A stretch of DNA of 64,000 nucleotides from Adineta ricciae. Its lineage: Eukaryota > Rotifera > Eurotatoria > Adinetida > Adinetidae. The position numbers and the translations under genes were made by a program. Below the pieces are notes generated by a model that saw only the letters and a list, made by a program, of their open reading frames with translations, was not told where the DNA came from and made no database searches. Shown here one piece after another: positions 1 to 64,000 of the stretch. Numbering within the stretch: position 1 is the first letter of the stretch; every line of letters starts with the position of its first letter. The DNA lies in assembly GCA_905250025.1 (NCBI GenBank), contig CAJNOJ010000077.1, forward strand, positions 310,001 to 374,000, given 5' to 3'.

Positions 1-368
1 AGAATATTCATTTTAAACTATTCAAACCAAAACCAAAAATAGATATCAACCGGGTGGCGCCTACAGATTAACGTCAAACTAATCATTCGAGCATACTTGT
101 TCTAGTTTCTGTCGTGCGTATAAATGATGTTCAAATGAATCTATTCAAAATCCGTTCTTTGCGTTTATTTTCATGAATAAATAATCTGTTTGTAACAGTG
201 GGAAAAGGAATAGAGTGGAGTACGTAGAATAGACAACAGCACTGATAGAGATAATGAGGAAAGAATAAATGAAGGCAAAGAAAATGAACAAGAATGGCAA
301 TCTAAATGAAGCGACACAAGAAGCAACTGATCAGCAGAAAAAGAAAAGAAAAGAAATAAAGTAAACTC
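1..368. other. intergenic / 3' flank of eIF5
   Basis: This is AT-rich sequence with no coding exon that I can support. It lies downstream of the minus-strand eIF5 stop codon and probably holds its 3' UTR. Confidence 0.5.
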
Positions 369-2300
369 TCAGATATTGTCGATATCAATAATTTCGCCAT
401 TGTGTTCAATCTTGTCTTCTACCACATCCTTAGTTACTGGCTCCTTTATAACTTCGATGCCACCACCAGCTCTGTGAGTGAAATCAATCTAAACAGCAAC
501 AACATTCATTTCCCAATCCACTTCCTCCGTGTCGTTCTCCTACCTCGGGCTCAGCATGACCATCACTATTCTCGTTGTCATCATCGTCGTCACTCGACTC
601 TTCAGCGGTCTTCAGCCATTGAATGAACTCGTTTGCCATCTCACGTATTTCTTTCGCTGTCACTTTGTCTGTGTATCGCTTCGACGCCTTTTCATGCCAT
701 CGATAGAATGTCTCTTCTTCAACCAGATCTTCATCGTAGAACTTCAGCAAGATCTTCGACATGGTCTTTTTGTTGTAAATCTTGGCGCGAACATCAGCTC
801 GTTCACCAATCAGTGCTTCGACGGCATGCAACAGATACTTTTGGCCCTTGGTATTCTTTGTGCACAACTAAAACACGATAAGCGAACAGCGAGATGGCGA
901 TCAAGCTCAGCCGCACCGAGACAATGTGATTACCTTGGAGAGTAGCACTTTGTATTCGTCAATCTCTTTGATGATGTTCTCTGTGAATATGCATTGTGCA
1001 ACAACAAACGGTGCTTGTTCCATGATTTCGAGTCGTTCGGCTTCGGCAACGATATCTTTGATGGTCTCGATCTGGTTCAGCTGCTTGTCCTTTTTCTTCT
1101 TCTACATAAACAAGGGTCAGCGAGGACAAGGGTAAGGCGAGATGCGACATACCTCGACGAGACGGTTGAACTGGTCACATCGCTCGTTCAATGGCTTATC
1201 GAGATCGTTGGTCTGTATCATGCCTTTGATCTGTGAAGTGAGATCGTCGACGGCTGGTGTAAGATCATCGCCCCAGTCTTCATCGTCGTCTTCTTCGTCA
1301 CCGCCTTGATCTTTCGAGTGGCCATTCTAAGTGAGAAAAGTAGAAAAGCGGTGGACGATGATGTAAGGGTGATGATCTTACTGATTTGGTTGCATGTTCA
1401 TTTGGACTGCCTTCATCGGAATCTCTGGTGTTGCCGGATGAGTGTGCATTTTTCTTGCTGCCTTTCGATTTGCCTTTGACTTTTGTGTCTGTAGGCGTGT
1501 CAGTTTTGCTTTCCTGTAGAAAGTGGGATGAGTATAGAGAAGAGAGCGGAAAGGGGATAATGGGGTTGACTTACAGCGTCTGGTGGATTTTTGGCGATAT
1601 AGGTGGTGAGTTTGTGTGAAGCCATGTTGATGGTGCCTTGATAGCCACATGCAGCACACACCTGATGAATATCACCACCATTTCGTTTACTACTGAAACT
1701 CTAAAGAGCAGAAAAGTATTGTAAGTGAAAACAGATTTGACTCGAATATCTAATATGAGAATTAAGATTATGTGTGTGTAGAGATACACCAGTGTAAAGC
1801 AGATTTGCGCCTCACATTCTTGAATGTTATGGCGACACTGATAAATTCCAGCGGATAGGAAATTTTTTCAACATTCCGATTTCGTTAGATAGTAGGGTCA
1901 AACGTACCAATTTTGTCTCTGGATTATCGCAGTTTGGACAAAGAACAAATCGTTTGATGAAACCATCAAGAAGATTCTGAAGTTTTTCGCAGTCGTGTGA
2001 TCCGTTTACAATGTATCGATCTTCTTTTGCATTCATCTGAACTTGAGCACCAAGTTCACAACCAAAGAATTTTGTAACATCTAATAATAAAAAGAAATAG
2101 AAGATTGCGATGATATCAGGTCAGCTGAAAACAAAATTCTTACATGTTGTTGGTCGATTAAGAGCTTTGGCGATGGCAGTCGCATTGACGATAACAGTTT
2201 TGATACCATTTCCTGTGCCTTCAACTTTAGCTATAAGTTTCGGCATCTTATAGCGATAGAACATATCATTTGTTTGACGATTAACATTGATCATAGCCAT
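369..2300 (-). CDS. EIF5: eukaryotic translation initiation factor 5 (eIF5)
   Basis: eIF5 is the GTPase-activating protein for eIF2 in the 43S/48S pre-initiation complex in the cytoplasm and acts in start-codon selection. The first exon starts [20 protein letters not shown], the family's N-terminus with the catalytic Arg near position 15. The next exons give the GCELGAQVQ segment, then the zinc-binding part with [11 protein letters not shown] and CAACGYQG, so the C2-C2 cysteines are present. An acidic, Lys-rich linker follows, then the C-terminal W2/HEAT domain exon (about 590-867) with a terminal acidic tail ending DIDNI, close to the DIDAI end of vertebrate eIF5. There are at least seven short introns. 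The start fits the conserved N-terminus. A probable 5' UTR intron ends just upstream (about 2303-2601). The exact acceptor of the last intron (about 430-520) is uncertain. Confidence 0.93.
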
Positions 2301-3936
2301 GGCTATATAGAATAGGTTGATATATTGATGTGTAAGGGATGATTCTCAAAGGGATGAATGGATATTAGATTTGGTCGGTATTTTTTGAATCGCGATGAAG
2401 TTGAGCGTTTCTGTCTAGCGAAAGACGATTTGGTCGACGGATTGCCAGATGGGCATGAAACATGTAACATAGAATATTGAACAACGGTCGGTTGTCTTGT
2501 TCGTCTATAATGACAGTAATGGCCGTGGGCAGCTGCTTGTATATCTAATATGAAAATCATTTGACTTTGGTTCAATTTCATTCACACCAAAAATCTTACT
2601 TCGAATCGACAACTTCATAAAGAAACTAAACTTTCAATTGGCGATCAGTTGTTAACTGCTTTGTGCGTAGGGAACGAAATAGAGTCAGATATCTGAAATT
2701 CGAAATGAGATAGATGATGAAATGTTCGTTGGTTTATAAGAGAAAAACAAGGTAGGCGTTGGCGATAAATGACGTACACATAGGGAAAAAACAATTGCAT
2801 TGGTGTTACGCAACTAAGGAAGAAACTAGTTGTATGAAAAAGAAAGAATCAATCTAAATCATTTCGGCGCGTTTTTGTTAAATGAAAACAAAAAAAACGA
2901 AGAAGATCATCCATTATATTGCATAGAATATAGTGGTATCGTGAAGGTCGTTTTTATTACCGTTCGTTCGTAGGTACACATCTTACGTGGTAGAAATGAC
3001 GATGATAGATGTAATGCAATGAGTAGTCTTGTTTTTTAATCGCACAACAACCATTAGCAATGTTCCGAATAGAGGAAAAAGGAACACTAGTGAATTTTGT
3101 GTCAATGTATAATTAGACGTTTGTTAAAATGAATAGAAAAGCTAAATAAATTATACAACTAATGAAACAAACGAGTGAACGAATATTTTTCTTATTAAAG
3201 ATGGCGGTAGTGTTCAACACGACTCCATGCATTATTCTTTTTCTCCCGGATTCCGACGGAAGCATTGAATTTTTGCCATCGACAAGTATGAAACATAGCT
3301 GAGAAAGAGAAATGAGACGAAGAAAAAAAATGCATTTGTTCTCTTTTATGAGATGCGATGAAGAGAAAAACACCCCGCCATTGCAGAGCAGTTTGTACGT
3401 TGGGAATAAAAGAAAACTAGCAACTCCTTACTGGCTGACTTAAGAACAAGAAAGTTCCCGTTAGTCATTTGTCAATGCCATTGTTTCCTATTAGTCACGT
3501 TGCTGTCATAAAGTAAGACGATTATCAAAGTCTCATAGACTGATAAAATTTAACCAAAACACTCTGATTTGACGTAGTGCTATTCTTCGTGCCCGTATTG
3601 ACTTTGTAAACTGACTCCACTAAGGGAAGTATTGTAAATGTTATCAAGCTCGATTACTAATATTTTTATGAGTTCTCACGAATTTCGTTGCTTCCATCAT
3701 GAGAACTCCAAGAGTGTCTACTGTTTATCATATGAATTAGTCATACTTCACTAAGCATTCTTTTCATAACGATAAGAGGTAATCCATAGATTCTACTTGA
3801 TTTAGGATACAATTGGCAGTCTCTTTGAAAGTATTCTTTACCAAAAATGTATCTGCGTAAACCTTTTATTAGACGAACTATTTGAGATTTTAATTCTCAT
3901 TGCATTGTAGATTTATATAGAATCTAAAATAGAGCA
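2301..3936. other. intergenic: eIF5 5' flank and LITAF-like upstream region
   Basis: This 1.6 kb separates two divergent genes. Near 2303-2601 there is a likely 5' UTR intron of eIF5, with GTAAGA and TATAG ends on the minus strand. The rest is AT-rich, and I see no conserved coding segment or RNA gene. Confidence 0.45.
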
Positions 3937-4405
3937 ATGAGTGAAAATCACTACGCGGCTCCACCACCGTACAGTAAGCTATTGCATGTAGACCTTCGTG
4001 ACGAATAATATTCTGTATTATTTAGTGGACGTCGTCGGTAAATACCCTCAGTATGTTCCTGGCGAACGCGCAGGTGCGTATGTAGTGCCACCACAAGAAC
4101 TCATTCATGACCCTAACACAGTCAAGTATCCCAGTGCACCACTTGCTTATGCAGTGCAAGGTGTTCCGCTGACAACATTCGCGAAGAACCCTGTTCAGTG
4201 TTGTTGTCCAAACTGTCAATCTTTAGTTGTTACTCGTGTAGAACAAACGAGTGGATTGTTGGCATGGCTTATATGTCTTTTCCTGGTTATATTTGGTTGC
4301 TGGCTCGGCTGTTGCCTTATTCCGTTCTGCGTATCAGATCTGCAAAACGTTCAGCATTACTGTCCTAATTGTAATGCTTTCATTGGTGAATATCGTCCTC
4401 TCTAA
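3937..4405 (+). CDS. LITAF-like (SIMPLE-family) membrane protein
   Basis: LITAF-domain proteins are monotopic membrane proteins of late endosomes/lysosomes that bind zinc and recruit ESCRT and NEDD4-type ubiquitin ligases. Exon 1 (3937-3973) encodes MSENHYAAPPPY, giving a PPxY-type WW-binding motif. A 52 bp intron (3974-4025) follows, then exon 2 (4026-4405), for 138 residues in total. The C-terminal half carries the full LITAF domain: CPNC, then a hydrophobic stretch LLAWLICLFLVIFGCWLGCC that sits in the membrane, then HYCPNC. The two CxxC knuckles form the zinc site. This is a normal length for the family. Animals usually have several such genes, so orthology to mammalian LITAF or CDIP1 is not settled. 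The start is chosen because it supplies the PPPY motif and joins in frame. Confidence 0.9.
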
Positions 4406-5296
4406 AGCGTTTTTCATTCCATATATCGCCAAAAAATTGAATATATTTAACTCACACATGCTTATGTACGCGCTTTAACTATTTTGTCTTACATTAAATT
4501 CGAATCTTCGTGTAATTTCAAGTACAGCTGGAAGATTTCCGTGCGAATTTCACACGATTAGCATCTTTTGCATATGAGAAAGATGAATAAATAAAAGGAC
4601 GCATTGTCTCGAAGAATTACTATTTTCAGGAACTCTGAGAATTGAAGTAGAGTAGTTCTATAAAAAGAAGAACTTCATTATAATTGGATATAGTGATGTT
4701 TCCCGAAACCAACATGCATCATTCCGATGAATTATGGGATTTAATGACGAATTAAATCGACATAATCAAATGTTGACAAGAGCGTGAAGAGAAAAATACA
4801 ATGCAATGCATCCGTGACATAGCAAGACAGATTTAATCAAAACGGTATTCATCGAGTTTGGTTCTTTTCTTTCGCATCATGCTGAACAAAAGCAGCAGAT
4901 CACTAGGTCATCACACTCTGCAAGTCTATTTTTATCGGGATAGGAACTTCGGAACGAGTATGAATTATATAGATTAAGTGATATTACATGTCAGATTACC
5001 AGTTCTAAGAACACCGACAGCACGCGGAAGATTATTTAATGAGTAGTATGAACCTAATCGTTGTAAGTCAAGACATTATTAGCAAGTATTGACTGGAGCA
5101 GGAAACTACCTGCATGCCGCGTAGATTGAGAGGTGAAGAGTTAAACATACATATTATTGACGCAAAAGGCAATACATCAGTAGTGATATATACGATTTTC
5201 ATGTTCAGCTAAACATCAACTTAACATCATAGCAATGGTTGCCATGATGAATTTCATTTTATTTCTTTAAATACACGAAAACGATTACAATACTGA
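4406..5296. other. intergenic, convergent 3' ends
   Basis: This gap lies between the 3' ends of the LITAF-like gene (+) and IFT52 (-). It holds AT-rich sequence and a candidate poly(A) signal, and no coding potential is recognised. Confidence 0.45.
4586..4591 (+). terminator. candidate poly(A) signal of LITAF-like gene
   Basis: An AATAAA hexamer lies about 180 bp after the LITAF-like stop codon on the same strand. The hexamer is common in AT-rich DNA, so this is only a candidate. Confidence 0.4.
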
Positions 5297-7297
5297 TTAA
5301 TCGACAACAAGATGATCGAAGTTCGACGCCGCGCCGCCTCCCATTCCGAACGTATATCGACCTGGGTCAAGGGAATTATGACCACCCATATAATCGTCAT
5401 CCATCTAAAACGAAAAACAATTTTCCAAAACTTTTCTACTTTGCCCTTCATAACATCTGCTTACGCCTGGATGATACGTTCGTTTGAATTCAAATAACTG
5501 TGTCACAACAAATTCCAGAATTTGTTTGGCACCACGTTGATCTGCGGGCATACGACTTGATATACCCGCGATGTTTCCGAATTCTTTAACAAACAGATCT
5601 AAATCGTGTTCCGAACATTTGTTCGTTAATTGATTTAAACGTGATGTTTCCGAAGCAAAATAATCTTCGAGATCAAACAATTCCAATGCAGGAGGCTCAC
5701 AGTCCCGAAATACTGGTGGGTAAACAGCTGGTTTCAACGCTGGCATTGGAACTTCGAATTGAGGTTTAATCAACGTCAACGGTTCATGTTTCATTTGCAA
5801 CTCATCATATGCGCTAGAGAATTCTTTAAATCACCAAATCGATATTCGTAATTCGAGCTTACCGGATCATTTTGGGTATGAGTGTCAAATCCAAATTGTA
5901 TAATTGTGTATCGAGCAATTTGCGCACATCTTTAGGTAATTCCTCAACGTCGTGTAAACTGCATTTTAACATTTCTGACATTGCTAGCAAATCGGGCGAT
6001 AGCATCTCATCAGATATCTAGGAGACAAATATATACTGTGTGATGGTAAACTATGCCGTCCGATCGCTTACATCAGGTACTTCAGCATCGATATCATTCA
6101 GACGAAACGATGGGTTTGTAAGAAATTCTATCACGACATCCTTGAAAAAAAACGCCAAATTATCTAGTCTGGAATTACCTATCAAACGACTTACTAATAA
6201 TCGTCGATTTTGTTCCTTTTCCAAGTAATTATCATGGAAAATCATTGTCGAACCACACACACATAGACGACCTCCATTCTACGAATGAAAAATGACTTTT
6301 TACCCATTCGATTTGGCTTTGCCTAACAAACTTTAGATGGCGATGTATAAAAAGCACAAATGGCTCGTTGAGTTGGTAGACAAGTTGTACCCGTCGACAG
6401 AACAGGTACAGATGGTGATTGAACATTCAAAGACGCTCCGAATGGATAAACAAATTCCAAAGAACTAGAAATAAATCCAGTAAACTTAGATATACGATTG
6501 AAGAATGCGGGTTTACCGTGCCACTTGAGCGCGTAGTGATTTGTCCACTACAACTGCATTTTGACTTTTTTTATTCTTTGGCGTTGGTGCAGTCGCAGCA
6601 ATTAGATGCGCATTTTCAGCTACAGCTCGATTTAGAACACCATCAAGAACCAATGCTTCTTTTGGATAAAAATATTTATAATACGCCGCCCGAATGACAC
6701 TGTCTACAAAAAGATTTCAATAGAAATCTAATTGAAATCAAAGAAAACTTACCATCGTTCACTTCAATACCATAGTTTTTTAGAAATGTATTCACATTTG
6801 TGTTCTGTCGAGACTCTCCACCTTCATTTAATGTCAATAAAATACTTCCACCATTGTCGATATATCGCTTCATCGAATCATACTGAAAGGACGATGCTGA
6901 GAATGATGTTTGTCGTCGAATTGAACTAACTTACTTCTTGAGGTGTAAATTTTTCTCTTGGATTAGCAATCATAAACACACGAAATGGTGTTAAACGCTC
7001 GGCAGTGATTTCTTCTCGATGACTACAAACGACGACCGGAAATACACACGAGAATATAGAAATGAAGCCAATTACTTTGACAATTTCCAATTTTTTAAAT
7101 GCATTTGCAACTTTTTAAAGCCACTTGTCAACGATGTTTGTTCATTTTTCGATTGATCGAAAAGGATATTATTGTTACCATTTCCTGCTTGTTTGCCCTG
7201 TCCACCTCGATCATCACCGTTCTAAAATATTTCAACAGCGAAACATTGACCTTTCAAAGTTATCTATGAAAAATAATCATACTTCTGTCGGAGCCAT
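5297..7297 (-). CDS. IFT52: intraflagellar transport protein 52 homolog
   Basis: IFT52 is a core subunit of the IFT-B complex that carries cargo into cilia, binding IFT46, IFT70 and IFT88. The first short exon reads MAPTE. A following exon encodes GFKKLQMHLKNWKLSK, matching the conserved early segment, and then a stretch ending MIANPREKFTPQE. Next comes the GIFT-type domain with YIDNGGSILLTLNEGGESR and VNTFLKNYGIEVND. The C-terminal exon (about 5405-5800) has LTLIKPQFEVPMPALKPAVY, then PPALELFDLEDYFASE and LTNKCSEHDLDLFV, the hallmark C-terminal region that contacts partners. A final exon adds a Gly-rich tail ending FDHLVVD. Introns are short. Cilia-rich animals such as rotifers need this gene. 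Some internal exon edges (6050-6700) are approximate. Confidence 0.92.
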
Positions 7298-7951
7298 TTT
7301 GTTTTCAGCGTCAATTGATTACTGAATGTGATTATACGTACTTCTCATATAGCAGCCATGTTGAGTCGTCGACTGTTGCTAAGCGACATCCCTTCAATAG
7401 TATTCGAGATAAGAAGAAAAGTGTGCATATGCGTCATCATTGACACGATGCTAGTGCAAAATGACTCATTCGTCTAGTAAGATGAGTTAGTCAGGAAAAA
7501 ATTCTCTATTTATACACGAAATATTCGAGTAGTAATGTCATTCTGGTGATACAAAATACGACCATATTGCATGCATTCATTTAGATTCGTTTCTGTAGAT
7601 CTGTATTAATATTAATTCTTTATTCATGTCATTAACTGATAAAATTCGAAATTCAATTCATAAAATGGCCAGTCCAGTAAAACGGTACGGAAGTAGAGAG
7701 TTTAGGCCGATCGTCGGTGGTCAAATATTAGACTCAAAAGTAGCAGATAGTTCCCCATTGAGCTCGGATACATATGCATATCGATGATCATCTATAAGAA
7801 AAACAAATCAATCAATTGATTATGTTTGTCTTTACGGAGATTGAGACAGATAATGAAAATAGATTTGTTATGGCTTCTTTCTTGGATAGTTTATTTTCTG
7901 AAGAAAAATTTCATCACATTCGAAGGGTTTCTGTGTTTAATTAGGCTATTA
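7298..7951. other. intergenic between IFT52 and choline kinase
   Basis: This is a divergent promoter region. An open frame runs from 7826 into the choline kinase start and encodes a hydrophobic stretch. It may be 5' UTR or an extended N-terminus. Nothing else is recognised. Confidence 0.4.
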
Positions 7952-9916
7952 ATGCGGAAATCGGCAACGCCACAAGAAATAGTAACACCCGATCAGGCAC
8001 TTGAATGGTGTCAGAATTATCTCCGCGGTGCTTGGTCGTCGATTACTGTTGAACAAATGCATTTAGAACGTGTTTCGTATGTATATTTTAATCGAATTCT
8101 CTTTTTTTTTATCCATATTGCTTTCCAGTGGTGGTCTATCGAATTATTTGTACTGTTGCTCGCTACCGGACGATGTTGAATCTCAGGGTTCTGAACCTCG
8201 AAAAGTTCTTTTAAGGTAGTGAACTTCTAAAAAGAAAGAAAAGTCTGTTTTTTTATTATTACACTGCAAACATTTCTAGAATCTATGGTGAAGTTCATCA
8301 AAAACACCGTGGTACTCTTCTGATTGATAGCGTCGTCTGTACGTTATTATCGGATCGAAAAATCGGTCCACATGTCCATGGAATCTTTCCTGAAGGACGA
8401 TTGGAAGAATTTGTTGATGTAAGTTCTGTAAATATTTTATCAATTCATCAGATATCGTCAATATACGACTATCTTGAGTAACATTTTGATTTTTGAAAAA
8501 AAAAATCGATCAGGCTAGACAGGTTTTAAAGCGATAAGACCAGAGCATTTAGTATTACTTTCAGGTACAATACGACCTGACATACATACATACACTTTGA
8601 GTATGTCCTGATTTCAATCGATTATCGCTCTATTTTCTATCGAAAAGTATACAGTTGTCCGTGTCATTTGAAATCCTCGGATGCTGTATAAATAGCTCCG
8701 GTACTGAGAACGAAACTTCATTCAGATTGTGATAATTTAGGCTGAAGCATTACTGGTCGCCGAGGTTCGCGATCCGAAGGTCTCTCAACTAGCTGGTCGA
8801 TTACTTGGCGAACTACATCAACTTGATATGCCATTAGTCAAAGAACCGACTTGGTTATACAATACAATTGAGCAGTTCGTACCGATATTTTGTTGGATTT
8901 TTCTGATAACGGAAATATTCGTTTTCAAGATATCTTTCAACTTTACCAACAGATCTCCATAAATTCGAGATCGAAGAAGATCGTCAGATTTATCAAGAAC
9001 TGCAATCGGTGTGCAAATTCGCCGAGGAATTCGAAGAATTAAAGTAAATTGAAACTGTTTGTTCCATTTCATCGTTTCGATCGATTCATTTCAAGAAAAA
9101 TCTTAGCGAAAATCGAGAGCCCAATCAGATTGTGTCATAACGACTTTCAACCAGGAAACATTCTCCGACTGAAATCTGATCCGAACAATTTCACCGTCAT
9201 CGATTTCGAATATTGCTCATACAACTATCGGTAAGATCAAGCCAACTGGAAAGACAAGTACACGAAGTCCTTTTCTTCTTAGTGGATATGATATTGGTAA
9301 TCATTTCTGTGAATTTATGTTTGATTACGTCTCGTCAAAAGAATGGCCTCGCTTCAAAGTTAATTTTACTGATTATCCAAACAGAGAACAACAGGTAAGC
9401 ATGTTTTTTTGCAATCGAAACGAACAGTTGGAAATAACCTTGGATAGGCATATCCTACTGAGTGATTCAGATGAAAGCTTCATTTTCTTTTCATTAGCGT
9501 ACTTTTCTGTCGGCTTACATCGACGCAATGCTTGCTTCACAAGATCAATCGGTACCTTGTCCGGTCGATTCACCGCAAGAGAAAGATTCAAGCCGCGAAG
9601 AACTAATCGATCAAATCATGAAAGAAGCTAATTACTATGCACTTGCTTCGAATTTCTTTTGGACCTTATGGGCTATTCATATGGCAACATCAACAGCAAT
9701 CAAATTCGGTTATATGGTATGAAAAACGAAGCGTAAGACATCATTTCGTGACGCGTCTCTTTTCAGGAATATGCACGAGCCCGTTTAACAGCGTATTATT
9801 TAACACGCGACAGATTGGTTGGTGCTAATGAAATGCCACCGGTATTCGGTGAGGAATTACTTCGATCAATCAAAAATCCATTTCAAACTTCATATGTTAA
9901 AACAAATGTTGAATAA
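7952..9916 (+). CDS. choline/ethanolamine kinase
   Basis: This enzyme phosphorylates choline and/or ethanolamine with ATP, the first step of the Kennedy pathway to phosphatidylcholine and phosphatidylethanolamine. Exons joined by eye give the family order: an N-lobe segment ending SGGLSNYLYCCSLPDD, then PRKVLLRIYGEVHQ, a GPHVHGIFPEGRLEEFVD segment, LAGRLLGELHQLDMP, and the catalytic loop CHNDFQPGNILRL (the Brenner-type HxDxxxxN motif). The choline-kinase motif [20 protein letters not shown] follows with its metal-binding Asp, and then a helical C-terminus with ALASNFFWTLWAI. About eight introns are short; one donor (about 8877) is GTTCGT. The start at 7952 is chosen because similarity begins there. 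The frame stays open to 7826, so a longer N-terminus is possible. Choline versus ethanolamine preference cannot be read. Confidence 0.93.
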
Positions 9917-10755
9917 TTCTGCACTTAATAGTATTTATCCCAGCGATCTGAGAAGAAAACTTTTTTTGTTGTTGCTGTGATTCGATATCCCACTGTTTCG
10001 CTTTTCTTGTTTTTAGTTTTGAATAAGATGCAAAGCGGTTCCTGGATGGATCACATGCTCAATCTTTGATTTCTTCTGGCCATGAACATAGGAGGAAATT
10101 TGTATGTATGACCCTGATCGATGAGCGACCCACTAGTGCATAATGGCCATGATAGATAGTAATGAAATTAGAACATCGCTTGCCCTTCTTCTTCTCTTCT
10201 CTCATATGGCTGGTGTCATTAACTTGTTCTCTGTCTTGCGAGATACTCGTTCATCATCAAATGCTAGAACTATACTAACAAATCTTCTCATTGTTCTCCA
10301 GCGCATATGTTGGATATTGTCGAAGAAACCAATTCACTTCTCCTTCATCTTTAACTGGCATTTCAATGGAAAACATTGATCGTAATTGTATACGCATTCG
10401 ATTGATTATTTAGGTCGATAACCTTTTTAACGAAGATTTGATCATTGAGTGCAAAGTGTGATTGGACATGCGTGCAATGGGGAGGGGAGAGAGAAAAAAC
10501 TTCGTTTTCTGTTCTGGCATGTGAATTTCTGTTCTTTTCTCTTGCCAGGATTGTTATTGAGAGAAAAGAAAAGAAATTACCTCTATAAGTTTTGTTTTTC
10601 TACATGTACAGTGGCATGTCGCTCCTTGGAGTAGAAATACTATGTCCATATACTGCTGTCTTTCGTCTATTATTGTTTATGATACATCTTAATCGAAGAT
10701 TCTATTGTCATGCGAAGCATTATTGTTTTATTTTAGATATTGTTCTTATTCAAAC
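9917..10755. other. intergenic upstream of GGPP synthase
   Basis: No coding segment is supported here. Small open frames show no family similarity. The gap probably holds the choline kinase 3' UTR and the GGPP synthase promoter. Confidence 0.45.
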
Positions 10756-11954
10756 ATGGAAAATGACAAGCAAATAACGGCGGATCCCGATGCAGAGAAT
10801 AAAGTAATTCCTTTCGTGTCATATTCATCATATTCTTGACGAAAATTCTATTGAAGATACTTCTTGAACCCTATGAATACATTCGTACCATCCCCGGCAA
10901 ACAAATTCGACCGAAACTAATCCAAGTAATTAACATAATTCTTTCCTGAATCTCATTTTCCTTCGTTTTTTCCAGGCTTTTAATCTCTGGTTACACATAC
11001 CTGATGAAAAGCTCACTGTCATCGAAGATCTTGTTGAGATGCTTCACAATGCATCGTTGCTCATCGACGATATTCAAGACAATTCCAAACTACGTAGAGG
11101 CGTACCTGTTGCTCATAACATCTATGGAATTCCGTTGACAATTAACGCTGCAAATTACATATATTTCCTCGCTATGCAGAAAGCTCTTGCATTGGAACAT
11201 GCTGATGTGACACAAATATTTGTCGGTATGTTATCGAATGCAGAGCGTTCATTTAAGAGAAATGATGCCGTGTTTCCTTTTAGACCAAATGTTAGAGTTG
11301 CACCATGGACAAGGTATGGAAATCTGGTGGCGTGACAACTTTGTTTCGCCATCCGAAGGGGAATATCGTCAAATGGTTATCAGGAAATGCGGTGGATTGT
11401 TCAATCTGGGTGTTCGTCTCATGCAATTATTTGCACCAACGGAAATACGCAGTGCTTACAATTTCAATAAACTATGTGAACTACTGTCATTGCTATTTCA
11501 AATACGTGATGATTATTGCAATTTAATATCAAAAGAATATACAAATAATAAATCGTATTGTGAAGATTTAACCGAAGGCAAGTTCTCATTTCCAATCTTA
11601 CATGCGGTTAACACACGTGAAACCGATACGCGCATTATTCACATTCTCAAGCAACGTACACAAGACATTGAATTGAAACGTTACTGTGTAAGACTGTTAC
11701 ATGAATTTGGTTCGTTGGAATATACGCGTCAAGTGTGTGATGATTTGGCTAAACAAATCTATGATGAAATTGATGTCTTAGGTGGAAATACCTATTTAGA
11801 AAGTATCATTCAAGGTTTAATGGAAATCTTTCGTCGTGATAATGAGGAAAATGGCAAAGATCTTAATCAGCATGAGCGTGTCGTATTCGATCACAGTATT
11901 AAAATGGAAAAACTTCGGAATCATAACAAAACGAATGGACAACAGCATACTTAA
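10756..11954 (+). CDS. GGPS1: geranylgeranyl diphosphate synthase
   Basis: This prenyltransferase condenses farnesyl-PP with isopentenyl-PP to give C20 geranylgeranyl-PP, used for protein prenylation. The first exon starts MENDKQITADPD. Later exons give ILLEPYEYIRTIPGKQIRPK, the substrate-binding region, then the first aspartate-rich motif in LLIDDIQDNSKLRRG (DDxxD). After a 59 bp intron (about 11226-11284) come LELHHGQGMEIWWRDN and the second aspartate motif FQIRDDYCNL. This short form, with a 4-residue gap after the first DDxxD, is the type III animal GGPPS pattern. About 40 residues beyond the conserved core (ending NKTNGQQHT) form a polar C-terminal extension. Neighbouring genes are unrelated in function. 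Confidence 0.94.
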
Positions 11955-12260
11955 ATACCGGGATTGTACTGTATATCATTTTTATTTTCAAGGTAAATAG
12001 ATGTTATTGATGTCTACTAGTCAAACCGCTCCGTGGCTTTTCGGTTCTTTTTGTCTTCATTGTAAACTTTCACTTATAGCCAACCCAGACCATAACGAGT
12101 GCGATCATTTTTTGTTTGTATGTTATAGTTTGTTTTTTATTTTCAAAAATAAAGCAAGTCTCTTATGTCAACGGAGCGTTTTCTGATAAGAACAGAACTC
12201 GAAAAGGTCAATGTATCGCTTCGTTGTTAGATAACGCACCGTTCTTTTGATTGTTTCATC

Positions 12261-12695
12261 ATGGATACTGATGCACAGTTTTTGCATGAGTTTCAAACTG
12301 GAGTTTTACCGTTCGAACAATGGACACATGTGGCACACATTCGCATGGCTTATTTAGTGTGTAAATCATCGGCAAGTTTCGAGGAAGCTTTGGAAACAAT
12401 TCGTCAAGGTATTCAGCATTTCAATGGACTGCACGCCGCGAAGCTCACCGTTGGTTTTCATGAAACAATGACCCAACTATGGGCCACATTAATTTGGAAT
12501 GCCACACAACAATGCGATTCATCCGTCTCGAATTCGAATGCTTTTCTCGATCAAAACCGCGAGCTTTTAGATTCATCATTATGGAAACAATATTACTCTC
12601 CAGGAGTAATGTTCTCACCAGATGCTAAACGTGCATTCATAGCTCCTGATTTAAAGACAATTTCAGTAGAAAACGCACAAACTTTAAAAGAATGA
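12261..12695 (+). CDS. conserved hypothetical protein of bacterial type
   Basis: This is an intronless 144-residue reading frame among intron-rich neighbours. I do not know its function. The residues FLHEFQTGVLPFEQWTHVAH, then HIRMAY, GFHETMTQLW, LWKQYYSPG and DAKRAFIAPDL follow the pattern of a small bacterial family I remember only as uncharacterised (an HxxHxR-type start, a (G)YHET motif and a C-terminal PDL). The conserved His, Arg and Glu residues could form a metal or ligand site, which is inference. The protein has no signal peptide and no membrane segment. It ends 123 bp from the 3' end of the convergent fucosyltransferase gene. It may be a horizontally acquired gene or a retrocopy. 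Confidence 0.75.
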   Translation: MDTDAQFLHEFQTGVLPFEQWTHVAHIRMAYLVCKSSASFEEALETIRQGIQHFNGLHAAKLTVGFHETMTQLWATLIWNATQQCDSSVSNSNAFLDQNRELLDSSLWKQYYSPGVMFSPDAKRAFIAPDLKTISVENAQTLKE

Positions 12696-12818
12696 TCAAA
12701 CAGCAAACTCTTTTTTTATTTATATAAAAGAAAAATTGCATTTTAAAAACACTGTGTGTGAAACCCATTGCATTTTTATAGTTCTCATCAAAAAGACGAA
12801 AAACGGCAAACAATTTTC

Positions 12819-14150
12819 TTATGGGCACTGCTTTCCATTTACCCAAGTCATCCAATCTCTGAGATTGGCTTGCTTGCATTGTTTGAAGATCTGAACGTCC
12901 TCCGCGTGACATTCGAGTTTGGGTTCGTACCACACGGAAAAGTTCATTCGATTGGCGGGGAATAGCCGAGATTTAGAGGCCATCCGACAAAGAGGACATA
13001 ATAGATTATTCCATCCTTGCGAATTATGTCGATCGATTTCATAAAATTCTCTCCATCGGAGATATTCGAGATATTTTTCGGTATGATTCATCAAATCGTA
13101 CAGATATTCCGCTAAATGCTTCGGCGTCTGGAATTTATTCACGTGTATATACGATTGATTTGGTGCTATGCGTTGATAGTCAGTGTCCGGAGCGCCGAGA
13201 ACAATCGGAACGAGGCGATGAACGTTGTCCGAAATGATATTCCAAAATTTCTCGGTGATATACGAATTGCAACGAGAATTTTCAAAAGATAGATAGAAAT
13301 AATATTCGTCGATGTTGACTTGGCATCGTCGATTCGGTACTTCGGGACATTGTTGACCGCATTTACCGTAAATACCCACAGGTATGTACTTTTTCAATTG
13401 TTCGACGTATTTTTCACGTTGAGAAAATGTGTTACAATTCGAAACAAACCATAGAACCGGCTTTTTCTTAGATTTCAAACTAATGCGATTCAAATTCTCT
13501 TCCCTTCGATTTATCGATGCCGTTCGGCGCTCAATAATCGGCGAGAAGACGGCATAAGGCGAATCGTATTTATATGAAATCGATTGATCGAAATAATTAT
13601 CTAACATTCGTGGAAAAAACGACGGATTTTGGTAATAAAAATTAATTGGACTTTCACCGGTAACGAACACCCAAGATTGGCGATTATCCTTCGACGGATT
13701 CGTTTCAGGCAATTGATACCGAGTGGCATCGTACAGATGAAACGCTACTATAGATGATTGATCTAATCGACTTCTATTGCGTGTAAATTGGCACAGATCT
13801 GTAGATGAACATGACACAAGTGCAGATGCATTGAAAAATAAAGGCTGATTCCAGTACGAATCGCGAAATAGATCCGTCCAAAGAAGTACAAGTGGATAAG
13901 ATTTCTGTTTTTGGTTTATAAGTGGTATGTAAGTAGATGAGTTTGTATGAAAAATATACTTTGGTGATAAGAGAACATCTAGTTGTTCGTGTTTATCTGG
14001 TTGACTGTAGACTTTGTATGCTATGTAAATGATGAAGGTGCACATAAAGATAATTAAGAAGCGACGAGTATACGATTTTTTATGCAAAGTAAAAACACAT
14101 GGTAGAATTAATGTGAGCAGACGAGTGTAGTTGGAGATACTGACATTCAT
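12819..14150 (-). CDS. alpha-1,3-fucosyltransferase, GT10 family
   Basis: GT10 enzymes move fucose from GDP-fucose to N-glycans or Lewis-type glycans in the Golgi lumen. The 443-residue protein is intronless. After a short cytosolic segment a type II membrane anchor (about residues 29-48, RRFLIIFMCTFIIYIAYKVY) is followed by a stem. The catalytic domain has PVLWFVSNCNTFSQREKYVE, then GKCGQQCP and the GT10 signature FYLSFENSRCNSYITEKFW with VPIVLGAPD. The Cys-rich end LLCPLCRM resembles the terminal CxxC of the family. Several N-glycosylation sequons are present. Acceptor specificity (core versus Lewis type) cannot be read. The lack of introns suggests a retrocopy or an expanded intronless lineage. 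Confidence 0.93.
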   Translation of the reverse strand: MNVSISNYTRLLTLILPCVFTLHKKSYTRRFLIIFMCTFIIYIAYKVYSQPDKHEQLDVLLSPKYIFHTNSSTYIPLINQKQKSYPLVLLWTDLFRDSYWNQPLFFNASALVSCSSTDLCQFTRNRSRLDQSSIVAFHLYDATRYQLPETNPSKDNRQSWVFVTGESPINFYYQNPSFFPRMLDNYFDQSISYKYDSPYAVFSPIIERRTASINRREENLNRISLKSKKKPVLWFVSNCNTFSQREKYVEQLKKYIPVGIYGKCGQQCPEVPNRRCQVNIDEYYFYLSFENSRCNSYITEKFWNIISDNVHRLVPIVLGAPDTDYQRIAPNQSYIHVNKFQTPKHLAEYLYDLMNHTEKYLEYLRWREFYEIDRHNSQGWNNLLCPLCRMASKSRLFPANRMNFSVWYEPKLECHAEDVQIFKQCKQANLRDWMTWVNGKQCP

Positions 14151-14738
14151 CGCTCAGCTATTTCTTTGATCCACCGGCGTTCTACAAAACAGTTAAATAA
14201 ATTTACAAAACTATTGTCTGCGACCTTTGCTCGAATGACAGCCCCAGGAAGTATCAAATTAAGAGGAGGAAGAATCAATATTTGATTATAGAATTACGTT
14301 TAGAGCAAGAGGACGGCATATTACTAACCCATTGAAATTGGCAACGATTGGTCAAGCAAACAGAATAGAATAGAGTTCATCGAAATATTTCTGTTGCATT
14401 GTTAATTTTCAAACAGTCATTAGAGAATGCTTTCCGAGAACGACCTTTTACTCACATCATTGTTTGATGATTTTTTATCAGCCTTTGTGCTCGTGGAGTA
14501 CCATCGAGTTGATCAGTGTTTGTCCGAAGGAGACCATTATTAGCTGGAAGCATTTCCGTCGCCAAATCATTCATCTGAAACGCGCGTTAAATATACTCGA
14601 CTTCTCTGATTCCGTAAAACAACAATATCCTTAGCGATCGATACTTCTCTACTATTCAGTGATTATGCGTCTAGCAAAACAGTGCAATGGACTTTCAAAT
14701 TTGTTTATTTTTCATAACAAAAAACAACAAAACACGTA
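14151..14738. other. intergenic / possible 5' UTR exons of the fucosyltransferase
   Basis: On the minus strand, 14574 down to about 14457 opens with ATG and ends at a GTGAGT donor. A TTTTGTAG acceptor lies just upstream of the fucosyltransferase start. Joined, they would give a 48-codon peptide beginning MNDLATEMLPANN. It may be a non-coding leader, an upstream ORF or a tiny gene. I recognise no homolog. Confidence 0.3.
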
Positions 14739-15494
14739 TTATGTTAATGCATCTTCATTACGAAGAAATTCACCGACATCAGCTTGATGGAAAACAACTA
14801 ATGCCATGGGATCAGCTGCTCGACATTCAATTGTTGATTTTGCAGCTACACCAAATCCCTACATGAAAACATCAAGTTCAAAACCCTCTGAAATAAAATC
14901 AAACTTACTAATGGCATGTCATTCATGGTATAGACAATGACACCATTGTATTTCGGCGTATTTTCTGTGATACGTCCTAGACCTGATTTAACAACATTGT
15001 GTCCATAGAGAAATTGTTGTTCAGCATTTGGTTTCAACCAAACTTTGAACTAGAATAATTTAAGACATAGAAATTAACAGAAAAGCGATGTTTTAGAATG
15101 TCTGGCTTACTTTGGCGTATGGAGCAATAAAATCCAATGCAGTTATATGTAATCGAAATTTACGTGTTTTAGTGAATCGACCAAAACATGTACCGAAACT
15201 GAGTAATTCTTTCCGAGGAAAATTACTTGCGTATTTTATAATTGCTTCACTAGAAGATATTGTAATTCAAATCAGATAGTCTTTCGTTCATAAGAAATCA
15301 ACCTGCAATAATAGACACGCTCACGGTGTAAGCGAAATGTATAGAGTCCATCGGGACGCTCCAATAGCATCCGAACATTATCACCGATGCTAGAAGATTG
15401 CAAAGAATATTCGCATTGCGACACAGTGGATGACTTACTATTTCGAGAGTTTCTCGAATAAAATCTTCGTTTCCTCGTCAGTTAACGGACGCAT
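14739..15494 (-). CDS. NIP7: 60S ribosome biogenesis factor NIP7
   Basis: NIP7 binds pre-rRNA through a C-terminal PUA domain and is needed for 27S pre-rRNA processing and 60S subunit assembly in the nucleus. The first exon reads [18 protein letters not shown], the family's N-terminus. Later exons give [39 protein letters not shown] and [12 protein letters not shown]. The PUA portion has [20 protein letters not shown] followed by [11 protein letters not shown] and [20 protein letters not shown]. The protein ends [18 protein letters not shown], nearly identical to vertebrate NIP7. Five short introns interrupt a protein of about 180 residues, the family's standard length. Confidence 0.96.
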
Positions 15495-15899
15495 CTTATT
15501 CTTTTTCTGAAATTAAAACAGTTTTTCATTCTTTCGTTAAGTTTTAATAACAGTATCGCCAAAGGAGAACATTTAAAATAGACTGATTGGGCTGGTTCAC
15601 CCTACTCGATCAAATAAATTATGAAAACAAAAGTGATCGGATTGGTCAACAAATAGACCAATAGAATTCATCAGATGCGATATTTCGTGTGAACGATCGA
15701 AATTTCATAAAATAAATTTATAAAAATCTTTAAAATTGTTATTCAGCTCTAAATATATCATTCAGATTAAATTTGATTTTTTCTCCGAAATGACTTCATT
15801 TCGAAGGCTTCGTTCATGGCTAATGGCTGAAATCATACATTAAATGTTTATTACGTGACTTGAACTTTTGATTTAGTCTAGGTATACCTTGTGTTCAAG
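15495..15899. other. divergent promoter region NIP7 / APP-like
   Basis: This 405 bp lies between two divergently transcribed genes. No coding segment or distinct repeat is seen, and it presumably carries both promoters. Confidence 0.45.
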
Positions 15900-18824
15900 A
15901 TGCAGTCTATACTGCACCTTGCTGTCGTTTTATCTTTTATTTATGTGGTACGTATTCATCTTCGAGATTGCTCAATTGATTCCCGTAACATACTTCTAGG
16001 TTAATGGCGTCGTGCTCAAATCAACTATGAACAATAACTATCCTCAAATAGCTGTTCTAGGATGTAATAGCTCGAAGGCGAACTTGTATTATGACACTGA
16101 CAAACATGTCTGGGTTGAACATTTAATCAGTTCATGTGTCAACGATGAACAGAGTATTCTCGAATTTTGTAAACAAGTAAGAGAGAAATGAACTGCCAGC
16201 TAGAATTTCATTGTCATTTAATCGGCATGTCTGATTTGTTAGGCGTATCCATCCTTTCGTATTGGCAATATTGTTCGCACAGATACAGTATTACGTTTTG
16301 AAAATTGGTGTGAATTAATATCTCCGATCGACAAAAATGGTGATAACATTCATCGATGTAAACAAGGCAGTGGTACTGAAGAATTCGTCCAACCCTACCG
16401 TTGCTTATATCTGACTTCGAAACGCGAAGAGATTACATTACCAACAGTAGATTGTACCATGAATAGTATTATCGGTACAGATCAATGTTTACGTGCTGAA
16501 CAATGGCGTCAACTGGCATCGGTTGAATGTGAAAATAAAAACATGAATCTGAGCACTTCAGTTATGACACTTGATTGGTGTGGCTTGTCGGCCTTTCGCG
16601 GTATTGAATTTGTTTGCTGTCCGACGAAAAAATCCAATGATAACGATTATGAAACAAGTCTTGATGAACAAGATGACAACGATTTACTTGAAGATGATCC
16701 TATTCAAGATGGACAACAATCTTCAAATCAACGAATTATAGCAATGACACTAGCATCACGTGAGTATCCACAGAGAATATCCAGTTTCCGACATTTACTT
16801 GTTATTCCATCACGTATACATAATTTTCTCTGGCATGTAGCTCAGATCTCAGCCGACATGTTTATGCTTTGAAAAGAAAATAACAAAACATTTTTTTTTC
16901 ATTTAGGCGAACCAAGCTGGATGGAAGATTATCGCCGATGGAATACCGACTCAGCATATTTTGCCGGTAGGACATTTCTTTTTATGTGATAATCCATTTA
17001 TATTGAAATTTTAGATGATGAAGATACAAATGATGATCAAACAGCTACCGAAGAACGCGAACGATTTGCGAAAGATAAGGAATCGTTCAAACAGAAATAC
17101 AAAGAACAGATCGATGAATTAAAGACCCGTTGGCAAAATCAACAAAAGAAAGTTCAATTTTTAGTCAATGGCAATGTTAGTGCAGCACGCGAACAAATCG
17201 ACATCGATTTTCGTCGAGAATATGAATCTCTCAAACAAGCAGCTAGCCAAGAACGAACACGTCTCAATGAACTACATGAAATACACTTAGATAATATGCT
17301 TAATACAGCCAAAGCCGAAGCCAATAAAAAACTCATCAATGCATGGAACAATCTACCATTGAAAGTATGTTGAACACGATATTGTTACATCACTATTGAC
17401 TAAATGAATCAACAGTTTACTTATCTATCAGAAAGACAGAGAGAAGGCCGTTTGTATCTGTTTTATGTATCGATGTATATTTGACAAGCGAATGAAAGAA
17501 AGAGAGAAACATATGTATATGAACGCAGAGATTGATTATTAATAATAGGAGTGCGTGTACTTGAGAATAAAAGAGAGCTACTTATTAAGTACATAAATGA
17601 CCCAGTGTGAATGAACGGAAGAAAGAAAACGAACGTAATTGTTGAACTGAACGTCCGTTGTAGAGTGTATACTTGAAGAAATAGGAGACTACTTTAATTG
17701 CTTTTCTTTTTCCTTTCCTGTCGACATAGAATCAGTAAAAACTCAGATTTTTTTAATCTATAATTATTTCTAGACTGAAGATATTCAAGAAGCCCTTTAT
17801 AATTATCTTCAACTTCTACTGCGCGACCGTATTCATTTGGTCAATCGTTACGAACGTTTACGTGCTGTCGATCAACAACAAGCCGAGCGTAAACGAGTAT
17901 CGATACACGATCGATTACGATATATTGTCGATCGCATCAATGAGGCATTAAATCAACTTCGACGATATCCAAATCTGCAATCGAAAATTCAACCTCGTGT
18001 CGGTAAGTAACATGTTATTTTTGTCAATATACGCATATTCATTGCATCTCTTATCCGTTATAGACACACTCTTCTCAGAATATGACGAAGTTAATCAAGC
18101 GGCAGATAAATTATTAACTGATTATGCAGCTACATCAACAACGACAGTCGCCACTACAAAAAAGATCCGCCTTCTACCATTCGGTCGAGATGAAAAGAAA
18201 ATCTATCCATTTTCAATGTCATCGACAACGACCACAACAAATTCGTATGATACCGACAATGATAATGAATACGATTACGCGAGTAATGACGACTACGATG
18301 TCGAAGACGAAGGTGATGATAAGACATCGACAAGTACGATAACAACAACTGAACCTGAACCAATTAATTACGATCAAGTCGAGCCAAGCGAAAGCGATTG
18401 GGATAATAGTAACGATGAAAGCGAAGCAACATTCGATATCAAGATTGACGATCAAAATCAACAGGCGTTTATTAATGAAGTAAAATTAACATAGAAAATA
18501 GTCTTAGTCATCATGTTTTCGATTCATTTTCTTTAGAATGACATTCGTCCGATAGTTCCAATCCAACGCACGCCAAAGAATATCTACGTTACATATTTAC
18601 CATATGTATTCGGATGTTTACTTGTCGTCAGCGTTTCCATTGGCTTGTTTCTCTTTCGATTCATTCGACAAAATCGCTCGTACGGACATAAATACGAAAA
18701 GAATTATGTCTTTACCGAAGTTGATTCGTGTTCACCTGAAGAAAAAGCATTACACAACTTACAAATGAACGGTTATGAAAATCCAACCTATAGATTCTTT
18801 GAAAATCAAACACCGAAATGTTAA
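15900..18824 (+). CDS. amyloid-precursor-protein family (APP/APPL-like) type I membrane protein
   Basis: APP-family proteins are neuronal type I receptors shed by secretases; their cytoplasmic tail binds PTB adaptors such as Fe65, X11 and Mint. Exon 1 gives a signal peptide (MQSILHLAVVLSFIYV). The E1 domain follows with the family's cysteines, for example AVLGCNSSKANLY, YPSFRIGNIVR, WCELI, YRCLYL and the end FRGIEFVCCP. An acidic region comes next, then the helical E2 domain, for example QERTRLNELHEIHLDNML. A Thr- and Asp-rich juxtamembrane stretch and one membrane helix (YLPYVFGCLLVVSVSIGLFLF) follow. The tail contains GYENPTYRFFE, the intact YENPTY endocytosis and PTB-binding motif. No Kunitz domain is seen. 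One intron (about 17367-17773) is long for this region. Exons from 17889 onward recur at 21539. Confidence 0.94.
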
Positions 18825-19140
18825 TTTCAATCATCTGTTTTCAATAGCATTTTCACTCGCTCTTTGTTGTCATTGATGTTGTTTCTTCTCTTTTTCAGGG
18901 TTTGTTTGTATACTCCTTTATTCATATAGATATACGTATATTGGTAGAGATTCGTTTTTTCGGCTATTGACACAGATAACCTCCAATATTCTCATCACAA
19001 TTTCTTTACTTTAGTAGATTACACAATACAAATCTTTTTTGTTTCGTTTTTCTGATCTCGTGTATTATATGCAGATGATGCGAAATTTCACACTCTCGTT
19101 TTTTTTGTGCTTGTAATTAATCGTCGTGGTTTTCTTTCCT

Positions 19141-19146
19141 AATAAA
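19141..19146 (+). terminator. candidate poly(A) signal of APP-like gene
   Basis: AATAAA lies about 320 bp after the APP-like stop codon and is kept at 22791-22796 in the second copy. Confidence 0.45.
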
Positions 19147-19529
19147 TTATTAAAAACAAATATCTAGTGAAGATGTCTGTATCACGACGGCTAGAGGGCA
19201 AATTTCTATTAATCATGCCTTATTAAGAACATGTCCTTGCAATGCTAGACATACTCGACGCATCGAGACTTATTTAGGATAAAGTATGTCTATTTAGAAT
19301 AATAACTTCTATCGTTCAGTGTCGATGACCGTGCGATACTACAAAAGCTAATGACATGTTTAATTGATGGTCGATGTATAAGTAGATTCTATGTGCTCCA
19401 ATTAATCGGCAAGTGCAGTTTTTTTTCCTTTCTGGCGACCACGAACGGACTATATTCACGCATATCTCTTTTGTTTACATGTACGATGTAAACCCGACGA
19501 AAAGAATGGAAGAAAATCTAACTGTTGCC

Positions 19530-19536
19530 TATATAA
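19530..19536 (+). promoter_or_regulatory. TATA-like element upstream of tetraspanin
   Basis: TATATAA lies about 90 bp before the tetraspanin start codon and is conserved in the second copy. Its use as a promoter is inferred from sequence only. Confidence 0.3.
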
Positions 19537-19622
19537 TCTTAACCGAGTGTGTCCGAAGAACAGTCACATATACATATAGTGGTTAAGCGATTAGTACATT
19601 CGTTTTTTGAATCGAATTCAAC

Positions 19623-20751
19623 ATGACCTGGCGACGATTTCAAACAACAGCAAGTCTTGCTCTTCTTCGTACATTATTGTTCTTCGTCAATCTGATTTTT
19701 ATAGTAAATTATGTCAAATGAGAAATTCTCTTATATGTGTGTTATTTTAGCTCAGCGGTGGAATTCTACTTTTACTTGGCATTGCATTGCGAAGTCATTT
19801 TAAAGAGTTTTTAGAAATCACACCCGAAATGAAATCCTCATCACCTTACGTTGTGGTAAGTTATCATTATTTGCTTTTCATTCACACCCTAATCGTTGTT
19901 ATTAGATGGGCCTTGGAATTGTTATTCTTCTCATTGGTTTCTCAGCACTTTGGTATGAATGAACATTCTACTTCGATAGAATCTTATGTTCATGTCAATT
20001 GTTTGGTATTTAGGTGCACAATTAAAGGTCGTATTACTCTATTATATGTGGTAAGTTAGTTTTCAACAGTAGATTCTTATATTAGTTTTTGTTGTAGTAT
20101 TCCATTCTTATTCTACTTGTCCTAATTGCGGAAGTTGTTCTGGCTGTTGCTGTTATAATGAGAAAACAAACGGTGAGTTGAATGGAGCTTTTTATAAATG
20201 TATTTATTTATTTATTTATTCTTCGTCTTTTGTTCAGTATGAAACTGCGTTTAAGACCAATGTGAGAAATATTATGCATCAGTATCCACAGAAACCCATG
20301 AATTTACACGTTGATCATCTCCAACGCGCGGTAAATTGATTTCGAAGTCGAACTAAGTATTTGAGCGAAATTTCATTCTTAGCTATCATGCTGTGGTATT
20401 GATTCGTATACAGATTGGTTTGAAACGCCGTACGGCAGTTTACAAAGTCAAGTACCATCATCATGCTGTAAAATATCGTTGAATCATACGTGTACCTCAG
20501 TACATCTTAAAACAGTTAATCTTCCAACGGATCTTAATACAAATGTGAGTAGACAATCATGGTTTCAGTGTTCATAACTTCGATTTTCCTTGCAGGGCTG
20601 TTATTCAACAGTTATTTCAACAATCAAAAGTAACTATCCGATCTTTGGTGGCATTATTTTAACTATTGCATTGTTTCCACTCGTGGCTGTTATTCTTTCT
20701 TGTTGTTTGGCTCATCAACTTGGCAAGCATCGGTACGAGCGAGTCGACTAA
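19623..20751 (+). CDS. tetraspanin (first copy)
   Basis: Tetraspanins organise membrane microdomains and associate with integrins and other receptors. The exons begin MTWRRFQTTASLALLRTLLF (first membrane helix) and continue through LSGGILLLLGIALRSHF, a short second helix region with MGLGIVILLIGFSALW, and a third helix YSILILLVLIAEVVLAVAV. The large extracellular loop holds the family signature in LSCCGIDSYTDWFETPYGS (CCG motif), a second SCC pair, and a further GC before the last helix GGIILTIALFPLVAVILSCC. About seven short introns are present. The subfamily is not determinable. A second version at 23275 differs by a few residues and is probably the other allele of the same gene. Confidence 0.9.
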
Positions 20752-21525
20752 CATGTGTTCCTAATCAGACAATAATTCGAACAAAACAACTACGTAAAAG
20801 AATGGATTTTGTTCTTTTTCTTTTGAAATAGCTCACTCGTTTCAAAAAGAACAATACAAAACTATTCTTTTTTCTTTTTATGTTTCATTCTTCCGAATTT
20901 CTATTCTAATTTTTATTATACAAAACACTCGCACGGCGAAAGAAAACACAAATAAAGAATATTGATATATCTTGCTTATGGATTTCTCTAATTTGAATAT
21001 GAACAGATAGACTTCATGTGCTTCTCGAAGCGATGTGTTTGCATTTTATAACGGCATATTCGTACATTAACACGATCGTAAATGGTCATCTGCTGACGTT
21101 TATGACGTCTTTTGTCTCGGTGTATATAAAAAAAAAGGTTTTATTTTATAGATCGAAATGTTTTCGTTCGGTGCAAGTCATTTCTTGTTATTATTGGAAT
21201 TTCTTGTGGTGCCCTCTAATGCTTATTCATTTGGATTGGAAAGTAGACAATCACCAATCTTCGTCTTTTGACAAAGATCGCAAGCAAAAACGAGTGGGCG
21301 AAACAAGATATGCTACATACGTTTTATTTGTTGCGTTTTTTGGGAAGTAGATTTTTCTTTTTCTTAACACGTAATCGCTGATAAAAGACTTATTTTGAAT
21401 AATTTGCTCTCGTTCTCGATATCTGTTTTAGATATTCATTCGCATTTTGTTCTTATCCGACAAAAGCAACGCGCACATCTTTTTCGAGGTGATATATTGG
21501 TTTCATCGGTATTTTGTCGACGAAA
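20752..21525. other. tetraspanin 3' UTR and MO25 upstream region (first copy)
   Basis: AATAAA at 20951-20956 is a candidate poly(A) signal. The rest is the upstream region of MO25 and has no supported coding exon. Confidence 0.45.
20951..20956 (+). terminator. candidate poly(A) signal of tetraspanin
   Basis: AATAAA lies 200 bp after the stop codon; the second copy keeps it at 24597-24602. Confidence 0.4.
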
Positions 21526-21537
21526 ATGCCGTTTAGT
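21526..21537 (+). CDS. MO25 fragment: first four codons, cut by the N
   Basis: The 12 bases encode MPFS, the start of MO25. They end at the N at 21538, and the complete gene is at 25184. This is most simply the end of one haplotype contig. Confidence 0.75.
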
Positions 21538-21538
21538 N
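21538..21538. other. single ambiguous base (N), probable contig join
   Basis: It is the only non-ACGT base noticed in the window. It sits exactly between the end of the first repeat copy and the beginning of the second. Open frames that run across it are artefacts. Confidence 0.9.
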
Positions 21539-22475
21539 GTAAACGAGTATCGATACACGATCGATTACGATATATTGTCGATCGCATCAATGAGGCATTA
21601 AATCAACTTCGACGATATCCAAATCTGCAATCGAAAATTCAACCTCGTGTCGGTAAGTACACATGTTATTTTTGTCAATATACGCATATTCATTGCATCT
21701 CTTATCCGTTACAGACACACTCTTCTCAGAATATGACGAAGTTAATCAAGCGGCAGATAAATTATTAACTGATTATGCAGCTACATCAACAACGACAGTC
21801 GCCACTACAAAAAAGATCCGCCTTTTACCGTTCGGTCGAGATGAAAAGAAAATCTATCCATTTTCAATGTCATCGACGACAACCACAACAAATTCCTATG
21901 ATGTCGACAATGATAATGAATACGATTACGCGAGTAATGACGAATACGATGTCGAAGACGAAGGTGAAGATAAGACATCGACAAGTACGATAACAACAAC
22001 TGAACCTGAACCCATTAACTACGATCAAGTCGAGCCAAGCGAAAGTGATTGGGATAATAGTAATGATGAAAGCGAAGCAACATTCGATATCAAGATTGAC
22101 GATCAAAATCAACAAGCGTTTATTAATGAAGTAAAATTAACATAGAAAAGAGTCTTAGTCATCATGTTTTCAATTCACTTTCTTTAGAATGACATTCGTC
22201 CGATAGTACCAATCCAACGCGTGCCAAAGAATATCTTCGTTACATATTTACCATATGTATTCGGATGTTTACTTGTCGTCAGCGTTTCCATTGGCTTGTT
22301 TCTCTTTCGATTCATTCGACAAAATCGCTCGTACGGACATAAATACGAAAAGAATTATGTCTTTACCGAAGTTGATTCGTGTTCACCTGAAGAAAAAGCA
22401 TTACACAACTTACAAATGAATGGTTATGAAAATCCAACCTATAAATTCTTTGAAAATCAAACACCGAAATGTTAA
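21539..22475 (+). CDS. APP-like, 3' part only (second copy)
   Basis: This copy holds the end of the E2 domain (from KRVSIHDRLRYIVDRINEA), the acidic juxtamembrane region, the membrane helix and the tail with GYENPTYKFFE. Signal peptide, E1 and most of E2 are absent, because the copy begins mid-exon right after the N. Intron positions match the first copy. As an isolated gene it would not encode an exported protein. It is best read as the allelic 3' end of the gene at 15900. Changes relative to the first copy are mostly silent or conservative, so both versions appear to be under constraint. Confidence 0.85.
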
Positions 22476-23274
22476 TTTCGATCATCTGTTTTCAATAGCA
22501 TTTTTCTCTCGCTCTTTGTTGTCATTGATGTTGTTTTTTCTCTTTTTCAGGGTTTGTTTGTATACTCCTTTATTCATATAGATATACACATATATGTAGA
22601 GATTCGTTTTTTCGGCTATTGACACAGATAACCTCCAATATTCTCATCACAATTTCTTTACTTTGGTAGATTACACAATACAAATCTTTTTTGTTTCATT
22701 TTTCTGATCTCGTGTATTATATACAGATGATGCGAAATTTCACTCTCGTTTTTTTTGTGCTTGTAATTAATCGTCGTGGTTTTCTTTCCTAATAAATTAT
22801 TAAAAACAAATATCTAGCGAAGATGTCTGTATCGCGATGGCTAGAGGGCAAATTGCTATTAATCATGCCTTATTAAGAACGTGTCCTTGCAATGCTAGAC
22901 ATACTCGACGCATCGAGACTTATTTAGGATAGAGTATGTCTATTTAGAATAATAACTTCTATCGTTCAATGTCAATGACCGTGCGATACTACAAAAGCTA
23001 ATGACATGTTTAATTGATGGTCGATGTATAAGTAGATTCTATGGGCTCCAATTAATTGGCAAGTGCAGCTTTTTTTTTCTTTTCTGGCGACCACGAACGG
23101 ACTATATTCACGCATATCTCTTTTGTTTACATGTACGATGTAAACCCGACGAAAAGAATGAAAGAAAATCTAACTGTTGCCTATATAATCTTAATCGAGT
23201 GTGTCCGAAGAACAGTCATATACACATACAACGGTTAAGCGATTAGTACATTCGTTTTTTGAATCGAATTCAAC
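22476..23274. other. APP-like 3' UTR and tetraspanin upstream region (second copy)
   Basis: It is the counterpart of 18825-19622, with the poly(A) signal at 22791-22796 and the TATATAA element kept near 23182. Confidence 0.5.
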
Positions 23275-24399
23275 ATGACCTGGCGACGATTTCAAACAAC
23301 AGCAAGTCTTGCTTTTCTGCGTACATTATTGTTCTTCGTCAATCTGATTTTTATAGTAAATGATGTCAAATGAGAAATTCTCTTATATATGTATCGTTTT
23401 AGCTCAGCGGAGGAATTTTACTTTTACTTGGCATCGCATTACGAAGTCATTTTAAAGAGTTTCTAGAAATCACACCTGAAATGAAATCCTCATCACCATA
23501 CGTTGTGGTAAGTCATCATTGTTTGCTGTTCATTCACACCCTAATTGTTGTTATTAGATGGGCCTTGGAATCGTCATTCTTCTCATTGGTTTCTCAGCAC
23601 TTTGGTATGAATAAACCTTCTACTTCGATAGAACCTCATGTTCATATCAATTGTTTGGTATTTAGCTGCACAATTAAAGGCCATATTACTCTATTATATG
23701 TCGTAAGTTAATTTTCAACAATCGATTCTTATATTAGTTTTTGTTATAGTATTCCATTCTTATTCTACTTATCTTAATTGCGGAAGTTGTTCTGGCTGTT
23801 GCTGTTATAATGAGAAAACAAACGGTGAGTTTAATGGAGCTTTTTATAAATGTATTTATTTATTTATTCTTCGTCTTTTGTTCAGTATGAAACTGCGTTT
23901 AAGACCAATGTGAGAAATATTATGCATCAATATCCACAGAAACCCATGAGTTTACACGTTGATCATCTCCAACGCGCTGTAAATTGATTTCGAAGTCGAA
24001 CTAAGAATTTGAGCGAAATTTCATTTTTAGCTATCATGCTGTGGTATTGATTCGTACACAGATTGGTTTGAAACACCGTACGGCAGTTTACAAAGTCAAG
24101 TACCATCATCATGCTGTAAAATATCGTTGAATCATACATGTACCTCAACGCATCTTAAAACAGTTAATCTTCCAACGGATCTTAATACAAATGTGAGTAG
24201 ATAATGATGGTTTCAGTGTTCATAATTTCCGTTTTCCTTGCAGGGCTGTTATTCAACAGTTATTTCAACAATCAAAAGTAACTATCCGATTTTTGGTGGC
24301 ATTATTTTAACTATTGCATTATTTCCACTCGCGGCTGTTATTCTTTCTTGTTGTTTGGCTCATCAACTTAGCAAACATCGTTACGAGCGAGTCGACTAA
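23275..24399 (+). CDS. tetraspanin (second copy)
   Basis: It has the same exon plan as the gene at 19623: four membrane helices, the CCG motif in LSCCGIDSYTDWFETPYGS, and the later SCC and GC cysteines. Residue differences seen by eye include L to F near residue 15, N to S in PMNLHV, V to T in TSVHLK, V to A in FPLVAV and G to S in HQLGKH. All introns keep their GT/AG ends. It is complete and should be functional, but it is probably the second allele and not a tandem paralogue, because the duplication ends exactly at an N. Confidence 0.9.
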
Positions 24400-25183
24400 C
24401 ATGTGTTCCTAATCCGACAATAATTCGAACAAAACAACTACGTAAAAGAATGGATTTTGTTCTTTTTCTTTTGAAATAGCTCATTCGTTTCAAAAAGAAC
24501 AATACAAAACTATTCTTTTCTTTTTATGTATCATGCTTCCAAGTTTCTATTCTAATTTTTATTATATAAAACGCTCATACGGCGAAAGAAAACACAAATA
24601 AAGAATATTGATATACCTTGCTTACAGATTTCTCTAATTTGAATATGAACAGATCAGTTAATAGATTTCATGCGCTTCTCGAAGCGATGTGTTTGCATTT
24701 TATAACGGCGTAGTCGTACATTAACATGATCGTAAATGGTCGTCTGCTGACGTTTATGACGACTTTTGTCTTCGTGTATATAAAAAAAAAGGTTTTATTT
24801 TATAGATCGAAACGTTTTCGTTCGGCGCAAGTCATTTCTTGTTATTATTGGAATTTCTTGTGGTGCCCTCTGATGCTTATTCATTTGGATTGGAAAGTAG
24901 ACAATCACCAATCTTCGTCTTTTGACAAAGATCGCAAGCAAGCAAACACGAGTGGGCGAAACAAGATATGCTATATACGTTTTATTTGTTGCGTTTTTTG
25001 GGAAGTAGATTTTTCTTTTTCTTAACACGTAATCGCTGATAAAAGACTTATTTTGAATAATTTGCTCTCGTTCTCGATATCTGTTTTAGATATTCATTCG
25101 CATTTTGTTCTTATCCGACAAAAGCAACGCGCACATCTTTTTCGAGGTGATATATTGGTTTCATCGGTATTTTGTCGACGAAA
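24400..25183. other. tetraspanin 3' UTR and MO25 upstream region (second copy)
   Basis: It is the counterpart of 20752-21525, with AATAAA at 24597-24602. No coding exon is supported. Confidence 0.45.
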
Positions 25184-26525
25184 ATGCCGTTTAGTGCTTT
25201 ACTATCGTCTCGTTCGAAGACGGATTATGTCAAGCATTTGAAAGAATGTTTAACAATTATCGAAATTGAACACGATAAGGAGAAGAAGATTTATGAAGAG
25301 GTAATGACGAGTGAATCTCATATTTCGGCGAGTGGAATTCATTTGATATGTTTCAGGCAATTAAGAACATTCATAAAGCATTACTTGCCTTGAAAGATGG
25401 ATTATTCGGTCCACGCGATGGTAGTAGTGAGCCAGCAATAAGTGATGTGTCGCAATTGTGCAGCGGAATCTATTCACAGGAACTTTTATTAGCGATGATT
25501 AATAACTTAAGTCGAGTGACATTCGAAGATCGAAAAGAAATCGTCGCTATTGTCAACAATCTTCTCCGCCGACAGGTCGGAACGAAATATCCAGCTGTTG
25601 ATCATATTATTCAAAGACCTGTCATCTTGTTCAAATTGATTGAAGGGTAAGTGTCAAAATGCAACCATCAGCATCGAATGTGCTTTGTTTGATGTAGATA
25701 TGAGAATGCTGATATAGCATTAAATTGCGGTATGATGCTTCGAGAATGTATACGTGTTCAAGAATTAGCAGAAATTATCTTGAAATCAGATGAGTTTTAT
25801 AAGTTTTTTGATTACGTGCAAAAATCGACCTTTGATATTGCAAGTGATGCATTTGCGACTTTCAAAGTATGGTTTTTGTTTGAAGTTCGATGTGCTATAA
25901 TGATTTTTGTTTAGGATTTATTAACCAAACATAAGTCTCTATGTGCAGAGTTTCTTGAACTAAATTACGATCCATTCTTCAGTAAATATCGTGACCTATT
26001 GAATTCGGAAAACTATGTAACGCGTCGACAATCATTGAAAGTAAGTCAGATACTTGATGACATTTTGCTGAAGATGAGTTTCTCTTGCATTGTAGCTTCT
26101 CGGTGAACTCCTACTTGATCGATACAATTTTTCAGTTATGACTAAATATATAACCAATCCAGATAATTTAAAACAACAGATGAATTTACTGAAGGAAAAG
26201 AGTAAAAATATTCAATTCGAAGCATTTCATGTGTTCAAGGTTTGTTTTTATTACTTAAAATCGATATCAAATCTCGTTCTATTGGTGCAATAGATATTCG
26301 TGGCGAATCCATCGAAACCTAAAGCAATTTCTGATATACTTCTACGCAATCGAGATAAATTGATTGAATTCCTTACTACTTTTCATACGGATCGTAAGTG
26401 ATTGGTATTCGCGAGACATCGTTCTATTTGACATCGTTACTATAGGTACTGACGATGAACAGTTCAATGATGAAAAAGCATATTTAATCAAACAGATCAG
26501 TGAATTGAAGGAAATCAAGGCATAA
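25184..26525 (+). CDS. CAB39: MO25 / calcium-binding protein 39
   Basis: MO25 is the scaffold that locks STRAD in an active conformation and so activates LKB1; it also activates MST/SPAK-type STE20 kinases. It is an all-helical, Armadillo-like cytosolic protein. Exons give [20 protein letters not shown], then [138 protein letters not shown] and an end close to [17 protein letters not shown]. This covers the full length of about 340 residues with high conservation. Seven short introns are present. The first 12 coding bases are repeated before the N at 21538. Confidence 0.96.
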
Positions 26526-27573
26526 GAAAAAACTCATTCTTTTGCTGTTGTTGTTGCTCTTCTTCTTCTTCTTCGTGTATGTGTTACATGTATAAATCCC
26601 TGATTTCCTTCTAATTCTTCTTTGTATTCACATACACGTAAAACTCAATTTTTCGTCCTCTTTAATCAGAAACTTGTGAATAGAATACATTTGTGGTCAT
26701 CATCGTCTTCTTCTTATCCTTTTCCTGTGTCTTTCACTGATGATTTGTAAAAGCAGAATTCTCTTTTTTTGTTGTTCTTCTTTTCACTCGTTCGTTTGTT
26801 TATGCGATCTTCATGATGTATGCTTCTTGATCAACCGTATTGAATTGATTGGTGTATTTGTCCATTTGTCGAATGTCTTAATAATTTCACCCCTCTACTG
26901 AAAAGAGGCTTATGCGTCGGGTTCATATCACGGAAAAAAGAGTTAATGTTCGTTCATCTACTCCTTTGCTCATTCGCAGCAATGATAGATAGTGACCATC
27001 TAGTGGCCATAGCATGAAACAAAGCTTCACCAAGAAGAAATAATAGGTAGTCAGTCTCAAGCATACACGCAAAAGAAACATGTGCTGTAGAAGAGGAAAA
27101 AAACTTGTCTTCCCTTTTCACAGTCTGGATTGGCCGGTACTAATTTTCCTTTACTTTCTGAACAATGAAAGCTCAAATAGAGCACGTGTACGTTCAGAAA
27201 CTCGTGTGTTCTCTTATTCAAATAGTGGGAGCCACACGCACATGACCGAATATCTCATATGGTTCACTGTTCGATCCGCACGGTGCACAACATTTTGAAG
27301 TTACATCGAGAAACAAACAACGTGACTGAACGACCCGGTCAAAATTGATTCAATTGAGGGTGTTTGGAAGCAGGGATAGCGTCTTGTTTCCGACACTATT
27401 GATCATTAGTGTTACGATAAAAAATGAATCTGAATTGTCAATCTAAACTTAGATAACAAATTATGAATGAGATAGGCGTGGAATTCCCTGAGGAATACTA
27501 CGTCCAATATAGATGAAGTTCCAAGAACTTTCTGATCGCCGCGATGGCTCGAGAAAGTCAGTTTACTATTGTC
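26526..27573. other. intergenic between MO25 and 5S rRNA
   Basis: It starts with the T-rich 3' UTR of MO25, including several TTC/TTG runs. No coding region with family similarity is found. Confidence 0.45.
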
Positions 27574-27691
27574 GCTTACGGCCATACCACGTTGAATACA
27601 CCAGTTCTCGTCCGATCACTGAAGTTAAGCAACGTCGGGCTCGGTTAGTACTTGGATGGGTGACCGCCTGGGAATACCGAGTGTCGTAAGC
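27574..27691 (+). rRNA. 5S ribosomal RNA
   Basis: The 118-base sequence matches eukaryotic 5S rRNA throughout. The 5' end GCTTACGGCC pairs with the 3' end GTCGTAAGC. The sequence ATACCACGTTGAATACACC follows, then TCTCGTCCGATCACTGAAGT (box A region), then TAGTACTTGGATGGGTGACC and GCCTGGGAATACC (box C region). A run of seven T residues right after the gene fits RNA polymerase III termination. Only one copy lies in the window. Confidence 0.97.
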
Positions 27692-27698
27692 TTTTTTT
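27692..27698 (+). terminator. RNA polymerase III T-run
   Basis: A seven-T run directly follows the 3' end of the 5S rRNA, which is the usual Pol III stop signal. Confidence 0.8.
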
Positions 27699-28636
27699 AA
27701 AAAATTTTGTAATAAGCACAAATTTCGGTTAACTGATGACGTATTGATTCAGCTAATGAACCTCATAGAGTACAAACGTGTAAAAGAGACTTGAAACTGC
27801 TCAATATGATTTTGACATGATGTGAAAACAAATCTTTCTAATCGGTTAACGAGTATAAGTCAAGAGTGGAAAATCTCTAATGCGCGCCTGAAGATGATCT
27901 CGTGTCATTTTGTCACATACCAATATTTTTCTACGATTAATGACTATTGCGATCATTGAAAACTTTTTCCTAACACAAAGAAATAAGTTCAAACATCATC
28001 TTTTCTCCGAGTGCATGAATTATGTCTTTATCAGGGAAAAAGACGACTTTGACTGGATATCGACATTATTTAGCATACCAAGATCATCTGGGTTAAAGCT
28101 TATGTCAATGGTTTATTCAAAAATTATTCCAATTCGAGGAAGAAAACTGACAAGATTGTTTAAATGACTTGACTTTGAGACTTGCCATTTGATTGTGATT
28201 GCCGAAGTGAGTAATAAATAATGGAATAATCAGCGTGTCACACTATTCTATTCTCTTGAGATTAACACATTCGTAAGAAAAAAAGCAAACTAACTAAATA
28301 TTGACTTATGTACATTTTTTATGAGCGATGCGTAAAAGTTGATGATTTCATTTAGCATTTAGCGATAAGAGAGCATCGATCTCGCTTTTTCTTACCGTTA
28401 TATTTAGCGGAAAAGACGTCACTGAGAAAATCCTTGCAATCAAATCATTTTTTTCCTTTAACACCTGCTCAACGCGCGTGCATCACAAACAGACTTCTCT
28501 CAAAGACACTCTTATATGATAAGTGAATTCTACTAAAACAACTGTCATTTCATTTCCTTTCGTCGTCACTCCACTACACACACACTCGTACCTACGCGCA
28601 GTAGACTAACTGGTTCACTCATTATCTTCGACAAAA
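27699..28636. other. intergenic upstream of neuropeptide gene
   Basis: No exon with recognisable similarity is seen. A CA-rich stretch near 28570 lies close to the neuropeptide start and may be promoter or 5' UTR. Confidence 0.4.
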
Positions 28637-28980
28637 ATGAATTCGAAACTCGTATCTTATTTCAAATGTAACTAGTCCACATTTTTAACTAGCTCTCTTC
28701 ATTGTCTTCTGATTTAGTGATGACTTTTCTTGTGCTTCTCTGCGCATTTATTCAACTTGGTAGCTCTCAACCGACAATTGTTGATGATGATGAAGTTCAA
28801 AGTCAAATTGACACTTCGTTCCTCAATAACTATGCCAATGCTATCAACGATCGCTTCAGCGGCAAAATCCCTATCGAGGATTATTACTATCATAAGAAAC
28901 AATTCAATCCCGAAAATGTTCAACTGGCTAAACGGATAATTATGTTACCTCGTGTTGGCCGTCGTTCTGTTCAATCCTAA
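28637..28980 (+). CDS. putative neuropeptide precursor, PRXamide-like (LPRV-amide)
   Basis: Exon 1 (28637-28667) and exon 2 (28718-28980), separated by a 50 bp GT..AG intron, give a 97-residue protein. The N-terminus MNSKLVSYFK, then LMTFLVLLCAFIQLGSSQ, is a typical signal peptide. A polar, acidic spacer follows. Near the C-terminus the sequence is KR, IIMLPRV, G, RR, then SVQS. Prohormone convertase cleavage at KR and RR and use of the Gly as amide donor would release IIMLPRV-amide. The PRV-amide end resembles the PRXamide family (CAPA, pyrokinin, SCP). One peptide per precursor is seen and no cysteines. The start and intron are inferred; initiation at the Met at 28720 would shorten the signal peptide but keep the product. 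Confidence 0.75.
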
Positions 28981-29019
28981 TCATAAGATCAAACTGATAT
29001 CTAATTCTGTTAAAATTAA

Positions 29020-29025
29020 AATAAA
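29020..29025 (+). terminator. candidate poly(A) signal of neuropeptide gene
   Basis: AATAAA lies 40 bp after the stop codon, inside the 114 bp gap to the convergent transporter gene. Confidence 0.45.
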
Positions 29026-29094
29026 TGAGGGAAGACTTTCATTGAATAAAAACTTGAATTTTATTGTAAAATAAACCGAGAGAAAAAGAATGAT

Positions 29095-32000
29095 TCAATG
29101 CACTAGATTCTGATCAGCAAGCAAACGATGATCTTCAGATTGATGATCGTTCACGTGATGATCAACCAAAGATTCTTCAACGAAATGCAGTGCTAAAATA
29201 CCGAAAATATACGTTGTAAAAGCCATAAACACCGCGAAGAACAAGAACTCGCCGGTCTAGAGAAAATATATCAGTCGAATTTGTCTCGATATTTTCATTA
29301 TTCACCTGAGTTGTAGCTAGATGAGAATGAGCCACTATTATCACAATAAGATCTCCAACACCTGATGTCATCACCCATATTGATGAAATCACCACTTTGT
29401 AGCGTTTTGGCGCTTCGGCATAGGCAAAAATCAATACAGTTATACTAACTAAAACATCACCAGCTACTAAAAAGAAGTACTGAATTATTTGCCAAAGCAT
29501 ATGCACTGTAAATGGTGGAACATCTTCAAAAAGAAGTGCTTTTATCTAAACAGATTTCTTTCACCTTGCATGATTTTTCAGCTAAGTGTTTCTACAAACT
29601 TTATTTTCCGTTTGATTCACGAGTAGGACGGTATAAACACCACTTCTTTCCACATAGAACGAGCCAGTTGGTTCTTGATTTGTACTTACTGAATGGATGC
29701 GATATCTAGATTAAGATTATAGAGTTCTTCTAGATGATCTCATTCGCAAAAGAATCACCTTGTTTCAAGAACAGATTCATATTCAGTTGGAACCAATTCA
29801 CCAGTGATATTAAACGTATATTTGTTCGGTGTGAGTGTAACTATCGTATTGTTTCCATCATCGAAAGATACCAGACTAGAAAGATACGTGCGTATCGAGA
29901 GTATGTCAATCAAATATTATTACCGCAGAAGGGCATATTGTTTTACTCCTCGAATTTGTGAAATCGGATTTGTTAGCTGAAGCGCAACAAGAAAACGAAT
30001 GACGAGCGGCTGTCGGGAGAAGTGGCTCATTTTCTTACTGGTGTCAATTTTATTTCCGTATCTGGTGTTGCCTTCTTTTCGTCGGATAGGACGATTATTG
30101 ATGGACAAAGTCTATCTTTAGCTAGACTGTACTTCAAACTGTGGTTGCTGCATGTGGAAACAATGGTTAAATTATTCTTCTGTAACGATACACAAGAATA
30201 TTGAATAGCCTAAGAATAAAATAAGTCCTTCGAAGAGCGCTAAGTTAACAAAAGTCCAACGAACGAACATTTCCGGAGTTGATTATAGTATAAGAATCTA
30301 TTGATATTGGACAATGATAACCGTTGTAAACATCCGTATAAAGACGTACAGGTGCTTGATTTGCTTTCAACTAAAGATGCAAAAAAAGTGCCTTCGACAG
30401 TAGTGATGACAAATAGCCTCGCACCACAATGGCTCTTTGTAGTATGGCGGCAATAACGAAACTGATAGCTGTTAAAATCAATCCAAGAAAGATTCGTTGC
30501 AACGGTCTATCGAAATAAAAACGAAAGCGATAGAACATTCTTTATTTCCCTCATGTCGAATTACTCTAGCAACCAATTGAAGCGAGCAGCTGCCGGGAAA
30601 ATCACTCGATTGAACAGTGGAATAAGGAGAAGACTAAGACACGGAGCCAAAACTTGCATTTGATCAGGTTCAATTTTTAAAAACGGACCCTAGTTGATCA
30701 ATCAGTATAACCTTTTAATCCGTTCAAATTCATACATACTAAATTGCCACTCATCGACGATGCTTGCAAAGTCCAACGCGAGCCTTTTTGAGTTTGTAGC
30801 GCATTGAACACTGTCAGTGGTAGGAACAACACGAGAACACGGTAAACTAATCGAACATCGTTGATATCCCTTGTCTACGGAATAATACATTCGATTATCG
30901 CTTTCTTCGCACGATCTCACTTACGCTATATTTATCATCTGCATAGTGTAAGAAATGTTCTTTCTTTTCTGTTTTCGAGCAACTTATTCCATTGCGCATC
31001 GCTCTCTAAATCAAACAAATGTGTCAACTGAAGTTTCGAAGAGAATAGTTTACCCAGGTGATCGATGCAAACTGAGCTATGGCATTTTCTTTCGATGGAA
31101 TACGTTTGTACAATGGTGTGCCAATGATAAACAAAACTATAAATGAAAACGATTCGAATAATCTTAGCATAGAAATTGTTTGCTCTGATCTATATTACCG
31201 ATTCCAGACATCATTAAAAATGTTGGAACAGCAAAAGCTAGTGGATAACAATCAGAGTCGAAACATTGAACATCACCTAAAATATCCACGAAATGTGTTC
31301 ATCTAAATCGTATTCAATCTAATATCTACTTCGAAGTATAGGAGTTAACATTCTAGCTACTAATCCAGCAAATTGTTCCACAAAATAATACACAGTAAAC
31401 ATGAAACCCAATTGTTTTATCTGGTAAAAGAAAATACATTGATTTTGGTACTCGATAATCATCATTTTTTTTACATTTGATGAAGATATTTGGTCGGCAC
31501 AAAAAGTACTTGTGCATGGTCTCGTTCCACCTGCTCCCAATGCGATGAGGCCTAAGCCTAACATTGGTCCAAGTCTAAATGAACGAGGCTTGAAAAGTTT
31601 TCTGTCCAATCTATAAAACATACAGCTCTTTATGACCAACGCTCGGTATCGATGTAATCGATAAGATAAGTGTTCCAATCGCATAAATTACTGAAAGTAT
31701 TAGTATGGTTGAATAGCGACCAATGAACCCGTCCGCTACAATCGCTCCGACAATCGGAGTGAAATGATACAGAGAGTTAAATATATGATAATCGACGGTT
31801 GCAGCCGTTTCTGTTTGATGAAAATAATGCATGAAATATAAAAGTAAGATCGTTTGAAGACCGCAAAAGGAAAATCGTTCACATCCATTGACAAAAAATA
31901 TATACAATATTGAAGTTGGTAGTTTCTCACTTGATTGTTGTTGTGTGAAATACATACTCCCACGCCTTGATGGTGCCGCTGACTGAGCTGGAGTTGTCGC

Positions 32001-32107
32001 TAGAAAAAATACTTCGTTCGATCTAAACCTCAACGAGACACAAGCACATCACCTCCAACAGCAGCAGCCAACACCCGATCCTCCTCAGACAATTTCTTTG
32101 CAAGCAT
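29095..32107 (-). CDS. SLC15/POT-family transporter, divergent at TM1
   Basis: POT (SLC15/PTR2) proteins import di- and tripeptides with protons across the plasma membrane. The exons start MLAKKLSEEDRVLAAAVG and, after a 52 bp intron, continue to the TM1 region FFVNGCERFSFCGLQTILLL. Next come FTPIVGAIVADGFIGRYSTI and the PTR2 signature region LGAGGTRPCTSTFCADQI. A later exon has DCYPLAFAVPTFLMMSGI, matching the mid-region of animal PEPTs, then an exon with LYKRIPSKENAIAQ. The C-terminal helices include LWQIIQYFFLVAGDVLVSIT and FLFFAVFMAFTTYIFGILAL. The usual ExxERFxYY motif of TM1 is changed (first Glu to Asn, YY to FC, following Arg to Gln). Several exons in 29700-31200 are placed only approximately. 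The 3' end faces the neuropeptide gene. Confidence 0.85.
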
Positions 32108-32407
32108 CAGAGGACTTTACATACAAACGTAAACTTCCATTTTGATACGCACACGACAAATCATCGAAAAGTTGTCTACGTTTGAAAGTGAAATAACAAA
32201 ACTATTCAGGCATAACATTCTTCAAACCAATGATATATATGTATAGCAATATTGTCAACATTGGATGAGTGCGTGACCCACGTGTAACTGAATCTCGGTG
32301 ACTGCGGAGTCGAAAGGTTTTATTAGATTTCAAATAGGAAATAAATTTTAGCACGAAGAAGAAGAGCAGACGTTAGTGAAGCACCACATACAAATAAAAG
32401 TATGTCT
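32108..32407. other. intergenic between two minus-strand genes
   Basis: This 300 bp gap between the sarcoglycan-like stop and the transporter start shows no coding similarity. Confidence 0.4.
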
Positions 32408-33531
32408 CTAACAACGTGGACATGGTTGGTGAGCAAAACTACGTAAAAATAGATGTGTTGTATTACAAATACAAAGTCGGTATATGCCCGATTCACTCCG
32501 ATAATTTACACTCAGAAAAGGCATTCGTGGTAACTCGAAGTACATCACATCACTTCGAAAGCGTAGATTCCCAGTTGAAGCTTTCTAGTAACAGAAGAAG
32601 ACAATCAACTCAACGAAACAATTCGAGTGACAACGAACTTGTTGGCGAGAAGCGTACTTCTCGTTCTTATTGTTAAAACGAAGAACCGAATGACGATTGT
32701 ATCGATTGGCTTCTAGGAAAATCATATCGCTAACGATGTGAGCATGTTTAACATTAGATACTGTCAACTGATTTGTCGCGGACACATTCATGTGTTTGTC
32801 GTGTATCTAACGAGAGAGATATTTAAAAAAAATGAAGTTCTGGCAATAGAGCGTGTTTCATACGTATTCACATTTCAGTCGTTTTAAATGCACACGAGTT
32901 TCAATTTCGGGATCGAATTCATAAGATTGAAGATTTGCAAAATCAATTAGTGATTGATTATTAAAATGGAAATTATCAGTATTGAATAAGATTTGATCTT
33001 CGTCAAACAATATGGAATTCTGATCACCTGATATATCAATCTAAATGAGTCAATACATTGCATATTTCTGAAGAAAGAAGTTGTTCTTACGTGTTTATCT
33101 GAAGAAATATCTATCCAAGTTGAATGATCTGACCGATTGGTATAAACGAGATCTTTGCAAGTTACTTGTTTGAAGAAGGTTATCTGATCATGAATTTGAT
33201 TATACTGAACAGTTTTCGAGCGACTACTATCGAACAATGACCAATCGAGTTTATACAAAAACCATAGAAGACACTGAAAAGTCACAGACAAACGGTTCTA
33301 AGTAACGCATCAAAAGTAAATAGTTACCGTAAAATTGAGAAAACTAACTAAAAATAAAGTCAGAATTGCACCAACAACACAGGTTAGTCTTCTTCCATGT
33401 AAACCAAACGTTTTCGTCAATTGTTCAACCGGCACGGATGCTATCGAGACATAACCAGCATCCAATGCGACCGACAGGCGTTGTCGATCATCAGATCTAC
33501 AAAAAGCCATATCATCTAAAAAGATACTCAT
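32408..33531 (-). CDS. beta-sarcoglycan-like membrane protein
   Basis: Sarcoglycans are type II membrane glycoproteins of the dystrophin complex in muscle. The first exon reads MSIFLDDMAFCRSDDRQRLS and then FGLHGRRLTCVVGAILTLFL, with a membrane helix continuing VSFLNFTV, as in beta-sarcoglycan (GKRGR then TM). The following exons encode a beta-strand-rich, Asn-rich ectodomain, for example DQNSILFDEDQILFNTDNFH and a stretch with NVSATNQLTVSNVKHAHIVS. The last exon ends YRLCICNTTHLFLRSF, then a Cys pair, matching the YKLCMCADGTLF then cysteines end of beta-sarcoglycan. Sequence similarity is low overall, so paralog assignment (beta versus gamma/delta) rests on the end motif and topology. The start could be the Met at 33531 or the one at 33510. 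Introns are short. Confidence 0.72.
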
Positions 33532-33611
33532 TATTATTATTGATTATTGACGAGAAAAAAAGACAGATAAAACAATGTATATAAAAATGAAATGTATAGA
33601 GTTCACTATTT

Positions 33612-36370
33612 TCAAAGGATATCTTCGTCGTGGTCACTTGTCGAATGTGTAAGCGGATTTTCTCTGGACGATTTTGGTATTCTATAGATGATTGTTTTCA
33701 TGAATGCAGCTGCGCACAATGCGGAAAATGGTTGCCATTCTTTGTTTAATGTTCCATCGTGATAATCGGACACACCACGGATGATCATGAACGATTCAGT
33801 TCGATTGCCTTGGATAGCCGCGATCACTTGATCAATTTCGGAGTCGAAACATAAAACATTACATCGATCGCATAATGTTGTTTTCAAATAATCATTAGTT
33901 AGAAGATTCTTTCCACCAGCAATCATACCGAAGCGTATCGTAGGTCGATGATAATCTTTTTTACCTTGATCGGGATGTTTTACTTCGACAATTTCACCAT
34001 TATCCATTTTAAGGTGAAGACGATCGGTTGCCGGTGGTAAACAATCAATATTATGGGAGAGTAAATACTGAATACCTTCTTCGAGAAATTTCTCCCAAGG
34101 ATATTTGTGTGTCAACGGTCGAGTCGCATTTGTTTGTTCATAGTTTTCTTTAATCGGTTCCATAAGCTGATACAATTGAAAACTTTTCGGTTTGTAGCAT
34201 GTCGAGACAAATTCATAACCTTCAGACGACTGTTCAGCTTCATAGATACCTAATATTCAACGAATAGAATTACATACGGCAAAATGAAAAGCCCAGTTCA
34301 TCTTTTTTATCTCTCTGTAGTCACTACGAATATCTATGAGCTAACCTACGACAAAGAGGTCATTCTTTCTCTTCTTTCTTGATTCGAGCTGATTAACTTG
34401 TCTTACTTGAAGTTATATAATCTCCGTCATTTAATACTCAAGATGATAGAGTCATCCAGACTCGTTAACAAGTGCTTACTAGTGAGAGAAGGAAAGAAAC
34501 AGCAAATGAAGTGTTTATCTTAGAATGAAGAAGCAAAGTTTAATCAACTATGCGATCCATGTCCTCTTCATTTGATCATTATTACATCAGAGACACTGAT
34601 CATTTCGGTAATGAAATTATTTACCGTAAATATAATCTTCTTCATTAGGATAGCCAACAATAATATCTCCGCGTCGAACATGTTTTGTTACATCTGTATA
34701 GTGTGGAACACCGCCAGCACAACCGATAATAAACACATGTTGTACATGTTGAAATGTTCCCAATAATCGAGTAGTTGTACTTCCAGTAGAGATTTGTGCA
34801 GTTCGACTACGGCCAATTAACGGTAATTTTGTTGAAACAACATGATGTGAACCAATCGTGCCGATTGTATAAACGTTTGATTCACCTGACGTGATAGAAT
34901 TGATTGATAAAGACAGATATTTGCAACGAATTACCTGCTTTGTGCCGAACGAAAGTGACTTTATTTTCAATCATTGCATCGACTGCTAATTTTTCAAAAT
35001 AATTTACAGTTATAATGGCAATCGTTGGTCGAAACGAGCTCGATAGTTCAGCAATCGATTTGTACAAGATCACTTCTACGGAGAACAAGACAAAAGCATT
35101 CATTCGAGCACACGAACGCATTCTTCTAACATACTATGAGTATCTTCTTCTTCGGCCGCGATGATCACACGTGTCCATTGTTGCCCATCTTGATCAAGAT
35201 GCTTAACGAGATTTTTATCTTCTAATTCAAGAAGATATTGAAGAACTGTTTGACCATCACATTCAACGTATCTATTAAAAAAGAGAACAATAATCAGCTC
35301 GTGCATTAAATAAGAGCAATTCAATGAGCATACTTCACCAAGTCATTGACGAACATCGGATTGGGAAATGCTTGTTCAAGTAAATCCAATAATTTTTCTT
35401 TAATTAAATCAGCATATCGTTTTGGATTCTTTCCATGCACTAAATCAATGAAAGAAATCATGCATGATATCCTGTTCTTGAATAATTCGATTCAACTACA
35501 ACAAGATAATCGATTTTAGTGTAGGATTTGTTCCCCAGTTCAACAAAATTAGATCTACGTTAGTTTCGCTAAAACAAAATACTACTTTCGGAAAGATAAT
35601 CATTATCATAGAGCATCAAACGTGAGACATATTGGTCAACTGAAAATTGGTAAGCGACAAATGAGAAGACGAGGTTTCAATACGAAAATGAGATGTTGAA
35701 CTAGCTTACCTGGATGATCGTTGATGTCGAGATCCGGCTGGTTCAGTGTTTGAATTTCTAATTCAAGCTTTCGGATACTTGTAAACTGACGCAACAGCTC
35801 CATGAGTCGTTTAATAAAAGAAAAATAATCTTCAAAGACAAACGAACTAGGAATGTTCAAGTGAGGAATGTTTTTTGTTGTGTTTACCGCGAGGAAATTC
35901 ATCCGATTTTAACAACGTACGAATAAACTTATGTGCATCGGACAGGCATTCATTTTGTGTTGATGGATATGACCAGAGACGCAGAGTACGATTCTCTTGA
36001 TGGTATTCTGCTGTCTGTTGATCAGTCATGAAGACTTTGAATTGAGAAGAAAACTGTGCAGGTCCATTATCGCGTTGAGCTAAAACAAATCGAATCGATC
36101 GGCAAAAATAAAAGACAAAACTCTTTACCTGGCTGCGAATTTTTGTAGATGATAAAATCGACATTTCGTCCGCTACCAATATGAAGAATATTCTTATCGG
36201 TTATATCTGTGACTTTCCGTCTTTCAATAAGCACTGTATTAAGCGTCGACGTTTTTTGTAACGGAATCAAAACAACATATTCTAAAATGAATCTTTCTCC
36301 CTAACAACCTATTTTCTATACGAGATCGATTACCTTTCGCTCCACGTGCCTGAATGTGTTGATTAGCCAT
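33612..36370 (-). CDS. nucleoside-phosphorylase-domain protein with a possible winged-helix region
   Basis: The C-terminal half is a PNP/UDP-phosphorylase-fold domain: VFIIGCAGGVPHYTDVTKHV and RRGDIIVGYP (phosphate/base-binding loops), then VLCFDSEIDQVIAAI (position of the ribose-binding acidic motif) and FMIIRGVSDYHDGTLNKEWQ with the catalytic-type Asp. The end SALCAAAFMKTII fits the family. Upstream, KNPKRYADLIKEKLLDLLEQ and a segment with YVECDGQTVLQYLLELEDKN followed by WTRVI look like a winged-helix domain. The N-terminal exons start MANQHIQARGAK and EYVVLIPLQKT, and I do not recognise them. In fungi and some invertebrates such PNP domains occur in immune-type or regulatory proteins; a role here is unknown. 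A 43 bp intron lies near 35063-35105. Middle exon joins around 35500-35700 are uncertain. Confidence 0.78.
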
Positions 36371-37330
36371 CTAGAATAGAGATAGACTTGCTCGTCATTG
36401 TTCGTACGCGTGAGGTGTTGAAAGAAAAATAAACTGTGTCAGGTTGTCCATTTGCTCTTTCTCTTTTCATCTATACATATATATATTTGTCGACCGCTCA
36501 ACTTACTATATGAAAAGATTACATCAAGCAACGAGAATTATTTCTCTCTTTTTTTCATGCTTTAACCTATCGGTGAATCAGCGCATTTATCGCGTATGTC
36601 TTGCGTAAAAGTAATTGTCGCCTATTGAATTTATTCACAACGATGACTGCATACTCCCTCATTTCCACCTTCGCTTTCCCGAGAGAAGTACATTACTCAT
36701 GATGCTCGTGACATTATTAATTCCATTAAAGAGCACACCTCCAATGTCACTTTTGTTCATAAAAGGAGAAAGAATAGAGGAAATGGTACAATGACTTTTT
36801 AAACTCTCGTAACAAGCAAATAGTTCATTGTATAAGATTGATATTGAGCCGATGAGTAGGAAAAGGCTACGTGTTAATGTATACTGTATAGAACTTGCAA
36901 TTCGATGGTTTCGTATGCATAACAATAGTAATGTGAAGAGAGAAGAAAAAGAATCTCAATCATTCAATCCATTGACCGATAAGAATGAGCATAAGGTTGA
37001 TTGATTAATCACGAAGAAGAACAACACGTATGTTACACACTTACATCTCGTACGTCGGTCTGCTTTTTTTCCTGTTCTGACATCGATCCAGAACGAGAAA
37101 AAACTCGATATTTCATGGACTTTACAGTGGACCAATCACAATCCACCAAAGACGAATATGAGGACTTTTAAACATGCAATATAACATGGCTATACGAGCA
37201 GCTTCACATACAAATAATAAATAAAAACAAAAACTGCACATACTTACTTAATTGTATTCTGATAATCTTTCATGTCGATTTTTCTTCTAGATCCGTGTGT
37301 GAAAAATCCCATAATTATCATTCTATCATC
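36371..37330. other. divergent promoter region (nucleoside-phosphorylase gene / RPS5)
   Basis: This is 960 bp without supported exons. It should contain the promoter and the pyrimidine-rich start region typical of ribosomal protein genes. I saw no clear repeat. Confidence 0.4.
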
Positions 37331-38343
<1,013 letters not shown>

Positions 38344-38698
38344 GGTGATTCAACAATTGGTTCTGGACTCACTAGCCATTCACAGGATAATCATCGCGAA
38401 AACAAGCGACAATCTCTATGTGTGTGTTGTTTTTTCGTTGTTTTTGCACGTGGTTTTTCTTGTGAACACAGTGAGCTAGTGTGTTTTGTTATATTCTTTG
38501 AAGAAACAAAAAAGAAGAGGATTTAAAAAAATAACCATCAAACGAAACAAAAAAGTACAAGAAAATCTTCTCTTTATTTCTCTTTTCACCAATCAATTCT
38601 GCTAAGAAAAGTTTCTACTGACGGAAATGCACTTTTTCCTATAAAAATAACACCTTTTTCAAAATGTTTTCTTCGTTAAAAAGAAGAATTGAGTTGAG
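38344..38698. other. RPS5 3' UTR / LRR gene upstream
   Basis: This 355 bp, rich in T and A runs, lies between two plus-strand genes. No coding potential is seen. Confidence 0.4.
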
Positions 38699-39579
38699 AT
38701 GCATCGAAGCACGGTTTCTAATCGTCGAACTGCCACTAGTTTCACAGTTCTAATGGCTGTATCAAAATTTAAAGCGCTTATATTTCATAAAAATATGAAA
38801 TCTGGTGGCCAATATAAGCGACAATTGAAATTAAGCGGTCGATCTGTTTGTCCAATATCACCAGGTAAATACCAAAGACGTCTTGATCATTATCAGTGAA
38901 CGTTCATTCGATTTTTCATCTAGAAATCTTCCGTTTATCCGAATTAGAAGTTCTCGATTTATCCACCGCACATATCTCCGGCTTAGACTTTCGTCTTATT
39001 AATCTTCCACGTGAAATTGGTTGTTTATACCATTTACGCACTCTTAATCTCGATGTCAATGCATTAACATCCCTACCGAACGAGATTGGCGAGCTCAAGT
39101 ATCTCGAATGTCTAACTGTTTCGTGCAATAAGTTACAAACACTACCGTTCTCGTTCCGAAATTTAATACGATTGGAAAGTTTACATTTAGCATCGAATTG
39201 TTTTCAAGCCTTTCCATTGGTCATATGTCATATGGAAAGATTGAAATTCCTCGATTTGAGTTGTAATCAAATCGAAATTTTGCCATCCTCGTTAATCAAA
39301 TTGAAATCTTTGAAAACATTGCTATTGTTCAAAAACAAACTGAAACAATGGCCCGAACTGCTTTGTAATCTCACGCAGCTACAAACCCTATGGCTAGGAA
39401 AGAATCAGTTGCACGAATTACCGAATCATTTCGGACAATTGACACATCTAGACTGGACAATCAATCCATTGTCTACAAATATCGATGAGAATCCTTTAAC
39501 TTATCCACCTTTACTCACCTGCAAACTTGGTATCGAAGCTATACGCGACTTTTTACAAGATAAGTTGCACCATGACTAA
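38699..39579 (+). CDS. leucine-rich repeat protein, SHOC2-like repeats
   Basis: Exon 1 (38699-38864) and exon 2 (38924-39579), joined across a 59 bp intron, give 273 residues. A basic N-terminal part (with KSGGQYKRQLKLSGRSVCP) is followed by about seven leucine-rich repeats of the 23-residue type, for example LPREIGCLYHLRTLNLDVNA, LTSLPNEIGELKYLECLTVS and LPSSLIKLKSLKTLLLF. The end PLLTCKLGIEAIRDFLQD fits the C-terminal cap seen in cytosolic SHOC2/LRRC-type proteins. No signal peptide or membrane helix is seen. Such proteins act as protein-binding scaffolds. The partner is unknown, and I cannot assign an orthologue. Confidence 0.85.
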
Positions 39580-39705
39580 CCGATAAGTGTACACAAACAT
39601 TCGTCAAAGATAACAGAAAAAATATTTACTATTGCATCAGAAAACATTTCGTCATTTAGTTTCTCCTATAAATACTAGCCTGGGTCATGTTTTCGTGTAT
39701 GAAAC

Positions 39706-40209
39706 ATGTCATTACCAGCTGTTTGTATTTTTCAATTGATTCTTTTCCTCTACGAATATCTTGCATGGCAACTAGAAATAAAGAATTTTACTACCCACAA
39801 GCATTATCGTGAGGTCGTGGGGATGAATGTGCAATTTTTCACTGTTCAAATCAATTCCTTGCCGCATCTTGCTGCGGCTTATGTTTACTACCATCGAATG
39901 AAACGTTCCATGTTGCTCTACGTACCTTATTTGATGCTTTTCACTTTCGGACAACTCATGTCTTGGTGGTTGCCGTACTTTTTCCGCATCGGGTTTTGGT
40001 ATGCGGATGGAACCGGTGAAAAACTACGACAATATCAACAGTACCATGCACACTATCATCGAATATTACCCCGATTCAAAAATCATGAGATTATTCCTGA
40101 TACAGAACATACAATTCTAATCGTACTGACTTGCATTACATTTGTGCTAACGATTCGATCCGTGTATTCATCGAGACTGAGGTCAAATTCCAAAACCAAA
40201 GCAAAATAG
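39706..40209 (+). CDS. multi-pass membrane protein of bacterial type
   Basis: This is an intronless 167-residue protein with about four hydrophobic helices: near residues 3-18, 43-60, 68-90 (SMLLYVPYLMLFTFGQLMSW) and 133-151. A loop carries FRIGFWYADG and a Tyr/His-rich segment followed by LPRFKNHEIIPDTEHTILIV. The arrangement GQLMSWWLPYFF, then YxxxxxHYHRILP, then PDTEHTIL resembles small integral-membrane proteins I remember only from bacteria and a few protists; no function is known to me. The C-terminus is basic. It lies 126 bp after the LRR gene on the same strand. It is a candidate for horizontal acquisition, with moderate certainty of being real because the frame and hydrophobic pattern are consistent. 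Confidence 0.72.
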   Translation: MSLPAVCIFQLILFLYEYLAWQLEIKNFTTHKHYREVVGMNVQFFTVQINSLPHLAAAYVYYHRMKRSMLLYVPYLMLFTFGQLMSWWLPYFFRIGFWYADGTGEKLRQYQQYHAHYHRILPRFKNHEIIPDTEHTILIVLTCITFVLTIRSVYSSRLRSNSKTKAK

Positions 40210-40318
40210 AATAATTAACTTCGACTGAATTTTAATAAATTACCTAAATAGTGCAGATATTTATTTCGAAAAGAGAAAACAGCTATCGGAGCACTGAAAT
40301 CTAAAAAGTGATCTGTGA

Positions 40319-40573
40319 TTACGATTTCGACGGTCCTTTAATGGATTTTAACTTGTCAGTTTCTACTTCTCCAAGTGCGAGTTGTCTTTTGAAGATATCG
40401 TATTCACGTTTTTGATCGAAATGTGTCACCCAAGTCGCTGGACAGCTTGATTCAAATAGTTGACGAAGTTGTAGACATTTTTCTTTTTCTTCTTTGTTTT
40501 TATCGAGACATTTCCAATAATCATCACGCGTCAGCCAACATTTTTCACGGTATTTCTTGTCAATAACAGACAT
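40319..40573 (-). CDS. COA6: cytochrome c oxidase assembly factor 6
   Basis: COA6 is a small twin-Cys protein of the mitochondrial intermembrane space that helps deliver copper to COX2. The 84-residue protein has CWLTRDDYWKCLDKNKEEKE and CLQLRQLFESSCPATWVTHF, giving the Cx9C and Cx10C helical hairpin of the family, with the conserved WVTHFDQKREYDIF. No introns are present. The frame stays open upstream to a Met at 40687, which would add 38 residues. The Met at 40573 is chosen because the family starts close to its first Cys. Confidence 0.92.
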   Translation of the reverse strand: MSVIDKKYREKCWLTRDDYWKCLDKNKEEKEKCLQLRQLFESSCPATWVTHFDQKREYDIFKRQLALGEVETDKLKSIKGPSKS

Positions 40574-41017
40574 GATTGATCCGAATTGAATTTTCGTGAA
40601 ACCAGAACTCGAAGTTTTTCTCGTCTCGTTGTGTAGTAATGAAAACAAAACGCTGTTGAATGGTTGATTCTTCTGTGCCATCAACACGAACCACAGAGGG
40701 CGCTAATGGATGCAATTAAATCGCTTTTCTTTCTAGTGCTTTTACAGATATTACTGAAAATAAGACATGTCGAGAAAATGTCTAGAAACTAACCGGCAAA
40801 AAAAGAATCGCATATTATTTTAATTACTTTATGTTTCAAACTGACACTCCGCTGTTAGTTTTTTTGCAGAAAAGTATACTTTTTGGTTTGCAACCTCTTT
40901 ATAAACATTGAAGAACTTTTCTTCCTTCTGCAAATATATCTGCAAGAAAGTGTCATGCTGAATAAGATATTTATTTGAATACTCAATCTATTTTCCGGGT
41001 ATAGTTTTCCAATCTAC
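40574..41017. other. divergent promoter region COA6 / glycosyltransferase
   Basis: This is 444 bp of AT-rich sequence. Apart from the possible COA6 N-terminal extension to 40687, I see no coding content. Confidence 0.4.
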
Positions 41018-42574
41018 ATGGCGAACATGACCAGCAAATCCAGTCTGTTCCCTCTTATGATACGTAGCTTCTGTGCAGTATTTGCTTTAATTAGTGTATA
41101 TTATTTGATCTTCAAACGACCCAGCTTCTCGTACATATGTCAGTTAACGTTACAGACGCCTGCGAATGTAAACTATGCATCATTGGCAAGTAAATCTATG
41201 GCTCAGAGCAGATCTAATTTAACCGTAGAGAATTTTCTCAACGAGACACACGCTGAACTTGTTTCACCAAATGGTCGATTTGTTTTACGATTGGAACCAT
41301 CGGGTAATCTTCGTTATTTGGAAATTCTCCAATCCGATAAACTTTTACCAACGCATTTGTTTGAAAAATCACTTTTCTCCACATCGACCGGCGACGCCTG
41401 GCCTGGTAAGCATATTGTTACTTTACAATCAAATGGAATTCTTCAAGTTCGAGTAAAAACAACCTTTCTGTCAGATTGGAAAACAACATGGACGTCAAGT
41501 TTATTGCCACAATGTAAAAAACTGAGTACAACTCACGGTTTTCCAGTCTTATCCGTTGCCGATTCCGGTTTATTGGCAATTTATTTTCAACATGATCGGA
41601 TCGAACATTTGTGTGTGTTACATCCAGAAATCATCTATCAATCAAATACGGTGCCTGCACAGATGACTACTAGCAGCAAAGGAAAAAGTCCACGATTGGC
41701 AATGGTCATTGCCGGTTTTTTTCGATCAAATACCATAGCATGCCAGTCACATGTTGAGAAACTCATCAAGAAATGGCAGCAGATGCATGGTGTCTCCGTC
41801 GATGTTTTCATCTTTACATACGTTCAAGAAGCGCATCTTCCAAATAATAAAGTTGTGAATAATGAAACCATACTAGCCGAATTAAACAAGTGCTATAAAG
41901 ATAACTTGAAAGGAGTCCGTATTCGAAACGTCAATGAGATCGAAGAGGCATTCTCTGGAGTCGATGCTTCTCATGTCACGCAATGTGGCGGGAAACTGAA
42001 TCGGTTGCAATCGCAACTCAAAACAGTCTATCTCGCTGGTCAATTGATGCGGAACTATATGCTAATCGAAGGTATTACGTACGATTATGTTCTTCGTCTT
42101 CGACCAGATACGAATTTTTGGGGAACAATTCCTGATTTACCGGTCTTCGGCACTTTTGATAACGAGGCAAGAATTCTGCTGCCTCATCCTTATCGAGAGC
42201 ATTACTATTGGTGTTCACATCATGATGGACGTATACGCACGGGTGTAACCGATCAAATGGCGTATGGAACTCTAACAAACATGCAAATATACCTGAATAT
42301 GTACGTCGGATTTTCAGATTTCGTTCGTATTGTTACTGGCCAATATACCGATGGCGGAAAGCAAACGAAACACAATACGATGGCATGTGAAGGTACGGTT
42401 GGTGATAATGGTTGTGACAGGCCCAACGCTGATCGTTGTGCTATCGAATGTCTTGTAAGTTATTACCTTGTATTATGGGGCTTAGATCCAGAAATCTCTT
42501 GGACATGGCAACAGAATGTTCTGAGAACGAACGGTGCACATTCAAAAGATTGTGGTCGACCTTATAACTGCTAA
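41018..42574 (+). CDS. lectin-like / glycosyltransferase-like type II membrane protein
   Basis: This is an intronless 518-residue protein. A single anchor lies near residues 14-32 (IRSFCAVFALISVYYLIF). The next part resembles the bulb-type (mannose-binding) lectin fold: NGRFVLRLEPSGNLRYLEIL, DAWPGKHIVTLQSNGILQVR, a further repeat with LSVADSGLLAIYF. From about residue 228 a second domain opens with RLAMVIAGFFRSN and has VDVFIFTYVQEAH, then YDYVLRLRPDTNFWGTIP, where the DTN could be a metal/donor-binding acidic motif, then RTGVTDQMAYGTL. This resembles a group of poorly studied eukaryotic glycosyltransferases. The catalytic activity is inferred from pattern only. The absence of introns and the lectin module are unusual. 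Confidence 0.75.
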   Translation: MANMTSKSSLFPLMIRSFCAVFALISVYYLIFKRPSFSYICQLTLQTPANVNYASLASKSMAQSRSNLTVENFLNETHAELVSPNGRFVLRLEPSGNLRYLEILQSDKLLPTHLFEKSLFSTSTGDAWPGKHIVTLQSNGILQVRVKTTFLSDWKTTWTSSLLPQCKKLSTTHGFPVLSVADSGLLAIYFQHDRIEHLCVLHPEIIYQSNTVPAQMTTSSKGKSPRLAMVIAGFFRSNTIACQSHVEKLIKKWQQMHGVSVDVFIFTYVQEAHLPNNKVVNNETILAELNKCYKDNLKGVRIRNVNEIEEAFSGVDASHVTQCGGKLNRLQSQLKTVYLAGQLMRNYMLIEGITYDYVLRLRPDTNFWGTIPDLPVFGTFDNEARILLPHPYREHYYWCSHHDGRIRTGVTDQMAYGTLTNMQIYLNMYVGFSDFVRIVTGQYTDGGKQTKHNTMACEGTVGDNGCDRPNADRCAIECLVSYYLVLWGLDPEISWTWQQNVLRTNGAHSKDCGRPYNC

Positions 42575-44176
42575 TTGTATGATTAGACTGTCACTTAAAA
42601 GAAATTTTTGTTTTCATCATTCACATGTGATCGAAAGAAGTCATTTGACATTAGTATCAAACATAATTTCTATATCTTTTCAACAATAAGGTCATTAAAG
42701 AATCAATCGACAAAAGCTATATTTTAACCATCAATTAAATCTCATGAAAAAGTAATTAGTTGATACTAATGTTAATTATCTATGACAAATCCATTAACGT
42801 TAAGACAAATTTGCTCTCTTTTCATACTCGAAATAACAGCCTATCAAGGCAGTCGACATCATGTCCCGTGATCTTATTTGTTTTCAAAAGAATCCCGTGG
42901 TTCGATATAAATCTCTAATTGTTTTTCTAACAAATACACAAACAAGACGATACAATCTCAAGACAACTGCACTAAGCTGGTTGCGCGATATGAATCATTT
43001 ATGTCCCGGAGAGAAGTCGTCGTCGTCGTTGTTTTATTATCACTTGACACTTGTCTGATTAATCGACACGATTCAGGTGATAAAAAATTCTCCCTTTAAA
43101 GGTTGAAACAAGCTGCCAGCAGCGGAATATAACCGCAGCTCAAAACGTTGCGTTTCTTTTTGTCAGATGAACGTTATGATACTTCGCTCTCTGTCAAAAT
43201 ATGATGATCTAATAACGACACGCAGCTGCGGAAAAATCTTCAAAGATCGAATGATGAGAAGACGAACAAGGAAAAAGCGGACAGATGTAATGACGTTGAT
43301 GATATTGAACTCATGCATGTCGTCGTATATCCAATCGAGCAATTTAATCACTAATCAGCATGAAATTTAACTTTGAAGTTTGAGTATAACGAAGAAGGAG
43401 ATTAACATTGGTCAATAAACACACTAGGGAGTTGATTACATTTCATCACACGAAAGTTTTTCGATACGAGACAAGCAATCTGTAAAAGACTATTAAAAAA
43501 TAATGATGATATTGATGAGTATACAACTTATTCAATCATAATTGCTGCTAGAAAATATCGAATTGATTGTTATTCGATTATATTTGTCAATAAACCTAAT
43601 GAGATTACAACAATCAATTATCATGAGAATGAAGAGAGAGGAAAAGAACTTTGTGTTGATTTGCATAGTTTCAATGGAATGTGAACTTGTTGATATGAAG
43701 AGTTTAGCAAGCAGAAATGAAACGGAAGTAAAACAACATTCCGAATAAAACAAACAGAAACAGAAAATCGTGTTTCATAGTGGCGACAGTTCACTTGAAA
43801 TTATTGAAGTTGTCTCGAATATCTTAAATATTATCTTTGAATTCTGACGCGATATCCAAACGAGAACCGACCGGATATTTTGTTTTCTTTGAAATATTTC
43901 AACACCAATCAATTCAACTTGAACATTATACTATTACTTTCACTGTAGCCTGCCTTTCGCTTCTTTTTTCGTCATGAGAGAGGGAGAGAGACAGAGAACA
44001 AATTGTCTCCTCTCTCTCTCCTTCTCCCCTTCTCGCTTCCTATTATAAAAGGTCGAAAAATGTTCACTGCATCTCATTCCTTCTCTCTCTCTCTCCCTCT
44101 CATATATACATTACACGCAGGTGCACTTGTCATAGACAAGAAGAATTTGTCGTTAGCTCAATTATACACGTATCAA
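42575..44176. other. intergenic upstream of Wnt
   Basis: This is 1.6 kb with no supported exon. A purine/pyrimidine mirror-type inverted repeat sits at 43976-44021, just before the Wnt start. Confidence 0.45.
43976..44021. repeat. GA/CT inverted repeat (possible hairpin, GAGA-type sites)
   Basis: A GA-rich arm (43976-43992) is followed by a 12-base loop and a CT-rich arm (44005-44021) that is nearly its reverse complement. More CT repeats follow at about 44081-44101. It lies 150-200 bp before the Wnt start codon. Confidence 0.6.
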
Positions 44177-45797
44177 ATGCATCTTCTCCATTATCACCAA
44201 TTTATCTTAATTTTTGTGACTCTTATCCAACAGTGTAATGGATTCTGGTGGTAAGTGTCTAAAATAGTTTGAAAGAGAAGAACTGCTTTTGAAGTCAAGA
44301 TCATTTCTCACACATGTAGGTGGGAGTGAGAAAAAAAGATCATTCGATTGAATGTCCTGGAGTTCTTTGATCTCTCGACGAAGTCGTTCTTATTTTTGAC
44401 ATCGTCTATGAAAGAGTATTTTTGCTTCAAGGTCTCTTGGTCTACCGTCATTTCAATTATGGTCATCATCACATCGATCTATCGAACAAAAGCAATTCTG
44501 TACATCGTTAACATTTCTAACCGTTGAACAACGTTTCTACTGCGAAAATAATCCGAAAATTTTCTCGATTATCATTCGATCACTACGTTTGGCTATCGAC
44601 GAATGTCAATATCAATTCCGAAATCAACGATGGAATTGTTCACTCTTCAACCAACCTGAAATGTTCGGAAAATTGATCGCAAGAAGTAAGTTTCGAGTGA
44701 GAAAAAGAATATTGTTAGTGAATACTGAGAGCTTGTAATTATATTACATCACATCGAGCTGAAGTTTTGCTTTTTATTTGATGTCGTCATCGGTATACAA
44801 CTCGAGACAAGAATACTCTTCGTTCAATTTGCCTTGAAGCTAAAACATACCATTCGATAAGACCCTGATCTTTTTCTTTTCTTGGCAAACAATATGTTCA
44901 GAAAGAGAGGATAATTAGACCACCTGAAGTGATGTATATTTATGTACACTTTTTCTTTTCTAGAAACACCTGAAGTTGCTTTCATCTATGCACTTACGTC
45001 AGCGGCTGTCATGCACAATATCGCTAAAGCTTGTGCGAAAGGCGAACTCACCGAATGCGGTTGTGATAAAAGTCAAACAACAAGCCGAGCCGCACGCGCT
45101 ATGGTAAAAACACCTTCGATCAATGCAGCAGCCGATGGATTTGAATGGGGCGGATGTTCAGACGATTTGAAATTCGGTCGTAATGTTAGTTTGTCGTTTA
45201 TTGATCGACAAGAGATGTTTATTAGTCGTCGTCGTATTGTTCGAATGATTAATTTACATAATAATGAAGCGGGAAGACAGGTAAGAGAAGAAAAGAAGAG
45301 GAGATTTTTATGTTTTTTAACGAAATTTTCTTTAGGCTGTCGAACGTAATGTTCAATTAACATGTAAATGCCATGGTGTTAGTGGGTCATGCACATTACG
45401 TGTTTGCTGGCGTACATTGCCTGATTTTCGTCTCATCGGTTCAGATCTACGAACAAAATATGCAAGTGCAACACAAGTTCGACTCAATCGCCGTTTAAAT
45501 CTGCTGAAACCGCGCAAAACTTCGCAGAAAGACTTCAATACAACCGATCTCATCTATATTCACACGTCACCATCTTTTTGTGAGAAGAATTCTCGTCTTG
45601 GCTCGTTAGGCACTCAAGGACGTGAATGCAATTTAACCCGAAATGAACCTGGAAGTTGTTCGGTTCTTTGCTGTGATCGTGGATATGAAACCATCGTGTC
45701 AACTATCGAAGAAGATTGTGACTGTCAGTTTCATTGGTGCTGCGAAGTGCGTTGCAAACGCTGTGTAAAACGAATCGAAAGACATTTCTGTAAATGA
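44177..45797 (+). CDS. Wnt ligand, Wnt4-like
   Basis: Wnts are secreted, palmitoleoylated ligands of Frizzled receptors. Exon 1 gives the signal peptide (MHLLHYHQFILIFVTLIQQC). Exon 2 reads SLGLPSFQLW and later AIDECQYQFRNQRWNCSLFN, with FGKLIARS. The next exon has TPEVAFIYALTSAAV, GELTECGCDKSQ, GFEWGGCSDDLKFG and INLHNNEAGRQ. The last exon has the diagnostic CKCHGVSGSCTLRVCWRTLP, whose Ser is the lipid-attachment site, then LGTQGRECN, CSVLCCDRGYE and a Cys-rich end CQFHWCCEVRCKRC up to IERHFCK. The pattern ECQYQFRNxRWNC, GFxWxGCSDN and NLHNNEAGR is closest to Wnt4. Three introns are present; the first splits the codon before SLGLP. Confidence 0.93.
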
Positions 45798-46903
45798 ATG
45801 AATTTCTTTTCCTCGTTTTCTATTTATTCGTGGACGTCAGATGTATTTGTTTGACCGAGTAACAGTTCCATTCATTTTTCTTTTCTTCTCTATTTATATG
45901 TACACTGATACTTATGTACAAAGAAAAAAACGATTATGTGTCTCTGCTTGATCAAGCATAAAAGGGCATTTTCTTTTGACAGACTACTTTTGAAATGTAA
46001 TCAGGCAAAATTCCGGTTAGGTGATCAATGCTAGAGGGGAAATACATATGTATTTACTCTCGTTTTCTCTACTAATGATCTGGACACACCTATGTTGATG
46101 TTTGTTCGGAGATCAATATAATGATAGAGACCTTGCTTGCGGAGATAAAGAGAGAAAATAATGGTTCTGGTGAGAATTAGATCAAATTAACTTATTTAAA
46201 AGAAATGAAACAAAACTTGGCAGTCCGACAGTTTGTTTTATCTCAGCTGGATGTTAAATGATTGATAGAATTCAGATCGCGTTCAAAAGAAGAATTGCAA
46301 AATAAGGCTTCAATTAGAATCGTTTTGTTAATCAACAAAACAGGCGGATGTATTTTCACACTTTGTGTACGTCCGTATTCAAATGAGATCTAAAACAGTT
46401 TATTTTCTTTTTTCTGTGAAATAAAAATCTATTGAATTGTTGTACTCTTATTAGTAAGCAAAAAAAAACAAACAAAAAAAGAGAACAATAGCGAGTTTAA
46501 TAAACAAAAGAGAAACAGGAAGAAACGACTCTGTTTGCGCGCATCTTCGAGAAGACACATATCGATCGGTTCCATTTTATTGTACGAGAGAAAATGTGCG
46601 CAAGACAACGGCCGTCGAAGAATAGAGAGCGAGAGAGGATGAAGATCAAATTTGTCAAAATATATTTGAAAATTCCTGTCTTCATAGAAATTGATCTATC
46701 ACAAAAATAGAAGACCACGACGACGACAACGACAACAAAAAGAAAGTGATCATAAAAACAAGTTTTACTGTTGTATGCAGATATTTGAAAAGAGAAGAAA
46801 GGAAACAAAGAAGAATAGAACGTATCAGTCTATGAGTGTTATCGTAATCCTGAGAAGTAGTGACAGTGGAGAGGAAAGGAAAACAAAACGAATTGAATCG
46901 CTA
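45798..46903. other. intergenic, convergent 3' ends of Wnt and GT4
   Basis: This 1.1 kb has A/T-rich runs and the two 3' UTRs. No coding exon or structured RNA is recognised. Confidence 0.45.
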
Positions 46904-48843
46904 TTATCTCGAAGAGGATGAGTCTTTTGTCACCACTGAATTATGCTTATTTTGATAACAGCTATTATTATTTCTATCATTCTTTCGTATAGCATTGGGC
47001 AGTGGCGAAGAAACTTTGACAAATGGTGCCATGAAAAGTAACGCGAGTAACATCAATATCAACCAAATCAGTCCGTAATAAAACAAACGTATACCAGTGA
47101 TGAATATATTCATTGTCTTCTTCGCATTCTGCTTACGCCTTTGTGCCACAGCGTCATAATAGATTTCATTCAATTGATCACTAGCAGAATCCCATGAATG
47201 TTTCAATGCTTGTTCTTGTGCCTTTATCGACAAATACTTGCGATCTTTCATAGCACAACGGACAGCTTCTTCAGCTGAATCTAGATCATCTGGTTTCCAT
47301 AAATATCCGTGTTCACCATTGACAAAGAATTCTTTCAATTGTCCACCTTCTGCTGCGACCACTGGCGTTCCACTCGCCATTGCTTCTAAGTAAACTTGTC
47401 CGAATGTTTCACTAACTGATGCGTACAGAAAATAATCAGCACTTGCATACGCGCTTGCTAGCTCCTCTCCGCCGAGATAACCAAAGAAATATACACGGTC
47501 TCTGGGAAATACGGGTTCTAAGGTTTGTCGATATGGACCATCACCAATAATACAGAGAAATGTTTGATTTGGTATGCGATCTAATACAAGTGATAGAAAT
47601 TCGAAATTCTTCTCCGGAGATATTCGACCGACGCAGAGAAATAGCGTTATCGAATCCATTTGTTGTTCAGTAAAGTTATTATATGTTCCAAACATACGGT
47701 AGCGCATCAATTGTGAACGTCGATTACGGTTGAATAGTTCAGAATCGACACCCGTTTTCCAAACAATAACTGGCCGAGGTATGCCTGTGTTTTCCATAAA
47801 TTCAGCAAAATCTTTGCTAACTGTTAAATTGGCTGACGAATAGATTAAGTGTTTCAAACGAATGAATTGGTACAGAGATCGAGTCATAGTCACAGCGTAC
47901 GAACGCATGTAAGTTAAAAGATAGAAGTCGATATTGGTATGTGATGACCACACGATCGGGATATTGAGAGATTTAGCAATGGCACCACAAAACATGGCTG
48001 CTGGTGTTTGTTCAACAATATGGATGACATCAGGTGAAAATCGACGAATCGCTGAGTATATAGTTGGCTAAAATCAAAATTCAACATATTCGAACTACAT
48101 ATATGAAACGTTTTATCTTAAAAACAAATATTATTCATTCTCTGTCATCTCAATATATTCTACACTCGATGACCGTTAAGATGTTTGTGTTCTTTTTTTT
48201 ATATTCTTAATGCACTTTCGTACTCAGGTTAAGAGAATCTATGCAAAGCGCTAGGTGCTAAAAAAGCATTCGTTTTTCTTTGTCTGCTCAGCCTTCGATC
48301 GTTGGTATGAAACCACAATATGACTAGTTTCACGCATGAATGCGCGGACTTTTACATGTGCCAAGCCTATTTTATTTGTGCAACTTACATTAGGAAAAAG
48401 AAACGGACAAGCACAGTCGATTTTGTTGGTAAATTCAGTTGATGGCAATGAAGAGAATGTAACGTAGGTCTCAAGTATATCATTTCCTTCGACCCATGTC
48501 AAAGCATTCTAAATAGATACAATGAATCACAATAACAAGGTTTAATCGAGCTTAAGTTATGCAAATAATACAGTCGATAAATAGTTTTCAATTTTTTTCT
48601 CTCTCTTTCTATCCGACTTACTTTGCAACCAGTAATTACGTGAATATGATGTTTTCGGTTAGCTAAACGTCGAATGATTTCTTTGAATCGACGTGTTATG
48701 CCACTGGTGAACGACGGGAAACTTTCGGCAAATAGAAGAATCCGTAATGGTTCGTCATGGTGAAAACCATTTGTGTAAGCTATGCAAAAAGAAAAGTAAA
48801 CAGTTACGAAGAATATTCCGTAGTGAAAACAAATGGTTCTCAT
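46904..48843 (-). CDS. GT4 glycosyltransferase, SQD2-like
   Basis: The three exons start MRTICFHYGIFFVTVYFSFC (signal-like), then PLRILLFAESFPSFTSGITR and IHVITGCK. A second exon (about 48370-48490) is less conserved, and the third has DVIHIVEQTPAAMFCG, WSSHTNIDFYLLTYMRSYAV, WKTGVDSELFNRNRRSQLMR, LCVGRISPEKNFEFLSLVLD, FLCIIGDGPYRQTLEPVF, ELASAYASADYFLYASVSET and FGQVYLEAMASGTPVVAAEG, the GT-B EX7E-type active region. This resembles plant and cyanobacterial sulfoquinovosyl transferase SQD2 more than animal GT4s. A membrane helix (YYGLIWLILMLLALLFMAPF) lies near the C-terminus. SQD2 makes the sulfolipid sulfoquinovosyldiacylglycerol. Whether an animal protein keeps that activity is unknown. One exon join near 48070-48270 is approximate. 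Confidence 0.88.
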
Positions 48844-51319
48844 TGTTAGTCATAAGCGAGCAACGTACCTCCGTTACTAATCATTTGATTTAATAAAAAT
48901 CTAAAGTGAAATTTCAATCTCAATGTAAATGAAGTCGAATGAATGAATGTGAAGTAAAAATACTATGAGACACTCTATTCATTCGTCTCCTTTATATATT
49001 CTTGTGAAATGAGTATTCGAGACATGAAATCAATTCTTTTTTTCTTCTTCGTTTTTTTTTCTCATTCTTCCTCTTCTTTCTACCGTACATCAATACGTCT
49101 TCACATGAAAATGCGTGTGCATGTTGTACAGCAACGAAATACTCACATACACATAAAAAATGACTAAAAATACGTTTTCATCACTTGCACATACTGAGCT
49201 ATGATTAATATTTTTCGTTTTCTCTTTCTTTCTATGAATAACTCACATTGGTAGCAATGGTCGATACTTGTCGAGCACTTGTCAACAACATTCGATGTTG
49301 ATGAGTCCTCAGGTGATTGAAAGAGACTTGCGGCTAGTGCTGCACATGAACCCGTTGTGAAACTGAACTTCCACCAAGATGAGGATGTTTCGTGTGGCGA
49401 CGAAGATGCTGTTGCGAACGAAGATAACATTGCATTCTATTCGACAAGTAAAAAAAACAACAGGAATTAGGCAAACAAAATCTGGACGAATCATTCGTTT
49501 AAATGCGTACAGATCAAATCAATCAATCGATCGATCACTAAATTTGATTTCGAAGTCAAAAGCAAAATATTCGCGAGTGCTAACAATAAATGTCCATTAG
49601 TCAACTATTCGATATCATCTAGTCGTTTTACTAATACTTGGGAAAAGGTAGATGTCAGTAGAAAATGCGATTGAAACGTACATTCCTATATTTGAGAAAG
49701 AATACTCAAGAAAGAAATCTTTTCTACGTGTCGAATGCAAATACAACGAAGGAAAAAAGAAATTTGCAGTTACTAACACAACAGCCGGTACTATACTTAC
49801 TAGGCGATAAAGCATACAACCGCATGTCTTTCTTCATTTTCTCTCTCTCTCTCTCTCTATCGCGATTTTTTTTTCTTCATGCTATCTATAGCAAGATCTT
49901 CTTCGTTATGTATGCACTCGTAGTACACAGAATTGTTCGACACTTTTTTCCATCATCAGAACGAACAGAAATTCAACACACAAAAGAACATCGAAGAAGA
50001 AAAAAAGAAACATTTTTTGAGAGAGACAGAAACGAAGAATATAAATATACTATTGCCAGCTTTATATATACATAGACATTGTCGTCGATCAAATGTCAAA
50101 TGTTGCTAAGATGAAGAAATTCAGGGACAAAAAAATACAATAATATTCATAGTTTTTACAACTCAACGAAAGCATAATTATTACTGTTTATTTACAGATT
50201 CAAGGTCGAGCAAGTCCTATTTCTTTTGATTAATCTCACATGATGAAATCAATAATCGAATATGAAAACATTCTTATCAAATATTTTCTTCGGATGAAAA
50301 GTATTCGATGTAAATTTGCATTCACGATTTCTTTTCTCTATTGATCATAAATATTTTATTATTTTGAAAAGACCTACAATGTAACAATCCGAATGAATCA
50401 TCTCAAATTTCTGGCAAATAGAACGATATGATTTCATTTTTTTCTCGTCGTGTTTTGTCATCAAGTAGATAAATATAGACATTGGACTTAATGGACAATT
50501 AACGAACGATATCAGTATCAATTTTCGTTCTGCTAAACTTCAAAATCGACAGCACGCGTGCACTTTAGAGAACAGAAATAGATTATGATGTAAATCTTCG
50601 CACTCAATAGATTTCAATGTGATCCTCTTACATAAATAAATATACACAGAGCAATGAATAATGCACTTCGAAAATAACCATATGGATAAATAGAAAGTCA
50701 TCACTGGATGACAATATGTAGAAAGTAGAGATAAATCGATGGATGATTAATCTATATACACATGTGCGGACGAGAGATAATAAGACGAGACAATAGTTTT
50801 TGATGAGGTTGCAAAACAAAAATGTACAAAAAAATTATTGATTTATTTTAACAAGAATTCATTTGACTGAGCAAGAAATTGATACGTGATTACGATACGA
50901 TCGGTTGTCCTTCTTTCCGACGCCGTGGAAATATGGTAATCTTGGTAAATAATTTGGATGTAAACCAAACGATAGGAAATGTTTTTGTGTTTAATCAGAA
51001 TGCAATGATTATTCACAGCAAGAATTCTAGTTTTCATACGATATCAAACTGCTGTGAGATATGGCCTCATTTATATATCTGGTTCGATATGATTATGGAA
51101 ACATGCGCGTTCAGAATAAATGAATTGAAGAGATAGAGACACGTTGTCGATAGAGGTCGCTCACCATCATTCGTCGAAATGAAAAACCGCATGACAAGGT
51201 TCAATTGGTTGATAAGTTTGACCGTTTGATCTGGCAGATAGGACGAGCTGCACTTGTTTGTCAACAAATGTTTGAAGGGTATCGTATGTATTCGATACAA
51301 ATTGATATTTAAACTGACG
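48844..51319. other. long intergenic region between divergent genes
   Basis: This 2.5 kb gap is long for this compact window. It contains a CT microsatellite at about 49840-49860, poly-T tracts and no open frame with recognisable similarity. It may hold regulatory DNA for the homeodomain/BRCT gene. Confidence 0.4.
49838..49860. repeat. CT microsatellite
   Basis: A short perfect run of CT dinucleotides followed by T-rich sequence. Confidence 0.6.
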
Positions 51320-54300
51320 ATGGATTCATATACGAGTGACAATGAAGACCATGATCTTCGTTCTTTATCTGAACGTATTTTACCTTTAACATCTGCATCT
51401 TTTACGAATAATAATATATCTCCTCGAAATAATAGCAATAATCCTAATCGTATTCGTTCACTAAAACCACAAAAAAGTATTTCATTCGATAATCGAACTT
51501 ATCGTGAAGAAATGTCCTTTCCAACAACAGCAAGCACAGGTGATATTATACAGTTAAGCGATGGTACGCGAAAAAAATACAACGGTTCATCATGGCGTCG
51601 AATGTGTTCCAAACCAAATTGTACTTATTATACACAGAGTCAAGGCTTATGCAAACCACATTTAGCGGCATCGAAGAAGCGCAAACTATCCAAGAGTGAC
51701 AATGATTTACCCGTGATTGAGGCAGCGCTTTCGACTCAAAAAGAACCTAAGAAAGGTGATATTATTGTTTTACCGAATGGTGTTCGCAAAAAATATGACG
51801 GACGACAATATAGACGTGTTTGTGCTAAACCTTCATGTACTGTTGTTGTACATGGTAGTCTAGAATATCAAAATGGGTTTGTATTGATGAATTTTCGACT
51901 ATTGCTCTCTATTTCTAAGTATGAATTGTAGTTTATGCCCTCATCATTATAATGAATATCGTTTCAATACCAGTAGTCAAACAATACCTCAAACTGAACA
52001 AGAATTATTCAACCAAAGCTCGACTCCACCGAAGCAGTCTGTGATGCTATCATCATCATCACGCAAACGTCATCGCCCCAATTCTCCATTATCCGGTAAT
52101 TTATCACAAGTCCCAATATATGATAATCACAGTAAAAGCTCGGTACCCAAACCGAATCGTCGTCTATCGATTGCTGTTATTCCACCATCAGTCGACATTG
52201 AACATCCGAACAAAGGTGATATTATTGAAATGGAAAATGGTTCAAGAAAGAAGTTCGATGGTGTTGTCTGGCGGACGATTTGCTCAATTCCAGGCTGTTT
52301 AATAGCTGCACAACGAAACGAACTATGTCGGAAACATTTCATTAAACTTAATGGCAAACCGAATACAGCACCGACTATGGCCACGAATATGAACACTTCC
52401 GGCGCAAGGCTCACATCCAGAGTTGATAGCAGTTCGTCCCTGGATGATAGATCAGGTAACCGGTTAACTACACAAATCTGTAATACTTCACACACTGTTT
52501 CGTCTAGAAGCGCTCCACAATGTCAAGTTTTCGAAGGATCTTGTCACTGGTGTCAGAGATGAATCGATAGATTACGATGGTAGCCAACATGAAGAGCCCA
52601 ATACCGATAATATATCTAACAGTTACAGTATTTCTGGTTTGTTTCTTTCTTCCAAATTGAATTTGAATTTTTCACTGTTGCTTTTCAGACGAAGAAACAC
52701 ATATTAAACATGAACAGTCGTCACCAATTGAGGATGACAATCTAGGCACACAGATCGATCATACATTAATTAATGCACTTTCAGCAAGCAGAGAAAAATT
52801 TCCAACAAGTGTGGCATTCTTTTCCTCGTTTAAACTTAATACGTTTTTTCCCTCTAAATTTAGCTTTTCTAAAGAAATGGCTCCGGGAACATCGCAGTCA
52901 TCCGTATCCAAGTAATCATGAAAAACTTCAATTAGCTAAACAGTCCTCGATCACATATGATCAAGTGACAACTTGGTTTAATAACGCTCGAGCTATCCTC
53001 CGACGTCGACAAGCAAAACTACGACATCCGTTGAATACTGCTGACGATAACGATGAGGACGACGACGGTATCGATGAACATCTCACTTATGACAATCGAA
53101 AACGTGAGTCTATTTCTCCAATGTCATTCAATTCAATCGTTCGATTTTTCAGGTCACCGATCAATGCCTTTATTCAACGGTGTCAGCTGTCGTTCGATAG
53201 GTATACAATGCAATCCGTCAACAGTCGAACAGACAACTATAACATCAACGAAAATCTCAGTTATGACCGATGATGAATTAGCATCCGATCGAACAATTCA
53301 AATCTTGACGCCATCCAATCGAGTATTAGCAACAGATAATGTAAAAGGAAACAGTAGTCATCATTTGCTATTAAATGGAATTAAAACCGAAGATGAAGAT
53401 GAACGAGAAAAAGATATTATCATTACAACAACCTGTCTAGATGATGATCAAATGGTAGGCATGAATCTGTTACTCTACACCCTAGAGTCTGCTTTGTAGC
53501 AGAATTTAATTATAAACAGGTTGAGTGGCTAGAAACTAATTTCTACATTAATTATCATGAATAAGATAGGAACCCATTATTCGAGAACATCTATGGAGTA
53601 CACTTGTTATCAACGTAAATAGGCGACTACAAGAATTGCGTGCCTGTTGAGTTAATACCAGTGTGAGAATGATAAGAAAAAGATTATTTTTTCGTGTATA
53701 AAAAAAATTCCAGAGACAAGGAATGTGATAACAGCAGGAAGAACTTTGTCAGGTTTATGGCTTCATTTATGTTTAGGTACGCGTTAAAGATTTCTGCTCA
53801 AGATTTCAAATTGAATTGTGTAATGTTGTTGATGAAACGACGACACACTTAATAACTGATGAAGAAGAAGGTGAAACACTCGTCTGTCCTTTATCGAAAA
53901 AAGTTATTCAATCAGTTGCTCGCCATATGTACATTGTCACATATCGATGGATTGATGCTTGTCTAGAAGCCAACAAGATTGTTAACGAAAAACCGTTCGA
54001 AATTCAAGGTGATCTCACGCTTTCGTCCGATCATAATGGTTTGTCGATGCTCGTGTTTTGCTACGAGAAGAAAAGGTGATTTTCGTCTGTTTTGTAGGCA
54101 TGCAACGAAGTCGACAGAGTATTTTACCAGATAGTTTACCGAAAAATCTTTTATTAGAAAATTTTTCTATTATGTTAAAATGTAATGGATGTCAAGAAAT
54201 GATGAATAATGAAGAATTAATTGAATTAGTTCAATTATCTGGTGCTAAACATACAACTGATTCTCATTTTTCTCGCTTACAACCAGGTATTACTCGTATT

Positions 54301-54514
54301 GTTCTGTGTGAAAAAGAATATCTTATGAATCGACGTGAAATGTATGAAAAATGTATTCAATCCGGTATTCATTTTCTCACTCCGGAATGGTAAATGTGAA
54401 CAGCGACAGACAATACAAGATTTTCAACTCTTCTCGTTTCTTTCTTCTAGGTTTCTGGAATCACTTGTTCAATATCGTATTCAACCATTTCAAGAATATC
54501 AAATATCGCCATAA
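51320..54514 (+). CDS. multidomain nuclear protein: 3x Cys/His repeat, TALE-like homeodomain, tandem BRCT
   Basis: A chain of phase-compatible exons starting MDSYTSDNEDHD encodes one protein. Three related modules follow the pattern GDIIxLxxGxRKKYxGxxxRR, then Cx3-4Cx6-10LCx2H, at about 51538-51670, 51751-51945 and 52216-52345. They probably bind zinc. A TALE-type homeodomain follows (FLKKWLREHRSHPYPSNHEK, then LAKQSSITYDQVTTWFNNAR). An acidic, Ser/Thr-rich linker leads to a BRCA1-type BRCT pair: DIIITTTCLDDDQM joins across an intron to VRVKDFCSRFQIELC and DETTTHLIT, then MYIVTYRWIDACLEANKIVN and FEIQGDLTL. The second repeat has LLLENFSIMLKCNGC, ELIELVQLSGAK, and HFLTPEWFLESLVQ. BRCT pairs bind phosphopeptides in DNA repair. 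The fusion is read from splice sites; the 300 bp intron at 53456-53774 is the weakest link. Confidence 0.8.
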
Positions 54515-56980
54515 GACAAAGCATTACGATAAAATGTCTTTTCTCTCTTTCTCTGTCTCGTCTTCTTCTTCTTTTTTTTTGCTTGTTGTCAGATTAAAAG
54601 CTAAACGCAATCGTTCTTGTATTCTCTTCAATGAAAAAACAAAGACAAAACTATTCGATCGAAATACGAGAGATCAACATATTTGACGCACTCGAATGAA
54701 AGGAGAAAATTATTGTTATCACTGTCATGACATATAATCTGTACATCGAGGGAAGCAGTGCGTATTGAAATTATCGTATCCATACTCGCAAGAACGAAGG
54801 ACGAACTCGATGATACGCGAGTATCAAGTCCAATTAAACGAATTTGTTTACTGGTTGCATGTCAACTACATGAAGGTATAAACTTACACAAGCAGATACA
54901 GACTAGGCTTATGTTAGGACGATAATCAACGTATACAACGAAAGTAGTGCAACATCCCAGGAAAAAAATACGTCATTACAGAGAGGATAATTAGTAGGTG
55001 CCGTTGTTGACAACATTCTTGAAAATTATCTCGTGAAAAAATCCGATCTAATTTGGATGCAATCTTTTATTGATGTCGTTCTTTTTGATAACATTAAGCA
55101 AATCCCGGTGAGCAGCTAAAACTAATTACATTGAATACGTGAGAAGTTTGGCCATCCAATCTCTGGTGATTATTCACTGAGCAATGCTACTTATTTCACC
55201 GGTGAGAGTCTGTTTGATTCATAAGGTGTTCTCAACATTCATGTTTTTTGTCAAGAAATCTGATGAGATTTTTCCAAGTTTGTTTTTAATTTAGTAATAG
55301 CAATGATGTCAAGACTTGTCAGTGCAATTTATGCATGTTGTTTTTTCCTGATTGTCTCCGAGAAGTTCTTTGAAATAGTTGCGCGTGTCAACACCCCCAG
55401 TTTCTCTTTTGCGCTCTCTATTTCCTTGCTTAGTCGCATCTTATTGTCTGTTCTTTGCAAAGCTTTTCATCAGCATCATCATCATCATTCCTTTGTGCCG
55501 TTCGGAAATATGGTGCTTCTGTTCGTATGCGTGCTTGCGTGCATACATTGCAAAAAACGGAGAAGGAGAGAGGGAGAAAAAGAAGAAAAGAACCGAACAC
55601 AACAAACAGTCGGAGATGAAACAGGAAAAGAGAAAGAAAAAAAGAAAAAAAAATATCGAAAAATATATATTGACCTTATTTTCTTTTCTAGTACTCTCAG
55701 TGCAAACAAACTGAATGATCTTCCATTGACAAATCTTCTTGCGCTCGGTGTTAGTTGAAAGAAACAGGTAGGTAAAAGGCAAATCCCATCAGTTGATTTC
55801 AAAAGAATGGGATGTTTTTTTCACAAGCACTTGTTCTATGCGCGAAAATGAAAAGAAACTATAAAAGTGTAGTTGATGCTTGATTCTTTTTCATATAACC
55901 CGAGACATTCGTTGCGTTTCATGTTGAATGAACTCTTCAACTAGTTTGTTAGATAGGCTTTTCCAGTCGATAGAAACTAACGACTATTTCACATATTCTC
56001 CCTTGATAATATACCGAAATGAGTAAACTGTTCATGCTATCGCTGAATTTTTTCTCAGGTTTTTAACATAATCACTTTAATATATAATTACACTGTTCGG
56101 ATATTACACGCAAGATTAATGAAAAACAAAGATCTTAGGAGCGGAAGCGAACTTATTAGTAGGTACATATTTCTTTTCGCTCTTTGGGTACGAAAGTTCT
56201 TCTGATATCCGCAATATTCGTACTATTAACAATTCCGAGATCACCCTTATTTTTTCTCTTCATCAGTGAAGAATTTCTGTGTTTGAATATTGAAAAGTCA
56301 TTTGAAATGACTTTGTCATTCGCTAAGCAACACGCTTCACTGTTGTCAAAAGGTTACAGACGAAAACATTGATAAGATTTTGTTTATTTTAAATAACTAA
56401 ATGAGATGTAGTGAAGCTTATAAAGGGCGAAAGCACTGATAATGAGTACGAGTTGGGCGTAGGTGTGTCGTACGCACCGGCTTGTTTTCTAAATGATATT
56501 TGATCCTGTTAGATCTTCTTGTCGATGTTTTTCTCTGACTAGCTTTGCCTTGACAAGTTGAGAAAGAATGGCGAGAAAATATTTTTTCAAGAACTGTTCT
56601 TCGTTAAACCACATTGAAACGAGAGACGGGAAAAAAGATTTTACTCATTTTCCTTTTCTCTTTCTACGCCTTTCGTCTCATTTCTTTGCTCCTTTTCTTT
56701 TGATTTGCCTTTTCAGCACAAGTATATGCACGTATACTTGAAAATTATGCGCAAACAAACATATACACAAATTTTTTTCATTATATGACAAAAGTAACAG
56801 TAGATTTTTTTTTCTTTCGTTCGGTCTTCTTCTTTTTTTCTTTCTTGTAAATAAACTTTTCATTCTTTATTGTTTACAACGCATCGTTAGTTCGCATGAG
56901 ATTAAACGACAGAAGAATGACATATAATGGCGTCGGAAACCTCTTTTACGTACATTCTACGTTAGATTTCTCTGCTTTAG
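54515..56980. other. intergenic and likely 5' region of SIK gene
   Basis: This is 2.5 kb of AT-rich DNA with a His-rich open frame near 55303-55758 that looks like chance coding in a repetitive stretch. A 5' UTR intron acceptor (TTTAG) abuts the SIK start codon. No other gene is supported. Confidence 0.45.
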
Positions 56981-61154
<4,174 letters not shown>

Positions 61155-61642
61155 TGTCATTCAGTGATCTTTATGTTTTGATAGTGAATACATACATATA
61201 TTTATTTTCTTTTTCGTTATAATAACAAATTCATGTTCAAGATTGACATTTACTTCGAACAATCTTTACACTTTTTCCGTGTACATATCGTTTATTTTCC
61301 TTTCTGCTATTTTGAAGTCTGCCGAGCAGTTCATTCGAATAAACAAAATTGGCTTCAATCGATTTTCTTTTTCTCACCTTTTAATTTTGATTCGGACACA
61401 GAAAGCAAAACATATTCGATTTTTTTTAAAAGGAAATCGATGTTGATACTTTGTGACTCAACGGCATGACGTCAGCCAGCTCAAATTTTTTTTCCTTTCT
61501 ATCCAACCAACAAATTCAACCTCATGACAAATATTATGTTTTATCTTGCCAAAATTATGCAAGAACATTTCGTCATTCTATATAATAGTTGCGTTTTTCG
61601 TGAAAACGCATCATAACATCGAAGATATATGCGAGGCTGGTT
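61155..61642. other. SIK 3' UTR / RING gene upstream
   Basis: This 488 bp, T-rich, shows no coding similarity. Confidence 0.4.
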
Positions 61643-62762
61643 ATGCATAGTGAAATAAATGTAGTTCCTATTTATCCATTAGTTAATGTGAAAGATTGTG
61701 CGGATTGGATGTCAGCAACTGCAGATATAAAGCCTCATTATGATCAATTAAGTAGCAATAGCAGTCATGCAACTGTTTCTGATGAAGATATTATTGCTTC
61801 ACGTTCATCAGACCCATCGGAAACTGTAAACGATCAGAAGTAGATTAACTGGGAACTTATCTGAATATTTCACGGGAACACTCTCTTTTCTGTTCTAGTT
61901 CAAATGAGATTGTTGACGACGACGATGATTATTATGCTCAATTTGATTGGCCCGATGATGAAGCCAAAGATTTCCTAGAATCCTCTGATGATGAAAATGA
62001 TGAAATCTATCTTGGGAAACATCTAAACAGTAAACAAATGACTCAATTCGATAAAATGGACCAAACGCCGTATCAACGTTCGAAACGTTCGGATAAGAAA
62101 CTCAAAGCACAATGTCAGATCAAAACTAAGCATGCTAAATCAATTCGATACAATTCGCACAATAAACAATTATATATGCATCATCGATTGTTCAAACGCG
62201 TTCAGTTAGATCCACCATCATATCATTTTCTCTCTTCGCCTCCACCGCGGTCTATAGAAACGATCAAACCTGACCGTTACGAACGAAACGATCCGAACAA
62301 AACGAAGCCAGTCGCACCTGTTGTTCATCCTTCAAATCAATTCCGCGAATATACCATCCATGAAAATAACATTCCCAACGAGCCTGCATTCGACGATGCC
62401 ATGATTGCGTTTCTTCTCGATATGCAAAATCGTGATCTGTATGATAAACTCGACTTCATTTCGTTTCAATACTTTTTTTCTTCATTCGTTTTAGTTCACC
62501 GAATGACTATGAAATGTTATTACGACTTGACGAACGTGTACAACGTAAAACTGTAGATAAAAATGTTCTAAACAACCTTCAAACAGTCAACGTCGACGAC
62601 ACACATTTGAATGAGCAATGCACAATTTGTATGGAAACTTATCTACTTGGACAAAAATTAAAAATATTACCATGCAAACATATGTTCCATCTCAATTGCA
62701 TTGAAACGTATCTCAAAGAATTTTCTACTCAATGTCCATTAGATAATATGCCGCTAGCATGA
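61643..62762 (+). CDS. RING-H2 finger protein, probable E3 ubiquitin ligase
   Basis: Three exons start MHSEINVVPIYPLVNVKDCA and give an acidic region (with VDDDDDYYAQFDWPDDEAKD), a basic central region and a C-terminal RING-H2. The RING is CTICMETYLLGQKLKILPCK, then HMFHLNCIETYLKEFSTQCP and LDNM. The eighth zinc ligand position is Asp (CPLD), as in RBX1. RING-H2 proteins act as E3 ligases by recruiting E2 enzymes. The first intron donor is GTAGAT near 61841, followed by TTCTAG, both in matching phase. Substrates are unknown. The Lys/Arg-rich middle could bind RNA, DNA or acidic partners, which is inference. Confidence 0.85.
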
Positions 62763-63300
62763 CTATTACCATCGAAAGCTATGTTGAGTTGCGTATCAGT
62801 TGTACGTGTATTTTGTTTAGTGTTTTTATTTATTTTCTTAAAAAACATGCTCTATAAATGCATTCACCTGAGTACTGTGTCTTGAAAAATGGAAATGAGT
62901 TCGATCGAACACATATCGGAAATATCATAGAAAAGGGAAGTCACTTATGGAAGTTCTCTCTTGTACTCCACTTAAAGTGTGTGTTGTCGTAGTCGGTGGA
63001 AAAGAAATAGAATAACGAGAGCGTTCATGTGCACGGAACGAAGATTTTCAAAGAGCGGAATGATCGTCTCGAGTTCAAGCAAAAGAGAGAACTAATAAAG
63101 AAGTATTTTGAATGCTTTTATGAGCTTTGAAGTGAAAAGATTTTTAATTTTGTTCTATGTGACATCTACAATGCTTGTTGTTTGTCTATCGAATAGACCA
63201 ATGCAATGTTGAGACGAATGTGGCCATGTCTGCTTGATAAATATTGGACTTACCATCGACGATATTCACTTTCTAAATCATCTTTTCACAGATTTGATTC
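62763..63300. other. intergenic upstream of DDOST
   Basis: This is 538 bp without supported coding sequence. Confidence 0.4.
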
Positions 63301-64000
63301 ATGACTCGTTGGCCTTTTGTTTGTTTTGCATTGCTGCTCCTAGCAGTTCATTGGTCAGCAGCACTGAATATCGAAGGTTCATCGAAACGTGCGTTAGTAT
63401 TGCTGGACAATTTGGCGATTAGAGAATCGCATTCGTTCTATTTCAAACAATTGAAAGGTAGGCGAATAGAAATAGATAAATTCAGTTCAGTGGGATAATG
63501 AAGAGAGATTTTGTTCGATTCTACATACTGGCAATCAAATGATGAATTCATTTTATATAGCTGTTCACATTCTGAATATCTTTGATTGGAATGTATTGAT
63601 TCATTCAATCTGACGATTGTCATTCATGATCTCTTTTTTGTTAGCTATTGACGAGAATTTCGCTTGTTTAGACCGTGGATTTGAATTAACCTACAGATCA
63701 TCAGATGATAGTAGCCTACAGATCGTCAAATACGGTGAATATATCTATGATCATATCATTCTCTTCGCTCCGGGCACGAAAGGTAATAACATTATTGAGT
63801 ATTCTATTGAAAAACTATTTCTCTTTTGAAGAGTTCGGTGGTCATTTGGATGCAGAAGTTTTAACACAGTTTATTGATGCAGGTGGCAATGTTCTTGTTG
63901 TCGGTAGCAATACGATCGGTGAGATCTTATATTATGAGGAAAGTGTTGACATAAAAGGAAGAAATCACGTTCTAGGTGATGCTGTTCGTGAATTTGCTGG
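63301..64000 (+). CDS. DDOST: oligosaccharyltransferase 48 kDa subunit, 5' part
   Basis: DDOST/OST48 is a subunit of the ER oligosaccharyltransferase that adds N-glycans to nascent chains. Exon 1 gives a signal peptide (MTRWPFVCFALLLLAVHWSA) and then ALVLLDNLAIRESHSFYFKQ. An intron of about 210 bp leads to DRGFELTYRSSDDSSLQIVK, then YGEYIYDHIILFAPGT. The next exon reads FGGHLDAEVLTQFIDAGGNV and continues to the window edge. This matches the N-terminal region of animal OST48 closely. The C-terminal GATase-like part and membrane helix lie outside the window. The acceptor TTGTTTAG before DRGFEL is chosen because it restores the family sequence. Confidence 0.92.

Follow-up and report, generated by a model that had tools for sequence, protein, structure and literature searches.

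A bdelloid rotifer gene combines Cys/His modules, a TALE homeodomain and a BRCA1-type BRCT pair in one protein

BRCA1-type BRCT domains are best known from damage signalling, and BRCA1 itself operates through ubiquitin and phospho-marks alongside a RING partner. Ser1655, Gly1656 and Lys1702 are its phosphate-binding residues. In TALE homeodomains, Arg55 makes a base contact. Bdelloid rotifers survive drying and are known for repairing shattered genomes. Here we describe a gene of the bdelloid Adineta ricciae whose product carries both a homeodomain (HD) and a BRCT pair. Coordinates refer to the window, the whole 64,000-nucleotide stretch of DNA that was analysed.

The gene occupies positions 51320-54514 of the + strand and, in a splice model with eight GT-AG introns, has nine exons encoding 829 aa. 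The product of this model is 100% identical over all 829 aa to the annotated A. ricciae protein, P0001, and is ordered as three Cys/His modules, a TALE HD and a tandem BRCT pair. A single gene with this domain order was what the sequence-only reading had proposed, and all three module types were found on the + strand at the positions it had given. Its placement of the first BRCT strand within the exon bearing the post-HD linker is likewise true of exon 6. The features are as follows.

51320..54514, +: whole gene, 9 exons, 829 aa, stop included (splice model; P0001 at 100% identity; intact C8 copy)
51320..51876, +: exon 1, start, Zn1 and most of Zn2; phase 0 to 2 (splice model)
51539..51667, +: Cys/His module Zn1, aa 74-116 (conservation; profile on C8 copy)
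51752..51950, +: Cys/His module Zn2, aa 145-192, split by intron 1 (conservation)
51932..52455, +: exon 2, end of Zn2, and Zn3; phase 2 to 1 (splice model)
52212..52349, +: Cys/His module Zn3, aa 280-325 (conservation)
52508..52636, +: exon 3, linker; symmetric phase 1-1 (splice model)
52689..52808, +: exon 4, linker, N-terminal arm and HD start; symmetric phase 1-1 (splice model)
52778..53024, +: TALE (KN) homeodomain, aa 434-497, split by intron 4 (Pfam; PDB Meis2)
52864..53103, +: exon 5, remainder of HD; symmetric phase 1-1 (splice model)
53153..53454, +: exon 6, linker, RSIGIQCNP motif and first BRCT strand; phase 1 to 0 (splice model)
53191..53217, +: RSIGIQCNP, conserved island within a rapidly changing linker (conservation in 12 relatives)
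53410..54038, +: BRCT1, aa 610-712 (alignment to BRCA1; family profile)
53455..53776, +: intron 6, 322 nt, phase 0 (splice model, copies, BRCA1 comparison)
53777..54038, +: exon 7, remainder of BRCT1 (splice model)
54098..54389, +: exon 8, inter-BRCT linker and most of BRCT2 (splice model)
54098..54514, +: BRCT2, aa 713-829 (alignment to BRCA1; family profile)
54451..54514, +: exon 9, end of BRCT2, stop (splice model)

The three Cys/His modules are present in consecutive exons, as had been claimed; their zinc-type character is putative. Zn1 and Zn3 follow the pattern C-x4-C-x9-C-x2-H and Zn2 the pattern C-x4-C-x14-C-x2-H, and a GDII..NG.RKK.DG stretch precedes each of the three. The Pfam family Zf_WRKY19 (PF24906) matched P0001 at 1.1e-5, scoring 25.5 bits against a curated cut-off of 27, and the precomputed Pfam annotation of the database lists it for P0001 and P0002. 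The first half of Zn2 is absent from A2, an A. ricciae paralog. A profile of the module also matched a Capicua-like ORF of the same genome, L037 (8.9e-15), whose HMG box is itself similar to PDB capicua (6.5e-24). The TALE-like assignment of the HD was upheld by Pfam Homeobox_KN (1.1e-13; 51.2 bits against a curated cut-off of 24) and by an ungapped alignment to PDB Meis2 (1.7e-10), the domain being a KN-type HD with the longer loop. W48, N51 and R53 are kept in 19/19 A-type HD rows, and in all 19 the TALE Arg55 is replaced by Ile; the position is Lys in the E type, a second HD-BRCT type in the A. ricciae genome, and in Didymodactylos P0063. Position 50 is mostly Asn and position 54 Ala or Ser in A-type HDs, and A2 has Leu at position 49. 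Since the HD lacks Arg55, classical TALE targets are doubtful, and with this loss, together with Leu49 of A2, the HD may bind DNA weakly or in an altered way. A-type HDs are 45-48% identical to two Iroquois HDs from the same genome and 43-48% identical to Mohawk, and the E2 HD is 52-54% identical to the two Iroquois HDs. In the HD tree, A-type and E-type HDs cluster together (94/93, not a starred branch); the P0063 HD was too divergent for placement.

Downstream of the HD, the stretch RSIGIQCNP, which we take to resemble an LC8-binding motif, retains 69-100% identity in 12 relatives, compared to 7-68% for the preceding linker. Pfam detected BRCT in two stretches of P0001 above the curated cut-off (1.2e-11). 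Among solved structures, the A-type BRCT family profile matched BRCA1 best (2.8e-20), over ~200 residues, followed by Microcephalin (1.2e-3), which bears out the BRCA1-type designation made earlier. The equivalents of S1655, read from an ungapped extension of the BRCA1 alignment, and of K1702 are Thr and Lys, respectively, in 13/13 family sequences. Cys replaces G1656 in 13/13 and the R1699 equivalent is Leu, so that the protein may not share the exact pSer-x-x-Phe specificity of BRCA1. The linker between the repeats reads SDHNGMQRSRQS; of its earlier-noted resemblance to NHQGPKRARES of human BRCA1, the H-x-G...R-R part stands and the remainder does not. AlphaFold gave a poor model (mean pLDDT 44.3, with no ten-residue block over 60 in the BRCT part), so the BRCT fold is assigned from sequence only. 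Intron 6 is phase 0 and coincides in codon position with the intron of human BRCA1 that separates codons 1662 and 1663 (PMC3519833). An AG is found exactly at this site in 17/21 further BRCT-pair loci.

The same architecture, suggested earlier as something to look for in other rotifers, was found in the protein database in Adineta, Rotaria and Didymodactylos. The A. ricciae genome also holds an intact allele-like copy on C8 (hereafter the C8 copy, or C8), with 8/8 introns at the same places. Between the gene described here (A1) and C8, dN/dS was 0.099 over 828 codons, with 0 nonsynonymous and 11 synonymous changes in the Zn modules (141 codons), 0 and 7 in the HD (64 codons), 2 and 14 in the BRCTs, and 22.5 and 31.5 in the linkers. 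Purifying selection thus acts between the two copies. The assembly contains 22 related BRCT-pair loci (alleles counted apart), 6 of them with an HD. No RING was found upstream of the 22 loci; with 150 of 392 candidates scored, the single listed RING match within 20 kb was on C3, ~8 kb downstream of the D locus. Among the named sources, HD and BRCT in one protein were found only in bdelloid rotifers, and 55 pattern matches in viral contigs included no relative. The open-access papers searched yielded no description of an HD-BRCT protein, in agreement with the sequence-only reading, which knew of no described protein with this order.

Could these be two neighbouring genes, one Zn-HD and one BRCT, or an annotation join of the two? 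Such joins do happen: P0011 fuses A2 with a downstream BRCT neighbour despite A2's own stop. In addition, four models stop within intron 6 (P0008, P0009 and P0010 from Rotaria; P0021 from a metagenome), and a further Rotaria model, P0017, leaves the frame there and continues into unrelated sequence. However, one 106-codon ORF of E2 spans both HD helices 2-3 and what is presumed to be BRCT strand 1, the BRCA1 alignment is ungapped across the exon 6/7 junction, and this junction recurs in C8 and A2. None of the Met positions between HD and BRCT is shared by all 13 family sequences (best columns 11/13), so the new start that would have spoken for separate genes did not appear. Nor were the domains found in separate genes: 53 proteins were compared, including all 48 new database matches, and none of the 34 that matched a BRCT reference was nearest to the A type. 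We therefore reject the separate-gene reading as highly improbable. Because the five models above lack BRCTs, a BRCT-less product is conceivable, and one gene might yield both the full-length protein and an HD protein ending in intron 6. In favour of this, intron 6 measures 322, 302 and 445 nt in A1, C8 and A2, compared to 49-61 nt for the seven other A1 introns, and four of the models stop within it. On the other hand, E-type introns at the same site are just 56-57 nt, only AATAAG at 53560 was found among four poly(A) signal variants sought in intron 6, and gene predictors also generate such stops. We regard two products as unlikely.

We think it probable, though far from certain, that this single bdelloid gene encodes a DNA-anchored phosphopeptide-reading adaptor. 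The protein would be nuclear and sit on DNA via the HD and its basic flanks; the LC8-like motif might hold it together as a dimer. Its BRCT pair would bind phosphoserine/threonine peptides through the retained Ser/Thr1655 and Lys1702 equivalents and so bring phosphorylated partners to chromatin in the manner of BRCA1-class adaptors, with a DNA-binding module in place of the RING. It may be the DNA-targeted repair or chromatin factor that the sequence-only reading had suggested. A less probable but serious competitor is a transcription regulator in which the HD and Cys/His modules set the targets and the BRCT pair docks cofactors in a phosphorylation-dependent manner, with no special repair role. 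Two of the three module types otherwise occur in transcription-factor genes (the TALE HD, and the module in the Capicua-like HMG-box ORF), whereas BRCA1-type BRCTs are generally known chiefly from damage signalling. The HD might also have become a protein-binding or nonspecific basic module, any DNA targeting then coming from the Cys/His modules. The Ile at position 55 in 19/19 A-type HDs is consistent with this; retention of N51 and R53 in the same 19, and the unchanged HD amino acids between A1 and C8, argue against it, and we consider it improbable.

The branching order of the BRCT families depended on the outgroup rows. One outgroup set separated the four bdelloid families from BRCA1/BARD1 (98/96) and joined A and D (87/91). 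When a half-length sea-cucumber row was left out, BRCA1 fell beside C at 44/43 and A+D was absent from the best tree (AU p 0.20); A+BRCA1 was not rejected (p 0.32) and A+B was nearly rejected (p 0.063). A single founder is neither shown nor rejected by the trees. Because the HD label requires three changes on the wider BRCT tree, a single fusion with subsequent losses is not established over repeated fusion. A tentative and rather doubtful proposal is that bdelloids lost the RING-type BRCA1 (perhaps also BARD1) form and replaced it by a lineage-specific, 22-locus family of BRCA1-type BRCT pairs from an HD-joined founder, whose HD/Cys-His members read phosphopeptides at DNA. If true, the response to damage, or at chromatin, would have been rewired in animals that withstand massive DNA breakage. 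The spaceflight paper names A. vaga 'BRCA1' as FUN_025314 and 'BARD1' as FUN_018514; no mapping of these onto the present BRCT families was obtained. Another study reports BRCA2 missing in A. vaga (PMC6264785).

Three known modules are combined here into a new protein: a BRCA1-type reader that itself bears presumed DNA-binding domains and has multiplied in a group noted for shattered-genome repair. The gene set offers a concrete means of testing how bdelloids organise break repair. The protein shares its Cys/His module with this genome's Capicua-like ORF but, by Pfam on P0001, has no HMG box. In analogy only, 53BP1 also carries a BRCT pair with an LC8-type motif upstream (here putative); no Tudor domain was found in P0001 by Pfam. 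Like TALE factors, it has a KN-type HD above the Pfam cut-off, by identity nearest the Iroquois/Mohawk group. It differs from them in Ile55, the predominant Asn50, Ala/Ser54, the attached BRCT pair and the absence from P0001 of the MEIS/PKNOX N-terminal Pfam domain. A likeness to BARD1 is seen in the related D family, which has a tandem BRCT with a GPRRSR linker and matches BARD1 at 9.4e-8. In contrast, Pfam detected neither ankyrin nor RING families in P0001 at E ≤ 0.1, and BARD1 is disfavoured as the source of the type-A pair, since the A-type profile favours BRCA1 and did not reach BARD1 among solved structures at E ≤ 0.01. From BRCA1 the 829-aa protein is set apart by its HD and Cys/His modules in place of a RING and by the Cys and Leu at the G1656 and R1699 equivalents; with BRCA1 it shares the BRCT pair, the place and phase of the codon 1662/1663 intron and the Ser/Thr1655 and Lys1702 equivalents.

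The stretch that the sequence-only reading took for one gene fusing zinc-type repeats, a TALE-like homeodomain (HD) and BRCA1-type tandem BRCT domains was modelled from the raw sequence as nine exons separated by eight GT-AG introns. This gene, A1, and its neighbours in the window are as follows.

11211-11951, + strand: polyprenyl synthase
12822-14153, - strand: fucosyltransferase
38887-39576, + strand: leucine-rich repeats
46907-48067, - strand: Group 1 / family 4 glycosyltransferase
51320-54514, + strand: A1
56981-58589, + strand: exons of an SIK-like protein kinase, recognised by eye, downstream of A1 (three small ORFs from here gave no Pfam match at 1e-3)

Intron 6 of A1 is 322 nt and the other seven are 49-61 nt. 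Exons 3, 4 and 5 are all symmetric (phase 1-1), suggesting that they could enter or leave the gene with the frame intact. Pfam detected both Homeobox_KN (1.1e-13) and BRCT (1.2e-11, two stretches) in the spliced product, as the reading had anticipated, and a Zf_WRKY19 match slightly below the cut-off. The predicted structure placed HD helices at aa 444-495 and showed Cys/His modules rich in strands, where most ten-residue blocks had a pLDDT of 61-77; its BRCT part was unreliable. That A1 is a single gene is borne out by the annotated A. ricciae protein P0001, identical across 829 aa, by a gapless alignment to human BRCA1 over the exon 6/7 junction, by an intact second copy on contig C8, and by E2, a gene of a second HD-BRCT type (E), in which one open frame links part of the HD to the presumed first BRCT strand.

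The same architecture was found in further bdelloids (Adineta, Rotaria, Didymodactylos). The first protein-database search gave 20 matches, the named ones from Adineta ricciae, A. vaga, A. steineri, Rotaria spp. and Didymodactylos carnosus; 14 carried Homeobox_KN and BRCT, four an HD without BRCT, one BRCT without HD, and one (P0019) neither. A profile search yielded 44 matches among the best 8000 candidates by shared words, some of them metagenome entries. Among these scored candidates, none of the four named non-bdelloid matches (an Apostichopus BRCT protein, two Esox PKNOX1-type entries and a Sparganum Irx) combined HD and BRCT. A BRCT-led profile search (62 matches) added one HD+BRCT protein, P0063 from Didymodactylos. 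Since the protein searches depend on shared 5-residue words, distant relatives could escape them.

The models without BRCTs may reflect an annotation artefact or a genuine short form. P0008, P0009 and P0010 from Rotaria (P0010 representing 24 sequences) and the metagenome entry P0021 read into intron 6 and then stop, and P0017 from Rotaria continues at intron 6 into unrelated sequence. The short metagenome/Logan entries P0022-P0024, P0034 and P0037 stop before the BRCTs and are uninformative on a short form. In further support of a single gene, the 13 family sequences share no universal methionine between HD and BRCT1, the best columns holding it in 9, 11 and 11. At 5584-6700 of L010 (C3:55000-64500), the annotated protein P0011 fuses A2, the A1 paralog, to the next BRCT gene, D, despite A2's own stop codon after EYEISP; D shares the strand of A2 and starts ~0.7-1 kb downstream of it; annotation joins thus do occur in these genes. 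Many such joins are reported in helminths (PMC12964723), in a 2026 paper where a term search found no mention of BRCT, homeobox, homeodomain or rotifer.

The C8 copy, which we took for an allele, has all eight introns placed as in A1, with exon length differences of +15 and -3 nt that preserve the frame. The dN/dS between the two was 0.099 (Nei-Gojobori); amino-acid changes numbered none in the Cys/His modules and HD and two in the BRCTs, with most in linkers. A2, on contig C3, is probably an ohnolog of A1. Its GT-AG junctions match six of the eight A1 introns, three of the six differing by one residue from P0011, and at the exon 6/7 site it has a phase-0 intron of 445 nt. In A2 and in each of the two A1 copies, intron 6 (window 53455-53776 in A1) is ~5-9 times as long as the remaining introns; E-type genes have 56-57 nt at this site. 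Type E has loci on C133, C201 and C23. The C23 copy, E2 (L018, 3100-3417, minus strand), contains a 106-codon open frame running from HD helices 2-3 through a linker to KRICIAYSCLNSEQI, directly followed by a phase-0 intron at a position equal to the exon 6/7 site. By eye and from this intron position, KRICIAYSCLNSEQI is presumed to be BRCT strand 1; so short a piece was not reported by the profile search. The HD loop of this copy offers several possible GT-AG pairs, one of which, in phase 1, restores HPYPTE, and E1 has several possible donors for the HD-to-strand-1 join.

Conservation was compared by region, with P0001 as reference and up to 12 relatives.

Identity to P0001 by region
Zn1 (first Cys/His module): 41-98%, cut short in two relatives
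Zn2: 45-94%, with a degenerate form in some copies of A2
Zn3: 67-100%
HD: 56-95%
BRCT1: 63-90%
BRCT2: 69-96%
Tail and linkers: 7-81%
13-residue island around RSIGIQCNP: 69-100%

GIQ and its flanks in the island resemble LC8-binding sequences. Three C-family proteins (P0040, P0042, P0043) have three to five TQT/GIQ-like sites ahead of the BRCT pair, reminiscent of a multivalent LC8 partner.

The HD of A1 is of TALE type, with Meis2/Meis1 as best solved-structure matches (1.7e-10). A-type HDs are 45-48% identical to two A. ricciae Iroquois HDs (E2, 52-54%) and 43-48% identical to Mohawk. In a tree from a short alignment, A and E HDs formed one group (94/93) outside the other TALE rows. Each of the 19 A-type rows has W48, N51, R53 and Ile at 55, a position at which TALE proteins typically carry Arg; TGAC-type targets are therefore not expected. 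The three-module Cys/His profile matched a Capicua-like ORF, L037 (8.9e-15), whose HMG box has PDB capicua as a match (6.5e-24). It also matched L035, a shorter ORF with an HMG box (L036 being near-identical by eye), and small ORFs L033, L034 and L038-L040. The module is thus common to several A. ricciae genes and deserves its own family model.

The 130.5-Mb A. ricciae assembly contains at least 22 BRCT-pair loci, window included; 20 stretches were taken from genome matches, 18 of them chosen for BRCT pairs. A1 occupies C77 and C8, A2 and D lie on C3, family B on C161, and there are 14 others besides the three E loci. Some resemble allele pairs, which makes the number of genes smaller than that of loci. 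An HD is present at six of the 22 (C77, C8, C3, C133, C201, C23), and Cys/His modules lie near C77, C8, C3, C9, C23 (580 kb) and C161, and weakly C166. Many related loci without a detected HD occur on C2, C5, C9, C23, C133, C161, C166, C245 and C264 (L011-L017, L019, L022-L026), a few with one Cys/His module. Partial copies of Zn-BRCT family B are numerous among P0048-P0088, many of these labelled Rotaria sp. Silwood2, as if the family had multiplied or left pseudogenes. Among the matches listed for PF14835 (60 of 60 candidates scored), PF00097 (best 150 of 392) and human BRCA1 1-107 (122 of 122), no RING lay within 20 kb upstream of the 22 loci; one lay ~8 kb downstream of D. These searches, which a divergent or unscored gene could escape, found no RING-BRCT gene in the assembly.

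The domain architecture of A1 is real and conserved. The sequence-only reading knew of no described protein with this order, and our open-access search likewise found no literature joining bdelloid, BRCT and homeobox, or describing a rotifer homeodomain-BRCT fusion. An A. vaga repair-gene survey lists BRCA2, Nbs1 and Rad52 as missing and its main text mentions none of BRCA1, BARD1, homeobox or homeodomain (PMC6264785). The term BRCT is absent from the main text of an A. vaga radiation study (PMC10809525) and was not found in an oyster paper using A. vaga homeobox genes (PMC5322547). A spaceflight study labels A. vaga genes BRCA1 and BARD1 and reports 15 homeodomain genes upregulated in flight alone (PMC12220480). 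Judged from its domains, the A1 product is most likely a DNA-anchored adaptor reading phosphorylated partners: it would reside in the nucleus, contact DNA, dimerise and bind phosphopeptides through its BRCT pair, and may act in break repair.

A1 is one member of a group of BRCA1-type BRCT proteins that has expanded in bdelloids. With the A-family profile, BRCA1 entries came first (2.8e-20 to 6.3e-17), ahead of Microcephalin (1.2e-3), and BRCA1 was the first match for one protein each of B (1.9e-12), C (3.3e-7) and D (3.6e-10), the last also matching BARD1 (9.4e-8). At residues with functional roles in BRCA1, all 13 A sequences have Thr for S1655, Cys for G1656, Leu for R1699, Lys for K1702 and Leu for L1839; M1775 is retained in 11 and replaced by Val in two. 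Families A, B, C and D each formed one group in the first tree (97/94, 100/98, 96/93 and 99/98) and again in the second (A, 64/95). Three trees did not fix the order of A-D, or whether they group apart from BRCA1, so the HD may have been fused once and then lost, or fused repeatedly. Donors at the intron 6 site were examined for A1, its C8 copy, A2, E1 and E2, and an AG acceptor lies exactly at the equivalent site in 17 of 21 further A. ricciae BRCT-pair starts (exceptions: two in L024, one each in L025 and L026). One intron site common to human BRCA1 and A1 could be chance, at a few percent by our own estimate, and so offers support for BRCA1 kinship, not proof. Human BRCA1 intron 16 follows c.4986, and Met1663 is altered when this intron is retained (PMC3519833), which makes it a phase-0 intron separating codons 1662 and 1663; in the alignment of BRCA1 with A1, these codons pair with M624 and V625, between which intron 6 of A1 sits.
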